A stretch of 64,000 nucleotides of DNA from Dialister hominis (GTDB lineage: Bacteria; Bacillota; Negativicutes; Veillonellales; Dialisteraceae). The stretch is taken from positions 2,020,001 to 2,084,000 of the forward strand of contig NZ_AP019697.1 in assembly GCF_007164725.1 (NCBI RefSeq), in the 5' to 3' direction. Every line of letters begins with the position of its first letter. Position 1 is the first letter of the stretch. The translations under genes and the position numbers were made by a program. This document shows, one piece after another, positions 1-64,000 of the stretch. Below the pieces are notes generated by a model. That model made no database searches. It was not told the DNA's origin and saw nothing but the letters and a program-made list of their open reading frames with translations.

Positions 1-37
1 GTTTTCAAAGAATCATCGCTCTTCAAGCGACTTTAGT

Positions 38-162
38 AGTATACCACACTGAAGCGATGATTGCAAGTACTTATTTTTAAGTAAGATTTGAATCAAGCTT
101 TTCAGCGGGGACGCTGCATCAGCGACGTGTATGATAATACCACCTACGGCAGCCGGTGTCAA
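38..162 (-). promoter_or_regulatory. Tandem sigma-70 promoters (rRNA-operon-like P1/P2)
   Basis: On the minus strand two near-consensus promoters follow each other. P1 has TTGACA at 162-157 and TATTAT at 139-134 with a 17-base spacer. P2 has TTGCAA at 66-61 and TATACT at 43-38, again with a 17-base spacer. Both point off the left end of the window. The stretch before P1 (163-186) is A/T-rich like an UP element, and the transcribed leader ends in a run resembling the 'ctttgaaaac' leader often seen before Firmicute 16S genes. An rRNA operon just outside the window is inferred; no rRNA sequence is visible. Confidence 0.7.
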
Positions 163-186
163 CGGCTTTTTTAAAGAAATTTCAAA

Positions 187-1376
187 GGCGGATTGTATAA
201 TTAAGTTGAACACTTAAAAATCCATAGCGAACCCTTGTGGTAAAATGTAGTTACACAAAAAACACAACCACAAAGGAGAATCGCTATGGATCAAAATCAT
301 TTTACCACGGATACGTTACGCAAAAAAGGGGCTCATTTAACTTTTGAGGAACGAGTCATTATCCAAACGCGTCTCCGCGACAAGCAATCGTATCGGAGCA
401 TAGCCCGTGAGATTGGGTGCTGTGTCAATACGGTACGCAACGAGGTGAAGCGTGGCAAGGTTCTTTGCTATAACGGCAAGGTGGAACGCTATCGCGCAGC
501 AGACGGGCAAAGCACCTATGAGGCGCATCGCGAAAACTGTGGTCGCAAATGCGACGCCATAGCAAAGGGAGCATTCCTCGACTATGTGCAGAAGAGACTT
601 CAGGAACATCACTGGTCGCTCGATGCCTGCTTTGGCAGGGCACTGGTTACGGGAGAATTTCAACGTGGCGAGATGGTCTGTACGAAAACCCTGTACAACT
701 ATGTCACGCTGGGGCTCCTAGGAAAAATCAAGAGTATTGACCTGCCCTTGCGCGTCAAGCGAAAAAACGCCAGGAAGCGGGTTCGTGAGCGTAAGAAGAA
801 GTTCGGACGCAGTATAGATGAGCGCGATCCTTCTGTGGATGAGCGTCAGGATTTCGGGCATTGGGAGTGTGACCTTGTACTGGGATCTCGCTCAAAGGAC
901 GAAGTACTGCTGACTCTGGTTGAGCGCAAGACACGCTGTTCCCTCATCAGAAAACTGCCCAACAAGGAAAGTGCCTCTGTAATAGCAGCCTTCAGAAAAT
1001 TGAAGGATGGAATGTTCCGCGGCTGTTTCAGCCGAGTGTTCCTCAGCATTACGACAGACAATGGCAGTGAGTTTTCCAGCCTGTCGGAGCTAGAGAAACT
1101 AAGTCACACACGGATCTATTATGCGCATCCGTACTGCTCCGGCGACAAAGGTACGAATGAGAATCACAACGGCTTATTCCGTCGATTTCTTCCCAAAGGG
1201 AAGAAAATCCAGGATTACCCAGTGGAACACATTTCCAGAGTAGAGTGCTGGGCCAACACCCTGCCAAGAAAAATACTCGGCTATAAGACACCCGAGGAGT
1301 GCTTTAGGGAAGAAATGCTTGCAGCACTTACTGCATAAAGGTTCGCCGGGTGTTCAACTTATTATTGCAATTCGGG
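187..1376 (+). mobile_element. IS30-family insertion sequence, copy 1 (1190 bp)
   Basis: The ends are imperfect inverted repeats of about 26 bp (left GGCGGATTGTATAATTAAG..., right the complement of CCCGAATTGCAATAATAAG...). A 13-bp direct repeat, AAGAAATTTCAAA, flanks it at 174-186 and 1377-1389. It lies 24 bp upstream of the -35 box of the outward-facing promoters at 38-162. It differs from copy 2 (58749-59938) at only a handful of bases. Confidence 0.93.
286..1338 (+). CDS. IS30-family transposase
   Basis: 350 residues, the usual size for this family. An N-terminal helix-turn-helix region (LTFEERVIIQTRL, YRSIAREIGCCVNTVRNEV) is followed by a DDE integrase core: DFGHWECDLVLG carries the first Asp, TTDNGSEFSS the second, and GTNENHNGLFRRF the Glu. 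It is preceded by AAAGGAGA six bases before the ATG. The protein is intact and almost identical to the copy at 58848-59900 (G/S and Y/S substitutions near the C-terminal part of the core). It would act in trans on the inverted repeats of both copies. Confidence 0.95.
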   Translation: MDQNHFTTDTLRKKGAHLTFEERVIIQTRLRDKQSYRSIAREIGCCVNTVRNEVKRGKVLCYNGKVERYRAADGQSTYEAHRENCGRKCDAIAKGAFLDYVQKRLQEHHWSLDACFGRALVTGEFQRGEMVCTKTLYNYVTLGLLGKIKSIDLPLRVKRKNARKRVRERKKKFGRSIDERDPSVDERQDFGHWECDLVLGSRSKDEVLLTLVERKTRCSLIRKLPNKESASVIAAFRKLKDGMFRGCFSRVFLSITTDNGSEFSSLSELEKLSHTRIYYAHPYCSGDKGTNENHNGLFRRFLPKGKKIQDYPVEHISRVECWANTLPRKILGYKTPEECFREEMLAALTA

Positions 1377-1389
1377 AAGAAATTTCAAA

Positions 1390-1740
1390 AACTTTTCAGA
1401 TGGAATCGATGTTCTGAGGATTGAAGAGATGAAATTTTTGATGAACACTAGCTTTTTTAAGATTAGTAAGGAAATGGAAAGAGCTGCATCATGCTCAAAA
1501 ATGAAGGGGATATATATATATAAAGGAGGACAAAAAAATAAAAACAAATACCGAGAAGAAAAAAACCTTTACCGCCTGGAAAACAGAATGCAGCGAATGA
1601 AAAGAAAAACCTTTACAACCAGCCTGACGGCTGAAGAAATGCAACTCATCCGTCTCGTACACCAACTTACTAGGCATTTGTGCAATTGCCATTATTGTCA
1701 ACCGGTATACGAGCCACCTAGTACAATAGAAGTGTAGTAG
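1390..1740. other. Gap without convincing gene; contains a repeat remnant
   Basis: No credible gene: the open frame on the plus strand at 1429-1737 has a Lys-rich, low-complexity start and no recognisable domain. On the minus strand, about 1670-1590, the sequence GACGGATGAGTTGCATTTC followed by a small GCCGTCAGGC hairpin and GGTTGTA matches the 3' half of the dispersed three-hairpin repeat seen at 31.5 kb. The neighbouring IS110 element may therefore have landed in, or next to, a copy of that repeat. Confidence 0.4.
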
Positions 1741-1978
1741 ATAGGTCGCTCCTATCCGCTGCGCTTATTGCATATAATTAGGGGAGTAGATGGCTTGACG
1801 GCGAACCACCGGTCCGTTTACTGGACGTGGAGAAGAGGGTCAGCCTTCCCCTTATTATGTGTGCTCGCGTTAGGCGGGTTTATCTCCGTGTTCGTGTAAA
1901 AAAACTAGTTTGAGTGGTAATAAGTGTGTGAAGGATTAGCGTCTACCAACTACAAATATCTTTTATAGGAGGTCACTT
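1741..1978 (+). ncRNA. Candidate IS110 bridge-RNA leader
   Basis: This is a 238-bp non-coding leader directly upstream of the IS110-family transposase. It can fold into a 5' stem-loop (ATAGG/CCTAT, 1741-1755), then a long hairpin closed by AGGGGAG/CTTCCCCT (1780-1852) with an internal GTCC/GGAC stem (1812-1826), and further GC-rich stem material up to about 1890. IS110-group elements are known to encode a bridge RNA in this position, with loops that pair to target and donor DNA. The position and foldability are seen; bridge-RNA function is inferred from the family. Loop-to-target matches were not resolved. Confidence 0.5.
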
Positions 1979-3202
1979 ATGATCTGTGTAGGTATTGATG
2001 TATCCAAGAGAAAAAGTACGGTGTGTTTCATGGCGCCTGGCGACAAGATCATCCGCAGGCCCTTTGATGTTAAGCACACAAAAGAGGAACTTCAGCCTCT
2101 GGTCGATGAAATTCGGGTACAAGCAAAGTATGACGAGATAAAAGTCGTCATGGAATCAACAGGCGTCTATCACCTGTCGATAGCCTATTTCTTGCAGCAG
2201 AATGGGATTTTTGTATCTGTCGTCAACGCTCTGAAGGTTGCTAATTTTAATAAGGCAGAGAACTTCAGACACACAAAGACAGACTCCATCGACTCCACGA
2301 ATATTGCCAGATATGGAATCGCTTATTGGGCAAAGTTACCGCAATTCGATCTTAATGGAGATAAGTATTTCCTCTTAAAGAGACTCTGCGATGCTTATCT
2401 TAACTTTTCGGAGGAAAGAAGCCGCATCCTTCTCCAGCCGCAAAGTCAATTGGAGCAGACCATGCCAGGAATCTTCGATCTCTTCGGAGGATTCGACATA
2501 AACAGCGGTAAAGACAAACTGCTGGATTTCCTGGAAAGGTATTGCCACATTGAGGATATTATTGCTAAATCGGAAGCAGAATTTGTCGCATCTTATCGCG
2601 AATGGGCAGAAGAAAAAGGATACCGTTCCAATGAGAGTAAAGCAGCGACGATCTACGCTCAAGCAAAGAATGGTATCCCTTCCATCCCCAATAATCCAAT
2701 TGTTAGAGAAACCATCATGTGGTATGTCGGATTACTGAGAAGAGCCGACGAGGCTCTTATGGCTAGTTTAACACGAATGGAAGATATAGCCAAGGATCTG
2801 CCGGAATATGAACTCGTCGGCGAGATGGGCGGAGTCGGAAGAGTTACCAGAGTAGCGCTTATTGCCCAGATCGAAGATGTGAGACGCTTTAAAAACAAGC
2901 ATTCTCTGATCTGCTTTGCAGGCCTGACCCCATCAATACATGAATCAGGGAAATTCCGAGCCTCGCAGAATCACATAGTAAAGAAAGGTCCTGCGCGGCT
3001 GCGGAAAGTATTGTATCAAGTAATGATGTCGTTAGTTATGCATAAAATCCCCAAAGATGATGCAGTATATAGGTTCATAAAGAAGAAAGAGGCAGAAGGA
3101 AAGTATAAAAAAGTAGCAAAAGTAGCAGGAATGGCTAAGTTTTTACGAATATACTACGGCCGGGTGATGCATTTGTATCGCGACTTAGGCCTTGCTGCGT
3201 AA
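1979..3202 (+). CDS. IS110-family transposase
   Basis: 407 residues. The N-terminal RuvC-like DEDD domain starts with GIDVSKRKSTV (first Asp) and has VVMESTGVYH (Glu) and KTDSIDSTNIARYG (the Asp pair). The C-terminal Tnp-type domain contains GGVGRVTRVALIAQI and the IS110 signature FAGLTPSIHESGKF with the serine expected to be the nucleophile. AGGAGG lies six bases before the ATG. The gene looks intact. By family knowledge it would work with the structured leader RNA upstream to recombine element ends with a target site. Confidence 0.93.
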   Translation: MICVGIDVSKRKSTVCFMAPGDKIIRRPFDVKHTKEELQPLVDEIRVQAKYDEIKVVMESTGVYHLSIAYFLQQNGIFVSVVNALKVANFNKAENFRHTKTDSIDSTNIARYGIAYWAKLPQFDLNGDKYFLLKRLCDAYLNFSEERSRILLQPQSQLEQTMPGIFDLFGGFDINSGKDKLLDFLERYCHIEDIIAKSEAEFVASYREWAEEKGYRSNESKAATIYAQAKNGIPSIPNNPIVRETIMWYVGLLRRADEALMASLTRMEDIAKDLPEYELVGEMGGVGRVTRVALIAQIEDVRRFKNKHSLICFAGLTPSIHESGKFRASQNHIVKKGPARLRKVLYQVMMSLVMHKIPKDDAVYRFIKKKEAEGKYKKVAKVAGMAKFLRIYYGRVMHLYRDLGLAA

Positions 3203-3228
3203 ATAAGGCAAACAAGTGAAGAAAAGCG

Positions 3229-3257
3229 AAAAAAGCCGAGTGTGAGATCGGCTTTTT
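3229..3257 (+). terminator. Rho-independent terminator after IS110 transposase
   Basis: AAAAAAGCCGA and TCGGCTTTTT pair around an eight-base loop, with a T-run on the plus strand, 27 bases after the transposase stop codon. Confidence 0.75.
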
Positions 3258-3375
3258 CGTAGTGCAATGAATTAGTCGGCCAAACTCCAAAATCTAATCA
3301 GTTAGGATCAGTCAGGAAATCCGACAAGAAATTCTATAAGAAATTCAAAAAATACCAAAAAATTAAAATTGGGGC

Positions 3376-3553
3376 TTGTTCTTGTGTAGCAGGTCTTCTC
3401 CTTCGGAGCAAGGTAAAAGGCATTCTTCCCTCCGTCGGGGGCAGGTCAAAACCTTCCGCTACGGCACGTACCGCTATTATCACTATCAAAAGTCAACGCT
3501 CAGGAATGACGAGCGAAGCGAGTTCCACATTTTCGTAAGCACCGCTAACACTT
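3376..3553. repeat. Repeat-rich intergenic segment, degenerate copies
   Basis: It contains pieces shared with other gaps of this window: a TTCTCCTTCGGAGCAAGG hairpin (inverse of the first hairpin of the three-hairpin family), CTCCGTCGGGGGCAG (also near 12350), and an inverted CAAGTGTTAGCGGT piece that recurs at 61625. No open frame here has a recognisable product. Confidence 0.55.
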
Positions 3554-3640
3554 GCCTTCCCAGACGGGGAAGGTGCCGGCCTCAAATTCTGATGCCGGCG
3601 GATAGGGTTGATTACCAACAGCCAAAGGCTGGTTTGCTTG
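3554..3640 (+). repeat. Three-hairpin repeat, type X
   Basis: Hairpin 1 is CCTTCCC-AGA-CGGGGAAGG. Hairpin 2 is a variable stem, GCCGGC/GCCGGC, with a longer loop. It is followed by GGATAGGGTTGATTACC and hairpin 3, AGCC-AAA-GGCT. The same order is found at 12016, 31603 and 32741 with different but still complementary arms. Confidence 0.75.
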
Positions 3641-3661
3641 TTTTTTTCGAGCGAAGCGAGG

Positions 3662-3759
3662 TTTAAGGGTGTTAACCTTGCTCCGAAGGAGAAGGTCCGG
3701 TCGGAGACCGGGAATGAGATGTAGTTCCCCAAGGCTTCAGCCTTGGTTGTCTGGTTTTA
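3662..3759 (+). repeat. Three-hairpin repeat, type Y
   Basis: It begins with TTTAAGGGTGTTA. Hairpin 1 is CCTTGCTCC-GAA-GGAGAAGG, hairpin 2 CCGGTC-GGA-GACCGG, hairpin 3 CCAAGGC-TTC-AGCCTTGG, then TTGTCTGGTTTTA. Confidence 0.8.
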
Positions 3760-4031
3760 TCTTTTATCTTTTATCTTTACTTTCCCCACGATGCTGCTCT
3801 GCAGCGAGCGATTTCTTTGCTCTACTCCTTGATCCTCTTTTCTTTCCATATATAAGGAAAATAAAATAGCAGTTTGTTTTCCTGGCTGTTTTTTATTTTC
3901 CGAAATGCTTTTCTATTTTCCAAATGCGTTCTGTATTTTAAAATCCTGCTTGTTTTCCGCGGAGCGCTTTCTGTTTTTTCCAAGCGCAGCGTCGTCCGGT
4001 TTTAATCATTTCCTTCAAGGCAACGCCTTGG

Positions 4032-4128
4032 TTTAAGGGTGTCAGAGCTCGCCCCGCAGGTGGAGCTGGCGACGGAGTCGACTGAGGAGGTTCATTTCTG
4101 CGAGCAGCGCGAGGTCGTATTGTGTTTT
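4032..4128 (+). repeat. Three-hairpin repeat, type Y
   Basis: It begins with TTTAAGGGTGTCA. Hairpin 1 arms are changed to GAGCTCGCCCC/GGTGGAGCT, hairpin 2 is GGCGAC-GGA-GTCGAC, hairpin 3 is a GCGAGCAGCGCGAGG variant, then TCGTATTGTG. It lies between the IS110 region and the his operon promoter. Confidence 0.7.
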
Positions 4129-4250
4129 CAGCCAACGCCTGGTTGGCTTGTTTTCCTTCTTGTACGGTTTTCCCTTTTATCCATTCCCCTCCCTTTTCCT
4201 TTATATAGGTTTCCCCCCTTTACCATCTTTTTACTGATCCTGCTCTTTAC

Positions 4251-4314
4251 TTCTTATCTTTACCGTGGTAAAGTATAACTACATTAATTAATAAACGCGT
4301 TAAATTATTGTAGT
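4251..4314 (+). promoter_or_regulatory. Candidate his operon promoter with operator-like dyad
   Basis: TATAAC at 4274-4279 could be a -10 box (a weak TTCTTA lies 17 bases before it). It runs into an inverted repeat, ACTACATTAATT at 4278-4289 and AATTATTGTAGT at 4303-4314, with one mismatch in 12 positions. The dyad would cover the start of transcription and ends 14 bases before the hisZ ATG, a position suited to a repressor. The regulator is unknown. Confidence 0.4.
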
Positions 4315-4328
4315 GGGGCGGTGTTTCG

Positions 4329-5558
4329 ATGAATAAGACACTGGATGAGATGAAGATGATCCATGAGGAGGAGATGCAGAGTTACGGGCGGATCCAGGAT
4401 CGGGTGATTTCGGTGATGCTGTCTCATGGTTGCAAGATTGTGCAGACGCCAAGTTTTGAGGATTATGACTCTTACGGGACGTATTTTCCGTCGCTGCGCA
4501 AGGAGATGATCAAGACGATCGATTCGGACGGGTCGGTGCTGGTGCTTCGGCCGGATGTGACGCTGCCTCTGGTGAAGGCGGCGGCGATTGAGTTTCCGGA
4601 CGGGTCGGAGCTTTTGAAGTACGGGTACGTGACGACGGTGTTCCGCAATTATTATGGCATGACGTCGCATGGCAGGGATTTCCTGCAGGCAGGTGTCGAG
4701 GTGCTGGGGGATCCTACGCCGGAGTGTGACGGGGAAGTGATTGTCACGGCGGCGGAGTTCCTGGAGTCGGTGGGCATCGAAAGCATGCGGATCGACCTTG
4801 GCACGGTGGCTTACATGGATGCGCTTTTCGAGGCGCTGGAGCTTTCAGAACGGCAGGCGGATGAGCTTCGTTCGTGCATGGAGAAGAGAAATCTGGTTTC
4901 CTTTAGGGAAATCGCAGAGTCCCTCCCCCTTTCTGGCAAGCGGCGCACGGCGCTTTTGGAGCTGCCTTCGCTTTTCGGGCCGTACGGGCCGACGATGTCG
5001 CGGGCGCGTTCGCTCTGTCTGAACGGGCAGATGGATCAGGCGCTCGACCGGATCAGCCGGGTGTATGAGTATCTGGCCAGTGCGGGATATGAGAAGCTCG
5101 CGCACCAGGACTTCGGGTTTGCTTCGCACATGGGATATTATTCGGACCTCGTCTTCCGCATTTACGTCGACGATGCGCTCTATTCGCTCGTGAGCGGCGG
5201 ACGTTATGACAAACTTTCCGAGCAGTTCGGCCCGGCGCGTCCGGCCTGTGGGTTCGGGATGAATATGAATCTCCTCTACGAGTACATGACGGACTCAGGG
5301 CTTCTCGATGAGGAAGGACCTTCCTTCCAGCTGGCGGTTTCCTACGACCGCTTCTCGAAGAACCTCGCCGCCGACCTCACGCGCTGGAGGAAGAAGGGGT
5401 ACCGCGTGATGGGGTACCGTCTAGGAAATACAGTCGATCCTTCCGATTACGCCGCCATGGCCGTGTACCGGGACGGATCGTATGAAACGGGCGGGGAAAT
5501 CCTCTCGCCGGATGAAATGGAAAAGAAACTGGAGGCGATGAAATCATGCTGCACATAG
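4329..5558 (+). CDS. hisZ: ATP phosphoribosyltransferase regulatory subunit HisZ
   Basis: 409 residues. HisZ is a catalytically inactive relative of histidyl-tRNA synthetase that joins short-form HisG to make a histidine-sensitive ATP phosphoribosyltransferase. The sequence shows class II synthetase-like motifs: VLRPDVTLPLVKAAA near the N-terminus, YYGMTSHGRDFLQAGVEV (motif 2 area), and SGGRYDKLSEQFG with GFGMNMN in the C-terminal part. It is the first gene of the his operon and overlaps hisG by 13 bases. The presence of hisZ agrees with the short HisG that follows. The ATG follows a weak GGGGCGG ribosome site. Confidence 0.93.
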   Translation: MNKTLDEMKMIHEEEMQSYGRIQDRVISVMLSHGCKIVQTPSFEDYDSYGTYFPSLRKEMIKTIDSDGSVLVLRPDVTLPLVKAAAIEFPDGSELLKYGYVTTVFRNYYGMTSHGRDFLQAGVEVLGDPTPECDGEVIVTAAEFLESVGIESMRIDLGTVAYMDALFEALELSERQADELRSCMEKRNLVSFREIAESLPLSGKRRTALLELPSLFGPYGPTMSRARSLCLNGQMDQALDRISRVYEYLASAGYEKLAHQDFGFASHMGYYSDLVFRIYVDDALYSLVSGGRYDKLSEQFGPARPACGFGMNMNLLYEYMTDSGLLDEEGPSFQLAVSYDRFSKNLAADLTRWRKKGYRVMGYRLGNTVDPSDYAAMAVYRDGSYETGGEILSPDEMEKKLEAMKSCCT

Positions 5559-6169
5559 CTTTCGCAAAGGGCCGTATCGCAAAGACGGTCATGAAGAATC
5601 TCGCCGCCGCGGGTTTTAATTTCCCCACATACGACGATGACAGCCGGAAGCTCATTTTCACCGATGAAACAGGCATGCTGAAGGTGACGCTCGTGAAATC
5701 TCCGGACGTCGTGGTCTATGTCGAGCGCGGCGCGGCGGATGCCGGAGTCGTCGGAAGCGATGTCATCGAAGAAGACGGGGCCGGCGACACGTACGTGCTC
5801 CTCGACCTTAACATCGCAAAGTGCCGGATGGCCGTCGCAGGCATCAAGGGCCGCCAGAACGTCCTCGAAAAAAGGATGATCACCGCGGCATCGAAGTACC
5901 CGCGCATTGCCCGTGCCTATTTCGAAAGCAGGCACAAGAGCGTGGACATTATCAAGCTGAACGGATCCGTCGAGCTGGCGCCGCTGGTGGGGCTCTCGGA
6001 TGTGATCGTGGATATCGTGGAGACGGGAACGACGCTGAAGGAAAACGGCCTGGAAGCCTACGATTTCTTCATGGACCTCTCGGCCCGTCTCATTTGCAAT
6101 AAAGTATCGTACAAGATGAAACAGGATGAGCTCAAGAAACTCATCAGCAGCATAGAAAAGAAAGGATGA
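5546..6169 (+). CDS. hisG: ATP phosphoribosyltransferase catalytic subunit (short form)
   Basis: 207 residues. It carries out the first step of histidine synthesis, joining ATP and PRPP. The length fits the short HisG form that lacks the C-terminal regulatory domain and needs HisZ. Visible motifs are AFAKGRIAK at the N-terminus, the RGAADAGVVGSDVIEE segment, and LVGLSDVIVDIVETGTTLK with the PRPP-binding ETGTTL loop. It overlaps hisZ by 13 bases and hisD by 4 (ATGA), pointing to translational coupling. Confidence 0.96.
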   Translation: MLHIAFAKGRIAKTVMKNLAAAGFNFPTYDDDSRKLIFTDETGMLKVTLVKSPDVVVYVERGAADAGVVGSDVIEEDGAGDTYVLLDLNIAKCRMAVAGIKGRQNVLEKRMITAASKYPRIARAYFESRHKSVDIIKLNGSVELAPLVGLSDVIVDIVETGTTLKENGLEAYDFFMDLSARLICNKVSYKMKQDELKKLISSIEKKG

Positions 6170-7467
6170 CCGATATGAAATGGATTACCGTGCCGGAGGA
6201 AGGCCTCTCCCTCCGCGACGTACGCCGCCTGACCGAGCGCAGCGTCAATTTGTCAGCTGAGGTGGAAGCATCTGTTTCCGCCATTTTGAAGGACGTGCGT
6301 GAAAACGGCGATGCGGCCGTGCGCGCCCTGACAGAAAAATTCGACGGTGTCACCCTTTCTGACTTCCGCGTGACGGAAGAGGAAATCGAGGAAGCGCTGA
6401 CCCTGATCGAACCGGGAATGCTTGACGTCCTGAAGGAAGCGCGTGACAATATCGCCGCTTTCCATCAGGAGCAGAAGAAGGAATCCTGGATCAAGGAATT
6501 CCGTCCCGGCGTCCGCTTAGGCGAGCAGTACGAACCGATTCAGAGAGTCGGCGTCTACGTGCCGGGCGGTCTCGCGGCCTATCCGTCGACCGTCCTCATG
6601 GATACCGTTCCCGCCTTCGTGGCCGGCTGCCCCTCTGTCGTCATGACGACGCCTCCCGGGAAGGATGGCGAAGTAAATCCGAACATCCTCGCCGCTGCCT
6701 ACGTTTCCGGCGTGAAGGAAATCTACAAAGTCGGCGGCGCGCAGGGCATTGCGATGCTGGCGTACGGCACCGAGACCGTCGAACCTGTCTTCAAGATTGC
6801 AGGCCCGGGCAATGCCTTCGTCGCTATGGCCAAGCGCCTCGTCTTTGGCACCGTCGGCATCGACATGATTGCAGGCCCCTCTGAAGTCTGCTGCGTCGCT
6901 GACGGCAGCGCGAATCCGGAATGGATTGCCGCCGACCTCCTCTCTCAGGCAGAACACGACCGCCGCGCGGCTGTCTTCCTCATCACGCCCGATGCCGATT
7001 TCGGCAAAAAGGTCGAGGAAGCCATGACTCGCCAGACGAAGGAAAGAAACCGCAAAGACATCATCGAAAGCTCGATCGGCGACTATGCGAAAGCCTTCCT
7101 CTGCCAGACGCCGGAAGAATGCTTCGACATCGTGAACAAGATTGCTCCCGAGCACCTTGAAATCGAGCTTCCCGATCCGGAGAAGTACCTGCCCCTTGTC
7201 GTCAATGCAGGCGCCATCTTCCTTGGGAAATGGACATCCGAACCCCTTGGCGACTACATGGCTGGCCCCAATCACACCCTCCCCACGTCCGGGACGGCCG
7301 CCTTCTCTTCCCCATTGGGCGTGTACGATTTCATGAAGCACAGCAGCGTGGAAATCTACAATAAGGAAGCCTTCCACGCCGTCGCTCCGAAAGTCATGAA
7401 GCTGGCGCTCGCCGAAGGACTCGACGCTCACGCCGCTGCCGTGGAGGTACGATACAATGAACAATAA
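6166..7467 (+). CDS. hisD: Histidinol dehydrogenase
   Basis: 433 residues, normal for the family. The zinc enzyme oxidises L-histidinol to L-histidine in two NAD-dependent steps. Family segments are VYVPGGLAAYPSTVLM, KVGGAQGIAMLAYG, GPGNAFVAMAKRLVFG, IDMIAGPSEV and the catalytic Glu-His pair in IAPEHLEI. The C-terminal AGPNHTLPTSGTAAFSSPL holds another conserved His. The first ATG overlaps the hisG stop; an alternative ATG lies three codons later. The gene overlaps hisC by 11 bases. Confidence 0.97.
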   Translation: MTDMKWITVPEEGLSLRDVRRLTERSVNLSAEVEASVSAILKDVRENGDAAVRALTEKFDGVTLSDFRVTEEEIEEALTLIEPGMLDVLKEARDNIAAFHQEQKKESWIKEFRPGVRLGEQYEPIQRVGVYVPGGLAAYPSTVLMDTVPAFVAGCPSVVMTTPPGKDGEVNPNILAAAYVSGVKEIYKVGGAQGIAMLAYGTETVEPVFKIAGPGNAFVAMAKRLVFGTVGIDMIAGPSEVCCVADGSANPEWIAADLLSQAEHDRRAAVFLITPDADFGKKVEEAMTRQTKERNRKDIIESSIGDYAKAFLCQTPEECFDIVNKIAPEHLEIELPDPEKYLPLVVNAGAIFLGKWTSEPLGDYMAGPNHTLPTSGTAAFSSPLGVYDFMKHSSVEIYNKEAFHAVAPKVMKLALAEGLDAHAAAVEVRYNEQ

Positions 7468-8530
7468 CTGGCTTAGAAAAACACTGAAAGACTTCGCTCC
7501 TTACGCTGTCGCTCCGATCCATGAAAAGACCGTCATCAACGCCAACGAAAGCTACTTCAATATCCTCTCCCTTCCCTCCGTCATGAAGGACGCCGAGGAG
7601 GCCCTTGCGAGCCTCAAGCCGCAGATTTATCCGGCGCCGATGGCAGACACGCTGCGCGAAGCCATCGCTGATTACCTTTCCGTCGATCCCTCCTGGATCC
7701 TGGCAGGAAACGGCGGCGATGAAGTCATCACTTACATTATTAATACATTCCTCGACCCCGAGGACATCCTCCTGACGCATGCGCCGACCTTCGACATGTA
7801 CGATACCGAAGCTGCCGTCATCGGGGCAAAGACCATCTCCGTTCCCGATCTTCCTGGTTTCAAACGCGACTGGGACGGGATTGCCAAAGCGGTCGAAAAG
7901 TACCAGCCGAAGCTTACCGTCCTCTGCGATCCGAACAACCCGACAGGCGAGCTCGCGCCCCTTTCTGAAATCGAAAGGATCGTTTCCCTTTCGAAGAACC
8001 CCGTCCTTGTCGACGAAGCATACATGGAATTCGCCCAGGCAGAAAGCGCCATTTCCCTGATCAAGAAATATCCGAACGTCATGGTCATCCGCACCCTTTC
8101 GAAAGCCTTCGGGCTGGCCGGCATGCGCTGCGGCTACATGGTGGCGGACAGCGACATGATCGATGCCGTTTCCAAAGTGAAGAGCCCGTACAACCTGAAC
8201 ATCTTCACCCAAGCCTTCGGCGCCATTGCCTTAAAGCACAGGGATGAAATCTTCAAGGTACGAGACGGCATCATTGCAGAAAGAGACCGTTTCCTTGCTG
8301 AGCTCTCTTCCGTCAATGGCATCCGCGTATACCCCTCTTCCACGAATTTCTTCCTCATGGACGCAGGGACGTATGCGCCTGCTCTCTTCGAAGCGCTCCG
8401 GAAAGCAGACATCCTCGTCAAGAAGTACAAGAGCCCTGAGATGGCCTCCTTCTTCCGCATCACCGTCACGACAAAGGACGTCGACGAAAGGGTCCTCTCC
8501 GTCATCCGGGAGGTGATCCCCAATGCGTGA
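7457..8530 (+). CDS. hisC: Histidinol-phosphate aminotransferase
   Basis: 357 residues; a fold-type I PLP aminotransferase converting imidazole acetol phosphate to histidinol phosphate. Visible motifs are NANESYFN near the N-terminus, GNGGDEVI for cofactor phosphate binding, CDPNNPTGE, VDEAYMEF and the Schiff-base lysine in RTLSKAFGLAGMRCGY. It sits between hisD and hisB with overlaps of 11 and 8 bases. Confidence 0.96.
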   Translation: MNNNWLRKTLKDFAPYAVAPIHEKTVINANESYFNILSLPSVMKDAEEALASLKPQIYPAPMADTLREAIADYLSVDPSWILAGNGGDEVITYIINTFLDPEDILLTHAPTFDMYDTEAAVIGAKTISVPDLPGFKRDWDGIAKAVEKYQPKLTVLCDPNNPTGELAPLSEIERIVSLSKNPVLVDEAYMEFAQAESAISLIKKYPNVMVIRTLSKAFGLAGMRCGYMVADSDMIDAVSKVKSPYNLNIFTQAFGAIALKHRDEIFKVRDGIIAERDRFLAELSSVNGIRVYPSSTNFFLMDAGTYAPALFEALRKADILVKKYKSPEMASFFRITVTTKDVDERVLSVIREVIPNA

Positions 8531-9107
8531 AGCCTCCATCACTAGGACGACAAAGGAAACGGACATACGTCTGTCCATATGCCTCGACGGAAAAGGAACC
8601 TTCGAAGGCACATCGGGCATCGGATTCTTCGACCACATGCTGACGCTCTTTGCTGCGCACGGCGGATTTGACCTGAAGCTTTCTGCCAAAGGCGACCTTG
8701 AAGTCGACAACCACCACACCGTCGAAGACATCGGGATATGCCTCGGGCAGGCGATTGCCAAAGCCCTTGGCGACAAAAGCGGCATCACCCGCTACGGCAC
8801 CTTCTTCTGCCCCATGGATGAAGCCCTCTCACGCATCGTCCTCGACCTTTCCGGCCGGCCGTACCTCGTCTTTGACGTCGATATCGCCGTCGAAAGGATC
8901 GGGACCTTCGAGACAGAAATGGTCCGCGAATTCTTCCTCGCCCTTGCGTCAAACAGCGGCATGACGCTTCACATCGCCTGCCTCTACGGCGTGAACGGCC
9001 ACCACATCGTCGAATCCCTCTTCAAAGGCTTCGGCCATGCCCTTGGTGAAGCCGTATCCTTCAGAAAGGATAAGAGCGTCCTTTCCACGAAAGGAGTCCT
9101 CGTATGA
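8523..9107 (+). CDS. hisB: Imidazoleglycerol-phosphate dehydratase
   Basis: 194 residues. This is the monofunctional manganese dehydratase, without the phosphatase domain found in the enterobacterial fusion. Metal-binding segments are FFDHMLTLFAAHGGFDL, DNHHTVEDIG and the second-half NGHHIVESLFKGFGHAL. No separate histidinol-phosphatase gene is visible in the operon, so that step must be encoded elsewhere. It overlaps hisH by four bases. Confidence 0.97.
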   Translation: MREASITRTTKETDIRLSICLDGKGTFEGTSGIGFFDHMLTLFAAHGGFDLKLSAKGDLEVDNHHTVEDIGICLGQAIAKALGDKSGITRYGTFFCPMDEALSRIVLDLSGRPYLVFDVDIAVERIGTFETEMVREFFLALASNSGMTLHIACLYGVNGHHIVESLFKGFGHALGEAVSFRKDKSVLSTKGVLV

Positions 9108-9721
9108 AAATCGTCATCATCGATTACGGCGCAGGAAATATTGCCAATGTCTATCACGCCCTGAAAAGAGCCGGGAGCGAAGGCATCGTTTCCTCCGATC
9201 CCCTGGTCATTGCAGACGCGGATGCCCTCATCCTTCCGGGCGTGGGCGCCATGGGAGACGCCATGAGCCGCCTCACCGAAAGCGGCCTTTCCGAATCCAT
9301 CAGGGACTCGGTCGAAAAAGGCACGAAGCTGGCCGGCATCTGCCTTGGCATGCAGGCCCTCTACGACTACTCCACGGAAGGCGGCCACGTCGAAGGGCTC
9401 GGCTTCCTTCCGGGCCACATCGAAGAAATTCCCGCTGCTCCGGGGCGCAAAGTCCCCCACATGGGATGGAATGAGCTCGTATTTGCCAGGGACCACTGGA
9501 TTTCCAGAGGCCTTCCCGCTCATCCCTACGTCTACTTCGTTCATTCCTACTATAAAGTCCCCGCAGACACCGAAGACGTCATTGCGACGGCTGACTACGG
9601 CGTCCCCATCCCCGCGATCGTCGGGAAAGGAAACGTCATCGGCCTCCAGTTCCATCCGGAGAAATCCGGCGCCATCGGGGCCCTGTTGTTACGAAACATA
9701 CTGGAGTGGTTCAAGCTATGA
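9104..9721 (+). CDS. hisH: Imidazole glycerol phosphate synthase glutaminase subunit
   Basis: 205 residues; a class I glutamine amidotransferase supplying ammonia to HisF. The nucleophile is in GICLGMQALYDY, the oxyanion region is DYGAGNIANV, and the His-Glu pair is in QFHPEKSGAIG. It partners with HisF two genes downstream. ATGA overlap with hisB. Confidence 0.97.
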   Translation: MKIVIIDYGAGNIANVYHALKRAGSEGIVSSDPLVIADADALILPGVGAMGDAMSRLTESGLSESIRDSVEKGTKLAGICLGMQALYDYSTEGGHVEGLGFLPGHIEEIPAAPGRKVPHMGWNELVFARDHWISRGLPAHPYVYFVHSYYKVPADTEDVIATADYGVPIPAIVGKGNVIGLQFHPEKSGAIGALLLRNILEWFKL

Positions 9722-10431
9722 TCGTATTTCCTGCTATAGACATCAAGAACGGCCGCTGCGTCCGCCTCCGCCAGGGAGAGGCCAGCGACGTCACCGTCTA
9801 CGGGGAAGACCCCGTGGAAACCGCGCTCTCCTTCGAGGAAGCCGGCGCGGAATTCCTTCACGTCGTCGACCTTGACGGCGCCTTCGAAGGAAAGGGCGTG
9901 AATACGCCCCTCATCCGCTCCATCTGCGAAGCCGTCTCCATCCCCGTCGAGACGGGCGGCGGCATCCACACCATGGACGATATCGAAGAAAGAATTGATG
10001 CCGGCGTCTTCCGCGTCATCATCGGGAGCCGCGCCGTCGAGGACCCCTCCTTTGCAGCAAAAGCTGCAGCGCGCTGGAAAGACCGCATCGCCGTCTCCAT
10101 AGACGCCAGAGGAGACGAAGCCGCCGTACACGGCTGGACAAAAAGCGGCGGCGTGAAAGTTATGCCGCTCGCAAAGGAGCTCCTTTCCTCCGGCGTTTCC
10201 ACCATCATCTACACAGACATCAGCAAGGACGGCATGCTCACCGGGCCGAACTTCGAGATGCTCGAGATGCTTCAGGCACTTCCAGGCATTTCCCTCATCG
10301 CCTCCGGCGGCGTCAGCTCCCCTGATGATCTGAAGAAATTACAGGACATGGGCATTTATGGTGCCATCTGCGGCAAAGCCCTCTACGAAGGGCGCGTCAC
10401 CATGGAAGACATCCGGAAACTGAAGGAGTGA
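9718..10431 (+). CDS. hisA: Phosphoribosylformimino-5-aminoimidazole carboxamide ribotide isomerase
   Basis: About 237 residues from the ATG at 9718. I chose this start because [12 protein letters not shown] is the typical HisA N-terminus and it overlaps the hisH stop by four bases; an ATG at 9706 is less likely. A (beta-alpha)8 barrel that isomerises ProFAR to PRFAR. The catalytic Asp is in AIDIKNG, the second one in [14 protein letters not shown], and phosphate loops are in VETGGGIHT and IASGGVSS. Confidence 0.95.
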
Positions 10432-10435
10432 TACT

Positions 10436-11197
10436 ATGCTGACAAAACGAATCATTCCCTGCCTCGACGTCAACCACGGCCGCGTCGTGAAGGGCAGACA
10501 GTTCAAGAACCTCCGGGACGTCGACGATCCCGTCGCCCTCGGCAAGGCCTACTCCGATGCAGGCGCCGATGAACTCGTCTTCTACGACATCACCGCCACC
10601 CACGAGAACCGCCCCGTCTTCACCGAGACCGTCAAAGCCATTGCCAGGGAAATTTCCATCCCCTTCACCGTCGGAGGCGGCATGAGGACGACAGAAGACT
10701 TCCGCGAAATGCTCCTTGCCGGGGCTGACAAAGTCTCCGTGAACTCCGCCGCCGTCCTTCGTCCCGAACTCATTTCCGAAGCCGCCGAACGCTTCGGCCG
10801 CCAGTGCGTCGTCCTTTCCATCGATGGAAAAAGAAACGATAAAGGCAGCTGGGACGTCTACGTCGAAGGCGGAAGAAAGAACACAGGCATCGACGTCCTC
10901 GAATGGGCAAAAAAAGGCGAAGCCCTGGGCGCCGGAGAAATCTGCATGAACTCCATGGACGCCGACGGAGAGAAGAACGGCTATGACCTTGAGCTCCTGA
11001 AAGCACTCTCAGAAATCCTCACCATCCCCGTCATCGCATCCGGAGGCGCAGGGACCATGGAAGACTTCAAGAAAGCCTTCGAAGCAGGAGCCGACGCAGC
11101 ACTCGCCGCATCCGTCTTCCACTTCGGAGAAATCCCGATTCCCGATCTTAAAAAATACCTGGCAAAAGAAGGCATCCCCATCCGCCCGGCAGAATAG
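10436..11197 (+). CDS. hisF: Imidazole glycerol phosphate synthase cyclase subunit
   Basis: 253 residues. The barrel subunit uses ammonia from HisH to close the imidazole ring, releasing AICAR and IGP. Catalytic Asp residues are in [14 protein letters not shown] (about residue 11) and LSIDGKRND (about 130). Phosphate-binding loops are in FTVGGGMRT and [12 protein letters not shown]. Starts four bases after hisA. Confidence 0.97.
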
Positions 11198-11205
11198 AGG
11201 TACAC

Positions 11206-11883
11206 ATGGAAAACGTCAAACCAGAAAACATACACTTCAACGAAAAAGGCCTCATCCCCGCCATCGTCCAGGACGCAAGAAGCGGTGAAATCCTCATGAT
11301 GGCGTGGATGAATAAAGAATCCTTACAAAAGACCCTCGAAGCAAGAGAAACCTGGTTCTACAGCCGGAGCCGCCAGAAACTCTGGCACAAAGGCGAAGAA
11401 TCCGGCCACATCCAGCACATCGAGCGCCTTTACATCGACTGCGACGAAGACACCATCGTAGCCCAGGTCCTCCCCGAAGGCCCCGCCTGCCACACAGGAA
11501 ACTGCACCTGCTTCTTCCGCGGCATCGAGGGATTTACGAACCAGGAAACAAAAGGGACCCTTTCCATCCTCCACGCCCTCAGCGAGGAAATCAAAGACAG
11601 AAAGAAAAATCCCCAGCCCAAATCCTACACGAACTACCTCCTTGCCGAAGGCAGCGACAAAATCGACAAGAAAATCGGAGAAGAAGCCAGCGAAGTCATC
11701 ATCGCCGACCAGCACAAAGACAAAAAAGAAATCACCTCCGAATCCTGCGACCTCCTCTACCACCTCTTCGTCCTCTGGGAAAACGCAGGCATCGACCTCT
11801 ACGACATCATGGCCGAAATGGAAAGAAGAGACGAAGTCAAAGGAAACAAGAAAACAGTAGGACATTTGGACAAAACATTTTGA
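11206..11883 (+). CDS. hisIE: Bifunctional phosphoribosyl-AMP cyclohydrolase / phosphoribosyl-ATP diphosphatase
   Basis: 225 residues, a fusion of HisI and HisE. The HisI part (about 1-115) shows [29 protein letters not shown] and the metal-site DCDEDT with nearby cysteines in HTGNCTCFF. The HisE part (about 120-215) is a MazG-like helical domain with [13 protein letters not shown] and [12 protein letters not shown]. It carries out steps two and three of the pathway and closes the operon, followed by a strong terminator. Confidence 0.97.
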
Positions 11884-11916
11884 GGGAAAGAATAGGGAAT
11901 AAAGAATATGGAACAC

Positions 11917-11948
11917 AAAAAAGAGGCCCATCGAGAGCCTCTTTTTTG
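11917..11948 (+). terminator. his operon terminator
   Basis: AAAAAAGAGGC and GCCTCTTTTTT form a perfect stem around a nine-base loop, 33 bases after the hisIE stop. The A-run and T-run make it potentially bidirectional. Confidence 0.9.
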
Positions 11949-12015
11949 ATGGAAGAAATCAACTCGCTCCCCTCGCCGTCCAGAGCTTTGATTTTTTGGA
12001 GCGAAGCGAGGCTTG

Positions 12016-12100
12016 CCTTCCCCGTCTGGGAAGGAGGGCCACGAAGTGGCGGTTAGGGTGGATTTTCAACGAGCGAAGCGAGGTTTTTTGGTTTTGCTTT
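12016..12100 (+). repeat. Three-hairpin repeat, type X
   Basis: Hairpin 1 is CCTTCCC-CGTCT-GGGAAGG, hairpin 2 GCCAC-GAA-GTGGC, then GGTTAGGGTGGATTTT and hairpin 3 CGAGCGAAGCGAGG, with trailing TTTGGTTTT. Confidence 0.75.
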
Positions 12101-12121
12101 TCCTCAAGGCGTTAGCCTTGG

Positions 12122-12218
12122 TTTAAGGGTGTTTGACCTTGCCTCGTAGAGGAAGGTGGTCCCGGAGGGACCGAATGAAGTTCATTTCTTCGAGCGACAG
12201 CTCGGTTGTATGGTTTTA
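12122..12218 (+). repeat. Three-hairpin repeat, type Y
   Basis: TTTAAGGGTGTTTGA, hairpin 1 CCTTGCCTC-GTA-GAGGAAGG, hairpin 2 GGTCC-CGGA-GGACC, GAATGAAGTTCATTTC, hairpin 3 CGAGCGACAGCTCG, then GTTGTATGGTTTTA. Confidence 0.8.
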
Positions 12219-12460
12219 AAGCCGAACAACCAGCCTTCATCTGAATGAAAACCGCACAACCTCACGTTGCTCGAGGAACCTTTTTATAAAAACCAATGAA
12301 TAATCAACCCTATCCGCCCGGCCTTTTTAGAAACTGCACCTCTTTCGCCCTTCGGGCACTTCCCTCCGTTGGGGGCAGCTTGCGATGTGAAAAGAAAAAG
12401 CTCAAATCAAATTTGTCTTGAACTTATATAGGTTCCCCTTGTTCCGAGGCAGGTTTTCTC
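12219..12460. other. Intergenic gap with repeat fragments, no gene
   Basis: Pieces shared with other gaps are seen: a TTAGAAACTGCACCTCTTTCGC stretch whose relative sits at the right edge of the window (about 63970-64000), a CCCTTCGGG hairpin, and CTCCGTTGGGGGCAG as near 3430. No credible coding sequence. Confidence 0.5.
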
Positions 12461-12571
12461 GATTCTGACGGATATCATCGAACGAGTGTCATACGATTTT
12501 CATTTACGGTGAACGTATTTAAATCACCCTCGATAATATCGGTACTAAATGATTTCGGAAGGTTCTGACCT
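12461..12571 (-). repeat. Second repeat family (AATATTATC/ATACGTT module)
   Basis: Read on the minus strand, CCTTCCGAAATCATT, GATATTATCGAGGGTGA, ATACGTTCACC and TAAATGAAAATCGTATGA follow in order. The same order with scattered substitutions is present on the plus strand at about 27839-27930. No coding potential. Its role is unknown. Confidence 0.7.
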
Positions 12572-12660
12572 GCCCAGCGGGGTGGATCCAGCCTATCCTT
12601 ATACTGACGCTGGTGAAAGGAGTGCAGTTCTACGAGCGCAGCGAGGTTTGCTTGTTTTCC
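12568..12660 (+). repeat. Repeat module with covarying CCAGC/GCTGG hairpin
   Basis: TGACCTGCCCAGCGGGG is followed by a stem CCAGC/GCTGG around CTATCCTTATACTGA, then GAAAGGAGTGCAGT and a CGAGCGCAGCGAGG hairpin. At about 27953-28060 the same module has TCTGGC/GCCAGA arms around a similar loop, so the stem is kept while its sequence changes. Confidence 0.65.
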
Positions 12661-12677
12661 TTCAGCCGTCCGGCTGG

Positions 12678-12774
12678 TTTAAGGGTGTTTGACCTTGCCT
12701 CGTAGAGGAAGGTGGTCCCGGAGGGACCGAATGAAGTTCATTTCCTACGGACGAAGTCCGGTTTTATGGTTTTC
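12678..12774 (+). repeat. Three-hairpin repeat, type Y
   Basis: Hairpins 1 and 2 equal those of the copy at 12122. Hairpin 3 differs: CGGAC-GAA-GTCCG, followed by GTTTTATGGTTTT. Confidence 0.8.
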
Positions 12775-12782
12775 TCAACCAC

Positions 12783-12828
12783 AAAAAGCCCATGACGAAA
12801 TATTTGTTCATTCCGTCATGGGCTTTTT
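12783..12828 (-). terminator. Terminator, probably of the McrBC-like operon, displaced by an IS
   Basis: AAAAAGCCCATGACG and CGTCATGGGCTTTTT form a 15-bp perfect stem. The minus-strand T-run suits leftward transcription. Without the ISL3 element it would lie about 45 bp after the stop codon of the leftward gene ending at 14326. The insertion has separated the two by 1.46 kb. Confidence 0.7.
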
Positions 12829-12831
12829 CTT

Positions 12832-14295
12832 GGTTCTTCACGCTTTTTTGTGGGATAAAAATAATAACATATAAAATTGGCATTGAAAAAAGAGCATTAT
12901 CTACTCCGAAATGTAAGTTGCCTAAAACTACGCACGGAGGTCGAATAATGCTCTTTTATTACTATAATGAAATCACTTTTAATTGTCAATATTATCGCAC
13001 AGAAAATATCACTAACCATCCAAATCCTCATTGCCATACCCGAGTTACCAGTTTACGGACTGCCAGAGATTTTTCCTGTCTGCACTGTCACTCCCGTATG
13101 TATAGTTATGGGGCTTTTTCTGTACTCATCAAGGATTTTCCAGATCTTCCTAAGCAAAAGAAGTATATAGGGTTCTCGGGGCACAGATTCCGCTGCACAT
13201 CCTGCGGGGAGACCATAACGGAAGATATCCCCTGCCAATGCCCTTTCACACGCGTTACTTGGGATATGGCCTTGTGGATTATCCATCTGCTTAAGTGTCA
13301 TACATCCATTTCTGCCATTTCGGCCATGCTCTCTGTACATTGGAGTGCCATACAGAAAATACAAAAGCATATCATGGATAAGGCGTTGGCTGCCTTTGAA
13401 ACCTGCCTGAAGAAAAGTAACTATCGCCCACGGTATTTGGCCGTAGATGAGTTCGCTATCCATAAGGGCCATCGCTATGCCACCTGCGTTATGGATTTGG
13501 AAACGGGATTCATCTTGTGGGCCGGCCTGGGTCGCTCCATGGCAGATTTTGAGCACTTCTTTAAGAGCATTGACCTTTCGCTTCTTTCCAGGCTAAAAGT
13601 GGTGGCCATGGATATGAACGCATCCTTTAACAGGCTGTTCCAGAAATATTGTCCGAAGGTCCCCATCGTTTATGACCGGTACCATATGCAGGCACAGTTT
13701 GGGCGTGATGTTATGGGAGCCGTGCGCCTGGAGGAAGCACAAAAGCATAGGCAGGAAGCAGAAGCATTAAAGGAATATACGAAAGAAACTAATAATCCAG
13801 AGCTCCAGAAGATGGCCAGGGAAAAGAGCCATGAAGAAAGGAAGCTTTATACCGAATTAAAGAAATCCCGATGGATACTGTTAAAGAAGGACGACCACCT
13901 GAATGAAAGGCAGAAAACTCATCTGTTGGATATCCTGAGCGAGCATAGGGATTTGGCGATTTGTTATGCCATGAAGCAGGAGATGACTCGTCTGTTCACA
14001 TTGACTGACTATGAAGAAGCTCTCGCCGGATGGACAAAATGGATTCAGGCTGGACTGGAGAGCGGGATTCCTGCCCTGGTAAAGTTTGCCCGGCAAAAGC
14101 AGAAGCGAATCAAGGGACTGGCTGCTCATGCCCTGTATCCTATCAATACGGGGAAGCTTGAAGGATTCAATAATAAGATCAAGGTACTAAAAAGAATCGG
14201 ATATGGGTACCGAAACATAGATTATTTCTTTACCCTTATCCGATTCCATTCTTTACCTAAAAATTATTCATCCCCCAAATTTCCGTGAAGAGCCT
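12832..14295 (+). mobile_element. ISL3-family insertion sequence
   Basis: The left end, GGTTCTTCACGCTTTTTTG, and the complement of the right end, GGCTCTTCACGGAAATTTG, are imperfect inverted repeats starting with the GGCTCTTC type typical of ISL3. CTTTTTCTT is repeated at 12823-12831 and 14296-14304, an 8-9 bp target duplication given the T-rich context. The end may be one base to either side. Confidence 0.85.
12948..14288 (+). CDS. ISL3-family transposase
   Basis: 446 residues from the ATG at 12948, which has GGAGG seven bases before it; longer upstream frames lie outside the element's logical start. The N-terminal zinc-binding part has CLHCHSRMY and FRCTSCGETITED; an HTH region follows (HTSISAISAMLSVHWSAIQ). 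The DDE core shows RYLAVDEFAIHKG, KVVAMDMNASF and KLEGFNNKIKVLKR with YGYRNIDYFFTLIRF. The gene appears intact. Confidence 0.93.
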   Translation: MLFYYYNEITFNCQYYRTENITNHPNPHCHTRVTSLRTARDFSCLHCHSRMYSYGAFSVLIKDFPDLPKQKKYIGFSGHRFRCTSCGETITEDIPCQCPFTRVTWDMALWIIHLLKCHTSISAISAMLSVHWSAIQKIQKHIMDKALAAFETCLKKSNYRPRYLAVDEFAIHKGHRYATCVMDLETGFILWAGLGRSMADFEHFFKSIDLSLLSRLKVVAMDMNASFNRLFQKYCPKVPIVYDRYHMQAQFGRDVMGAVRLEEAQKHRQEAEALKEYTKETNNPELQKMAREKSHEERKLYTELKKSRWILLKKDDHLNERQKTHLLDILSEHRDLAICYAMKQEMTRLFTLTDYEEALAGWTKWIQAGLESGIPALVKFARQKQKRIKGLAAHALYPINTGKLEGFNNKIKVLKRIGYGYRNIDYFFTLIRFHSLPKNYSSPKFP

Positions 14296-14325
14296 CTTTT
14301 TCTTCTTCTTTTCCTTTTATATCCC

Positions 14326-16062
14326 CTATATCGACTCTATATATTTCTCCAGCAGATCCGGGAGTTCTTCGTTGCCTGGGAGGCCCGGGGCAAGGGGTAT
14401 GAACCGCAGGCTGTAGTCTGCGTCGCTTCTTCCGGGGATTTCTTTGGGGAAGACGGCCCAGACTTCTTTGACGGGGCGGCTGTCTCTGAGAGAGGCAGCT
14501 TCTGTCATATCGCGGTAGAAGCGGGTGTTCATGTCTCGGTAGGCGTTGAATTGTTTCCTGATGCTGTAGCTTCTGTTTTCGTCCTGCCAGAGGAAGAGGA
14601 CGTCTCTGTATTTGAAGTCGGCTACGAGGGAGCCGTAGTAGAGGCCTTCTTTGTAGTAGTCCATCCTAAGGTCCGGCTGCCTGTGGGAGTTGTTGGTGTA
14701 GAGGGGCGCTTTGTCGCGGCTGGTGTCGGCGGAGTTTCCGGGGACGATGCCGTCGTAGACGAGGCGGATTTCTGCGTTTTCCCGTTTCAGGCGGATTTCT
14801 GTGCCGGATTCAAGGCTGGCAAGGCGGTACTTGCCTTCTTCTTTGAGGACCTCGACGCCGTCTTCGAGTTCCCATCCTTTGGCCATGAGGGCTTTGATGA
14901 AGCGGAGGAAGCCCCACATTTCATAGAGCTTATCGGTCCTTTTCCACTGGAACTGGTAGAAGGAGGAAACGTCAAGGCTCGAGAACGGGTTCTCAAGGTT
15001 TTTGTAGAGGCGGTAGAGGACGGAGTATCTGGGGTCGCGGAAGACGGCCATGGGCATGGTTTCGGGCATTTCGCCTTTTGTTTCTTCATACCATGGCGCA
15101 AGCGTAACGCGGCGGATGCTCTGCCTGAGGAGTGTCGCGCGTTTCCTGTAGTCGATGAACTGCGAGAGGGCTTTGACGCCCATGCGGTATTCACGATCGC
15201 GGGAGAAGCGGGCGATTTCGCGCTGGCGGTCTTCGAGGCGTTCTACGTGGCCGTCGATTTCCTTGATGAAGGTGAAGAGATTCTGGTCGAGTTTCATGAG
15301 GAGCGCTTTAGCGAAGCGGTTCTCTGCGACGTCCCATGTCATTTCCGTGTAGAGGGCGGGCGTCGTCGGTGCGCCGGCTCTGTCGTGGAAGTGCTGGGGC
15401 CGGATGTGCGGCTCGGTACGCCTGTCGCCCAGCGTCCTCACATGCTTCATGCGAAGAGCCAGTCGCGAATTGGCCGTGCGGGCGAGTTCGTCCAGTACGT
15501 TCAGCACCACGGGCGATTCGTCGCGGATGGTGTAGAAGCGGAGCAGCATTTCCGTATTGACGCCAAGCGCCCCTTCGAGCTGTCTGGAAATATGGATATT
15601 GCGCTTCATGAAATCGAAGGAGAGCGTCTTGATTTCCTCGACGAGCTCATCCCTCATTTCCTGCCAGCTCTGCTTTTCCATGTAGCGCGGATTGATTTCG
15701 AGGATCCCGTACCACGCGCGGCCTGCGCCTTCGACGGTCATAACGTAGTAGCCCGGGACGAGCGGGAAGTCCTGCCCGGCAAAGAGGAGGATGTCCTTCT
15801 TCCCTTCGGGGAGGATGTACGTCTGCTCGGATTCCCTCTCCTGCCCCGGAAGCGTCACGATGTCGAGGCCGTCCATGGTGAAGCGGAAGCCCGCAGGCGC
15901 TTCGAAGCGGAGGAATATATCCTGATTCTCCGTCAGGGCAAGGGCGGCAGGGAAATGGCCCGTCAGCCGGTCAGGGTCTATCGTGAAGCGCGTGGCGGAA
16001 ATGATCCCTTCCTTCTTTGTCTCAAACGTGAGGGAGAATGGCAGTTTAGATCGTGTAATCAT
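14326..16062 (-). CDS. McrC-like DUF2357 protein with PD-(D/E)XK nuclease domain
   Basis: 578 residues. The N-terminal two thirds resembles DUF2357 proteins (IEINPRYMEKQSWQEMRDEL region). The C-terminal part has the nuclease pattern PDLRMDYY, then VADFKYRDVLF, giving the expected Asp and the D-x-K pair. DUF2357 nucleases are usually coupled with McrB-like AAA+ proteins in type IV restriction systems that cut modified DNA. It overlaps the upstream McrB-like gene by 17 bases, so both are probably one transcript. Cleavage specificity cannot be told from the sequence. Confidence 0.8.
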   Translation of the reverse strand: MITRSKLPFSLTFETKKEGIISATRFTIDPDRLTGHFPAALALTENQDIFLRFEAPAGFRFTMDGLDIVTLPGQERESEQTYILPEGKKDILLFAGQDFPLVPGYYVMTVEGAGRAWYGILEINPRYMEKQSWQEMRDELVEEIKTLSFDFMKRNIHISRQLEGALGVNTEMLLRFYTIRDESPVVLNVLDELARTANSRLALRMKHVRTLGDRRTEPHIRPQHFHDRAGAPTTPALYTEMTWDVAENRFAKALLMKLDQNLFTFIKEIDGHVERLEDRQREIARFSRDREYRMGVKALSQFIDYRKRATLLRQSIRRVTLAPWYEETKGEMPETMPMAVFRDPRYSVLYRLYKNLENPFSSLDVSSFYQFQWKRTDKLYEMWGFLRFIKALMAKGWELEDGVEVLKEEGKYRLASLESGTEIRLKRENAEIRLVYDGIVPGNSADTSRDKAPLYTNNSHRQPDLRMDYYKEGLYYGSLVADFKYRDVLFLWQDENRSYSIRKQFNAYRDMNTRFYRDMTEAASLRDSRPVKEVWAVFPKEIPGRSDADYSLRFIPLAPGLPGNEELPDLLEKYIESI

Positions 16063-18634
16063 AGAGCTTCAGCTCCCCGGCTTTGATCTTCAGCACACGC
16101 TTCGACTCTTCGAAATTCGAAAGGTCGGAGAATTTCTCAAGAACGGCAGGAACTGTGCCCTTGAGCTCGCCCTTGTCGTTCAGCGAAAGGAGTATCGAAA
16201 GCTGCTGGGAAGAGCCGCGGAGCTTCGTCAGGATGCGCTGGACGACCTGGGAGTCGATGCCTTCCTTCCTCGAGAAGCCGAAGCCTTCGGGGATGTTCTC
16301 CAGGTACCTTCCCATCTGGCGTGCCACGCGGAAGCCGATGCCGCACTGGATGCCGCTGTCGTGGAAGGCATCATTCAGCGCATCGAGGAGATTGAGCTCG
16401 CGTTCAGTGAGCCCCAAGCCTCCGCGGACGCGGAATGTACTGAACATCTTCGCGCCGATTTCATCATAGCGGGCTCTCTTCCGTCTTTTGAGGCCCATGA
16501 GGTCCCTGAAGCGGCCCTGATGGAGCGTGATGACGTTCGCGCGGTCGAGAATCTTGTCGGAGAAATGGTACGTCGATTCATCGACATTGACCGTGCCCGT
16601 GAAAATGACGTTCGAACCGACAGTGATGTCTGCCGGGTAGCGGTCACCATTGTAGAGGCGCGGTGCGAGCGACGGATTGTAGAGACGGATGACCGGATTT
16701 CCTTCCTTCTCGAGCGCGGAAATGAATTGCGCGAAATAATGCTCAGCGCGGGCGAGGTTCATTTCATCGAAGCACACGATGTAGAGCTTGTCCGTATGCT
16801 GCGAAGCATCGATCAGAAGCTCGGCAAGGCCCGTGTCGGCGCTCCTGTAGACGAGATTCTTCATGTCGACATAGCCCAGGATATCGCCGTCGTCCATCCA
16901 GGACGGGCGGACAGGGAGGAAACAGATCCTCTCTTCCGGGATCCCGAGTGCTTTGCCGTAGAGGCGGACGAGGCCGGACTTGCCCGTGCCGCTCATGCCT
17001 GCCAGGATGACGAGCCTGGAGGATTTGACGGAAATATGGAAATTGATGAGATCCTTCTGGTTATAGAGAAGGCCGGCGCGGCTGGCGGTGTCCGTCAGGC
17101 GGTCGATGAAATCCTTCTCCGTGAAAGCGGGCGCTTCGTCCCTCTTCCCGTTCTTTCCCTTCGTTTCCTTGGCCGTCGTTTCCTGCTTCGGTGCTTCCTT
17201 CACGTCCTTGGGTGCTTCTTTTGCGGCATCTTTGGCCGTTTCCCTGGGAGCCTCTTTCGGCGCTTCCTTGGCGATTTCCTTCACCTCTTTGGCAGCAGGC
17301 GCTTCCAGTTCCTTCACCGGACCCTTTCCTGCTTCCAGAAGCGGTGCTTCCTTTACCTCGCGGCGGTTCTTGTTATTTTCCTTTTCCTTTGTTTCGTTCT
17401 TGTTCTTATCACTGCGGCGGGTGCTGGCAGCAACTTCTGCCTTCATGACCTTCTGCGCCTCAGCCTTCACCTCTGCCTTTGGTTTTGGATCAGCCTTCGG
17501 TGCGTCCTTCGCCGGTGCTTCCTGACGGGGCGCTTCTTTCCTGCCCCTTCCCTCGTTGGCGCGGCGCGGCTTCTCGGCATCCTTCAGGACCTCATCGGCC
17601 TTGAACTCTGCCTTCAGCTTCTTGCCCTCCTGCGCTTCCGGCATCTTCTCAAGCGGCTTCTTCCCCTTGAGATTCATCTTCCGGATCACATCGAGCACAC
17701 CCTCGCCCGTTTCCTCATCCCGCTTGCCATTCAGCAGCTGGAAAAAATCGTCCTTCGTCACGAAATTTCCCTCTGACATGCCGAAAGGATTCACCTCGAC
17801 ACCGCTGTCCTTCAGGATATCCTCATCCTCAGGCACCGGACGGAGATCGCGGCGAAGATCAGGGAGAAATTCTTCTGGAACAAACCAGAGCGGACTTTCC
17901 TCACAGCGCAGAATATGCGAAAGGATTTCCGAATTATTGACATCGACAAGGCCATAACCCAAAGGGCCGTGATTTCTTACACGGAAATACGCCCCGCCCT
18001 CGCCGATCACCATCGAATCGAAAGCATCATCATGAAGCGGAGCGAAGACAACCCACGGCCCCAGCTTCCCCTCGAGATTTTTCGTCGCTGCTACAACCAA
18101 CTGCGGACGGACGTCATTATTCCAGTTCCGCTTCGAAAGCCCCGGAAGCGGCTTCCCTGACATGATATGATGGCAGAACTTGTTGATATCCCCGCCGAAA
18201 ACAGGCTGGTCGATCGTCCCGAAAGCTGGCACTGGATAATAATTCTTATCCACATCCATGAAAGGCGTCCGCCCTTCCTTCGTCATGTCGTCCAGGACAA
18301 AAAACTTATTACTCCGAAGAGCCGGCGTAAACGTCACAAAAGAGTCCCCATACTCCTCCATCAGTTTCGCGAGCGCCTGCTCCTCCGTCTGAAATGAATT
18401 GAAGCCGAAACCAATCCGGCTCATAAAACCAGTGAACCCGAACTTCTCCGCCTCCTCGAAGCCCTTTGGCAGCGGTGAAACCGGGTCAACAAAAAACCGG
18501 TAATCCTTCATCCCCGCCTGCGGTGCCGATTCCTTTACGATCGCACGCACACGGCCGAGCACCTTGCCATCAGCCTGTCTGAGGGAAAGATGAAGATTAT
18601 CCGGGCTTGGAAAAAGCGCGTTATAATTCGCCAT
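16046..18634 (-). CDS. McrB-like AAA+ ATPase with charged low-complexity linker
   Basis: 862 residues from the ATG at 18634, chosen because of a GGAAGG ribosome site before it. The N-terminal part (about 1-280) is an unknown domain that could recognise DNA. Residues about 350-510 are a long linker very rich in Lys, Glu and Ala with repeats such as EAPKEAPRETAKDAAKEAPK. The C-terminal third is a McrB-type AAA+ module: Walker A GMSGTGKSGLV, Walker B LYIVCFDEMNLARAEHYF, and sensor TGTVNVDESTYHFSDKILDR. It partners with the downstream McrC-like nuclease as a translocating NTPase. The linker is unusual for McrB and makes the protein long. Confidence 0.82.
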   Translation of the reverse strand: MANYNALFPSPDNLHLSLRQADGKVLGRVRAIVKESAPQAGMKDYRFFVDPVSPLPKGFEEAEKFGFTGFMSRIGFGFNSFQTEEQALAKLMEEYGDSFVTFTPALRSNKFFVLDDMTKEGRTPFMDVDKNYYPVPAFGTIDQPVFGGDINKFCHHIMSGKPLPGLSKRNWNNDVRPQLVVAATKNLEGKLGPWVVFAPLHDDAFDSMVIGEGGAYFRVRNHGPLGYGLVDVNNSEILSHILRCEESPLWFVPEEFLPDLRRDLRPVPEDEDILKDSGVEVNPFGMSEGNFVTKDDFFQLLNGKRDEETGEGVLDVIRKMNLKGKKPLEKMPEAQEGKKLKAEFKADEVLKDAEKPRRANEGRGRKEAPRQEAPAKDAPKADPKPKAEVKAEAQKVMKAEVAASTRRSDKNKNETKEKENNKNRREVKEAPLLEAGKGPVKELEAPAAKEVKEIAKEAPKEAPRETAKDAAKEAPKDVKEAPKQETTAKETKGKNGKRDEAPAFTEKDFIDRLTDTASRAGLLYNQKDLINFHISVKSSRLVILAGMSGTGKSGLVRLYGKALGIPEERICFLPVRPSWMDDGDILGYVDMKNLVYRSADTGLAELLIDASQHTDKLYIVCFDEMNLARAEHYFAQFISALEKEGNPVIRLYNPSLAPRLYNGDRYPADITVGSNVIFTGTVNVDESTYHFSDKILDRANVITLHQGRFRDLMGLKRRKRARYDEIGAKMFSTFRVRGGLGLTERELNLLDALNDAFHDSGIQCGIGFRVARQMGRYLENIPEGFGFSRKEGIDSQVVQRILTKLRGSSQQLSILLSLNDKGELKGTVPAVLEKFSDLSNFEESKRVLKIKAGELKLYDYTI

Positions 18635-18879
18635 ATGAATTTTCCTTCCTTTACTTAAATACGCACGAAACCGACACGTTTCGTACTTTGCGGGCCAAGC
18701 CCTCATTTATTCACGGCAGCAGGGACCGCGAAATCCCCGCCTTCGACACTGCCACCCAGTGCCGCCGCGTCTCCCCAAAGGGAATGTATACAGAATTCCA
18801 AACCTTTTTAGAATTCTGTTATTATTTTAGCATAATTGAATACGGTTGACTAATAATAAAGAAGAATGGGGAAACGAAA

Positions 18880-18975
18880 TGAGGCGGGCAAAAGGGCCGT
18901 AGGCCGGTCTTGACCTTGCCCTGGAAGGGAAGGTGTAAACGGATACAGCATTTCCTCGAGCGCAGCGAGGTTTAG
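18880..18975 (+). repeat. Three-hairpin repeat, type Y variant
   Basis: GGGCCGTAGGCCGGTCTTGA replaces the TTTAAGGG lead. Hairpin 1 is CCTTGCCCT-GGA-AGGGAAGG, hairpin 2 is nearly lost (GTGTAAACGG), then ATACAGCATTTCC and hairpin 3 CTCGAGCGCAGCGAGG. The copy at 31490 has the same lead and hairpin 1. Confidence 0.7.
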
Positions 18976-19050
18976 CTGTCCCCGTAAGGGGAAATTGGCG
19001 CGCATGCGCCGAAAGGGGTTCATTTCCCAAAGGAGCGGCCGTATGTTTTT
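18976..19050 (+). repeat. Three-hairpin repeat, divergent copy
   Basis: CCCC-GTAA-GGGG, then GGCGC-GCAT-GCGCC, then GGGGTTCATTTCCC and an AGCGGCCGTATG end. The order of elements is the same as in type Y with other arm sequences. Confidence 0.55.
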
Positions 19051-19056
19051 CCCCAC

Positions 19057-19099
19057 AAAAAAAGAGCCATGAAAACTCTCTCCCTTTTCATGGCTCTTC
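19057..19099 (-). terminator. Terminator after the MCE-domain gene
   Basis: AAAAAAAGAGCCATGAAAA pairs with TTTTCATGGCTCTT. The T-run lies on the minus strand, just after the stop at 19112. Confidence 0.85.
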
Positions 19100-19111
19100 T
19101 CTAATTTATTT

Positions 19112-19585
19112 TTAGTTCCTCATTTTATCTATATTATCTTTCGTAGTTTCTGCTGATTCTATGAGCTTCTGGGCCTTGGCGATGATCTTGTCCATGCGGT
19201 CGGACTTGGTCTCGTAGATGACGTCGCCGCTCTGGAGGTAGCCTGCGCCAGGATTTCCTCCGGAAAGTTTGACGTAGGTGTCGCCTACGACGCCGGTGCT
19301 GGAGGTGCCTACGGTGCAGTCTTTTGGAATCAGAGCCTTCTTCTTGATCTGGAGTGTCAGGATGGCCTTGCCGTCTTTCACTTCGAAGGAGTGGACGCGG
19401 CCTACGCAGACGCCTGCGTAGAGGACGGGGCTTTCATCCCGGATGCCGCCGGCATCGTCGAAGACAGCATCGACGCGGAAGTACTGGTCGCGGAGGCGCT
19501 CGATGGGGTTCAGGAAGAGCCCGATCAGTCCTATGACGACAATCCCAATGAATGCGAACATACCGATCCTTGATTCTCTTGACAT
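19112..19585 (-). CDS. MlaD-type MCE domain protein
   Basis: 157 residues. One N-terminal membrane segment (about 9-24, FAFIGIVVIGLIGLFL) precedes a single MCE domain with FDDAGGIRDESPVLYAGVCVGRV and TGVVGDTYVKLSGG, then a short helical tail. MCE proteins form periplasmic rings that carry lipids between inner and outer membranes, so the gene points to a diderm envelope. The partner ATPase and permease (MlaF/MlaE) are not nearby. A good ribosome site (GGAGGCGC) precedes the ATG. Confidence 0.9.
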   Translation of the reverse strand: MSRESRIGMFAFIGIVVIGLIGLFLNPIERLRDQYFRVDAVFDDAGGIRDESPVLYAGVCVGRVHSFEVKDGKAILTLQIKKKALIPKDCTVGTSSTGVVGDTYVKLSGGNPGAGYLQSGDVIYETKSDRMDKIIAKAQKLIESAETTKDNIDKMRN

Positions 19586-19651
19586 ACAGCGCCTCCTTTC
19601 CTTTTCTTTGTATTATACCCTATACGGGCGAAAAGGAAAAAGGAAGAGCCG

Positions 19652-20509
19652 TCAGCCGAATATCTTCGTCCTCTTCATGAGCTCTCTCATCTGCATGGCG
19701 CTCCATGGCATGTATTCGGCGATGGTGAAGCCGACGAGGTCGGTTTCTTTGCTGATCTTCTCGATGAAATCCCAGACGGAAGCGCGTTTCATGTGGCCGG
19801 TGGCCGCATTGTACGGAATCGGTCCGAGGGCCGGGTTATTGAAATAGGTCGCATAGAAATCATGGGGATCCATGACGTCGCAGTCGAGGTGAAAGGCGAT
19901 GTGTTTGATCCCGTTTTCACGGATCCAGGAAATGGCTCCCTCCGCGTCGAGCTCATTTCCCTTGGCTGCCGCATAAGAAACGCCGAGCCGATCAAGTTCC
20001 GCCTGTTCCACATCGACCCCGCCCTGCATGCCTTCATAGCGGACCTGTGACGGTTTCAGCGTTTTCCTCACGAGTCCGGAGAGCTTCGGATCCCCTGCGC
20101 CGAGAAGATTGGCCAGGACCATCGCATGCTCATTTTCATAGATTTCCGGGTTGGAAATATCCGGATGTGCATCGACCCAGAGAACGCCGAGGTCGTCATA
20201 CTTTTCATTCAGGTATGCAAAAGGCGCCTGGGAAACAAGGCAGTTCCCGCCAAACGTAATGATCTTGTCCGGCGCTTCCTTGTCGATCGCGCTTACCGTA
20301 TCCTTCACCTGCTGATACACAGCGCTCTGCGCCGTCACGCCGTTTTCCCTTTCGCGCGGTTTGAAATCGTCCGGGACAGGAATCGTGATTTCCTTCTGCC
20401 CTTCCTTCTTCGGAGCAATCACCTGCAGTATCTTCGCGCCGAAATAATAGACAGGATTATCTCCTGCCTGCCAGTCCGGAACAATGAGACGAATCGTTTT
20501 CTTTTCCAT
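19652..20509 (-). CDS. Arginase/agmatinase-family hydrolase
   Basis: 285 residues. The ureohydrolase metal motifs are present: FGGNCLVS where many members have GGDH, VLWVDAHPDIS, and HLDCDVMDPHDF. The first position being Cys instead of His means that metal binding or substrate may differ from true arginase. A substrate cannot be named. AGGAGG lies seven bases before the ATG. Its promoter has the 19-base spacer used by MerR-family activators, and a MerR gene is divergent next to it. Confidence 0.85.
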   Translation of the reverse strand: MEKKTIRLIVPDWQAGDNPVYYFGAKILQVIAPKKEGQKEITIPVPDDFKPRERENGVTAQSAVYQQVKDTVSAIDKEAPDKIITFGGNCLVSQAPFAYLNEKYDDLGVLWVDAHPDISNPEIYENEHAMVLANLLGAGDPKLSGLVRKTLKPSQVRYEGMQGGVDVEQAELDRLGVSYAAAKGNELDAEGAISWIRENGIKHIAFHLDCDVMDPHDFYATYFNNPALGPIPYNAATGHMKRASVWDFIEKISKETDLVGFTIAEYMPWSAMQMRELMKRTKIFG

Positions 20510-20538
20510 ATAAATACCTCCTTATTACTTTTGCCTAG

Positions 20539-20569
20539 AGTATAATGTCTATAGTAAGTATAGAGTCAA
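20539..20569 (-). promoter_or_regulatory. MerR-type promoter with 19-bp spacer for the arginase-family gene
   Basis: On the minus strand TTGACT (20569-20564) and TATACT (20544-20539) are 19 bases apart. The spacer contains the dyad CTATA-CTTAC-TATAG. Over-long spacers with a central dyad are the hallmark of promoters that MerR-family proteins untwist. The divergent merR-like gene starts 10 bases away, so autoregulation is also likely. Confidence 0.75.
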
Positions 20570-20578
20570 GGAGGAATT

Positions 20579-21409
20579 ATGCTTTCCATAGGAACCATGG
20601 CCGCCCTTTGCGGCACGAGCGTGCAGACGCTCCGCTTATACGATAAAAAAGGCCTGCTGCCGGCCGCCAGAATCGATCCGGATAGCGGCTACCGATACTA
20701 CACGAATGGTCAGATCTTCCTTTTCCAGACCATCCGTCTTCTCCAGCGCACAGGGATGAGCCTTGCGGAAATCCGGGAAACCCTTCAGAAAGATCCCGTC
20801 GATCTCCGGAGCCTCTGGGACAGCCAGGAAAAAGCCATCCTCCAGAAACAGCAGGAGCTCCATGAAATGGAAATCATGGTCCATCAGCAGCAAAAGCAGC
20901 TCGAGGAGGCATCCCTCATGCAGCAGCACGCAGGAAAAGGACCGTATATCAAACGCGTAAGCGCCACGCTCCTTTCCCTTCCGATCGAAAAAGAAGGCAT
21001 CACCCCGAAAGTGGAACCCAACGACGCCGTCAGCCTCCTCGACCAACACCTCCTCTCCCTCCATATCATCCCCGCCCTCTCCTACGGCTTCCTCTTCCCG
21101 AGAAAAGGCTACAAAGACCTCTCCGAAATCATCTACTCCCATACCATCAAGAAAATAGAATCCATCCCGCAGTCCATCCCCGAAGACCTCACGCTCATAA
21201 AGGCAGAAGAAAACTTCCTCGCCATCGACTTCATCTGGTCCAGAGAAAACTACCTTTCCTACTACCATTCCCTCCTCGATGCCGCCAGAAAACAGCACCT
21301 CAAACTTGCCAGCGTTGCCTATGAAATCTCCTATCCCCTTGACTTCTATAAAGTAGAAAGCGGCAAACGCTTCATCGCAGAACTGGGAACCAGGATCGTT
21401 GGAAAATGA
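20579..21409 (+). CDS. MerR-family transcriptional regulator with effector-binding-like C-terminal domain
   Basis: 276 residues. Residues 1-70 are a MerR winged HTH: MLSIGTMAALCGTSVQTLRL, YDKKGLLPAARIDPDSGYRY, TGMSLAEIRETL. A coiled-coil dimerisation helix rich in Gln and Glu follows (about 85-125). The rest resembles GyrI/BmrR-like ligand-binding domains. AAGGAGG precedes the ATG. It is divergent from the arginase-family gene and probably controls it through the 19-bp-spacer promoter between them. The ligand is unknown. Confidence 0.88.
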   Translation: MLSIGTMAALCGTSVQTLRLYDKKGLLPAARIDPDSGYRYYTNGQIFLFQTIRLLQRTGMSLAEIRETLQKDPVDLRSLWDSQEKAILQKQQELHEMEIMVHQQQKQLEEASLMQQHAGKGPYIKRVSATLLSLPIEKEGITPKVEPNDAVSLLDQHLLSLHIIPALSYGFLFPRKGYKDLSEIIYSHTIKKIESIPQSIPEDLTLIKAEENFLAIDFIWSRENYLSYYHSLLDAARKQHLKLASVAYEISYPLDFYKVESGKRFIAELGTRIVGK

Positions 21410-21470
21410 AAAAGAGCTGTGACAAAATCCGTTAAAACGCTGCTTTTTCCTTTTCTCGAGCGGAGCGAGG

Positions 21471-21547
21471 TTTAAGGGTGTTAACCTTGCTCCGAAAGGA
21501 GAAGGTGTCAGCGTAGCTGACGGATACAGTAGTTATCGAGCAAAGCG
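21471..21547 (+). repeat. Three-hairpin repeat, type Y, running into a tandem array
   Basis: TTTAAGGGTGTTA, hairpin 1 CCTTGCTCC-GAAA-GGAGAAGG, hairpin 2 GTCAGC-GTA-GCTGAC, GGATACAGTAGTT, hairpin 3 TCGAGCAAAGCGAGG. The usual TTGTATGG end is replaced by the AGGTTTTG array. Confidence 0.8.
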
Positions 21548-21674
21548 AGGTTTTGAGGTTTTGAGGTTTTGAGGTTTTGAGGTTTTGAGGTTTTGAGGTT
21601 TTGAGGTTTTGAGGTTTTGAGGTTTTGAGGTTTTGAGGTTTTGAGGTTTTGAGGTTTTGAGGTTTTGAGGTTTT
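21548..21674 (+). repeat. Tandem array, 8-bp unit AGGTTTTG, about 16 copies
   Basis: 127 bp of perfect 8-bp repeats. The minus-strand reading frame through it (NLKTSKPQ units) is a by-product of the repeat and not a protein. The array starts exactly at the 3' hairpin of a type Y repeat, whose normal tail is G/T-rich, so slippage in that tail may have produced it. Confidence 0.95.
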
Positions 21675-21735
21675 CAGATAAAACAGATATATAAATGTGT
21701 TGGATAATCCCCCCATCGAATATAAACAATGCAAA
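21666..21735 (+). repeat. GAGGTTTTCAGATA module, copy next to IS1182 element
   Basis: GAGGTTTTCAGATA, ATATAAATGTGTT, GATAATCC and ATCGAATATA follow in this order. The same series occurs inverted at 63884-63953, also beside a hairpin made of IS1182-like ends. Confidence 0.7.
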
Positions 21736-21879
21736 AGGGGCTGTGACAAAATGGTTAATCATTTTGTTGCAGCCTCTTTTTTGCGTCTTTATTTCATCAT
21801 TTTTAGCTCTGCTGTAAGCCTTTTACGTAAAAATGCGCGTAAGCCCCCTTACCCCCATAAGACTTTTAATTATATTGTC

Positions 21880-23457
21880 TTAGGCGGCAATCCTTATACG
21901 CATTATTTTTGTGATGTATTTCCTTAAATTATAGCCAAGTGCTACCAGGTATAACTCGGCTTTTACAGAATCTATCCCTTTTCTGACGATTCTTTTGTAC
22001 CATCTGTCATGTTTCATGATTCCAAAAGTTCCTTCAGCCTGGATTGACCGGTTCATTCTTAGCAGGGCTCCATGGATGCTTTCCAGATTATCCTGAACCT
22101 CCTGGTACATGTTATTCCGTTCTCTGCTCAATGAGATTCTTTTGTTCTTCGGGGTCTTTTTACATTGCTCTGCCAGCGGGCATCCTTGGCAGTCTTCGCA
22201 TTCAAATACTTCCTCCTGCCTGCCGTATAAGTTCCCTCTGACCAGATGTCTATAGATAAATTTGAAAGCCCTGTCATTTGGACAACGGATGGTTCCATTC
22301 TCATCAACTCTAAAGTTTATTGGCCGAAACGGATTGGTATGGTATTTCTTGTCTTTCGTTTCTTTCTTGTACATGGGGAATTTCATATACTTTTCCATAC
22401 CGTGCTGCTCGCAATAGATGTAATTGTTGAAAGATCCATATCCTGCATCTGCCACAGGATACTTAGGATAAGCCCCATAGACTTCGTGGAATTCCTCCAT
22501 CAGCGGTACGAAGCAATCCATATCTGAACGATACTGGTTAACATCAATTACGGCAATAAATTCATCGGCAACACCTATTTGGACATTGTATGCAGGCAGA
22601 AGCTGATCATTTCCCATGTAGTCCGACTTGATTCGCATGAATGTTGCATCCGTATCGGTCTTCGAATAACTGTTTCTGGAAGTACCGCATATCTGTATCT
22701 TCTCAACATATTCTTCAAGTTTTGATGTATATGCCTTAAGCTGCTCATACTTGCGTTGATGATCGGACTTGCGATGCCCGCTTCCATGAACAAAGGCCGT
22801 CTCATCAATCTGCCAGATTTCTTTTAATTTATCCAATACCAGACGCAGATAGTCCGGAGCGTATTCTGTATTGATGTTTACACTCATATGGTCATACTTA
22901 AGATCATCATTGAGTAACTCAAAAAGGCTGGTAATCTTGGCAAAAAGCTTGTAGCGGGATTTTTCAGCGGATTTCTTCCATACCCAGCTGTATTTATTTG
23001 CGTTCGCTTCAAACTTGGAACCGTCAATATATATATGCTGCAAATCCACGTTGAGTTTGCCGCAGAGTTCTTTCGTAATTGAATAAAAGATATCCTTGAG
23101 AGAATACTTAAGAAAGCCCTTCACGAAATGACAGAATGTCCGATAGGATGGGGCTTCATAATTCATCAGGTACATATATCTGATATTAACCCTGCAATTA
23201 TCTTCAAGTTTTCTAAAAGAGCAATATCCTTCTTCTGCGAAACCATAGATGATCGTTTTCAGCATGTTGACGGGATTATACCTGGGTCTGCCAGCGCCAC
23301 GCGTCGGTATGTAACGAAGGTACTTTTTAAGATCGATTTCCTCCATAAATCTGTCATACATTAAAACAGGATCATCGACATTGAGAATCTCAGAGGGAAA
23401 CATTGGCAAAATGCCTTGTTCTGCGGTAAAATGATTGCTAGTGTTGTTATTTTTCAT
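21880..23457 (-). CDS. IS1182-family transposase
   Basis: 525 residues. The N-terminal part shows MLKTIIYGFAEEGYCSFRKLE and YMYLMNYEAPSYRTFCHFVK. The DDE core has HIYIDGSKFEANANKYSWVWKK, then PVADAGYGSFNNYIYCE and a C-terminal NRSIQAEGTFGIMKHDRWYKR with the Glu. A cysteine cluster, CEDCQGCPLAEQCKK, lies before the last motif, as usual in this family. The gene looks intact. Confidence 0.93.
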   Translation of the reverse strand: MKNNNTSNHFTAEQGILPMFPSEILNVDDPVLMYDRFMEEIDLKKYLRYIPTRGAGRPRYNPVNMLKTIIYGFAEEGYCSFRKLEDNCRVNIRYMYLMNYEAPSYRTFCHFVKGFLKYSLKDIFYSITKELCGKLNVDLQHIYIDGSKFEANANKYSWVWKKSAEKSRYKLFAKITSLFELLNDDLKYDHMSVNINTEYAPDYLRLVLDKLKEIWQIDETAFVHGSGHRKSDHQRKYEQLKAYTSKLEEYVEKIQICGTSRNSYSKTDTDATFMRIKSDYMGNDQLLPAYNVQIGVADEFIAVIDVNQYRSDMDCFVPLMEEFHEVYGAYPKYPVADAGYGSFNNYIYCEQHGMEKYMKFPMYKKETKDKKYHTNPFRPINFRVDENGTIRCPNDRAFKFIYRHLVRGNLYGRQEEVFECEDCQGCPLAEQCKKTPKNKRISLSRERNNMYQEVQDNLESIHGALLRMNRSIQAEGTFGIMKHDRWYKRIVRKGIDSVKAELYLVALGYNLRKYITKIMRIRIAA

Positions 23458-23483
23458 TGTAAAAAATTATAACACGAAAGGCT

Positions 23484-23521
23484 CTGCCCCGGACCAAATG
23501 ATCCGGGGCAGAGCCCTTTTT
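23484..23521. terminator. Strong hairpin inside the IS1182 element end
   Basis: GGCTCTGCCCCGGA and TCCGGGGCAGAGCC pair perfectly, followed by a T-run on the plus strand. It may stop transcription entering the element from its right. Confidence 0.7.
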
Positions 23522-23564
23522 GTTGGGATGAATTTTGTCACATCCCCTTCTTCCTTTATTATCT

Positions 23565-24821
23565 TTATCCCATATATTCTTTATACGCTTCGAGGACCCT
23601 GTCGCAGAATATGGGCGCGAGGCCTAAGTATTGTTCCGGATTCAGCATGGTGTCGATTTCTTCTTCGGTGAAATCATCCGTGACGACCTTGGTCTTCATG
23701 AGGACGTCCTTCAGGGGGATTTCCTTTTCGTAGGCTTCCATGCAGGCATCGTAGACGATGTGATGGGCGGTGAGGCGTCCGAGTTTTCTGGCGAGGTGCA
23801 TCATGACACATTCGCTCATCATGAGGCCCTTCTGGAGGAAGAGGTTCTTTTTCATGTGGTCTTCGTAGACGATGAGATTCTCGAGGATGTACCTTGCTTT
23901 TTCAAGGGCGGGCGCCGTGGTCCTGACGTTCCTAAGAAGCGCGAGGACGTTTTCAAGGACGGCCGGGTTTCTCTTGTGCGGCATGGTGGAGGAGCCGATC
24001 TTCCCTTTGAAGAAGGGTTCTTCAAGCTCGAGGATTTCCGTCCGCTGCAGAGTGAATATTTCATAGCAGATGCGGCCCATGGTGCCTGCAAGGAGAGCAA
24101 GGTCGCTCGCAAGTTCTGCCTGATTGTCTCTCGCCGTATGCCATGCGATGAGCGGCACGCGAAGGCCCAGGATTTCTGCCATTTTTTCCTGCGTCTCGAG
24201 GCCCTTTTCCGGCTGCGAGGCAAGCGTTCCGACAGCGCCGCCCATTTCCAGGACGAAGGCGCGCTTTTCCATTTCCTTGAAACGCTCGATTTCCCTTCCC
24301 AGCTCATCCGCCCAGCCGGCTGCCTTGAAACCGAAGGTGATCGGGATGGCATGGACGACGTGCGTCCTTCCTGCTTCCGGCGTATCCCTGTACTTCTTCA
24401 CGAGCGCAAGGATCGCGGAAAGACAGGCCTTCGCATCGCGCAGGATGATGGAGCACGCTTCCCTCTCCATGAGGACGAGGCCCGTGTCATAGATATCCTG
24501 GCTCGTCGCGCCCCAGTGGACGTACTCGCCAGCATCGCCCGGAAGGCTCTTCTTGAACGCATTGAGAAGCGGCACGATCGTGATCGAGCTTCTGAAGCCC
24601 TCCGCCAGAGCATCCATGTCGATTTCCTCAGCGCGTGCGTGGCTGACGATTACATCCGCCGTTTCCCTGGGAATCACGCCCAGCTCTCCCTGCGCCCTTG
24701 CCAGCGCCGCTTCCGTGTCGAGCCACTTCTGCACCCAGTTCTTCTCACTCCACACCGCTCTCATTTCATCCGTTCCGAAAAGAAATCCCAGCACCCTGCT
24801 GTCTTCCATCATGCTAGCCAT
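23565..24821 (-). CDS. Class II fumarase/aspartase-superfamily lyase (PurB/PcaB-like)
   Basis: 418 residues from the ATG at 24821, which follows GGAGGAGG; an upstream extension lacks a ribosome site. Superfamily motifs are HWGATSQDIYDTG, RTHVVHAIPITFGFKAAGW and the signature GKIGSSTMPHKRNPAV with the mobile catalytic serine loop. This SSTMPHKRNP form is more like the 3-carboxymuconate cycloisomerase/adenylosuccinate-lyase-like group than classical PurB. The reaction cannot be fixed. It is divergent from a LysR gene, now frameshifted, which may have regulated it. Confidence 0.82.
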   Translation of the reverse strand: MASMMEDSRVLGFLFGTDEMRAVWSEKNWVQKWLDTEAALARAQGELGVIPRETADVIVSHARAEEIDMDALAEGFRSSITIVPLLNAFKKSLPGDAGEYVHWGATSQDIYDTGLVLMEREACSIILRDAKACLSAILALVKKYRDTPEAGRTHVVHAIPITFGFKAAGWADELGREIERFKEMEKRAFVLEMGGAVGTLASQPEKGLETQEKMAEILGLRVPLIAWHTARDNQAELASDLALLAGTMGRICYEIFTLQRTEILELEEPFFKGKIGSSTMPHKRNPAVLENVLALLRNVRTTAPALEKARYILENLIVYEDHMKKNLFLQKGLMMSECVMMHLARKLGRLTAHHIVYDACMEAYEKEIPLKDVLMKTKVVTDDFTEEEIDTMLNPEQYLGLAPIFCDRVLEAYKEYMG

Positions 24822-25058
24822 CACAGCCTCCTCCTGCGCGGAACCCCCGCGCCTCTCTTTCCTATATCCTACCCCCATTTCGCCCGCCCGTGAAATACCC
24901 GTTCCTTATCACTTCATAAGCCGGATTTATGGCAAGTTATACAAAATTGATAAAGAAACAGCCGAATCCTCTCTTTTTCGTATATTTTTCAATAACATTC
25001 CCAACAGTTTACGTTCATACTTGTTATAATAATAAAAGAAACAGGAAAGGAGCAGCCT

Positions 25059-25891
25059 ATGGGAATCCGCCAACTCGAGTACTTCCTCGCCGTCAAGAAC
25101 GCAGGAAGCTTCACGCGCGCCGCCGAGCACCTCTACGTCTCCCAGCCCGCTGTGACCAGCGCCATCCGAAGCCTGGAAAGCGAGCTTGGCATCACCCTCT
25201 TCGACCGCTCCCAGGGAAAAGCATCCCTCACGGCCGAAGGCAGGATCTTCTCCGCCCACGTCGAGGAAATCATGAAAGGCGTCGTCACGACCATACGCGA
25301 CATGGACGCCATGAAATCCCTGAGCAGCGGCACCTTTGCCATCGGGATTTCCTCCTTCCTGTCACTGCCATCCGTCCTTTCCCTCATCGCCCGCTTCCTT
25401 TCGGACCATCCGGGCATCGAGTGCCGCGTGCAGGAAGGACCGGCAGAGGCGGTCGCCGCCCTCCTGGAAAAAGGCGAACTCGACGGAGCCTTCCTTCCCG
25501 AAGACCCTGGCGCCGGGTATGACATCCATCCCCTCGCCGAAGTCCCGCTCGCCCTCATCCTTCCAAAGAGCCATCCGCTCGCAGAAAAGAAGAGCGCCTC
25601 ATGGGACGACCTCGAAGGCATGGCCTTGTTCCTCCCCGAAGACTTCGGAAAAGGAATGAGACCCTGAGCCGCGTGCACCGCGTCCTCACAGCAGGAAGCG
25701 CCGACACCATCCGGGGACTCCTCCTTGCCATGGACAGCGCGGCCATTCTCCCCGCATCCATCTTCGAAGGAGACAGCCGCCTTGCAGAAATCCCGCTTGC
25801 GCCCGAGATCGTCATCAGTCCCGTCTATGCAGAAAACGCCAGACGGACACCATCCAGAGCCGCGCGGGCATTCTCGGATTCCATCAACTGA
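25059..25891 (+). pseudogene. LysR-family regulator, frameshifted
   Basis: The first frame (25059-25667) encodes an intact LysR HTH (MGIRQLEYFLAVKNAGSFTR, YVSQPAVTSAIRSLESELG) and most of the effector domain, then runs into a stop after LFLPEDFGKGMRP. The rest of the effector domain (LSRVHRVLTAGSADTIRGLL to the end at 25891) is in another frame, so one base is missing or two are extra near 25655. Joined, the protein would have about 277 residues, slightly short of the usual length. No convincing slippery site was seen. It is divergent from the lyase gene at 23565-24821. Confidence 0.8.
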
Positions 25892-25903
25892 AAGGAGACG
25901 GCC

Positions 25904-26800
25904 ATGAAACCAGAACTCGTCGTATTCGGCACGAGCCCGCTCGTCTCCGCCGAACTCCATACAGCCATCAGGCGCCTCTTCGGAGATACTTATCCCGTCA
26001 GGGAAGCCCTCACCGAAGACGCCGCGGGGGAAGATCCGGAAAAAGACGCCTGCTGGATAGCGTCACCCATCCAGTACCCGCACGTTTCCCGTTTCCTTCC
26101 CAAGGAAAGGACCTTCCTTCTCGATATGCAGCCCGCCGCGGAATTCTTCCTCGCCATGACTGCCAGGGTCCCCGAAGGAGCACCCATTTCCGTCTTCAAT
26201 AACCGCAAAGCCTACGCCGAGCGCTTCATCGGGCAGATGAAGGACCGCATCCGGGGAAATCACCCGTACACCGCGATTTCCTATGAAGACATGCCTGAAG
26301 AAACAGTCCTTTCCCCCCTTGGAAAGGCCAGGTACATCACCGGCGCCAGCTGCTTTACCGGAGAAGGTTCAATCCTCTGCGAGAGCCCCTACAAAGAATC
26401 CCTCCCAAAAGATGTGAGCATCCTTCCCGCCAGCCGCGTCCCCACCTTCGACTCCTCGCTCCGCCTCATCCTTGCCCTTGCTGCAAGAAGAGAGCGCGAG
26501 CTGAAAGAACTCCTCCGGAAAGCGGAGAGCCCGGACGAAAAGGAAATAGCCAGGGAAGAAATAGCAAGCGCCATCCAGTGCTTTGAGCGCGCCTGCAGGA
26601 TAGCCCTCCTGGAAGGAGCCTCCCGCCTTCCCGCCAAGGAAAAGGAAACCTACAAACCACCTGCGAAAGAACTTGAAGAAAACGCAGAACTCATAAAAAT
26701 CATCCGGGGCCGCCTGCGGCAGCAAGCAAGCGCTATAGAAAAAGCCATGCAGAACGCCCGGGAAGAGGCCATTTCCCCAGACAACAACCCGCATCCATAA
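25904..26800 (+). CDS. Unknown protein, paralogue of the next gene
   Basis: 298 residues, not recognised. It shares its layout with the following gene: SVFNNRKAYAERFIGQ against YVFNDTRPFADHFLEQ, ISYEDMPEET against ITFEDTDPAI, ARYITGASCFTGEGSIL against AKYITGTDFLTKKGSIL, and ILPASRVPTFDSS against IFPARRAPSMETS. The C-terminal third is helical and charged. No signal peptide or membrane segment. AAAGGAGA precedes the ATG, 13 bases after the LysR remnant, so the two were perhaps in one transcript. Function unknown. Confidence 0.75.
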   Translation: MKPELVVFGTSPLVSAELHTAIRRLFGDTYPVREALTEDAAGEDPEKDACWIASPIQYPHVSRFLPKERTFLLDMQPAAEFFLAMTARVPEGAPISVFNNRKAYAERFIGQMKDRIRGNHPYTAISYEDMPEETVLSPLGKARYITGASCFTGEGSILCESPYKESLPKDVSILPASRVPTFDSSLRLILALAARRERELKELLRKAESPDEKEIAREEIASAIQCFERACRIALLEGASRLPAKEKETYKPPAKELEENAELIKIIRGRLRQQASAIEKAMQNAREEAISPDNNPHP

Positions 26801-26846
26801 GGATCCGGTCATATATAAGAAACCAAGGAAAAGAAAGGACATCATC

Positions 26847-27755
26847 ATGAACCATCCCGTACTCATTGCCGCTGGAAGAACCCAGGCATCCAAAGACGAA
26901 CTCCAATTCATCGTCACCAACCTCATCGGCACCTACTACCCCGTCGAGGCTGTCCTGACGGCAGACATCAAAGAAGCAAGGAAAGATGCACTCTACATCT
27001 GCGAAGACACAGAAGCATCCCAGCTCCTCACCGTCATCCCGGAAGAAAACCTCTTCCCCCTGCACCTCGAAGTCGTCTCTGAACACTTCTTCGTCCTGAA
27101 CAAAGTCCCCGAAGGAGAGACACTCTACGTCTTCAACGACACCCGTCCCTTCGCCGACCACTTCCTCGAACAATGCGTCGACGCCCACCTGAACGCCTCT
27201 GCCTTCGAAAGAATCACCTTCGAAGACACCGACCCTGCCATCGTGGAAAAAGCACTGAAAGAAGCCAAGTACATCACAGGCACCGACTTCCTCACCAAGA
27301 AAGGCAGCATTCTCCAGACCACCTACAAACCGCTCCTCCGCGAAGACGTCACCATCTTCCCGGCAAGAAGAGCCCCGTCCATGGAAACCTCCGCTCCCCT
27401 CATCCACAGACTCCTCAGCGAAAGAATCGAAGAACTGAAACAGTCCCTCGCTGAAGTCAAGAAAGAAGGAAACGAAGAAAAAGCAGCAGCCCTCCTCGAA
27501 GAAGCCAACACAGCCAACCTCGAATTCCGCCTCGCTGCCCTCCAGAGCGTCACCATCGGAGTCCAGCCCTTCAGACTCAAAGAATCCGACATCACCGAAG
27601 TAGACGAAGGCCCGATCCCCGAAGGCACCATCCCGCAGATCGAAATGAAAATCGGCATCCTCGAAAAAGCCAAAGCCGACATCATCAACCTCATCTCCAG
27701 CCCCATCATCGTCCCGGCTGACAAAGAAGAAGCAGAAAGAAAACTCGGGAAATAA
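26847..27755 (+). CDS. Unknown protein, paralogue of the previous gene
   Basis: 302 residues, homologous over most of its length with the protein at 25904-26800 and clearly a tandem duplication that has diverged. An N-terminal alpha/beta-looking part (VLIAAGRTQASKDELQFIVT) is followed by a core with the AKYITGTDFLTKKGSIL segment and a C-terminal half rich in Glu and Lys helices. No catalytic motif is recognised. It ends at a strong terminator. A sensor or ligand-binding role is possible but not shown. Confidence 0.75.
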   Translation: MNHPVLIAAGRTQASKDELQFIVTNLIGTYYPVEAVLTADIKEARKDALYICEDTEASQLLTVIPEENLFPLHLEVVSEHFFVLNKVPEGETLYVFNDTRPFADHFLEQCVDAHLNASAFERITFEDTDPAIVEKALKEAKYITGTDFLTKKGSILQTTYKPLLREDVTIFPARRAPSMETSAPLIHRLLSERIEELKQSLAEVKKEGNEEKAAALLEEANTANLEFRLAALQSVTIGVQPFRLKESDITEVDEGPIPEGTIPQIEMKIGILEKAKADIINLISSPIIVPADKEEAERKLGK

Positions 27756-27782
27756 AATAAAGAAAGTGAAACAGGAAAGTAG

Positions 27783-27810
27783 AAAGCGGTCTCGCAAGAG
27801 ACCGCTTTTT
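27783..27810 (+). terminator. Terminator after the paralogue pair
   Basis: AAAGCGGTCTC and GAGACCGCTTTTT form an 11-bp stem with a tight loop, 28 bases after the stop codon. Confidence 0.88.
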
Positions 27811-27838
27811 GAGTGGAGAAACCAGACGGGCAGGTTAG

Positions 27839-27930
27839 AACCTTCCGCAATCATTCAATACCAATATTATCAATGGTGACTTAATACGTTTACCATAAAT
27901 GAAAACCGTAAGATGCTCATTCGATACTAT
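27839..27930 (+). repeat. Second repeat family (AATATTATC/ATACGTT module)
   Basis: CCTTCCGCAATCATT, CAATATTATCAATGGTGA, ATACGTTTACC and TAAATGAAAACCGTAAGA are in the same order as on the minus strand at 12461-12571, with substitutions spread along the copy. Confidence 0.7.
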
Positions 27931-27952
27931 CAAATGACGCCGTAATGGAGGC

Positions 27953-28076
27953 CTTTGACCTGCCCCAGCGGGGAAGGCGTCTGGCTTATCTTCTTACTGT
28001 TGCCAGAGGAAGGGGTGCAGTATTCATTGGTTTTTATAAAAAGGTTTCTCGAGCGAAGCGAGGTCGTATGGTTTTA
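27953..28076 (+). repeat. Repeat module with covarying TCTGGC/GCCAGA hairpin
   Basis: TTGACCTGCCCCAGCGGGG, stem TCTGGC/GCCAGA around TTATCTTCTTACTGTT, GGAAGGGGTGCAGT, then CTCGAGCGAAGCGAGG and TCGTATGGTTTTA. It is the partner of the copy at 12568. Confidence 0.65.
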
Positions 28077-28097
28077 ATCTTCCCTCATCCCCCACGC

Positions 28098-28139
28098 AAA
28101 AAGAGCTATGAAAAATGGTCCACATTTTTCATAGCTCTT
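28098..28139 (-). terminator. Terminator after the membrane-anchored unknown gene
   Basis: AAAAAGAGCTATGAAAAATG pairs with CATTTTTCATAGCTCTT, eight bases from the stop at 28147. The T-run is on the minus strand. Confidence 0.85.
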
Positions 28140-28146
28140 CCCCTAT

Positions 28147-29118
28147 TTATTCTTCTTCCTCGTTGAATTTCAGGAGTGAAATGACGCCGAGGATTCCTCT
28201 ATTGATCGAACCGTCATCGTGGAGAAGACCCATGGTGACGATCACGGAGATATTTCTGGCCTGGCGGGCAGCGAGGGCGATGATTCTTCTATCCTCTTTG
28301 CCGTACTTGTTCCAGTCATACCCTTCCTGATCGACGATACGCTTCAGCGCTTTGACACGGGCATGGAAATTCTTCGTGTTGCTTTCCAGCACCTTCCTCT
28401 GACCCTCCGCCAGAGTGCAGAGCTGGACAGCGAGGCGGGCAACGACCTTGGATTCCGCTTCGAACTGTTCCGCTTCCTGCGGATACATCTTCGTGCGGAA
28501 GCTCGATGCTTTTTCCTCGCCCCTCGTATGAGACGGACCATCGCCGAAGCCGACGAAGACGGAATTATTCGCATCCGGTCCGAAGACATCGCCTTCCACC
28601 TTGCCCGTCATCAGCCATTTGACAGTCGCATTGATCGAAGAACTATAGGAAATTTCATTCTTCCCCGATGCCCTTTCAAAAAGTGTCTCCGCATCAGAAA
28701 CACCCAGCGCACGGATGCGAAGTCCTCTTAAATCAGGATCGTCATTTCTCTCAAGTCTCCTGATCCTGGCAATTCCTGCCTGAAGCCTTCTGTTCTCATC
28801 CCCTCCCGGAACGAAATCAGCCATTTCAGCAGCCCTGCTGCCAGCTTCAAAATCCACATTTTCAATCTTGCTGAAAATCTCAGTAAACGTCGTGAGATCC
28901 CCGGTAATTACGGCAAGTTTCTCATTGCCCAGCTGACGGATGGTCAGATCAGCCGACTTCCTCGCTGCTTCCCTCTCCTCTGCTGCGCTGCGGACCTTCG
29001 TATCCGCCTTCTTCACGGCCTTAGCCGCCTGCTTCCTTCCCAGCCTGCCGAGCACGTAAAATGCTGTGCCAAAAGAAACCACGAAAATACCGGCATCCAT
29101 TAACCAGGAACTATTCAC
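28147..29118 (-). CDS. Unknown membrane-anchored protein
   Basis: 323 residues. The start is a GTG at 29118 with AGGAGG seven bases before it. One N-terminal hydrophobic segment (about 9-25, AGIFVVSFGTAFYVLG) is followed by a charged coiled-coil-like stretch (about 28-65) and a soluble domain with no motif I recognise. The C-terminal part is helical and ends in acidic residues (KFNEEEE). It stands alone between repeats and its own terminator. Confidence 0.75.
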   Translation of the reverse strand: MNSSWLMDAGIFVVSFGTAFYVLGRLGRKQAAKAVKKADTKVRSAAEEREAARKSADLTIRQLGNEKLAVITGDLTTFTEIFSKIENVDFEAGSRAAEMADFVPGGDENRRLQAGIARIRRLERNDDPDLRGLRIRALGVSDAETLFERASGKNEISYSSSINATVKWLMTGKVEGDVFGPDANNSVFVGFGDGPSHTRGEEKASSFRTKMYPQEAEQFEAESKVVARLAVQLCTLAEGQRKVLESNTKNFHARVKALKRIVDQEGYDWNKYGKEDRRIIALAARQARNISVIVTMGLLHDDGSINRGILGVISLLKFNEEEE

Positions 29119-29502
29119 CTTTTATCCTCCTGCCATAAAGCGGGCCTCGCCCATAACCAGCTGCTAATCAATTGCGCTTTATTTTACATTATTTTTCTAT
29201 AAATTAATAGTACTTTTGCTAATAGTACTTTTGCGATGTTTAATAAAATTTAATAAAAGGATAGACATCTATCTATATTATAAAATTCCGTTAATCTTTA
29301 CTCCTCCTCTCCACATCTCAACCTGCTCTGACTATAATCCCGCATAAAACAAAAAGATATACTACTAAAGTATACCATTTGCAAAAAATATTCAATATCA
29401 AACAGAAAGCAAAAAGAGGACATCGAAAGGAAAGCGAAACGCATGGCTTTGATTTTCTTTCAGCCACAGGCTGCTTTGCTTTTCTTTTCGAGCGCAGCGA
29501 GG
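29119..29502. other. AT-rich gap with a 15-bp tandem duplication, no gene
   Basis: TAATAGTACTTTTGC is perfectly repeated twice at 29205-29234. The rest is AT-rich with a palindromic TACTACTAAAGTATACC stretch near 29361. No coding sequence is credible. Confidence 0.6.
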
Positions 29503-29597
29503 TTTAAGGGTGTTAACCTTGCTCCGAAAGGAGAAGGTGTCGCCGGAGGCGACGGATACAGTAGTTCCCAGCCTGCAAGGCGGCTGTATGGTTTTAT
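29503..29597 (+). repeat. Three-hairpin repeat, type Y
   Basis: TTTAAGGGTGTTA, hairpin 1 CCTTGCTCC-GAAA-GGAGAAGG, hairpin 2 GTCGCC-GGA-GGCGAC, GGATACAGTAGTTCC, hairpin 3 CAGCCTGCAAGGCGGCTG, then TATGGTTTTA. It is preceded by a CGAGCGCAGCGAGG hairpin. Confidence 0.8.
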
Positions 29598-29624
29598 CAT
29601 GTTGTACGGTTTCAATAATCCCCC

Positions 29625-30239
29625 TCAAAACCTGCTAATGCAGAAGTAATCCTCTCCTTCTTTTACGATATCAAAAGGAATGAGATCATTCTCATGGACA
29701 CCATAGTCCTGGTCAGGTTCATTCAGGAGCTTTCCTATGCAGCGCCCCTCTTCGACTTCCATGCTCCTCACCCAGCAGCCCTCTGGTTTGTAATCGTCCT
29801 TCAGGAAGATGACGAGAATATCGTCAGGATAGTCAGGATGCCTGGAGTCGTCGATGAGGTCGACACTGCGGATGGCCGCCACATCTTCGGATGGCGCATA
29901 CGCTTCGTTGATGACGGCGATTTTCCTCTCATACGGCGTCCTGTCCACCACCGGACCGAGACGGATGCTGCATTCATTCGCCTGCTCCTTGTGCAGCTTC
30001 ACCATCATATCCGGAACTCCCGGAAGAGGAATGATCTTGTCCCCCTCTACCTTTGCAGGAGCGAGGATTTCAAAAGTGAAACCGCCCTCCGTATCGACAT
30101 ACCCGTACGCCAGCACACCGCCATCCTCCGGCGCATCCATGCCCCCTGCGTACAGCAAGCCCGAAATCGTCTGATTTATCCCAAGCAGGCAGATCTGGTG
30201 CTCCATCTCCCTGAAATTCAGCTGCGCGACCTGTATCAT
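29625..30239 (-). CDS. DUF2314-like protein
   Basis: 204 residues. The N-terminal part is unknown. The C-terminal part (about 145-200), CWVRSMEVEEGRCIGKLLNE with YGVHENDLIPF, resembles DUF2314, a domain of unknown function. It is last in a leftward operon after the ElaA and MmcQ genes, with 15 bases before it. A paralogue with an amber codon lies at 43469-44092, on the other side of the type I R-M locus. Confidence 0.72.
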   Translation of the reverse strand: MIQVAQLNFREMEHQICLLGINQTISGLLYAGGMDAPEDGGVLAYGYVDTEGGFTFEILAPAKVEGDKIIPLPGVPDMMVKLHKEQANECSIRLGPVVDRTPYERKIAVINEAYAPSEDVAAIRSVDLIDDSRHPDYPDDILVIFLKDDYKPEGCWVRSMEVEEGRCIGKLLNEPDQDYGVHENDLIPFDIVKEGEDYFCISRF

Positions 30240-30254
30240 AAATTTCCCCTCCCC

Positions 30255-30944
30255 TTATTTCTTGACTTTCCTGCGGCCCTTCCTGCCGGACTTCTCCACG
30301 AGAGCATAACTCTCATCCAGCATCCGCTTCGCCGCATCCATATCCGTTTCCTTGTCCAGAAGAATGCTGATCCAGTGCACCTTGTCCATATGGTACGCCG
30401 GGAAATACCGGTCATGATCGATCAGCCGCTGGATTTCCTCCGGATCCGCCTTCACATTCAGGACCTCCGTCATGCCCTTCCTCTCCACATGGAGCGACGT
30501 CCACGGAATGCACATGAAAAGCCCGTACCATTTCTTCGTCCCGTGCTCGCGGAGCGTGCAGTAATCCTTGTAAATCACCCGGAGATTCTCCTGCTCCGTC
30601 CCGTACCTTTCCTTCACGTACGAAAGAAGCCGGCTCCGCACATCCGAATCGAAGAAACAATTCTCCACCACATCGCGGACGAGATTCTCCGCCTCCTGGC
30701 GCACGCGGTCGACGAAAGCCCCTTCCGCCGACTCCACCTCGAAAAGCGCATACGGCACACGGTCCGGCAGCTCCACCACCGACACCGTCATTTCCCTGCC
30801 ATGGACAGTGACAACCGCCGCCAGTCCATCCGTCTCCGGAAGAGCGCGCTCCAGCGTGAAAACGCCGCCCTTCTTCTTGAAGCCATAAGAAACCGCCGCA
30901 TCCTCCAGGAAATCATGCGTCCTGAACACACTGCTGAAGTCCAT
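30255..30944 (-). CDS. MmcQ/YjbR-family protein
   Basis: 229 residues. The C-terminal half has the YjbR pattern LNVKADPEEIQRLIDHD, PAYHMDKVHWISILLD and AKRMLDESYALV. MmcQ/YjbR proteins have a double-wing fold of uncertain role, sometimes proposed to bind DNA. The N-terminal half (about 1-115) is an extra domain, so the protein is about twice the length of the single-domain family. AAGGAGG lies five bases before the ATG. It is the middle gene of a three-gene leftward operon. Confidence 0.82.
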   Translation of the reverse strand: MDFSSVFRTHDFLEDAAVSYGFKKKGGVFTLERALPETDGLAAVVTVHGREMTVSVVELPDRVPYALFEVESAEGAFVDRVRQEAENLVRDVVENCFFDSDVRSRLLSYVKERYGTEQENLRVIYKDYCTLREHGTKKWYGLFMCIPWTSLHVERKGMTEVLNVKADPEEIQRLIDHDRYFPAYHMDKVHWISILLDKETDMDAAKRMLDESYALVEKSGRKGRRKVKK

Positions 30945-30953
30945 AAGACCTCC

Positions 30954-31394
30954 TTACTCCTCCAAACGAAGACGCATCGCCGTATGCGGGATCCCATCCT
31001 CTAAGAACTCCTCCGAAGCCTTCACGAAACCCTCGCGCGCATAGAACCCCATCGCATACGTCTGCGCCTCAAGGAAAATTTCCTTCGGCGAATACCGCTT
31101 CTTGATCTCCTCAAGCCCTGCATGAAGAAGCTCGCCCCCAAGCCCCGTCCCGCGCTCACGCGTCAGCACACGGCCCACCTGGATCACCCCGGGCTCTCCC
31201 TCACGAGGAAACGCACGAAGATACGCAGCCACCGCTCCATCCTTCACACAGAACACATGAAGACTGTCATAATCCACCCCATCCAGCTCCGGATACGGAC
31301 AATGCTGCTCCACCACAAACACATCCACCCGCGCCCGAAGAATCTCATACAACTCCTCACGCGTCAGCTCATCAAAACCCTTAGCAATAAACAT
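30954..31394 (-). CDS. elaA: ElaA-like GNAT acetyltransferase
   Basis: 146 residues from the ATG at 31394, which has GGAG at suitable distance; a GTG three codons earlier is possible. ElaA features are ELYEILRARVDVFVVEQ, CPYPELDGVDYDSLH and the acetyl-CoA loop VGRVLTRERGTGLGGELLH. It is a small soluble N-acetyltransferase of unknown substrate. It leads the operon with the MmcQ and DUF2314-like genes, with a nine-base gap to the next. Confidence 0.9.
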   Translation of the reverse strand: MFIAKGFDELTREELYEILRARVDVFVVEQHCPYPELDGVDYDSLHVFCVKDGAVAAYLRAFPREGEPGVIQVGRVLTRERGTGLGGELLHAGLEEIKKRYSPKEIFLEAQTYAMGFYAREGFVKASEEFLEDGIPHTAMRLRLEE

Positions 31395-31489
31395 CCATCC
31401 CACTCCATTCTATATATGTATATATTAATTATACACTGTAGAACCCAAGAAAAAACAACTCGCAAACTCGCCGTGCTCGCCTTCCCGGG

Positions 31490-31597
31490 AAGTGGGCCGC
31501 AGGCCGGTCTTAACCTTGCCCTGGAAGGGAAGGTGTCGGCGGAGCCGACGGATGAGTTGCATTTCCCCGCAGCAGAGCTGCGGTTGTATTTTTTTTA
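31490..31597 (+). repeat. Three-hairpin repeat, type Y
   Basis: GGGCCGCAGGCCGGTCTTAA lead, hairpin 1 CCTTGCCCT-GGA-AGGGAAGG, hairpin 2 GTCGGC-GGA-GCCGAC, GGATGAGTTGCATTTCC, hairpin 3 CCGCAGC-AGA-GCTGCGG, then TTGTATTTTTTT. Confidence 0.8.
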
Positions 31598-31602
31598 AAC
31601 TC

Positions 31603-31683
31603 GCCTTCCCAGACGGGGAAGGGGGACCGCTTCGCGGTGGATAGGGTTGATTACCACTAGCGCAGCGAGGTTGTATGGTTTTA
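31603..31683 (+). repeat. Three-hairpin repeat, type X
   Basis: Hairpin 1 CCTTCCC-AGAC-GGGGAAGG, hairpin 2 ACCGC-TTC-GCGGT, GGATAGGGTTGATTACC, a TAGCGCAGCGAGG hairpin, then TTGTATGGTTTTA. Confidence 0.8.
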
Positions 31684-31790
31684 ATCTCCAAGCACACTCT
31701 CCCCGCTAATAAACCACATCCTCCTCATTTGACAATCCCCTCCCTCCGTCTTAGAGTGAAAGATAACAACACACGAAAGGAAGGATACAT

Positions 31791-32591
31791 ATGATAGGTG
31801 CCATTATAGGAGACATTGCCGGATCGCGGTTCGAATGGGACAACTACCGCGCCAAAGACTTTGACCTCCTCTCAGATAAATGCTTCTTCACCGACGACTC
31901 CATCATGAGCCTCGCCGTCTGCGACGCCCTCCTCAAGACCGTCCCGTCCTACAAAGGCCTCTCCAGACAAGCCGTCCTCTCCATGCAGAAAATAGGACGC
32001 CCCTATCCCCAGAGCGGCTACGGCGGATCCTTCTACCACTGGATCTACTCCGATGACCCCGAACCCTACGGCAGCTTTGGAAACGGCGCAGCCATGAGAG
32101 TCAGCGCCTGCGGCTGGGCAGGAGAATCCCTCTCCGAAGTCAGGAAACTCTCCAAAGAAGTCACCAAAGTCAGCCATAACCACCCCGAAGGCATCAAAGG
32201 CGCCGAAGCTGCCGCCTCTGCCGTCTACCTTGCCAGAACCGGCGAAACAAAAGAAGACATCCGGAAATACATCGAAGAGAAATACTACAAACTGAACTTT
32301 ACCATCGATGAAATCCGCCCCACCTACGAATTCAACGAAACCTGCCAGGACACCGTCCCCCAGGCCATCGAAGCCTTCCTCGAATCCGAATCCTTTGAAG
32401 ACGCCATCCGCACCGCCGTCTCCGTAGGAGGCGACAGCGATACCCTCGCCGCCATCACAGGCGGCATGGCAGAAGCCTACTACGGCGTCCCCAAAGACAT
32501 CCGCGAAAAAGCCGGACAATTCCTCGACCAAAGACTCACCAAAATCCTCAAAACCTTCGAGCAAAAATACCCGCCCAAAGTGACGGAATAA
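31791..32591 (+). CDS. ADP-ribosylglycohydrolase-family protein
   Basis: 266 residues. DraG-type fold with the metal-binding motifs MIGAIIGDIAGSRFEW, FFTDDSIMSLAV, and VSVGGDSDTLAAITGGMAEA near the C-terminus. Such enzymes remove ADP-ribose from proteins or other substrates. GAAAGGAAGG lies upstream of the ATG. It stands alone between clusters of repeats; no ADP-ribosyltransferase partner is in the window. Confidence 0.9.
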   Translation: MIGAIIGDIAGSRFEWDNYRAKDFDLLSDKCFFTDDSIMSLAVCDALLKTVPSYKGLSRQAVLSMQKIGRPYPQSGYGGSFYHWIYSDDPEPYGSFGNGAAMRVSACGWAGESLSEVRKLSKEVTKVSHNHPEGIKGAEAAASAVYLARTGETKEDIRKYIEEKYYKLNFTIDEIRPTYEFNETCQDTVPQAIEAFLESESFEDAIRTAVSVGGDSDTLAAITGGMAEAYYGVPKDIREKAGQFLDQRLTKILKTFEQKYPPKVTE

Positions 32592-32638
32592 TGCCTAACA
32601 CCGCGAGATTTAGCTGTTTTTCCTCGAGCGAAGCTCGG

Positions 32639-32736
32639 TTTAAGGGTGTCAGAGCTCGCCCCGTAGGGGGAGCTGGCGCCGGAGGCGACTGAGGAGGTTC
32701 ATTTCCCAGGCCGCAAGCCGGTTGTATGGTTTTAAA
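32639..32736 (+). repeat. Three-hairpin repeat, type Y
   Basis: TTTAAGGGTGTCA, hairpin 1 GAGCTCGCCCC-GTA-GGGGGAGCT, hairpin 2 GGCGCC-GGA-GGCGAC, TGAGGAGGTTCATTTCCC, hairpin 3 GGCCGCAAGCCG, then GTTGTATGGTTTTA. Confidence 0.8.
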
Positions 32737-32740
32737 CTCG

Positions 32741-32820
32741 CCTTCCCAGACGGGGAAGGGGGACCGCCTCGCGGTGGATAGGGGTGATTACCTCGAGCGT
32801 AGCGAGGTTGTACGGTTTCT
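32741..32820 (+). repeat. Three-hairpin repeat, type X
   Basis: Hairpin 1 CCTTCCC-AGAC-GGGGAAGG, hairpin 2 ACCGC-CTC-GCGGT, GGATAGGGGTGATTACC, hairpin 3 CCTCGAGCGTAGCGAGG, then TTGTACGGTTT. Confidence 0.8.
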
Positions 32821-32832
32821 CCTCACCCATCA

Positions 32833-32882
32833 AAAAACAGCGGTATCAAAATGCTCAGTCATTTTGATACCGCTTTTTTTTA
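32833..32882 (-). terminator. Bidirectional terminator beside the GNAT gene
   Basis: AAAAAACAGCGGTATCAAAATG and CATTTTGATACCGCTTTTTTTT pair around a short loop. It lies 16 bases from the stop of the leftward GNAT gene and could also end rightward transcripts. Confidence 0.85.
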
Positions 32883-32897
32883 GCCCCGCTGTTTTCC

Positions 32898-33440
32898 TTA
32901 TTTCACTCGTTCCACATTCGGCACATGAAGGCCAAAGGAAATTCTCTTGATCACTCGGATATAATCCTCCACCGGAAAATCTTCCTTCGTGCACAAGATA
33001 AGATACCTGTCGCCGCCGTCGATCAGGTTGTAATCCGTACTGAAAAACCCATTCCTGCGGTAAAAATCAAGCCTTCTCACCCTCTGCTCAGAATTCGCCG
33101 CATGAGGATCCAGCGGCTCAATATTCAAGGCAACGCCCCTGCCCGAGGCCCTCGCCTTCAAATCCGTCAGAATCGCCGTCCCGTATCCTTTGGAACGGAT
33201 TTCATCATTCACCGCCAGGTACAAGACGAAAACCATATCCTCATTCTCGACCGTGTACGTGAAACCACAGAAATCATCGCCATCATAATAAGCCAGGAAA
33301 TGCACATAACTGCTCCACGCCCGAAGCCGCAGCAGGAACATCGGGAACTGCTCATTCTTTGGAAAAGCCCTCTCCAGGAGCCCCTTCACCCGTGAAAGAT
33401 CCCGAAGACTCCCATCCACCTTCCGCGCCGTCAGCTTCAT
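32898..33440 (-). CDS. GNAT-family acetyltransferase
   Basis: 180 residues. It has the GNAT core VFVLYLAVNDEIRSKGYGTA, with the acetyl-CoA loop RSKGYGTA, and DFYRRNGFFSTDYN near the C-terminus. Substrate unknown. It is a single gene at the left border of the AT-rich type I restriction locus. Confidence 0.88.
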   Translation of the reverse strand: MKLTARKVDGSLRDLSRVKGLLERAFPKNEQFPMFLLRLRAWSSYVHFLAYYDGDDFCGFTYTVENEDMVFVLYLAVNDEIRSKGYGTAILTDLKARASGRGVALNIEPLDPHAANSEQRVRRLDFYRRNGFFSTDYNLIDGGDRYLILCTKEDFPVEDYIRVIKRISFGLHVPNVERVK

Positions 33441-33506
33441 CCCGATTCCCCTTTCCTGCGATAATCACTAGAAATAATGCTTTAGGACCTATGATAACAC
33501 AGAACG

Positions 33507-33534
33507 AAAAGCCCCCGCATGGGAGGCCTTTTTT
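33507..33534. terminator. Orphan terminator at left border of the type I R-M locus
   Basis: AAAAGCCCCC-GCATG-GGAGGCCTTTTTT. A closely similar terminator (AAAAAGTCCCCCGGATGGGAGG) lies at 43424-43453, on the other side of the locus. No gene ends here, so the adjacent sequence may have been replaced by the incoming island. Confidence 0.6.
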
Positions 33535-33541
33535 ATTTTCC

Positions 33542-34309
33542 ATAACAAGAAGAATTCTTGAAAAGATAATTTTTCAAAATTTAATTGATGTAAATGATAA
33601 TTTAGGAAAACAAATTGAGACATTATATAGCTATTGGTTTAATCAATTTAATTTTCCTAATGAAAATGGTGCTCCTTATTCTGATAGTAATGGTTTTACT
33701 AAATGGAACTCACATATAAAAAGACAAATTCCAAAATCCTGGGAAGTCAAAAATATTAGAGATATTACAAATCTTACCTGGGGACAATGTCCACAGGGAG
33801 AACACATTTTTCCAGATAATATGACTGCAGACAATCTCTTTGACTACTGTTCAGGTGCTGGAGATATGAATGGAGGTCTTTTGGTAGATTGTCAGGGTAA
33901 AACTGATGATAGTAAGCGTTTTGCATACCCTAATGATATTTTAATTTCTATTGCCGGAAAAATCGGAAATATGTGTCTCGTGGACCATAAAATATCGCTG
34001 GGACGTGCAGCATTAGCATTTACGGCAAAGGATCAAGAGATAATTCCATATATATATATGACATTAAAGTCGTTGAATAAAAAGATTGTAACAGTCTCGA
34101 CTGGATCAATACAGAAAGTTATAAGCGACACAAACGTAGATGATTTCAATTTTCCATACTCCGAAGAAATTGTCAAAAAATTTTGTCTTTGTGCTAATCC
34201 ACTGTTTCATAAAATTATCAAATTGGAACAAGAGAAAAAAGAGCTTATACGACTTCGTAACTGGTTATTACCAATGTTAATGAATGGGCAAGCTATTATA
34301 GAAGATTAA
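33542..34309 (+). pseudogene. Silent hsdS second-half cassette (TRD2, 'C2')
   Basis: This is an open frame without a start, encoding the central conserved region, one target recognition domain and the C-terminal end of a type I specificity subunit. Visible are VNDNLGKQIE, IPKSWEVKNIRDITNLTWGQ, DILISIAGKIGN, and the closing LRNWLLPMLMNGQAIIED. It lies on the plus strand, opposite to the active hsdS. It is enclosed by inverted copies of the 14-bp site TAAATGATAATTTA (33591-33604 and 34315-34328), and its stop is five bases before the second site. Inversion between these sites would join it in frame to the half gene at 34306-34869. Confidence 0.85.
33591..33604 (+). other. hsdS recombination site a
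   Basis: TAAATGATAATTTA, plus orientation. It encodes the NDNL of the central conserved region of HsdS in cassette C2. Confidence 0.8.
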
Positions 34310-34857
34310 GCAATTAAATTATCATTTATCTGATTATTCAAGAGAATTTTATCATCTAGAGTTTTTAGCACTCGTGATATTTTATGCTGCTCACTAATAT
34401 CCGGTAAAAAAACAACTATATCTTTTAATATATCTGTATTTAGGGAAGCCATCGTTGAACCTACTGCAGAATTCATAAGTTGTTTCTTCACGTGCTTACT
34501 TTCTAGATATTGGGACAAGAATAGCATATCTATATTTGTTTTAGCTCTAGCTCTTATACAATCCGATCCCTGTACCCAACCAGTCTCTTTATTCGTTATA
34601 AATGCGTGTCTATCAATAGATCCCTTCCTGCCAAATACTATATCTTCCTCTTTTAGTATATGCTGAGATAATCGATCTCTCGTTTGTTCCGATACATGTT
34701 CTATATTAGCAGTCAGGATATTACCAAATCCAATATCTTTTACATTAATAACAGGAATACCCTCTTTAGTATATTCACTTGCACTAAATTGGGTGCCAAA
34801 AGGTCCTGTTTGGAAATTCACTAAATCCCCTAATTTTAGATGATTAATATTTTTCAT
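34306..34857 (-). CDS. hsdS first half (TRD1, 'N2'), truncated at the recombination site
   Basis: 183 residues from the ATG at 34857, preceded by GGGTGG; an ATG at 34869 overlapping the recombinase stop (TAATG) is possible. It encodes one target recognition domain (LKLGDLVNFQTGPFGTQ, EEDIVFGRKGSIDRHAF) and the central helix ISRVLKTLDDKI up to INDNLIA, then stops just after the 14-bp site. It is thus a half specificity subunit. It resembles the first half of the active hsdS (GDVADIITGPFGSQL, NAVGSTMASLNT against NHAVGSNMPNLNT). Inversion of cassette C2 would turn it into a full-length second hsdS. Confidence 0.82.
   Translation of the reverse strand: MKNINHLKLGDLVNFQTGPFGTQFSASEYTKEGIPVINVKDIGFGNILTANIEHVSEQTRDRLSQHILKEEDIVFGRKGSIDRHAFITNKETGWVQGSDCIRARAKTNIDMLFLSQYLESKHVKKQLMNSAVGSTMASLNTDILKDIVVFLPDISEQHKISRVLKTLDDKILLNNQINDNLIA
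34315..34328 (-). other. hsdS recombination site b
   Basis: TAAATGATAATTTA on the minus strand, inside the N2 half gene (INDNL) and five bases beyond the C2 stop codon. Confidence 0.8.
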
Positions 34858-34868
34858 AAAGCCACCCA

Positions 34869-35272
34869 TTAACTTATATACTTTTTATGTGCACTTTTTA
34901 CATTACTTTGTTTAACCATTGCATAATGTAACGTCGTATCTATCCTTTTATGCCCTAAGAGTTGCTGCAGTTGTTCGATTGGCATACCTTTATCAATTGC
35001 ATGAGTCGCTAACGTCCTTCTAAATTTATGTGGATGTACCTTGTTAATATTCAGTCTCAATCCGTAAGAGCGCAAACGTGTTTCTATACCACCAATTGAT
35101 ATTCTGTGATAAGGAGCTCTTAAACTAACAAATAGTGCGGGGTCATTATCACTTCTTTGATCTAAATATTTTTGAAGATGAATCTTTGTTCTCGCATCAA
35201 AATAAACTGTCCGTTCTTTTTCTCCTTTTCCACAGACAATACACTCTCGATTATAAAAATCAATATCTTGTC
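34869..35272 (-). pseudogene. Tyrosine recombinase, C-terminal part (split by IS256 element)
   Basis: This part encodes the catalytic half of an integrase/Xer-type recombinase: GKGEKERTVYFDARTKIHLQ, then HPHKFRRTLATHAIDKG (HxxR), LQQLLGHKRIDTTLHYAM with the conserved His and the Tyr nucleophile in TTLHYAMV. It joins in frame to the part at 36641-37225 when the IS256-family element and one 8-bp duplication are removed, giving 326 residues. Confidence 0.88.
35265..35272. repeat. 8-bp target duplication of the IS256 element, left copy
   Basis: ATCTTGTC, repeated at 36641-36648 directly after the other end of the element. Confidence 0.9.
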
Positions 35273-36640
35273 GGGAGTGTAAAATAGTTTGTGTAAATCG
35301 GTATTGCATGAATCTACTTTATGCCCCATACTGGGGTAAACAAAGATAAGGACGGTAACAGAATGGCAAAGTGTAAAACTCCACCAACTACCCCAGGCGA
35401 GCAGATTGCTCAGCAAATCCTCAACAACTACGACATCAAGAGCGCGGAAGACGTACAGGACGTCCTGAAGCAGATTTTTGGCCCCATTTTTGAGTCCATG
35501 CTCAAAGGTGAGATGGAAAATCATCTCGGCCATAAGAAGCATGAGCGCTCCGAAGACGGTGACAATGTCCGGAACGGCTATTCATCCAAGACGCTCAAGA
35601 CCTCTCTGGGCGAGGTTCCTATCCGCGTCCCTAGGGATCGCCAGAGTACGTTTGAACCGCAGATCATCAAGAAGCACCAGCGCGACGTTTCGTCCATCGA
35701 GGGCAAGGTACTGGCGATGTATGCCCGTGGCATGAGCCAACGCGACATCGCTGCAACCATCGAAGACATCTACGGCTTCCAGATGTCACATGAACAGATC
35801 TCCACCATCACAGGCTGCGTCATGGAAGAGGTCGAGGCATGGCGGAATCGTCCGCTCCAGTCGTTCTATCCATTTGCTTTCGTCGACTGCATCTACGTAT
35901 CGCTGCGCACGGAGTATGGCGTCCAGCAGGTGGCCGTCTATGTCATGCTTGCCTATGACGTCAACGGCTGCAAGGATGTCCTTGGCCTCTGGATCAACGA
36001 GACGGAGAGCAAGCATGACTGGATGCAGATCTTCGACGAGCTGCGGGCTCGCGGCGTTAAGGATCTTGGCATCCTGTCCATGGATGGCGTGAGCGGATTG
36101 GAGGAAGGCGCCAAGGCTGTATTCCCGCATGCCACGGTTCAGCGCTGCATCGTACACCTCATCCGCAATTCCATCCGCTACATCCCACGCAAGCAGTGGA
36201 GTGCATTCACGAAGCAGCTGAAGCTCATCTATGGTGCCATCAACGTCAAGCAGGCCCGTCAGGAATTCGAGAAGTTCAAGACCGACTGGCAGGCTTATCC
36301 AGGCGCGGTCAGCGTATGGGAAAACAATTTCTCACACGTCGAGCAGCTCTATAACTATGGCAGTGCCGTGCGCAAGATCATGTACACGACCAATGCCATC
36401 GAGAGCGTCAACTCTAGCTTCCGCAAGGTGACCAAGAAAGGCGCTTTCCCCAACGAGGATGCAGTCTTCAAGATTTTCTACCTACGCATCCAAGAGCTCT
36501 ATAAAAAATGGAAAGGTCGTCACGTCGCAAGCTGGGCGATGGTCCGGAACCAGCTGCTCATGGACGACAGGATGTCTCAGCTTATGCAGCAATACGATGT
36601 TGCTTATTGAATCGATTTACACAAAACTCTTGACACACCC
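35273..36640 (+). mobile_element. IS256-family insertion sequence (1368 bp)
   Basis: Inverted ends GGGAGTGTAAAATAGTTTGT and GGGTGTGTCAAGAGTTTTGT, both continuing into GTAAATCG. The 8-bp target duplication ATCTTGTC flanks it. It interrupts the tyrosine recombinase gene of the hsdS shuffling locus. Its base composition is far more GC-rich than the AT-rich locus around it. Confidence 0.95.
35363..36610 (+). CDS. IS256-family (mutator-type) transposase
   Basis: 415 residues from the ATG at 35363, which has an AAGGA ribosome site. Typical segments: FGPIFESMLKGEMENHLG, NVRNGYSSKTLKTSLGEVPI, YARGMSQRDIAATIEDIYG, the DDE residues in FAFVDCIYV, GILSMDGVSGLEEGAKAVFP and YTTNAIESVNSSFRKVTKK. The gene is intact. 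Confidence 0.95.
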   Translation: MAKCKTPPTTPGEQIAQQILNNYDIKSAEDVQDVLKQIFGPIFESMLKGEMENHLGHKKHERSEDGDNVRNGYSSKTLKTSLGEVPIRVPRDRQSTFEPQIIKKHQRDVSSIEGKVLAMYARGMSQRDIAATIEDIYGFQMSHEQISTITGCVMEEVEAWRNRPLQSFYPFAFVDCIYVSLRTEYGVQQVAVYVMLAYDVNGCKDVLGLWINETESKHDWMQIFDELRARGVKDLGILSMDGVSGLEEGAKAVFPHATVQRCIVHLIRNSIRYIPRKQWSAFTKQLKLIYGAINVKQARQEFEKFKTDWQAYPGAVSVWENNFSHVEQLYNYGSAVRKIMYTTNAIESVNSSFRKVTKKGAFPNEDAVFKIFYLRIQELYKKWKGRHVASWAMVRNQLLMDDRMSQLMQQYDVAY

Positions 36641-37225
36641 ATCTTGTCTATTTAAAGATACCATCTCTCCAATTCTCATTCCTGAAGAAGCAAGTAAATC
36701 TATAATTGCCAAATCGCGATTTTCAACACAACTATCTCTCATAATTTCTAACTCTTCATCTGAGAATGTTTCCTTAACTGTAAACCCCGTCTTTATTTTG
36801 TGAATTCTCCTAACTGGGCTTTTCAGAATATAATTTTCATCTTCCAACCAAGAAAAGAAACTTGAGAGGATACGTCTAATATTATCTATAGTGGTCTTTC
36901 CCGAATCATTTCTCTTTTGATAAGCAGTAAGATATCTTCTTATAGAATCCGTATCAATTTCTCTCACAGCCATTCCAATCTCCATTAGAAATTTTTGGAG
37001 TGTACTTCCATAATACCTAAGTGATTTTTCAGAACATCCTTCCAACTTCTTCGCAGAAAGAAACATATTTAAAAAATCCGGTTCTTCCTCTATAAATCCT
37101 CTTCTTATAAATAAATCATACTTCGATAAAACATTTTGTAGTACATCCTCTAACTGACCACACTGGACATTATTTAAATATGGTAACATTCTCTCTACAA
37201 CTTCTTTAATAATCGGTGAGCTCAT
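36641..37225 (-). pseudogene. Tyrosine recombinase, N-terminal part (split by IS256 element)
   Basis: The start is placed at the ATG at 37225, with GGAG seven bases before it. It encodes the SAM-like core-binding domain (LNMFLSAKKLEGCSEKSLRY, YYGSTLQKFLMEIG, SFFSWLEDENYILKSPVRRI) and the beginning of the catalytic domain up to the first active-site Arg, LASSGMRIGEMVSLNRQD, where the element enters. It lies between the active hsdS and the N2 half gene, as expected for the recombinase that shuffles hsdS cassettes. Confidence 0.88.
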
Positions 37226-37312
37226 AATCATTCTCCTCACTAGAGAACGATTAACAACGGCAGTCCCTATTTTAAATAACTCCCGCCGTTGAGGGAGAAA
37301 ATATAACTTACA

Positions 37313-37326
37313 TAAATGATAATTTA
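37313..37326 (+). other. hsdS recombination site c
   Basis: TAAATGATAATTTA, plus orientation, five bases beyond the stop codon of the active hsdS (stop at 37332-37334). It does not encode protein here. Confidence 0.8.
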
Positions 37327-37331
37327 GTGGC

Positions 37332-38438
37332 CTAGTCTCCAATAACCGCCTGTCCATTAATTAATAACGGTAAAAGACTATTTCGGACATCTTGCAATCG
37401 TTGTGATTCACAAGTATTTCGTGAAATCATATCAAAATATGGTTGAATTAATTTGTTAAACAAAATTATTTCATCTTCAACAGGAACATATATAGGCCGC
37501 TCTTTAAGTATTGGTTTTTGAAGATGTTTTAAACCAGTTCCAGTAAAATACTTAATGTCTATTTCATGTTGGATGGCTTTTAATAATAAGTATAGATAAT
37601 CAGCAAGATTATATTTGGCTGTTATACACCAGGTATCAGTTGAATATGCTGCTTTCCCCACATAAAACCTAATACCAACGTTCCCGCCGGTGTTGATATA
37701 ACAATTACGATCGTCAACAAAAAATGAATCCCATGCTAAAATACCATTCCCACTTGTAAAAAAAGGAAACCTACCGTTAGAGCACTTTGCTTCATTTACT
37801 TGTACTTGTGATTTAGGATATTCGTGGATAATATCGCTTAATAATCCATTAGGAGTTCTGTTAAAGAAAAAATTCATGTAGATTAGCTTTGCCAGCGCCT
37901 CTAAATTATCATTTATCTTTACATTGTTTTGTATTTTAGCCTCTATTACTGATAGCAATCGGGCTATTTTAATTTGTACAGAATACGTGGGAATCATAAC
38001 TGGAATTTCAGATAAAATACCCGTATTTAAATTAGGCATGTTAGAACCCACTGCATGATTTGTAATCCACTTTCTTACATGCACATTATCCAGATAATAC
38101 GATAGATATTTGGAATTAATTTCTGTTGTTTTTACCCTAACTCTAAAGCACCCTGTTCCACACAAAAAATCTTCATCAGAATCAATATAAGCGTGCTTTT
38201 CGATATCCCCTCTTCGTGGAAATATTATATCTCCATTCTGTACCGAATATCGAATTAATCTTTGAAAATCATTCTCCGATATACGGGCGACATCCTCAAA
38301 ATTCAATTTCCCATCTTTAATATCTTGGGGCATTATTACAGGGATGCCTTCCATCTTATAATCACTTTCATGTAATTGAGAGCCAAATGGCCCCGTAATA
38401 ATATCTGCCACATCCCCTAGCTGCACAACTTTACTCAT
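37332..38438 (-). CDS. hsdS: Type I restriction enzyme specificity subunit, active copy (N1-C1)
   Basis: 368 residues, two target recognition domains in tandem. TRD1 (about 1-175) begins VVQLGDVADIITGPFGSQ and ends in the helix ARLLSVIEAKIQNNVKINDN. TRD2 (about 200-355) contains TSGNGILAWDSFFVDDR and TGTGLKHLQKPILKERPIY. The C-terminal helix ends in LRxSLLPLLINGQAVIGD. The two halves meet at the 14-bp site (37902-37915), and the second half is bounded by an inverted site after the stop. It overlaps hsdM by eight bases. TRD identity sets which DNA sequence HsdM methylates and HsdR protects or attacks. Confidence 0.93.
   Translation of the reverse strand: MSKVVQLGDVADIITGPFGSQLHESDYKMEGIPVIMPQDIKDGKLNFEDVARISENDFQRLIRYSVQNGDIIFPRRGDIEKHAYIDSDEDFLCGTGCFRVRVKTTEINSKYLSYYLDNVHVRKWITNHAVGSNMPNLNTGILSEIPVMIPTYSVQIKIARLLSVIEAKIQNNVKINDNLEALAKLIYMNFFFNRTPNGLLSDIIHEYPKSQVQVNEAKCSNGRFPFFTSGNGILAWDSFFVDDRNCYINTGGNVGIRFYVGKAAYSTDTWCITAKYNLADYLYLLLKAIQHEIDIKYFTGTGLKHLQKPILKERPIYVPVEDEIILFNKLIQPYFDMISRNTCESQRLQDVRNSLLPLLINGQAVIGD
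37902..37915 (-). other. hsdS recombination site d
   Basis: TAAATGATAATTTA on the minus strand inside active hsdS, encoding NDNL between the two recognition domains. Confidence 0.8.
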
Positions 38439-40053
38439 ACTTCACCTTATTCAATTGTTCAATAATTTCATTTTCTAATTTCGTATTTTCTTCAAAATAT
38501 TTCAACAAATCCTTTTTATATTCATCCATCTTTACTTTGAATTCTTCTGGAGTAAGGGGAATATATTCAATTTTTACATCAAAATATTGTCCTGCAGCTA
38601 ATGAATACCGCTTCTTCTTAATCTCATCATAAGTTACGGCTACAGAAAGATCGTCTACCGTCTCTTTATTTCTAAATACTTTAACTATTTGTTCTATTTC
38701 TTCATCTCTTAATCTCCGTTTTTTATTTTTCCCGTCTTTATACTCCTCACCCATTTTAGATGCATCAATTAAGCAAACTTTTTCTGTTTTCTTTGAATTA
38801 TCAAAAAACAATACAGAAACATTCGTACCTGTTGTAGCAAAAACATTTGATGGCATGCTGATTACACCACTAACAATTTTTTCATCAACAAGATGATGTA
38901 AAACTTTCTTTTCGACACCACTTTTAGACGTTAGAAATCCGGTAGGAACGACAATTGCGCCTTTACCATTTTTCTTTAACGAATTTACAACGTGCTGAAT
39001 AAAGAGGGGGTATATTGCCATTTTAGATTTATCTTTTTTAGGCACAGTTGGAACTCCCGCCCAAAATCTAACTGGCATCTTAGCAAGTTTCTCTCTTGTA
39101 TCTGAAAAATCCATCTTAAACGGAGGATTTGAAACCACGTAATCAAATTGGCGAAGATTCTGTCCATCATCAGATTTATGATATGGTTCGGACAATGTAT
39201 CCCCTTGAATTACATTGTCCATAGAGGAAACTAATCCATTCAGTATTAAGTTCAGTTTCAACATTTTATTACTACGTTGAGAAATATCCTGTGAGAAGAT
39301 CGTACACTTATCTTCGCCAATCTGATGAGCAAGTGCCATTAATAATGTACCGGTTCCCGCGGAAGGATCATAACATTCAACGCTATGGAGATCTTCATTA
39401 TCTCCAACTAATAGTTCCGCCATAATGGCTGCAATCGAATGCGGCGTATAATATTCCGCGTACTTTCCGCCGCCAGAAGTATTGTAATCCTTGATCAGAT
39501 ATTCAAAAATCTGGGCAAAAAAATCATAGTTCTTAGAAAAGGCTTCATCAAACGAGAAATTAACTAATTTATCCACAAGTGCTCTTGCAAAGTCTGCCCT
39601 TTGTGATTCATCTGTTACAAAAGGGGTTAATTTCTCAAACAACGGGACTTGTGTTCTCTGAGAGGTTTTTGTTGAAAAGATTTCAGAATTAATATCCGAA
39701 ATGTTAATCATAGTCGCATCAAAAATAAGATCGAAATCGCCTTTCGATTGCTGATTCCAGAGATTAGATATTAGATGTTCTGGATAAAGGACCGGCACAT
39801 CTGGAGAAAGCTGGTCAAGTAAATCCTCTCGCTCACTTTCGGACATATTGGCATAAGCAGTTTCCCACTTTTCCGCTGTCGCTAAGTTAGTATCAATTTT
39901 TCTAATTTCATACCCAAACTTGTCATTCAAATATTTGTAAAGAAATACTTGTGTAATAATTTTAAATTCATTACCATCATTCCCCAACCCAAATGTCTGA
40001 CACGTAGCTTTTAGTCCATCAATCAGGGCATATGTTTTCTCTTTTATTTCCAT
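38431..40053 (-). CDS. hsdM: Type I restriction modification DNA methyltransferase subunit
   Basis: 540 residues. An N-terminal helical domain (HsdM_N) precedes an N6-adenine methyltransferase: SAM-binding motif I YDPSAGTGTLLMA (about 228-240), YYTPHSIAAIMAELL before it, and catalytic motif IV SNPPFKMDF (about 308-316). It forms a complex with HsdS to methylate the target sequence, and with HsdR to cut unmodified DNA. The gene follows hsdR by 18 bases and overlaps hsdS by eight. The AT-rich composition differs from the his operon and suggests transfer. Confidence 0.96.
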   Translation of the reverse strand: MEIKEKTYALIDGLKATCQTFGLGNDGNEFKIITQVFLYKYLNDKFGYEIRKIDTNLATAEKWETAYANMSESEREDLLDQLSPDVPVLYPEHLISNLWNQQSKGDFDLIFDATMINISDINSEIFSTKTSQRTQVPLFEKLTPFVTDESQRADFARALVDKLVNFSFDEAFSKNYDFFAQIFEYLIKDYNTSGGGKYAEYYTPHSIAAIMAELLVGDNEDLHSVECYDPSAGTGTLLMALAHQIGEDKCTIFSQDISQRSNKMLKLNLILNGLVSSMDNVIQGDTLSEPYHKSDDGQNLRQFDYVVSNPPFKMDFSDTREKLAKMPVRFWAGVPTVPKKDKSKMAIYPLFIQHVVNSLKKNGKGAIVVPTGFLTSKSGVEKKVLHHLVDEKIVSGVISMPSNVFATTGTNVSVLFFDNSKKTEKVCLIDASKMGEEYKDGKNKKRRLRDEEIEQIVKVFRNKETVDDLSVAVTYDEIKKKRYSLAAGQYFDVKIEYIPLTPEEFKVKMDEYKKDLLKYFEENTKLENEIIEQLNKVKYE

Positions 40054-40071
40054 ATTATTAGAATATCCTTT

Positions 40072-43000
40072 TTAATTCACACTATACATACTGTTATACT
40101 GTTCTAAATACTGACGTGAGATACTTTTTTGGATAAATTCTCTGTCTTCTCTAGTATTTGATAAATGTAACTTATCTAATCCACGCTTAGTCTCTACCAT
40201 AACAGTCTTCGCAAAATAAGCATCTTTCTTCAAAATATCATTCCTATCATAAACTTTATCGTCTATGACATCTTTGATGTACAAAAGAGCCATCATAACT
40301 CGTTCATCATATTCCGATATCAGAGGTTCCTTGTGTTCGGCTAATCGTAATTTGTTTTCCTCATTGATACGTTTATGAACACGAGCAAATTTGTAATCCC
40401 CATGATACTTACGTAAAAGTGCATTATTACGTTGTTTCAGTTCATTAAGTTTTTTCAGTATCTCATCCAGATTTTTTGTATCTTCATTGAACTCATCAAC
40501 ACTATCTACCACAAAGCCATGCTCTTTAAACCGCTTCATAAAAGCTTCTCTTAGTGTGATATATTCTGGATCTTCCTGATCAAAATTTTCAGAAAAAGCT
40601 CTTACAGCTTTATTCCATTTTTCTTTTAATTCTTCCCCACCAGAAATGATTTTAAGCTCTTCTGACCCAAGGTTTCTAAACGAAAACGTGATATCCATCA
40701 TTGCTTCATTAATGATTAGTTTTGTGCTATCTTCTTTCGCAAAAGCGGCTTTCTCATTAATGATTTTGATATGGTGATCAACTTCTTTAATCATTTCAGG
40801 AAGATTTTCTATTTTATACTTTGAGAAAGCTTCTTTTAATTCATCATCACCGAAAGTACGCACGATATTATAGCAATCTCGTGCTGATAACAGAGATTTC
40901 TTTAAATTCAACAATTCTTTTTTATTGTCTATCATTGAAATTTCAGAACTAAACACCTCTAAATCACTTGTAGTGTACTTAAACAGCTCCTGTTTAACTT
41001 CATGCATTTGCTTGATAAGAGCATCTTTATTTTCAAGCACGGCACGGAATGTATCAGTTGCATTCTCCGGTCCAACTTCGTCAGGATCATTAAATCTATT
41101 TAACTCCTTTAAATAGGCCGCATTTGTCTCCTCGAAATTCTTTTTTATATCTGCGAAATCGACGACATAACCATAACGATTATCTTTATATGGCCTATTG
41201 ACTCTTGTAATTGCCTGAAGTAAATTATGATCTTTTAACTTTCTACCTAAATACAGTCTTTTAAGTCTTGGTGCATCAAATCCGGTCAATAACATGTTAA
41301 AAACAATTAAGAAATCTATGGTCATATTCTTCTTAAAGTCTTTAATTATCTGCTTTTGTGTCTCTTTATCATTGCTATCGTATAAGATTAAAGCTGCTTT
41401 AAAATGACTTTTCCTTGGTGAAACTTGATTTAACTCATTTTGAATCTCATTAAAATACGAGTATAGTTTCCTGGCCTGGCCACTAGTTTCACATATAATC
41501 ATGCCACCTAACGTATCATCACCGTGTACCAGACGGAAAGTCTTCATATCACTGATAATAAACCGGAGCAATTCTTTTACGTAATTCTCATGCTCTACAA
41601 TTGCTGCTTTATTTACATCCCTTTTATTCACTAGAGCTTCAAGCTTCCCATATATCTGGGTAAGTCTTTCCCTATATGAGGTTTCGATATCTTCTCGGAT
41701 AATTTTTAGTGTATAGCCGTCTTGTATGGACTTATCGTAATAATAGGTATGCAGATACTCCCCAAATACCTTCCACGATGCTCTTTCCTCTTTCAGCAGA
41801 GGCGTTCCCGTAAGTGCTATTTTTATGGAATTCGGATCCGCCTCAAATAAATTATTTAAAAATGAACCTTTAGGGTTATATCCTCTATGGGCTTCATCTA
41901 TAATAAATACTCTTTGAAGGTTAGTAGCATACGGAGGTAGGTCCACCTTTGCTTTATCTTCAGCGAATCGCTGGATATTTACAACCGTAATTTCAGGTTT
42001 CCCAGTATATCCTTCCAATGCTTGATTTTTCCTGAATTGCTCCATTAATTCATTTCTTGAATTCGCTGTTTTAATTTCTAAGCCTCGGGCCTCAAATTCT
42101 TGAGCAGCCTGTTCAAGCAGATCAAGTCGGTCTACAATGAAATAAAATTTTGCGACTTTATTATGTTTTGCAAAGTAATCTGAAAGAACGTATGTTAAAT
42201 GGAAGGAAAGTGCCGTTTTTCCACTCCCCTGTGTGTGCCAAATGACGCCTGCTTTCTTCCCTTTATCAATTTTGTCTCTTACTGCAAGTGACGCGAAGAA
42301 TTGCTGATATCTCATAATATTTTTCTGATCGATTGATTCAATTTTTCCATCTACTTCTCGATCAATCCTAACGTAAGCAATACCGTACTTCAGTAAAAAG
42401 AGTAATCTTTCCGGCGAGCACATCGACGTAATAATTCTATTGGTCGGTGTATTTATATTTAAATTTGTCTTATATTCCGGTGTCGAATGAATAACCTGAC
42501 AGTTGAAATCCGTTAAAATTTTCTTTTCTATGCGCCTATCTATGTCTCTATAAGGATAGTCACGAATAAACGGCGCCACCTCTAAGTTCCCAGGATTTTC
42601 TTCCCTAAAGCAGTTAAATGGAGCATTCTCACGCGAAGCCGTACAATAGAAAGCTCCCTGAATAGGAACTATCCCGCCTTCAGCATCATATTCCATGTTA
42701 TTAGAAAAAATCATCAGTTGCGTAATGTTAATAAACCTTCTGAATTTCCTATTTGGAAATCTAACTTGGTTCATTCTTTTACTTTCAGCAACCATACCGC
42801 CAGCATTATTTGGTTTTTTTACTTCAATAAAAACTAGTGGCAGACCATTGATAAATAATGTTATATCCGGTCTGAAATTATCATCATCTCTTTTATAGGT
42901 AAATTCAGCAGTAAAGTGATATACGTTATTTTGCGGATTATCATAGTCTATCAATTTAACTGGAGACAAAGATCTAAGCCTTTTATAAAAACTGCGTCCT

Positions 43001-43251
43001 AAATCATCGTTATCCAATTCCTGCCTTATTTCTCTTAGCAGCTGGTCTCCGATTCCTTTATGCTCTGGATTTAATCGATCCATTTGATCTCTAAATACAT
43101 TTATTAAAATACTGTCATCCGGATCATATTCTATTCCCGCCATGTCCTCAGTAATTTTCCCAAAATATTTGTATCCCAGTCTGGTTAGATGGACTAGCGC
43201 AGGCATTTGTACACGTGTTGCCTCATTAAAACTTCTTGAATAACTCGTCAT
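40072..43251 (-). CDS. hsdR: Type I restriction enzyme endonuclease/translocase subunit
   Basis: 1059 residues. The N-terminal PD-(D/E)XK nuclease has FRPDITLF (Asp about 129) and VFIEVKKP (Glu 143, Lys 145). Two RecA-like motor domains follow: Walker A HTQGSGKTALSF (about 339-350), FIIDEAHRGYNPKG, SAT-like ALTGTPLLKEE, and GFDAPRLKRLYLG with QAITRVNRPY. The C-terminal helical part contacts HsdM. It is first in the operon and intact, so restriction should still work. Confidence 0.95.
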   Translation of the reverse strand: MTSYSRSFNEATRVQMPALVHLTRLGYKYFGKITEDMAGIEYDPDDSILINVFRDQMDRLNPEHKGIGDQLLREIRQELDNDDLGRSFYKRLRSLSPVKLIDYDNPQNNVYHFTAEFTYKRDDDNFRPDITLFINGLPLVFIEVKKPNNAGGMVAESKRMNQVRFPNRKFRRFINITQLMIFSNNMEYDAEGGIVPIQGAFYCTASRENAPFNCFREENPGNLEVAPFIRDYPYRDIDRRIEKKILTDFNCQVIHSTPEYKTNLNINTPTNRIITSMCSPERLLFLLKYGIAYVRIDREVDGKIESIDQKNIMRYQQFFASLAVRDKIDKGKKAGVIWHTQGSGKTALSFHLTYVLSDYFAKHNKVAKFYFIVDRLDLLEQAAQEFEARGLEIKTANSRNELMEQFRKNQALEGYTGKPEITVVNIQRFAEDKAKVDLPPYATNLQRVFIIDEAHRGYNPKGSFLNNLFEADPNSIKIALTGTPLLKEERASWKVFGEYLHTYYYDKSIQDGYTLKIIREDIETSYRERLTQIYGKLEALVNKRDVNKAAIVEHENYVKELLRFIISDMKTFRLVHGDDTLGGMIICETSGQARKLYSYFNEIQNELNQVSPRKSHFKAALILYDSNDKETQKQIIKDFKKNMTIDFLIVFNMLLTGFDAPRLKRLYLGRKLKDHNLLQAITRVNRPYKDNRYGYVVDFADIKKNFEETNAAYLKELNRFNDPDEVGPENATDTFRAVLENKDALIKQMHEVKQELFKYTTSDLEVFSSEISMIDNKKELLNLKKSLLSARDCYNIVRTFGDDELKEAFSKYKIENLPEMIKEVDHHIKIINEKAAFAKEDSTKLIINEAMMDITFSFRNLGSEELKIISGGEELKEKWNKAVRAFSENFDQEDPEYITLREAFMKRFKEHGFVVDSVDEFNEDTKNLDEILKKLNELKQRNNALLRKYHGDYKFARVHKRINEENKLRLAEHKEPLISEYDERVMMALLYIKDVIDDKVYDRNDILKKDAYFAKTVMVETKRGLDKLHLSNTREDREFIQKSISRQYLEQYNSMYSVN

Positions 43252-43423
43252 ATGCCTGTCCTCCCTTCATCAACATAATCTTTTATCTTTTTCCTGCCGA
43301 ACTTGGTGCCTTTTTTAGTTACACTTCTTCTTTTTATTATAAGTTGCCAATGTATAAAAGTCATTTTTAAATTTACCTATCAAAATGACCTACGCTTTGC
43401 AACTGTACAACAACGTTTTCAGC

Positions 43424-43453
43424 AAAAAAGTCCCCCGGATGGGAGGACTTTTT
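43424..43453 (-). terminator. Terminator after the DUF2314-like pseudogene
   Basis: AAAAAAGTCC-CCCGGATG-GGAGGACTTTTTC; the minus-strand T-run lies 16 bases from the stop at 43469. Confidence 0.8.
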
Positions 43454-43468
43454 CAATTTCTATTCTAT

Positions 43469-44092
43469 TTATTCTTCTCCTATATATACGCAGACATAGT
43501 CTTCGCCGTCTTTGACGATGCCGAAAGGAATGGTATCGCCTTCGTGAACGCCGAAGTCTTTGTAAGGTTCATTCAGGAGTTTTCCGATGACATGGTCTTC
43601 TGCCACATCCATGCTTCGCACCCAGCATATTTCGACGCCTTCCTAGCCTTCCTTCATGAAGAGGACGCGGAGATCGTCGGGGAAATCGGGATGGCGGAGT
43701 TCATCTATGGCATCCATGGATCGGAAGAATTCCAGACCTTCATTTTTGAAATAGCCTTCGTTGATGAACCGGATCGTTTCCTCAAACGGCGTCGTATCGA
43801 CATCGGGATGAAGGATGATATTCCAGTGAGCGGCGCTGCCCCTGCGGACCTTCAGGGAAATCGTTCCGTCATTCGGAAGAGGAATGAACCTGTCCCCTTC
43901 CCTTTTCGCAGAAGCGAGGATTTCAAACGTGAAGCCTGCTTCGTTATCAATATAGCCATACCCCAAAGCCCCATCGGCCCCATCGGCGCCGATCTTCGCA
44001 GCCTCAAGTAACTCCGCCAGGTAATCATTCATGGCAAAGAAACAAACCCGGTGATACATGTCTCTGAAACTCAGCTGGCTGACAAGTGTCAT
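43469..44092 (-). pseudogene. DUF2314-like protein with in-frame amber codon
   Basis: The frame runs from the ATG at 44092 to a TAG at 43643-43645 (149 codons), then continues in the same frame for 57 codons to a TAA at 43469. The part after the amber codon, ICWVRSMDVAEDHVIGKLLN and FGVHEGDTIPFGIVKDGEDY, matches the end of the intact paralogue at 29625-30239. A single base change is therefore enough to explain the stop. The product would have 207 residues if read through. It lies at the right border of the R-M locus while its paralogue lies to the left. Confidence 0.85.
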
Positions 44093-44232
44093 AGAAAATC
44101 CTCCTTTTCTCCCCGTACTCGAAAAGTAAGCAGCAAGAGCCGTTCCGCACGGCCGAAGACCTTCCCTTAGCTTGATTGTAGCATACGGGGTGGGGGAACG
44201 GAGGAAAACATGGAAACCGCGTGGCTTTCCCT

Positions 44233-44634
44233 CTACTCCATGATTTCGTGTATCTTTTTGATGATGGTCTGGTCAGCAGGAAGCCAACCAACGGTATCCA
44301 GACTGCTCTTAGTCAGCCATTTTGCAGCTTCCGCTTCTTTGAGAACAATGGTACCTTCCCTGACTTTGGCAAGGAAGGTATCCATGCTGAGGTGGAAGTT
44401 TGGATAGTCGTATTCGATAGTGCCAAGAAGTGGACCGACTTCTATTTCCACTTCGAGTTCTTCCCGAATTTCCCGGCGAATCGCTTCTTCAGGTGTTTCG
44501 CCTTTTTCTATTTTCCCTCCGGGGAATTCCCACTGCCCTTTAAATTCTCCGTATCCTCTTTCCGTGGCGAGGATTTTGGTGGGATGGTCGAGGTCATCAG
44601 CAATGACAGCGGCTACGACTCTGATCGTTTTCAT
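44233..44634 (-). CDS. Nudix (MutT-like) pyrophosphohydrolase
   Basis: 133 residues. The Nudix box is complete: GGKIEKGETPEEAIRREIRE followed by ELEVEI, with WEFPGGKIE before it and IEYDYPNFHLSMDTF after. Such proteins hydrolyse oxidised or modified nucleoside triphosphates. The start is nine bases after the stop of the PLD-helicase gene, so the two are probably co-transcribed. A joint defence or DNA-repair role is inferred from this linkage only. Confidence 0.93.
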   Translation of the reverse strand: MKTIRVVAAVIADDLDHPTKILATERGYGEFKGQWEFPGGKIEKGETPEEAIRREIREELEVEIEVGPLLGTIEYDYPNFHLSMDTFLAKVREGTIVLKEAEAAKWLTKSSLDTVGWLPADQTIIKKIHEIME

Positions 44635-44643
44635 AGAGCCTCC

Positions 44644-47600
44644 TTACTGTGCCAGAAGCTTTCCTGTCTGGCGAATGAATTTGGCCGGGATGGGGCGTTC
44701 AAGGTGCCAGATGATATTCATAGGACTGCTGCCTTGGTGGCTCACGTATTCGGCCTTGCCGAGGTAGACGAAAGGCGCAGTACCGGTCTGGTCTTTGTTG
44801 TATTCTCTGACGAAGAGGAGAATTTGGGATCCCATTTCCTTATGGTGGATGTAACGCTGTCCAGTATTGGATGCTTCGGATGTGGTGCTCTGGCTCTGCC
44901 AGTGGAAGAGATGCTCATTGATGGAGTAGTCGGCATACATGGTCGTCGGGGAATAGTCTTTGTCGGCTTTGTTCAGCGTATTGATGAAAAAGTCGAGGTT
45001 TCTGTCTTTCAGGTAGAGGACGCCCTGACGCATGGATTTCGCTCTTTCTGGATGGCCGAGTGCGACGAGAATCTGGTCCTTGGTGTAGTGGCAATGGAGG
45101 TCGAGCGGACAGGTGAAGCCAAGATCGACATTCTCATCGACGAAGTCGAGGTGGTCGAGGTTGTATTGCAGAATATTGCAAATTTCCTGGCACATGACGG
45201 GATTTTCCCGGATAGAGGCCATGTCACCTTCCAGGTCGCTGTAATCGTGAGGATCTTTAGTGCTGTTTGTCGGCCAGACGGTATACTGGAACATTTCGAG
45301 CATGAGGCGTCTTTCTTCTTCTGTTGCATCACTGACGGTACCCGGCATGAATTCTGAAAGGATGGTCTGGATCCATCTCCGGGAGTCGATGGCACAGATT
45401 TTACCCATCGCTTTGGTAATGGTATCCTCGAGCGGTTCTTCGAAGTCCTCCCGCTTGTCCGCCTTCACGCAGAGGCGGTAGAAGCCGGCAGCATTGGTCC
45501 CTTTCGTTTCTCTATCGGTGTAGAGGTCTTTGATATCCATGCTGTAGTAGGAAAGGAAATTGTCCAGGGTGAGCGGTCTTCCGCTGTCTTCTTCAAAGGT
45601 ACTAATTCCCTGGATGAGTCTGCCCTGTGCGCCAAGAGATGCGTTGATATTTCTAAGGATGTTTTTGGCTGCCTTTTTCTCGAGGTGGATATAGCAGCCG
45701 CGCGGGACGGAGATGAAACCTCTCTTGATCTCATCCGCCAGACTTCCGTGAGCTTTATTCAGAAGGGCTGTGAATTTTAATTCAAAGTCGTATTTCTTAT
45801 TGGCCTGTCCTATGAAATCGAGGACGGTGAGGCATTCTTTTCCTTCAGAGAGACGCAGTCCGCGTCCGAGCTGCTGGAGGAAAATGGTCAGGGATTCGGT
45901 CGGCCTCAGGAAGAGGATGGTATTGACGGATTTGATGTCGACGCCTTCGTTGTAAAGGTCGACGACAAAGATGAATTTCACCTGACCGGAGACGAGTTTC
46001 TGCTCGGCGGATTTCCTGTCTGCATAGGACGTATCGCTCGTCAGGTACATGGATGGCACGTCATGGTCGTTGAAATAGTCGGACATGAACTTTGCATGGG
46101 CTTTGGAAACGCAGAACCCAAGGCCAGTGACATCGTTCCAGTCGGTCACGTAACGATCTGTTTCTTCAAGGACCCATTCGGCTCTTTTCTTCGCGCCGTA
46201 CTGTTCCATGGAGTAGACGTTGGAAAGCTCGGAGGCATCGTAGCCGCCTCTCGTCCAGCGGATCTGGCTGAGGTCGGTCGTGTCGTCGACGCCGAAATAC
46301 TGGAAGGGACAGAGGAGTTTCCTGTCGATAGCATCGGGCAAGCGGATTTCCACGGCAATGCGTCCGTCAAAGTACGGCAGGACGCTCTTTCCATCCATTC
46401 GTTCCGGAGTTGCCGTCATGCCTAGAAGAATCTTCGGCTCATAGTAGCTGAGGAGTGACTGGTAAGAAGGCGCAGCCGCATGGTGGAATTCGTCGATGAT
46501 GATGAAATCATAGTAATTCTTGTCCGGGACATGTTTCGTGAAATCTTTGGACTGGAAACTCTGGATGGAAACGAAGAGCTGGTCGATAGTTTCCGGATGA
46601 TTCTCACGTCCGACGAGAAGGCTGCCGAAGGTCGGATCTCTCATGACGCTGCGGAAGGTCGCAAGGCTCTGCTGCAGCAGCTCTTCCCTGTGCGCAACGA
46701 AAAGAAGTCTGGGTTTTCTCTCATGGCCGAACTTCTGGCAGAAACGACGATAGTCGAGCGCAGCGACGACGGTCTTTCCCGTCCCTGTTGCTGCGACAAC
46801 GAGATTCTTATAGCGATGATGGATTTCCCTTTCCGCTGCGAGTTTGTCGAGGATCGCCTGCTGGTACGGGTACGGCTGGATTTCCATGATGTAAGGATTC
46901 GTGCCGAAGTTATTGAAATTCGGATCATCCTTATATCTTTCCCTGTAAATGGCCTCCTGCAGTTTCTTGCTGTCGCCTTCCTGGTACGTTTCAAACTCGC
47001 TGGAGTTCCAGTAACTTTCAAACGTCGCTTCCATCTTGTCCATCGTGGACGGCTGGTCCTGAGAGGTAATCTTCACATTCCATTCCAGCCCGCTCGAAAT
47101 GGCCGCGCGGGAAAGATTTGACGAGCCGATATACGCCGTCGAGAAACCGCTCTCGCGGTAGAACATGTAGGACTTCGCATGGAGACGTGTCCTCGCTGTA
47201 TCATAGGAAACTTTGATTTCCGTATTGCTGAGCTTGGCGAGCTCCTCGATTGCCTTCACATCTGTCGCGCCCATGTAGGACGTCGTAATGATGCGAAGAT
47301 GACCCCGCTCAGTGAACTTCTTCAAAGGTTCGAGAATAAGACGAATCCCGCTCCATTTCACAAAGGAAACAAGAAGATCGATCCTGTCAGCGGACTCAAT
47401 TTCCTTCGCGAGCTCCACAAACATCGGCGGTTCATGATCCGAACCCGTAAAGAGCGAACTCTGCGCCAAAGACGTGCCCGGACGCGAGAAACTCCCATGC
47501 TCCTGGAACGCGAACGCGGAATTCTTCGTATTCACGACCGACAAGAGCTGATCCACCCTGCGCTCCTGCGTGAGCGGAAGTAGATCCTTCCCGCTTTCAC

Positions 47601-47853
47601 TGCCGAGTGTGCTGAGCATCTGATTGATCAGACGGACCTGCTCTTCTTCTGCCTCATCCTTCCCGGACTCCTCTGCCACAGCCGTCAGCCGCTTCTCAAG
47701 AAGCTTTGCCACATACTCCGCCAGAACCCGCGCCGACTCAGCAGCATCCACAGCCCCGGTCTCCACCCGCTGCCGCTCCGCCGCCTCCGCCGAGCGAATC
47801 TCCTCCTTGAGCTCCTGATTGATCAGCTGCTCATACAACCCCTGCCTCAACAT
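44644..47853 (-). CDS. PLD-nuclease/SF2 helicase/DUF3427 protein
   Basis: 1069 residues from the ATG at 47853, chosen because LRQGLYEQLINQELKEE is the usual N-terminus of this family. Domain order: helical N-terminus, a phospholipase D-like nuclease domain (TRTRLHAKSYMFYRESGF, with H-x-K, then AYIGSSNLSRAA), a superfamily 2 helicase (Walker A AATGTGKTVVAALD, FIIIDEFHHAAA, LGMTATPERMDG, LQQLGRGLRLSEGKECL), and a C-terminal DUF3427 region. These proteins are widespread, often in defence islands, and thought to process DNA. It forms a transcript with the Nudix gene downstream. Confidence 0.88.
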   Translation of the reverse strand: MLRQGLYEQLINQELKEEIRSAEAAERQRVETGAVDAAESARVLAEYVAKLLEKRLTAVAEESGKDEAEEEQVRLINQMLSTLGSESGKDLLPLTQERRVDQLLSVVNTKNSAFAFQEHGSFSRPGTSLAQSSLFTGSDHEPPMFVELAKEIESADRIDLLVSFVKWSGIRLILEPLKKFTERGHLRIITTSYMGATDVKAIEELAKLSNTEIKVSYDTARTRLHAKSYMFYRESGFSTAYIGSSNLSRAAISSGLEWNVKITSQDQPSTMDKMEATFESYWNSSEFETYQEGDSKKLQEAIYRERYKDDPNFNNFGTNPYIMEIQPYPYQQAILDKLAAEREIHHRYKNLVVAATGTGKTVVAALDYRRFCQKFGHERKPRLLFVAHREELLQQSLATFRSVMRDPTFGSLLVGRENHPETIDQLFVSIQSFQSKDFTKHVPDKNYYDFIIIDEFHHAAAPSYQSLLSYYEPKILLGMTATPERMDGKSVLPYFDGRIAVEIRLPDAIDRKLLCPFQYFGVDDTTDLSQIRWTRGGYDASELSNVYSMEQYGAKKRAEWVLEETDRYVTDWNDVTGLGFCVSKAHAKFMSDYFNDHDVPSMYLTSDTSYADRKSAEQKLVSGQVKFIFVVDLYNEGVDIKSVNTILFLRPTESLTIFLQQLGRGLRLSEGKECLTVLDFIGQANKKYDFELKFTALLNKAHGSLADEIKRGFISVPRGCYIHLEKKAAKNILRNINASLGAQGRLIQGISTFEEDSGRPLTLDNFLSYYSMDIKDLYTDRETKGTNAAGFYRLCVKADKREDFEEPLEDTITKAMGKICAIDSRRWIQTILSEFMPGTVSDATEEERRLMLEMFQYTVWPTNSTKDPHDYSDLEGDMASIRENPVMCQEICNILQYNLDHLDFVDENVDLGFTCPLDLHCHYTKDQILVALGHPERAKSMRQGVLYLKDRNLDFFINTLNKADKDYSPTTMYADYSINEHLFHWQSQSTTSEASNTGQRYIHHKEMGSQILLFVREYNKDQTGTAPFVYLGKAEYVSHQGSSPMNIIWHLERPIPAKFIRQTGKLLAQ

Positions 47854-47990
47854 CAAACCACCAAACCTTCCCAGAAAACCGTAAAAATCTTTCCTAGATC
47901 TAATTATACCAGGGAGTAATGAGTAATAGATGAGAAATTCATGAGAATGCTGGAGAAAGATGAGGGAGTATAAACCATACAACCACACGC

Positions 47991-48030
47991 AAAAAGAGCA
48001 GCACCTCGATTTTCTGAGATGCTGCTCTTT
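47991..48030 (-). terminator. Terminator after the GIY-YIG gene
   Basis: AAAAAGAGCAGCA pairs with TGCTGCTCTTTCTTTTT; 19 bases from the stop at 48049, with a T-run on the minus strand. Confidence 0.82.
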
Positions 48031-48048
48031 CTTTTTATTATTCTTTTA

Positions 48049-48963
48049 TTACTCTGTTGCTTCTTCCGATGCCTTTTCCTCGAGATCCCTAAGTGTAACT
48101 TTATCTTTGTTTCTCCAGCTTGTCAGTCCATTTGCATTCTTTCCAACAACAAACATGGCTGCAGCAGACGGGCTGGTGGAGAACTGGTCCTCTGTTATAT
48201 TCCCGTTTTCATCAAGAGAGACTTTTTCTTTGCGTCTTTTAATGGATTCCAAAACTGTACCATCATTCACGAGCGAAATGTGGCTGCCTTTATAGACGAT
48301 GAAGCCTTCATTCGTCTGCCGGCCCGTAGCATGTACTGATCCCACATCCGTAATCTTCCTGTCCAAATACAGCAACGGTTCTTCATCTGGTTTTGGTTCT
48401 GGATCTTCCTGTTCATTCTCCTGTTTATCGTAAGGCTCGAATAATTTATATCCTAATGCACCCATAACGATTTTGGCGTAATCGATAAATTCTTCCATTT
48501 CGTTTTCTTTCTCTTCCGTAGGATTGCCAATATTAGGAGTATCTTTATTTTTCACTTCGTACCGTTTAGCTTTAGTGGCAGGTTCACAGAATCGATGCTC
48601 AAGGTAACTGATTTCCGTTGCCCCCAGTATATCGTTAGAGGTGGTAAATGCTACAGCTTCATTCCAATAATCTTCCTCTTCCTTACCTATATGTTCCGAT
48701 ATCCGATTGAGAAGTCCTTCTCCGGTTTGTCGTACTATCGCCTGGCCAACGTAAACCGCCTTTTCTTTATCTTCTTTCTCTGAGTCGCCAAACAAGAAAT
48801 AGACGCCGCTCTGCTTGAGATTCTTGCGGTCTTTGCACTGCTCAAGCATGATTCTTGGAATCTTATATGCGATGCCAGTCCAGTTTGCCAGCGTACATTT
48901 AGTACGTCCCGTCGCTTCGCCGTCCATTAGAAATAATTGTATTGTTTTTCCATGAGCTGCCAT
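48049..48963 (-). CDS. GIY-YIG nuclease with DUF4357 domain
   Basis: 304 residues from the ATG at 48963, with GGGAG eight bases before it; a GTG upstream is less suitable. The GIY-YIG motifs are SGVYFLFGD and AVYVGQAIVR, with the expected Arg in LLNRISEH and a Glu in the following helix (GATEISYLEHRF). The C-terminal DUF4357 is seen as STSPSAAAMFVVGKNANGLT and SWRNKDKVTL. The middle part is acidic and rich in Lys and Glu. Such nucleases occur in defence regions; its target is unknown. Confidence 0.87.
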   Translation of the reverse strand: MAAHGKTIQLFLMDGEATGRTKCTLANWTGIAYKIPRIMLEQCKDRKNLKQSGVYFLFGDSEKEDKEKAVYVGQAIVRQTGEGLLNRISEHIGKEEEDYWNEAVAFTTSNDILGATEISYLEHRFCEPATKAKRYEVKNKDTPNIGNPTEEKENEMEEFIDYAKIVMGALGYKLFEPYDKQENEQEDPEPKPDEEPLLYLDRKITDVGSVHATGRQTNEGFIVYKGSHISLVNDGTVLESIKRRKEKVSLDENGNITEDQFSTSPSAAAMFVVGKNANGLTSWRNKDKVTLRDLEEKASEEATE

Positions 48964-49164
48964 TCCTATCACTCCCGATGCCGTTCCACCAATAAAAGCA
49001 CTCGATATCTCCGAAAGACTTATTTATTCTCATTATAGCAGGGAATAAGGAATCACTATTACATTTCTATTTTCATGAACCACTTTGAAACTCTTATTCA
49101 TCTGCTCTCTGCCAGATCGAAGAAATCTTTCCTGCTGATATCCAGGCCGCTCTTTGCCAGGCGT

Positions 49165-49863
49165 TCACTTCTCTCTATAAATCTGATCTAATATCTTTTC
49201 TCTGTCACTGATTCTTCCATAATGAAGGAGCCTGTGGCAGATTGGACAAAGGCAGATGACGTTGGCATAAATATCAAGACTGTACTTGAATTGCTTTTGA
49301 TGGCTCAGCGGAATTACATGATGGCCTTCCATGTACGCGTGATTTGTATTGTTTACGATGAATGTCTCATGATGATGATCGACTTCGCAAAGGTAGTGTT
49401 CTGCTTTAAGGACCTGATGCTTAATAATAGGGGATCTTCTGTACCTTTCGCTGGTTATCTCATAGTGATATTTTTCTCTTGGTATGGGCTCGTCAAGTTT
49501 TGAAAGCTCCACTTTTGTATCTTCATCTTTATGTGAATCAGACCATTGACCACGGGCAAAATCTATATAACTCTGGAGCCCGCTGCGATACATCCTATGA
49601 CCTTTTTCATTAAGCGCTACAAAGTCAGGATCTTTTTTCAGAATTTCTTGCACATCAAGTAAATGTTTCAAGGATTTAATTTCAAAGATGGAATGATTGA
49701 CAAGCCCTTTTTCTTTCAAATACCTACTGATTACCGTGTCGAGCGCACCCATATAATGCTTAATCGAGGCTTCAGACAATCCTTTTATTTCTTCCATGTA
49801 CTTAATGAAGTACTCTTTCAGAGCATATTCCTCTCCCGCATTTGGCGCCTGTTCATCGCTCAT
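49165..49863 (-). CDS. HNH endonuclease-domain protein
   Basis: 232 residues from the ATG at 49863, preceded by GAGGTGG; a GTG start three codons earlier is possible. The C-terminal HNH core has CEVDHHHETF, YMEGHHVIPLSHQ, the Asn in LDIYANVICLCPICHRLLHY, plus the two CxxC zinc pairs expected. The N-terminal helical part (about 10-100) could bind DNA. It is a lone leftward gene, divergent from the four-gene helicase operon, in a region of nuclease genes. Confidence 0.88.
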   Translation of the reverse strand: MSDEQAPNAGEEYALKEYFIKYMEEIKGLSEASIKHYMGALDTVISRYLKEKGLVNHSIFEIKSLKHLLDVQEILKKDPDFVALNEKGHRMYRSGLQSYIDFARGQWSDSHKDEDTKVELSKLDEPIPREKYHYEITSERYRRSPIIKHQVLKAEHYLCEVDHHHETFIVNNTNHAYMEGHHVIPLSHQKQFKYSLDIYANVICLCPICHRLLHYGRISDREKILDQIYREK

Positions 49864-49872
49864 CCATGCCAC

Positions 49873-50273
49873 CTCTTTCTCATGAATACCATTTCCGCCA
49901 GATTTCTTTTTTTATTATACCAAGATCAATCTTGTACCGTGTATGTTTCGAGGCCAGCTCTACGATTGCATTCCATAGAACGAATTCCAGTCGTACGGTG
50001 TTTTTTTCGCGATAGTTTTATTCACTTTCCCCTTCTTCTCAATTTCTTCTTGCAGATAAGTAAAAGTGAGCATGGCTTATGCCTGTTTTGATTGCTATTC
50101 TTTCGGTTATAAAATATAATTTTGTTAGTTATATTTACAAAATAAGATACTTTATGCATTCTGCAAGTATTGGAATATCAAATATTAATATTCCATACAT
50201 CTGGAATACTTACTTATTTTGCAGATCTGGGAAATCTGCATTGGGAAGGAAGTTTTAGTAGGGAGGGATGTGT
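49873..50273 (+). promoter_or_regulatory. AT-rich control region with nested dyad before the helicase operon
   Basis: It holds the promoter area for the operon starting at 50274. GGAATAT (50172-50178) and ATATTCC (50188-50194) form a perfect dyad. It is nested inside AAGTATT (50165-50171)/AATACTT (50205-50211) and CTGCAA (50161-50166)/TTGCAG (50219-50224). TATAAAATATAAT near 50108 is a possible -10 region. The ribosome site GGGAGG at 50261-50266 fits the ATG at 50274 better than that at 50268. The nested symmetry suits a dimeric or tetrameric repressor, but none is next to it. Confidence 0.5.
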
Positions 50274-51845
50274 ATGGCTTCTTTAAATCATGTCTGTATG
50301 TGGGAGGGGCATGGTTGGAAGCGGATTACGGCTGAGGAGGCTGCTAAGCGATATCCCTATGGGACAATCCATGCTGACAGCGGGCTTTTCATGTGCGAAT
50401 TATGCGGTCAGTATGTCAGTCTGACGAATGGCTCCATACGGGTGCGTTATTTTAAGCACAGCCGCGCGGAGGATGAAAAGACCTGCCCGGAGCGTACCTT
50501 CGGCCCCGGCGCTTATCCTACATATAGTTCAACGGATCATGACTTGCCAATCCGTATTTGTGTTTCTGGCAATCCACCTTCTTCGTTTAGTCTGGAGATG
50601 GGTTTAGTTCGTGTTCCTGAGAATTTATTGGAGAAAAATTTTAAACTGACAATTTACCCCAAGGGCGAAATCAGATCGTTTTCTTTCACAAAAGAGCGCC
50701 TCAATAACGACCGCATCATGTATCTTCCTTTATGGGATCATCCATATGAGACTTATACGCTTCATTTCGAAAACGGGAGCAATGAGTTATATAAATTCTG
50801 GCCATCAATGGTCAAAGGCATTAATCCGAGAGGAACGTTATTTGATAAAGCCTCTGGTCGAATGCTCTCCAATGATGCTGATGTGGAAATTGGAAAGGAA
50901 TACTATCTGCTGAAGCGGAGTTTTCTTCCCCATAGTTCCAGGACGGTAAAGGTCACAAAGCTCATGCAGCAGAGGTATGGAGGAGAATCGTGGATTTTAG
51001 CTTCTGTTATCGCTTCTGAATTTAATGAGGATGCAGCCCGTTTCTTTCTTGATTTCCATTACCGCCTGACGGATAAGCCGATTTCCCTTCGCCCCATTTG
51101 GCCGCTGTTTGTGGAAGGCGAGTCGAATATCAAGCACAATCAGACAACCATGTACATGCTTGTCGAAGGGAATACGACCGCATTCCAGACATCTCCTTTT
51201 ACAAAGGTAGATCCATTGCATGTTAAAGCAGAACAGCTGAAGCTTTTTAAGGTGAAGTGTTCTGACCGGCAGCACTTAATATCGGTAGGCCGTTCGCAGG
51301 CTCTGCAGTACACCTATTTCTGGAGAGAAGCTCTCAATCAGGAAGGAACTTGTCCGGAAATTTCCGTCACTGATTTCAAAGATACCGTGATACAACCTGG
51401 GGAGACAGATGTGCTCCCCAATAAAAAGACCTTGCTATTTAAGTCCCCCTATGATGGTGAAATCGTTATCAATCATGCAGGACGTATAGATAAGAGAGAT
51501 ATTAAAGCAGACGAATCTGCCATGATTGATGGAATCACGTATGATACTTCCATTCATGTCATGATCGGACTTGATGTTGTCTGGCAGATTGAGTTCAAGA
51601 GGCAGGTATCCGCCGTTTCTAGCAATGAAATGGAAATTTTAGACGAACTGATTCATATGCCGGGTCCTTCCATCCCTGTCCCGCACGCTCTTTCAAATAT
51701 TCTTCTTGGCATGAGCTGCTATCCACAGGTCTGCCTATGGATTCGAAGATGCATCAAGAAGGGCAGCATCAAAGAACAGTCTTACCGAAAACTGCAGCAC
51801 ATGTATCGCAGCATGCATATGAATCAACCAATCCGGCCTTACTAA
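50274..51845 (+). CDS. Unknown protein with N-terminal zinc-finger-like motif (operon gene 1)
   Basis: 523 residues from the ATG at 50274, seven bases after GGGAGG. The N-terminus has a CoiA-like zinc pattern: CELCGQYVSL (Cys 41 and 44) followed by RYFKHSRAEDEKTCPER (His 62, Cys 71). The rest is unrecognised: a beta-rich middle and a helical end. No membrane segment or known catalytic motif. It is the first of four rightward genes, with a 25-base gap to the next. By position and size it could correspond to a Druantia DruB-like protein, but I could not confirm homology. A nucleic-acid-recognition role is inferred from the zinc motif only. Confidence 0.7.
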   Translation: MASLNHVCMWEGHGWKRITAEEAAKRYPYGTIHADSGLFMCELCGQYVSLTNGSIRVRYFKHSRAEDEKTCPERTFGPGAYPTYSSTDHDLPIRICVSGNPPSSFSLEMGLVRVPENLLEKNFKLTIYPKGEIRSFSFTKERLNNDRIMYLPLWDHPYETYTLHFENGSNELYKFWPSMVKGINPRGTLFDKASGRMLSNDADVEIGKEYYLLKRSFLPHSSRTVKVTKLMQQRYGGESWILASVIASEFNEDAARFFLDFHYRLTDKPISLRPIWPLFVEGESNIKHNQTTMYMLVEGNTTAFQTSPFTKVDPLHVKAEQLKLFKVKCSDRQHLISVGRSQALQYTYFWREALNQEGTCPEISVTDFKDTVIQPGETDVLPNKKTLLFKSPYDGEIVINHAGRIDKRDIKADESAMIDGITYDTSIHVMIGLDVVWQIEFKRQVSAVSSNEMEILDELIHMPGPSIPVPHALSNILLGMSCYPQVCLWIRRCIKKGSIKEQSYRKLQHMYRSMHMNQPIRPY

Positions 51846-51870
51846 CTTTTATAAAGAGGGGAATATAATT

Positions 51871-53997
51871 ATGGCTAATCCTAACAATTCAAACCATCTT
51901 GCGGAGTATGACGATACCAACCTTGCTGCTCTGCCTGGTTATGACTATGGTAACGATGATAGTGGTGAGATTATCTCCTTATGCCGTATCTTTACGGACA
52001 AATTCGAAAACCGTTGGCTATCCCGCTGCGCCGATCTGAACACTTATGGAAATTATGAGATTTTCTATCAGGATAAGAACGAACCGCCCTACTTTAGAAA
52101 CAGAAGCAAACTTTACTACAATTTCTTTGAAAATAGTAATACAACTTCTGATGCTGGATTCTATGGCATATGGACCTGGTCTGCGACGCGCAGAGACACG
52201 GATGAAACAAAGGATTTTCTCGTTGTAAATTATACCCCGGAAATTGATGCTATCGAAGTTAAAATCATGGAAGATTCCTTCTCTCTCGATGAGCTGATTA
52301 GGCTTTTGAAAAAGGGAGTCGATTTTAACCTTAACAGTGGCAAGGTCATGTTTGCCATCAAGTCTGGAAGCCAATATACAGGCATTTTATGCAAGGCAAA
52401 AGATCTCGATATTAATAATGGAGTGGCCGTCTTTAGTAAAAATTACACAATAGCCCCTGTCTATCGGTTTGGAGGGAACGACATTTTAAACTTGCACAAT
52501 GGGTTCCTCTTCTATAGAAAGCCTTTTGCTGGTATCCCCATCGACCTTTATCCGGTAAGAGGACCTCGAGAAATCGTTAAAGATATCATCTTTGATTCCC
52601 TTTCCTGGAACGCCTGCAAGGCACGAGGTTTGACCCATGACCAGCATAAGAGTCTGAAGAATTTTATCGGAACCATCCCCGACTCTGATGTCACAGAAAA
52701 AATTGTATCTGAATTACATTGCTCTCTTACTGAAGCCCAAAACTATCTGGATGAATTCTTGGATAACGCTGTCAGCTATATTGACGGCAGCAGCATAGAA
52801 GATGATGTACTCGGTTCCGCCATTTCAGCCAATGATGAACTTTGGGAAAAAGGCAAAAATTCGATTCGGGAAGAATTGGTTAAAGAGAATGAAGACCTTA
52901 TTGCTGAATATAATTCCCTCAATGACGATTTAGGCACCATCAAAAATGAAATCAAGGCTTCAAAAAGCACTCTTGAGAAGGCAAAGGCAGATAATGAACA
53001 ATTTGAACAGAGTCTTGCAAACAGAAAAAAATTAGCTGAGGATGTAGAAAAAGCTGTCGCTGAAAAAATTCAAAACGCACGTGAAAATGCTGCTGAGTTT
53101 CTTGCAACCATGGCATTCACTACCGCCCTGCCGGAGAAGACTGAAAAAGCAGTGGAAACGGCGAAAGTCCCTGCCCTCTACCACACATTGCCCGCCAGAG
53201 GTGATATTAATGATCTTGAAGTGTATCATTCCTGGACACACGTTATAGATACGACTGCTTTTGAACTTGAACTGGCTGGAGTTTCAGGGAAGTATTCCAG
53301 TGGCCTTGCTTCTTTCCTCTGCGCTGCTTACAGCAAGAAGCAGCCGATTCTCCTTGTGGGTCCAAATACCAATGATATCATTCAGGCATTCTGTGCTTCT
53401 GTAACTCATCTTGATCATATACACGGAATTCTCCATTGCGAAGGAGAATTCAACCATCAGGTAATCGCTGAAATAGGTACTCATAATGAGGACATTGTCA
53501 TCATTCATAATCTTCTGGGCAGCAGATGGATGAACGGACTTCCTGAGATTCTCTCCAAGAAAGATATTTTCTACATCGTTGAACATCCCTATGCAGAAGA
53601 TATCCAAATTGAACCAAGAAGCCTCTATAACTTTATACTACCCGTTTTTACGGAATTCCTTGTTGATAAAAAGGCAGAAGGTGGTTACCGTGGCGGTTAC
53701 TTCACCGAAGTCCTGGATCCTAATAAAGCTCCTGAAGATAACCATGTACGGTTAAAATCACTTCCAAAACTTGGACTGCCTGCTTTGGTAAAAAATCAAA
53801 TCACTTCTCTGGCTGCTTCAATGCATGGTATCTATCCGGAAGTCAGCGGAGATGATGATTTCCTGCTTGCACTCCTTCCGATTGCCTATGCCACGATGAA
53901 GATGGACAAATTGACTGAATCACTGGATTCCTCAGATATAGCTCTTTCTAAGGATTTGAAAAGCCGCATGGAATATGTATTAGGAGATATCCAATGA
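51871..53997 (+). CDS. Coiled-coil protein with degenerate P-loop (operon gene 2)
   Basis: 708 residues. The N-terminal half (about 1-310) is an unknown domain. Residues about 320-415 form a clear coiled coil rich in Glu, Lys and Ala (LIAEYNSLNDDLGTIKNEIK). The C-terminal half looks like an NTPase fold with a worn P-loop: PILLVGPNTNDIIQAF (about 492-507) lacks the Lys, and a Walker B-like EDIVIIHNLLGS lies about 45 residues later. It may be a structural AAA-like subunit that no longer hydrolyses ATP. It overlaps gene 3 by four bases (ATGA), so both are made together. Confidence 0.72.
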   Translation: MANPNNSNHLAEYDDTNLAALPGYDYGNDDSGEIISLCRIFTDKFENRWLSRCADLNTYGNYEIFYQDKNEPPYFRNRSKLYYNFFENSNTTSDAGFYGIWTWSATRRDTDETKDFLVVNYTPEIDAIEVKIMEDSFSLDELIRLLKKGVDFNLNSGKVMFAIKSGSQYTGILCKAKDLDINNGVAVFSKNYTIAPVYRFGGNDILNLHNGFLFYRKPFAGIPIDLYPVRGPREIVKDIIFDSLSWNACKARGLTHDQHKSLKNFIGTIPDSDVTEKIVSELHCSLTEAQNYLDEFLDNAVSYIDGSSIEDDVLGSAISANDELWEKGKNSIREELVKENEDLIAEYNSLNDDLGTIKNEIKASKSTLEKAKADNEQFEQSLANRKKLAEDVEKAVAEKIQNARENAAEFLATMAFTTALPEKTEKAVETAKVPALYHTLPARGDINDLEVYHSWTHVIDTTAFELELAGVSGKYSSGLASFLCAAYSKKQPILLVGPNTNDIIQAFCASVTHLDHIHGILHCEGEFNHQVIAEIGTHNEDIVIIHNLLGSRWMNGLPEILSKKDIFYIVEHPYAEDIQIEPRSLYNFILPVFTEFLVDKKAEGGYRGGYFTEVLDPNKAPEDNHVRLKSLPKLGLPALVKNQITSLAASMHGIYPEVSGDDDFLLALLPIAYATMKMDKLTESLDSSDIALSKDLKSRMEYVLGDIQ

Positions 53998-55049
53998 ACG
54001 AGTATGAGAAGCTTCTGGAAAATGTATCTGACAAGTATCACATCTACCGGGGAGCTAAAGAACCTGAAAATGACTGGAAAGCCCGTGTAATTTACAGCAT
54101 TTGCGGCATGATGGCGTACACATCGCTCTGGGATGACGAGAAATCGATTTCCATTGTGCATCTGAAAAGACGTGTCCGCCGCATACTCAAGGATTATCTT
54201 TCCCTATATCCCAGTGTTTCCAATGAATTCCCTGCTTTCACCGCTGATGAGGAGGCCGAGAAAGTCAGTCCGTATCCAACGACAATTGAAGATGAGATTG
54301 CAGACCTGTTCTTAAAGACGGGCGTCGTTTATCATAAACCTTACAGAATTGTCCCCGCCATGAAGCACGAGGAAAAGATTGACAATATTTGCTTCCAGCG
54401 AGGTCTTGCACCGGAAAGCATTTCCTGCGTATCCGGACTGGGCTTCTATTCTCTGGTCAAGGAGGCTTCCTCTCTGGCAGAGGAAGCCAAAGAAATGAAG
54501 GACATCAGGGATATGTTCGGCCTGTCACAGGATAATCTAAAGACTGTATGGGAAAAGACACTATCTGCGGCTTCCTGGAAATCCGTAAAGCCATTTGAAA
54601 CGCCCACCAAGTACCTTCTTCTGAATCCACCTTTTTCTTATGGATATTGGACCAATAAGCCCGATAAAACCGGGCAGGTCTCTATTCTTCGAACGGGCCA
54701 GGAAGGGGCTCTTCTGTACTATCTTTATCGGTATGAAAATAACAAGCTCAAGGTAAGTCCGCTGCCTCCCTGGCAGGTGGAGTCTCATAATTACAGAGCT
54801 CTTTCCTGCGCTCTTCTTTCCGAGAACCAGACGCTGCCTCCTATTGAATATTCTGTAGATGGATCCTTGGTTCATGTCCATTTAAATTACCTCCTGCCGC
54901 CCAGGGAACTTCACTTCCTGAAGCTTTACAGTTGGCCGGAAAGAGCGAATATTCTCCCTAGCAACTTTCACAGAAAACTGACAAAGGTCGTATTCACTGT
55001 CATGCGGAAAATACTGACTGAGGAAGGCTATGCATTTAAAGAGAAATAA
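53994..55049 (+). CDS. Unknown protein (operon gene 3)
   Basis: 351 residues, not recognised. The N-terminal helical part (about 1-90) contains WKARVIYSICGMMAYTSLWD and HLKRRVRRILKDYLSL. The C-terminal two thirds looks mixed alpha/beta with no catalytic motif. No signal peptide. The start overlaps the stop of gene 2, and the giant helicase gene follows after 15 bases with an AAAGGAGG ribosome site. Its tight coupling to both neighbours argues for one complex. A Druantia DruD-like role is possible by position only. Confidence 0.68.
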   Translation: MNEYEKLLENVSDKYHIYRGAKEPENDWKARVIYSICGMMAYTSLWDDEKSISIVHLKRRVRRILKDYLSLYPSVSNEFPAFTADEEAEKVSPYPTTIEDEIADLFLKTGVVYHKPYRIVPAMKHEEKIDNICFQRGLAPESISCVSGLGFYSLVKEASSLAEEAKEMKDIRDMFGLSQDNLKTVWEKTLSAASWKSVKPFETPTKYLLLNPPFSYGYWTNKPDKTGQVSILRTGQEGALLYYLYRYENNKLKVSPLPPWQVESHNYRALSCALLSENQTLPPIEYSVDGSLVHVHLNYLLPPRELHFLKLYSWPERANILPSNFHRKLTKVVFTVMRKILTEEGYAFKEK

Positions 55050-55064
55050 AGGAGGCACTACCTG

Positions 55065-58000
55065 ATGCCCAACGGAGCAAGTTCCATTCATAAGCAGCTT
55101 CGAACGGAGCTGGAGAATTATATTAAATCGCAATTATTCGGAAAATCCCCGGTTTTACTATCATCGCTCAACGCACATATTGATGATGAAGGCCTGCTTT
55201 ACCAGAAGCCTTACATTGAGTCTTCACCTGCTTATGTCACTGTAGAAAACGGTCTGGCAAAAGCAGATCTTGCTCCATGGATGAAAGACTATTTCTCCGA
55301 TCTGGCAAAAGCCGGCATCGGCATTTTCCCATCGCCTTACGAGCATCAGATACAAGCGCTTGAAGCAGCCGCCAGAGGTGAAAATCTATTCGTTTCGACG
55401 GGCACTGGTTCCGGTAAAACGGAATGTTTCATGTGGCCTCTTCTGGCCAAGATGGCTTCTGAAGCAAGATCCTCAAAGAAAACATGGGAAAAGCGCGGAA
55501 TCCGCACCATCATCATGTATCCGATGAATGCGCTCGTCTCTGACCAAGTCAGCCGCCTTCGGAAGATGATTGGAGATCCCAAAAAGAAATTCATTACCGC
55601 ATTCAGGAAAACTTGCGGCAGCGTCCGCCGCCCTCAATTTGGCATGTACACCGGGCGTACGCCATATCCGGGAGAACAACCATCGAAGGATCCGGACCGC
55701 AAACTTGAACGGACTCTTCGCCGAATGTCTTTCCCGGAAGATGATTCAGAGAAAGAATTCTTCCAACATCTGCAGGAAGAAGGAAAGATTCCAGCCAAAG
55801 CAGACATGGCTGATTTCCTTGATCGGCTTCATGATAGCGATCATACCCCAGATCCGGAAGACGCAGAGCTGATCACCCGTTTCGAGATGCAGCAATTCTG
55901 CCCGGATATACTGATTACCAACTATTCCATGCTGGAATACATGCTCCTGCGCCCCAGAGAAAGAAAAATCTGGAGTGACACCCGCGAATGGCTCGCCTCC
56001 AGCAAAGAGAACAAACTTCTCTTCGTCATCGATGAAGCACACATGTACCGCGGCTCATCCGGCGGAGAAGTTTCCTTATTGATCCGCCGCCTTTTCCATA
56101 AACTCGGCATCGGCCGGGATCGTGTGCAGTTCATCCTGACGACAGCAAGTATGCCGAACCAGAGCCTGAGCGACAGGGATGCTGTCATGACATTTGCCAA
56201 TGAATTGACAGCTTCCGATGAAAAGACGGAGTTCCGCTATCTTAAAGGCCGTCAGGAAATCATCGATAATAATGCAAAGTATGATATTCCCGCCGATCTT
56301 CTCTTACATTCAGATCCAGGAAAATTTGAGAACCGAGATCTCTCCGCCCTTCTGGATCTCTGGAAGAATGCCGGTCATTTTGATACTTCCATCAATTCCT
56401 TGGAACCTCTTTACAACTGGATGTACGATCACCTGATCGATTACCGTCCCTTCCATAATCTGATCAAGGCTTGCCGTGGAAACGCCGTTTCTCTGGGCGA
56501 ACTTTCTTCAAACATTTTCCCCACGCTCAATTCGGATGATGCACTGAAAGCAATAAGCGTCCTTTTAGCGATTGCACCACTGGCAAAAAATGCGAAAGAT
56601 TCCGTCCTTTTCCCTGCCCGTATGCACATGCTCTTCAGAGGTATTTCCGGGGTCTACGCCTGCACCAACCCAGAATGCAGCCACTCTCATTCAGATGGCG
56701 GCCTTACTTTAGGGGAAATTTACTTGTCTGACAGTGGCCTGACCTGCCCACACTGCGGCAGTGTCGTATACGAGCTCTATAAGGACAGAGGCTGCGGCGC
56801 GCTGTTCTTCAAAGGCTATATTCTGGATGGTGGTTTCTTTACCCATGAAAGCCATGTCTACCTTTGGCACTATCCCGGTCAGCTCATGGATAAGAATATG
56901 AAGGAAATCCATTTATTCATTCCGGAGGATGATTATCTGCCCCCTAAAAGCAGCGGCAAAAGTGCCATCAAACCATGCTATTTGGACATCAAGAGCGGAT
57001 TTATTAACTTTGCCGATGACTCGCTGGCAGGCAAAGAAGGAATTCGAAAACTCTATTACTGTAACCACTCTGTCAAAGATCAGCCCGGGGTTATTACATT
57101 CGCGGACTGCCCGCACTGCACCCACAAACTTCCTTCGACTCAGCTTGTATCATTCAGTACACAGGGCAACTTATCATTCTTCAATTTAATCCAGTCTCAA
57201 TTTAAACTGCAGCCTGCTGTTCCCGGGAAGGATAAAGATCCGTATCATTTTCCCAATCAGGGCCGCAAGGTTCTGCTCTTTTCGGACAGCCGTCAGCGCG
57301 CAGCAAAACTGGCACGGGACATGTCGAATGCTTCTGACATTGAAGCGGCAAGACAATTATTTGTCCTTGCTTTGGCAGAAATGGAAAAGCAGGGCTCTAA
57401 ACAGTCCATGGATTCTCTTTATGATTACTTCTGCCTTGCAGCAGGGCGTCATCATTTGCAGCTTTTCCACGGAGAAGAACGAAATAAATTTGAAGAAAAC
57501 TGCCGCTCCGCATTACGGAATTACGAACGCTATACAAAGCGAAACAGAGATTATGATCCAAGATACAAAATAACAAATGCACCTTTGAGGATGCAGGAAT
57601 ATGTCCTCCGCTTATTTGCGGGTGGTTACAATACGCTCTATGACTCTGCCACAAGCTGGATTGAGCCCACAGAGAAAGCACTTGAGGCTGCCGTTGATGA
57701 ACTAAGTGACCAAGGGATAGAGATTTCGGAAGAGGAATTCAAAGATTTCTTTAATGCCTGGATGCTCTATATTTCTGACAGATATACAGCTCTCGGACAC
57801 ACAATCAGCGATACCATCCGCATGGAAGTCCGCCCAAACTTTGATGGCTATGGCCTTAAAGATGATTGGGCCCTTTCAGCAATTATCCGGGAAGCAGCAG
57901 GATGGCAGGAAAGCGGGAAGAAAATAGGAACTAAAGTTCAAGAGAGTAAAGAAGAACTGGTCTGGAAGCAGGTTTTGAAGGAACAGTTCCTTGACCATGC

Positions 58001-58766
58001 CCAGCCGGATAATGGCAGACTTTATGTGGATCTTACCAGAGTCAAAGCACGTTTCGATCCTGACCATGTATGGTACAAATGCGAGCAGTGCTCCGAGCTG
58101 ACGCCTTTCCTCCTGAAAGGAAGATGCCCCTCATGCGGCGCTGAACACATCCATGAAATGAGGCCGGAAGAGTACGATGCGCTCAGCTTCTGGAGAAAAC
58201 CGCTTCAAGATGCGCTCGATGGCAAACCTATCCAGGTCATTGATACGGAAGAGCATACCGCACAGCTTTCTCATAAAGACCAACGTGATGACCTCTGGAG
58301 TAAAACGGAACAGTATGAACTCCGTTTCCAGGACCTGGTTCAGGATAATGAAACTCCTGTCGATATCCTCAGCAGTACGACAACCATGGAAGTCGGCATC
58401 GATATCGGATCCCTCGTCGCCGTAGGGCTTAGAAACATTCCTCCGACACGCGAAAACTATCAGCAGCGTGCCGGCCGTGCGGGCCGCCGCGGATCCAGCT
58501 TGTCTACCATTATTACTTTCTGTGAAAACGGCCCGCATGACACCATGTATTTCAAGGACCCGACGCCTATGCTCCGCGGTGATCCACGGAGGCCTTGGAT
58601 CGATGTACAGAGTGAAAAACTGCTTCAGCGTCATCTGTCCATGGTTATTCTTCAGACATATCTGGATACATGCGGCAAGAGTCTTGACACCCTGCCCGCC
58701 CATGAATTTCTGAAGGAGTTCCTCCCGGATTTCAAGAAATATATGGAAGGCGGATTGTATAATTAA
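55065..58766 (+). pseudogene. Giant DUF1998-type helicase, first part, cut by IS30 copy 2
   Basis: It encodes 1228 native codons (to 58748), then five codons of IS sequence before a stop. Superfamily 2 motifs: Walker A STGTGSGKTE (about 111-120), IIMYPMNALVSDQ, LLFVIDEAHMYRG (about 318-330), ILTTASMPN, VLLFSDSRQRAAKL, TTTMEVGIDIG and QQRAGRAGRRG (about 1131-1141). Two zinc clusters lie inside: CTNPEC with CPHC (about 530-565) and CEQC with CPSC (about 1005-1025). With the part at 59952-61556 the intact protein has 1762 residues, DruE-like in size and architecture. The truncated product keeps the motor but loses the DUF1998 end. Confidence 0.88.
58736..58748. repeat. 13-bp target duplication of IS30 copy 2, left copy
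   Basis: GAAATATATGGAA, repeated at 59939-59951 after the other end of the element. Confidence 0.93.
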
Positions 58767-59938
58767 GTTGAACACTTAAAAATCCATAGCGAACCCTTGT
58801 GGTAAAATGTAGTTGCACAAAAAACACAACCACAAAGGAGAATCGCTATGGATCAAAATCATTTTACCACGGATACGTTACGCAAAAAAGGGGCTCATTT
58901 AACTTTTGAGGAACGAGTCATTATCCAAACGCGTCTCCGCGACAAGCAATCGTATCGGAGCATAGCCCGTGAGATTGGGTGCTGTGTCAATACGGTACGC
59001 AACGAGGTGAAGCGTGGCAAGGTTCTTTGCTATAACGGCAAGGTGGAACGCTATCGCGCAGCAGACGGGCAAAGCACCTATGAGGCGCATCGCGAAAACT
59101 GTGGTCGCAAATGCGACGCCATAGCAAAGGGAGCATTCCTCGACTATGTGCAGAAGAGACTTCAGGAACATCACTGGTCGCTCGATGCCTGCTTTGGCAG
59201 GGCACTGGTTACGGGAGAATTTCAACGTGGCGAGATGGTCTGTACGAAAACCCTGTACAACTATGTCACGCTGGGGCTCCTAGGAAAAATCAAGAGTATT
59301 GACCTGCCCTTGCGCGTCAAGCGAAAAAACGCCAGGAAGCGGGTTCGTGAGCGTAAGAAGAAGTTCGGCCGCAGTATAGATGAGCGCGATCCTTCTGTGG
59401 ATGAGCGTCAGGATTTCGGGCATTGGGAGTGTGACCTTGTACTGGGATCTCGCTCAAAGGACGAAGTACTGCTGACTCTGGTTGAGCGCAAGACACGCTG
59501 TTCCCTCATCAGAAAACTGCCCAACAAGGAAAGTGCCTCTGTAATAGCAGCCTTCAGAAAATTGAAGGATGGAATGTTCCGCGGCTGTTTCAGCCGAGTG
59601 TTCCTCAGCATTACGACAGACAATGGCAGTGAGTTTTCTAGCCTGTCGGAGCTAGAGAAACTAAGTCACACACGGATCTATTATGCGCATCCGTACTGCT
59701 CCAGCGACAAAGGTACGAATGAGAATCACAACGGCTTATTCCGTCGATTTCTTCCCAAAGGGAAGAAAATCCAGGATTCCCCAGTGGAACACATTTCCAG
59801 AGTAGAGTGCTGGGCCAACACCCTGCCAAGAAAAATACTCGGCTATAAGACACCCGAGGAGTGCTTTAGGGAAGAAATGCTTGCAGCACTTACTGCATAA
59901 AGGTTCGCCGGGTGTTCAACTTATTATTGCAATTCGGG
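58749..59938 (+). mobile_element. IS30-family insertion sequence, copy 2 (1190 bp)
   Basis: Same length, ends and gene as copy 1 at 187-1376, in the same orientation. It has its own 13-bp target duplication, so it arose by separate insertion. It splits the giant helicase gene of the four-gene operon. Confidence 0.95.
58848..59900 (+). CDS. IS30-family transposase, copy 2
   Basis: 350 residues with the same helix-turn-helix region and DDE core (GHWECDLVLG, TDNGSEFSS, GTNENHNGLF) as copy 1. It differs at two residues: CSSDKG for CSGDKG and IQDSPVE for IQDYPVE. The open frame is intact, so either copy could supply transposase. Its own promoter may also drive transcription into the downstream helicase fragment. 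Confidence 0.95.
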   Translation: MDQNHFTTDTLRKKGAHLTFEERVIIQTRLRDKQSYRSIAREIGCCVNTVRNEVKRGKVLCYNGKVERYRAADGQSTYEAHRENCGRKCDAIAKGAFLDYVQKRLQEHHWSLDACFGRALVTGEFQRGEMVCTKTLYNYVTLGLLGKIKSIDLPLRVKRKNARKRVRERKKKFGRSIDERDPSVDERQDFGHWECDLVLGSRSKDEVLLTLVERKTRCSLIRKLPNKESASVIAAFRKLKDGMFRGCFSRVFLSITTDNGSEFSSLSELEKLSHTRIYYAHPYCSSDKGTNENHNGLFRRFLPKGKKIQDSPVEHISRVECWANTLPRKILGYKTPEECFREEMLAALTA

Positions 59939-59945
59939 GAAATAT

Positions 59946-61556
59946 ATGGAAGCTTACGACATCAAGAAAGACAAACATCTTCTGCCGCCCGGAGCGGCCA
60001 TTAATCATGACGCTTTCGTAAATGAATTAGAGGAATCTCTGGATACACTCCACGATAAGTGTGAAGCTCATCCTGAATTATTTGGCGTTGAAGAAAACAA
60101 TGAAGACAAACGGAACCTGAAATCCCTCCTTGATGCGCTTTATGAAGAAGGCATCATTCCTACCTATTCCTTCCCGAAGAATGTCGTCAGCACCTACATT
60201 CCGGACCGGAACGGGAAAATCCTTTACGAAGTATCCCGCGGACTTGATGTGGCTATCGGTGAATACGCGCCGGGCAGAGCCATCGTAGTCGATAAGCAGA
60301 CCTACCAGATCGGCGGATTCTATTATCCGGGAAGTGAAAGGAAAAAGGGTCAGCTCAAAACACCTGCACGATCCTATACAGACGATCCCAATTACATGAA
60401 ACACATCATTTCCTGTGATGCATGCGGCTGGTTTGATCTGTATGATCCAAGTTCCAGCCACGGTCACCCGGATTGCTGCCCCTTCTGTGGAAATACTGAT
60501 CTCAAGACCACCCGTGATATGATGCGTCCCTGGGGCTTTGCTCCTAAGAATGGGGAATCGATCCCTGATGTCCAGTTATCCGAAGAATACACAGCGATAC
60601 AGCAGCCTCTCTACTCCACACTTCCAGACGCAGAGGATATGGAGCTTATCCCGGGTTGTAAAAATATAAGATCCGCCAAGCGTACCAACCAGCGAATCCT
60701 TATGCTGAACAGAGGCATTGGAGACCAAGGATTCATGGTATGCCCGGACTGCGGTGCCTCCATGCCTGGAGACGACATTTCCGTCTTAAAGAATATAGAA
60801 AGGCCTTATAAATCCGGACTCAAGCTAGGGAAGTGCAGCCATATCAATGCACAGAACGTCAACCTCGGCTTTGATTTCATCACAGATATGCTCGTCCTTG
60901 AATTCAAGATCGACCGCAAGAAAATCGACACTAGGACGGACAATCCATGGCTCAGCCGCGCAGCCCAGTCCCTGGCCGAGGCCCTGCGTCTGGCAGCCAG
61001 CAAACGCCTCGACGTCGATTTCACTGAACTTGTCACTGGCTACCGCTTAAGATCAGGCGCCAGCAACACAGCATACATCGACATCTACTTGTACGACAGC
61101 CTTTCCAGTGGTGCAGGCTATGCCGTCAGCGTCGCTGATGCCATGGACGAACTACTTCATGATATGAAGGCTCTCCTGGAAGACTGTGACTGCCGGTCCG
61201 CATGCCCCAACTGCCTCAAGCATTACAGAAATCAGAACGTTCATGGTCTCCTCGACCGCTTCGCTGCCCTTCAGCTTCTTGAATGGGGCGAATTCGGGAT
61301 AACCGTTCCAGAAATTACGCCAGAAGATCAGATCAAACTGATTCAGCCCTTGGAAAACATCCTCAGGGAATCCGGTTGCAAAATCACCATATCCGGAGAC
61401 GAAATCCACGCCAAGAGCAATACGAGAGAAAAACAAATCATCATCTATCCCGCCATGTGGGCCGTTCCCCATGACCGCAATACCATCTACATAAGCGACG
61501 CTCTCATGAAATACGCTAAACCATCCGCCGTTAAGCAAATCGTGGATAATATGTAG
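59946..61556 (+). pseudogene. Giant DUF1998-type helicase, C-terminal part
   Basis: The native sequence resumes at 59952. An ATG inside the target duplication (59946) opens a 536-residue frame but no good ribosome site precedes it. It contains two zinc clusters, CDACGWFD with CCPFCGN, and CPDCGASM with a later Cys. The DUF1998 domain follows: AAQSLAEALRLAASKRLDVD, SGAGYAVSVADAMDELL, and the cysteine signature CDCRSACPNCLKHYRNQN with LLDRFAALQLLEWG. In frame with the upstream part once the IS and one duplication are removed. A reconstituted two-piece protein is conceivable but unproven. Confidence 0.88.
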
Positions 61557-61567
61557 AAATATAAAAG

Positions 61568-61613
61568 AAAAATCCTCGCTGCAGAGAGAAATATAATGCA
61601 ACGGGGATTTTTG
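61568..61613 (+). terminator. Terminator of the four-gene helicase operon
   Basis: AAAATCCTCGCTGCA pairs with TGCAACGGGGATTTTT (14 of 15 positions, including one G-U pair). It begins about 12 bases after the stop codon. Confidence 0.75.
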
Positions 61614-61740
61614 CGTGGGAAGACAAGTGTTAGCGGTACTCTCAAAAGTTAGGACTCTGTACGGCGAGCGAAGCGAGTTCTGCTTCCGCACGCAAAAAGA
61701 ACCCCGTGAGGGGCGGAGATGGAAGGCGCTGGATTTCTTT
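61614..61740. repeat. Repeat fragments between the helicase operon and the LysR gene
   Basis: CAAGTGTTAGCGGT (inverted relative at about 3540-3555), GGCGAGCGAAGCGAG and GAACCCCGTGAGGGGC hairpin pieces of the dispersed repeat family. No gene. Confidence 0.5.
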
Positions 61741-61746
61741 ATTTCC

Positions 61747-62643
61747 TTATATCTTTTTATGCAGCCATTCCTGGCTGTGTTTGCATTCTTCGATCAGGGC
61801 CTGCATGGAGGGTGTGAGGTCTTTGTCTTTGCGGTAGGCGATGCGGAAGATGCGTTTGCATTCGAGTCCATCTAAGGGTACTTCTACGAGCTGGCCGCCG
61901 GCTACTTCCTGACGTACGAGGGTTCTGGAGAGGAAGGAAAGGCCCAGGTTAGCCATGACGGCGTTCTTGATGGCCGTCGAGTTGTTGTATACGCCGATGA
62001 CGTGGTAGGGTATGTGGTGCTCGCGCATGACTTGCTCGAACAGTTCACGCGTGCCGCTTCCTTTTTCTCGGACGAAAAAGGGGAGGTAATCGGTATCTCT
62101 TGCGGTTTTGATATCTTTGCCGGCCCATTCGCTTTCGGGGGCTGCAATGAGTGTCATGGTATCTGTCAGGATGGGTTCTGTCGTGAGCTGGGTCGAGGTA
62201 AGGCGGCCTTCGACGAGGGCGAGGTCGATCTTGTCTTCGAGGAGCATCTGCTCGAGTTCTTCGGTATTATGGACAGCGGAGAGGATTTCCAGATCGGGCC
62301 AGAGCTGGCGTGCGTGCTGCAGGAGGTCGACGAGGAATACGTCGCCAATGGTGATACTGGCGCCGATCCATATAGGCATTTGCTTTTGCAAGGCATGCAT
62401 GCTTGATTCTGCCTGCTGCTGCAGGGAAAGGATTCCGCTGGCAAATTTTTCCAGATGGCGGCCTGCCGGTGTCAGGAGGATTTTCCGTCCCGTGCGTTTG
62501 AATAGGAGGATGCCATAGTGGTCTTCCAGCTCGTGGATGGCCTGTGTGATGGATGGCTGGCTGATGTGCAGCTCTCCGGCCGCTTTTGTCATGTTCATCG
62601 TTTCGCAGACTGTCAGAAAAATTTTGAGGTGTCGAAAGGTCAT
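61747..62643 (-). CDS. LysR-family regulator (CysL/YeiE-like)
   Basis: 298 residues from the ATG at 62643, which has GGGAG eight bases before it; an upstream ATG extension is unlikely. The HTH is typical: MTFRHLKIFLTVCETMNMTK, HISQPSITQAIHELEDHYG. The effector domain includes IWIGASITIGDVFLVDLL and FVREKGSGTRELFEQVM. It is divergent from a YeiH-type transporter, a pairing known from other bacteria where the LysR gene controls the transporter. The ligand is not evident. Confidence 0.9.
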   Translation of the reverse strand: MTFRHLKIFLTVCETMNMTKAAGELHISQPSITQAIHELEDHYGILLFKRTGRKILLTPAGRHLEKFASGILSLQQQAESSMHALQKQMPIWIGASITIGDVFLVDLLQHARQLWPDLEILSAVHNTEELEQMLLEDKIDLALVEGRLTSTQLTTEPILTDTMTLIAAPESEWAGKDIKTARDTDYLPFFVREKGSGTRELFEQVMREHHIPYHVIGVYNNSTAIKNAVMANLGLSFLSRTLVRQEVAGGQLVEVPLDGLECKRIFRIAYRKDKDLTPSMQALIEECKHSQEWLHKKI

Positions 62644-62766
62644 GGTGCGGGCTCCCTTCTTCCATAGGTAAAAGCTTATTGGTTTCATTATATCTTAGTA
62701 TTTTATGAAGGGAAAGTCATAGGGTATTCTTAACTCATGTCAAAATTTCATGTAAGGAGCTTTCAT

Positions 62767-63780
62767 ATGCACGTATTCCCTTTTGCCAATAAGCGTAATG
62801 CTGTCATCGGCCTCGTTCTCACGCTGGCCTGTTCTTTCATCGGTCAGGCACTGGCCGGTCTGCCCGGTCTTTCTCTGATCGGTCATCTTGTCCTGGCTCT
62901 CATTCTGGGCATGGTCATCCAGTTTAGTCAGTCCGTCACTAAAATGGCGCGGGAAAGCACGGGATTCATCGCGAACAAATTCCTCCGCGCCGGCATTATT
63001 CTCCTGGGGTTCATGCTGAACCTGGTCATCCTCATGAGCGCCGGTTTGAAGAGTCTCGAAGCGGCCGTCTTCGTCGTCACTATTATGATCACGCTCAATT
63101 ATGTGGTCGCCCGCCTGCTGCGCGTCGATCACACGCTGGCTCTCCTGACGGCCTGCGGTGACAGCATCTGCGGCGCTGCCGCTGTCATGGGCATTTCCGG
63201 TGCCATCAAGGCGAAGGCCGATCAGTCTGTCCTCGCCGTCGCCATTGTTGCGATCCTCGGCACGGTCTTTACCCTGATCATCGTCTTCCTGCAGCCGTTC
63301 CTGGGATTCTCCAACGCCCAGTTTGGCGTGATGGCAGGTCTGAGTCTTCATGAAATTGCGCACGCTGTGGCCGCAGGAGGCAGTGCCGGCGCCGTCGGTA
63401 CGGACAGTGCCATCATCGCCAAGCTCTCCCGCGTACTTCTCCTCGCTCCCGTCGCTCTCATCCTCGGGACCTTCGAAGCATGGCGTGAACGCCGCAGATC
63501 CGGCGATACGAACACGAAATTCAAGATCCCCATCCCCTGGTTCATGGGCGGGTTCATCATAGCCAGCGCCATCGGCTCTTACATCCCTGCCGTCAGCCTG
63601 GCCGTCCCCGTCCTCGTCAAGGCAGCCTACATCATACTCGGCATGGCCATGGCTGCTCTGGGTCTCAACGTAAACTTCGGCGTCATCCTGCGCGAAGGCG
63701 TCCGTCCCCTGACTGGAGCCGTCTTCTGCTCCATCGTCATCATGACCCTCGCCTGGTTCATCGTACGCAGCTGGTTCTAA
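62767..63780 (+). CDS. yeiH: YeiH-family putative sulfate exporter (UPF0324)
   Basis: 337 residues from the ATG at 62767, seven bases after AAGGAG; the ATG at 62737 lacks a ribosome site. About ten membrane segments are visible, starting with AVIGLVLTLACSFIGQAL. Family segments are ACGDSICGAAAVMGISGAI, GLSLHEIAHAVAAGGSAG and MAMAALGLNVNFG. The family is annotated as putative sulfate exporters, with little direct evidence. It sits in the cytoplasmic membrane and is probably regulated by the divergent LysR protein. Confidence 0.92.
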   Translation: MHVFPFANKRNAVIGLVLTLACSFIGQALAGLPGLSLIGHLVLALILGMVIQFSQSVTKMARESTGFIANKFLRAGIILLGFMLNLVILMSAGLKSLEAAVFVVTIMITLNYVVARLLRVDHTLALLTACGDSICGAAAVMGISGAIKAKADQSVLAVAIVAILGTVFTLIIVFLQPFLGFSNAQFGVMAGLSLHEIAHAVAAGGSAGAVGTDSAIIAKLSRVLLLAPVALILGTFEAWRERRRSGDTNTKFKIPIPWFMGGFIIASAIGSYIPAVSLAVPVLVKAAYIILGMAMAALGLNVNFGVILREGVRPLTGAVFCSIVIMTLAWFIVRSWF

Positions 63781-63828
63781 CCTGCCTGATGAGGGAGCGA
63801 TAAGGAAATTAAATCTGTTTCAGATATG

Positions 63829-63880
63829 GCAAAAGGAGCTGTGACAAAATGTGCAATCATTTCGTCACAGCCCCTTTTGC
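63829..63880. terminator. Hairpin made of two IS1182-like ends; likely terminator for yeiH
   Basis: GCAAAAGGAGCTGTGACAAA and its inverted partner TTTCGTCACAGCCCCTTTTGC form a long stem with a six-base loop. The arms resemble the ends of the IS1182 element at 21737-23547, and a like hairpin sits at 21731-21784. It may be a very small MITE used as a terminator. Confidence 0.65.
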
Positions 63881-63883
63881 GTG

Positions 63884-63953
63884 GGTATAGTGGGTATATT
63901 CGATTAGAGGATTATCTAACAAATGTATTTATCAACTCTATCTGAAAACCTCA
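63884..63953 (-). repeat. GAGGTTTTCAGATA module, second copy
   Basis: Minus-strand relative of 21666-21735, in the same position relative to the hairpin of IS1182-like ends. The last 47 bases of the window then carry TTCTTAGGAACTGCACCCC and CGCCCTTCGGG, a relative of 12328-12358. Confidence 0.65.
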
Positions 63954-64000
63954 AAGGATGCTTCGCCTTCTTAGGAACTGCACCCCTATCGCCCTTCGGG

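What the first reader, a model, noticed from the sequence alone, without database searches (positions are those of the whole stretch)
16046..18634. McrB-like ATPase with a long Lys/Glu/Ala-repeat linker
Between an unknown N-terminal domain and the AAA+ motor lies a stretch of about 160 residues made of units like KEAPKE. Such a linker is not usual in McrB. It may space the recognition domain from the ring, or act as a flexible, charged tether. The N-terminal domain does not look like a known 5-methylcytosine reader.
Basis: partly seen in the sequence, partly recalled or inferred. Interest (0 to 1): 0.5.

Follow-up and report, generated by a model that had tools for sequence, protein, structure and literature searches.

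The report
CnuA-less Type I-B CoCoNuT, long linker
This bacterial gene pair looks like a known but untested kind of GTP-driven nucleic-acid defence machine; in this bacterial family it seems universal, lacks a usual partner protein, and in this species joins its recognition head to its motor by an unusually long, floppy, charged tether.

Summary
The linker is real: residues 345-505 of an 862-aa McrB-like protein (16046-18634, minus) are 63% K/E/A/P, without heptad pattern. The whole linker is 235 aa, against 51-132 in ten family relatives and 27-74 in four CnuA-bearing Bacillota relatives.

The N-terminal region is not an unknown reader: predicted folds are a cold-shock/OB domain (18-126) and an EVE/YTH-like domain (126-285; all seven best VIA matches are EVE or YTH, Z 4.3-5.9, next 2.4; Foldseek alone not significant). 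The motor has the NxD motif; the partner (14326-16062) is McrC-type. Their 17-nt overlap is kept in 29 of 29 related loci and 0 of 5 other NxD loci. This is the CnuB-CnuC core of a Type I-B CoCoNuT (Bell 2024).

Two differences: CnuA is undetected in 12 of 12 family genomes, though seen in 11 of 12 other phylum relatives; and the pair is in 12 of 12 family genomes against one weak match in 49 others of the order, amid non-defence genes. Most likely a vertically kept, CnuA-less variant with a disordered tether.

The parts
16046..18634 (-). cnuB-like gene: CSD/OB + EVE/YTH-like + linker + NxD-type McrB GTPase (862 aa)
18257..18583 (-). residues 18-126: cold-shock/OB-like domain
   Evidence: AlphaFold2 model pLDDT 84.7; best VIA match YB1 cold-shock domain 5yts, Z 6.1, 70 residues, rmsd 3.1
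17780..18259 (-). residues 126-285: EVE/YTH-like domain
   Evidence: own model pLDDT 87.6, pTM 0.84; all seven top VIA matches are EVE (1wmm, 2hd9, 2p5d) or YTH (7yxe, 4u8t, 8bs5, 7yx6) structures, next row Z 2.4
17126..17830 (-). inter-domain linker, residues 269-503 (235 aa); K/E/A/P-rich core residues 345-505 (17120-17602)
16049..17125 (-). McrB-like AAA+ GTPase domain, residues 504-862
16976..16999 (-). Walker A GMSGTGKS
16580..16588 (-). NxD signature (N683-V-D685, in TVNVDESTY)
   Evidence: motif defined in PMC11090510
14326..16062 (-). cnuC/mcrC-like gene: about 120-residue N-terminal part, DUF2357, PD-(D/E)xK nuclease (578 aa)
14443..14931 (-). PD-(D/E)xK (PDDEXK_7) domain with intact PD...DxK
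   Evidence: E 1.1e-6; catalytic pattern kept in 10 of 10 aligned homologues
16046..16062 (-). 17-nt cnuB/cnuC overlap, ATG at position -16 of the cnuB stop
   Evidence: 29 of 29 related loci, 0 of 5 other NxD loci
18665..18684 (.). ACGAAA-N8-TTTCGT dyad in the cnuB leader (operator or RNA hairpin, untested)
18790..18819 (.). ACAGAATTC-N12-GAATTCTGT palindrome next to a promoter-like site (18852-18824, minus)

Best explanation
[quoted passage not shown] Inferred mechanism: the CSD and EVE/YTH-like head of CnuB samples nucleic acid (single-stranded or RNA by the CSD, a modified base by the YTH-like fold); the NxD GTPase assembles a ring; CnuC binds it, stimulates GTP hydrolysis and cuts with its PD-(D/E)xK domain. 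The linker is a disordered polyampholyte tether that lets the heads reach a target away from the ring. Its length and composition vary widely, so it is likely a spacer rather than a specific binding site. Shown: gene architecture, motifs, predicted folds, overlap, phyletic pattern, linker variation. Inferred: nucleic-acid target, nuclease activity, defence role, tether function.
For: N-x-D motif in all 12 family members, as defined for the branch (PMC11090510 section 7). CSD + YTH-like order before the GTPase with no coiled coil in CnuB is what PMC11090510 section 8 gives for Type I-B; predicted here. The N-terminal region is homologous to that of four complete CnuA-CnuB-CnuC operons plus one truncated locus in Bacillota: hhalign probability 95.6, E 1e-8 over 205 columns (operons read, CnuA aligned). 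The family's GTPases form one clade (98/100) inside the Type I-B-like group, apart from the 5 outgroup NxD sequences (100/100), and follow genus. 17-nt overlap in 29 of 29 loci and 0 of 5 outgroups. DUF2357 and PDDEXK_7 above Pfam cut-offs, catalytic pattern kept. CnuA model: 0 of 12 family genomes, 2 of 2 independent genomes with the N-domain. Linker core: 14 Pro, 9% ILVMFWY, no heptad periodicity (p 0.095), while the four CnuA coils have 23-31% and 0 of 1000 shuffles as high.
Against: Foldseek found no PDB match at E <= 0.001 for either model; the fold assignments rest on VIA Z of 4.3-6.1, which is modest, and a sequence profile of the YTH-like part found no EVE/YTH chain in the PDB. The Ig-like domain of CnuC was not modelled. 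The CnuA model missed the CnuA-like gene in three of the 12 phylum relatives and was weak in a fourth, so a very divergent CnuA elsewhere in the genome is not excluded. PADLOC has the GTPase only under an undescribed candidate (PDC-M26A, E 1.2e-39) and nothing for the CnuC. No defence genes were seen around the loci that I read, which is unusual for a defence system. No NxD GTPase had been characterised when PMC11090510 was written.
Confidence: 0.78

Rival explanations
1. Canonical modification-dependent DNA restriction (McrBC proper): the YTH-like head reads methylated DNA, as TgMcrB reads 6mA, and the complex translocates and cuts DNA; the NxD change and CSD are minor variations.
For: Intact PD-(D/E)xK motif; YTH-like fold, the fold that reads 6mA-DNA in TgMcrB (PMC7680126 passages); two-gene operon.
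Against: NxD instead of NxxD in all members; CSD-like domain with best match to an RNA-bound cold-shock domain; clade shared with CnuA-bearing operons.
Confidence: 0.3
2. The long linker replaces the lost CnuA: it is a helical (single alpha-helix or coiled-coil) spacer doing mechanically what the CnuA coil does in trans.
For: CnuA is not detected in the family, and linkers in the family (51-235) are on average longer than in four CnuA-bearing relatives (27-74).
Against: 14 prolines, 9% large hydrophobics and no heptad signal; five of six genus members and one of two genus g2 members keep 51-72 aa linkers with no CnuA detected.
Confidence: 0.08
3. The K/E/A expansion is nearly neutral low-complexity growth in a tether under no length control, without function of its own.
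For: Length 51-235 and net charge -17 to +8 among eleven family members; K/E/A-rich linkers in three of four genera on different branches; no simple link to GC content.
Against: The reading frame and strongly polyampholytic, Pro-containing composition are kept; repeated similar solutions may mean selection for solubility or reach.
Confidence: 0.4
4. A house-keeping or stress role (RNA surveillance, or the stress role proposed for Pseudo-Type I-B) rather than anti-phage defence.
For: 12 of 12 family genomes have it; gene tree that follows genus; neighbours read are non-defence genes such as MlaD, arginase family, PPK2, nitroreductase and symporters; CSD-like domain.
Against: Patchy occurrence elsewhere in the phylum (12 of 397 at E <= 5e-58), typical of defence; broken copies in G390 and G361.
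Confidence: 0.25

Closest known systems
Type I-B CoCoNuT (CnuA-CnuB-CnuC), Bell et al. 2024, PMC11090510
   Same: NxD GTPase; CSD + YTH-like head on CnuB without a fused coiled coil; McrC-type DUF2357/PD-(D/E)xK partner; mainly Bacillota; shared 17-nt overlap with CnuA-bearing loci
   Different: CnuA not detected; long K/E/A/P linker; present in every sampled genome of one family; no neighbouring defence genes in the loci read
Pseudo-Type I-B CoCoNuT of Bacillus (same paper)
   Same: Type I-B relative that lost CnuA
   Different: In Bacillus it sits in stress/quorum-type islands, often with a Type I-B copy in the extended neighbourhood; here it is the sole CnuB match in the own genome and sits among ordinary genes; whether the two CnuA losses are one event was not tested
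TgMcrBC (PMC7680126)
   Same: YTH-fold reader, AAA+ GTPase, McrC nuclease
   Different: 7-residue linker; NxxD motor and absence of a CSD are recalled, not read
E. coli McrBC
   Same: McrB-type motor and McrC-type partner, overlapping genes
   Different: DUF3578 5mC reader (PMC7680126 passages); NxxD motif

Membership tests
CoCoNuT / NxD branch of McrBC | NxD instead of NxxD signature | tested here: met
   TVNVDEST in the window; N-x-D in all 12 family members
Type I-B CoCoNuT | CSD-like OB fold at the CnuB N-terminus | tested here: met
   Residues 18-126, top VIA match a cold-shock domain, Z 6.1, many other OB folds; modest scores
Type I-B CoCoNuT | YTH/EVE-like domain between CSD and GTPase | tested here: met
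   Seven of seven top VIA matches are EVE/YTH, Z 4.3-5.9, next 2.4
[quoted passage not shown]
   No heptad signal, 14 Pro in the linker core
Type I-B CoCoNuT | Separate CnuA coiled-coil protein (usual, not invariable) | tested here: not met
   0 of 12 family genomes by model; control 2 of 2; upstream genes and leaders read. Hence the CnuA-less form, not Type I-B in full
Type I-B CoCoNuT | CnuC with DUF2357 and PD-(D/E)xK | tested here: met
   Pfam above cut-offs
Type I-B CoCoNuT | Ig-like N-terminal domain of CnuC | not tested
Type I-A CoCoNuT | Zinc ribbon in CnuC | tested here: not met
   No Cys in P0002; the helical insert of Type I-A CnuB was not tested
Pseudo-Type I-B CoCoNuT | Type I-B relative without CnuA, in Bacillus stress-type islands | tested here: inconclusive
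   CnuA absence met; island genes not seen in the loci read; phylogenetic identity with the Bacillus clade not tested
Canonical McrBC (NxxD) | NxxD signature | tested here: not met
PADLOC PDC-M26 candidate | PDC-M26A and PDC-M26B hits | tested here: inconclusive
   A hit E 1.2e-39, no hit for the partner

The most novel reading that the evidence does not exclude
In this bacterial family a Type I-B CoCoNuT has been turned into a core nucleic-acid surveillance machine: the CnuA partner (with its death-domain-like and receiver modules) was lost in the ancestor, and long polyampholyte tethers evolved repeatedly on CnuB, giving a self-sufficient two-protein sensor-nuclease whose reach or clustering is set by a disordered linker.
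Probability: 0.15. Interest if true: 0.6.

Novelty: new variant of a known kind. Interest (0 to 1): 0.4.

Why it matters
PMC11090510 states that no NxD McrB GTPase has been characterised. A two-gene form without detectable CnuA, whose linker varies naturally from 51 to 235 residues, gives a small test case for which parts are needed, what the CSD + YTH-like head reads, and what CnuA adds. Its presence in all 12 sampled members of one family also raises the question of whether such systems can become permanent cell functions.

Tried and rejected
Pfam, NCBIfam and PDB sequence searches say little about the N-terminal region. Foldseek alone gave no significant match for either model. Viral contigs: 13 pattern stretches, none confirmed as a relative. 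SRA, DUF3578, B3 and winged-helix readers did not appear in the VIA rows shown, which excludes nothing. A DNA-level tandem array as origin of the linker was rejected (varied codons). Coiled coil or heptad helix in the linker was rejected. GC content as the cause of K/E/A linkers: no clean relation (GC per locus, linker data). The CGAAA dyad as a genome-wide regulon: counts equal the reversed-pattern control, 3 and 3 in the own genome. Multiple alignment of six leaders did not bring the dyads into register. Literature: 'PDC-M26' 0 papers; 'Dialister' + 'McrBC' 1 paper, judged unrelated from its listing; 'Dialister' does not occur in the main text of PMC11090510; a further three-term search gave nothing relevant in its listing. 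Linker variation between strains of this species could not be examined.

Rows left out: the tree lacks G092 and G133 (my Walker regular expression missed them) and G390 and G361 (cnuB broken into two frames). G011 is a fragment cut by its contig end, so it has no N-domain or linker row. L028 lacks its upstream part.

Full report
OBSERVATION. The ORF at 16046-18634 (minus) encodes 862 residues. Residues 345-505 are 63% K/E/A/P, against a maximum of 42% in 1090 comparison windows from the 45 longest non-overlapping ORFs. The repeat-like units (KEAP six times) exceed composition shuffles, but are not a DNA tandem array. By my anchors the stretch between the folded head and the motor is 235 residues.

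RELATIVES. The window lies in a complete 2.4 Mb genome with one match to this protein. In the same family 12 of 12 genomes have it (10 of 10 of good quality; four genera); in the order 13 of 61 match, 12 of them this family and one weak (E 4.5e-21). The partner gene is also found in all 12 family loci. In 398 genomes of the phylum, 53 match the GTPase at E <= 1e-20; apart from the own genome, 12 lie at E <= 5e-58, followed by a gap to 8e-42.

LINKER VARIATION. Lengths: window 235; other genus members 51, 52, 69, 70, 72; genus g3 91, 95, 121; genus g2 65, 132; four CnuA-bearing Bacillota relatives 27, 38, 46, 74. The short ones in the genus are acidic (net -5 to -17), the window's is balanced (+4). 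The linker core has 14 Pro, 9% large hydrophobic residues and no 3.5-residue periodicity, unlike the CnuA coils. For comparison TgMcrB has a 7-residue linker (PMC7680126 passages).

N-TERMINAL REGION. VIA-align places 18-126 on OB folds, the best being the RNA-bound YB1 cold-shock domain (Z 6.1), and 131-265 on PH1033 of Pyrococcus (Z 5.1) (that PH1033 and MJECL36 are EVE proteins is recalled). Residues 126-285 modelled alone (pLDDT 87.6) give seven rows of EVE or YTH structures at Z 4.3-5.9 and then a drop to 2.4. Foldseek was not significant. Profile comparison links the region to that of Bacillota relatives (probability 95.6, E 1e-8).

MOTOR AND PARTNER. The motor carries GMSGTGKS and TVNVDEST, the NxD signature that defines one branch of McrBC in PMC11090510 (sections 6-8 read). 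The partner has DUF2357 and PDDEXK_7 above cut-off, the PD...(D/E)xK pattern in 10 of 10 aligned rows, and no cysteine, so no CPxC zinc ribbon. cnuC starts 16 bases before the last base of the cnuB stop codon in 29 of 29 related loci and in 0 of 5 other NxD loci.

CnuA. Four Bacillota relatives with full upstream sequence (L027, L029, L030, L031) have a 303-364 aa coiled-coil gene directly before cnuB, as in Type I-B CoCoNuTs. A profile of these finds 0 of 12 in the family and 2 of 2 in independent genomes. Over the 12 phylum relatives it finds the upstream gene in 8 (one weakly, E 0.0039), and three more have a CnuA-like gene there by position and appearance; G357 has none. The profile is therefore not exhaustive, and absence rests also on reading the genes and leaders upstream in the family loci, which show MlaD-like, PPK2, nitroreductase or no same-strand gene of that kind.

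HISTORY. In a 30-row GTPase tree the 12 family members are one clade (98/100) within the Type I-B-like group, and genera are recovered. This suggests vertical keeping and one loss of CnuA; the root is by midpoint only. Synteny is only partial: an MlaD-like gene lies near cnuB in 4 of 6 genus members (homology group 4).

INTERPRETATION. It works like, and by most tested features is, the CnuB-CnuC core of a Type I-B CoCoNuT without CnuA. Whether it is the Pseudo-Type I-B of Bacillus could not be decided. Target, nuclease activity and defence are inferred; PMC11090510 says that no NxD GTPase has been characterised. The linker is best seen as a disordered tether with loose length control.

Noticed in passing
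window 18665-18684; L032 8020; L033 17175; L034 2663: A (A/G)CGAAA-N-TTTCG(T/C) dyad lies upstream of cnuB in 4 of 6 genus members, once per fetched stretch (expected 0-0.04), although genome-wide counts equal the control. The A-T to G-C change on both arms in L034 hints at a kept dyad or hairpin.
   Followed up: partly
L041 about 4750-4765 (G001:C39); G002:C1:1168913-1168928: The 16-mer TGTTTCACGTGAAACA (parS of ParB, recalled) sits just upstream of cnuB in both genus g2 genomes, each of which has only two such sites.
   Followed up: partly
window 18790-18819: Palindrome ACAGAATTC-N12-GAATTCTGT near a promoter-like site before cnuB; its core pattern (AGAATTC-N-GAATTCT, spacers 9-14) occurs once in the own genome.
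   Followed up: partly
window 21547-21674: Perfect tandem array of GAGGTTTT, 16 copies, between a MerR-type regulator and a transposase; a candidate slippage site.
   Followed up: no
window 12792-14288 and 21880-23457: Two intact-looking transposase genes (ISL3 type; DDE_Tnp_1_6 with DUF772) lie on either side of the operon region.
   Followed up: no
window 16046-16062 and 28 related loci: Invariant 17-nt overlap of cnuB and cnuC over very diverse genomes (28-64% GC), a useful marker of this operon type.
   Followed up: yes
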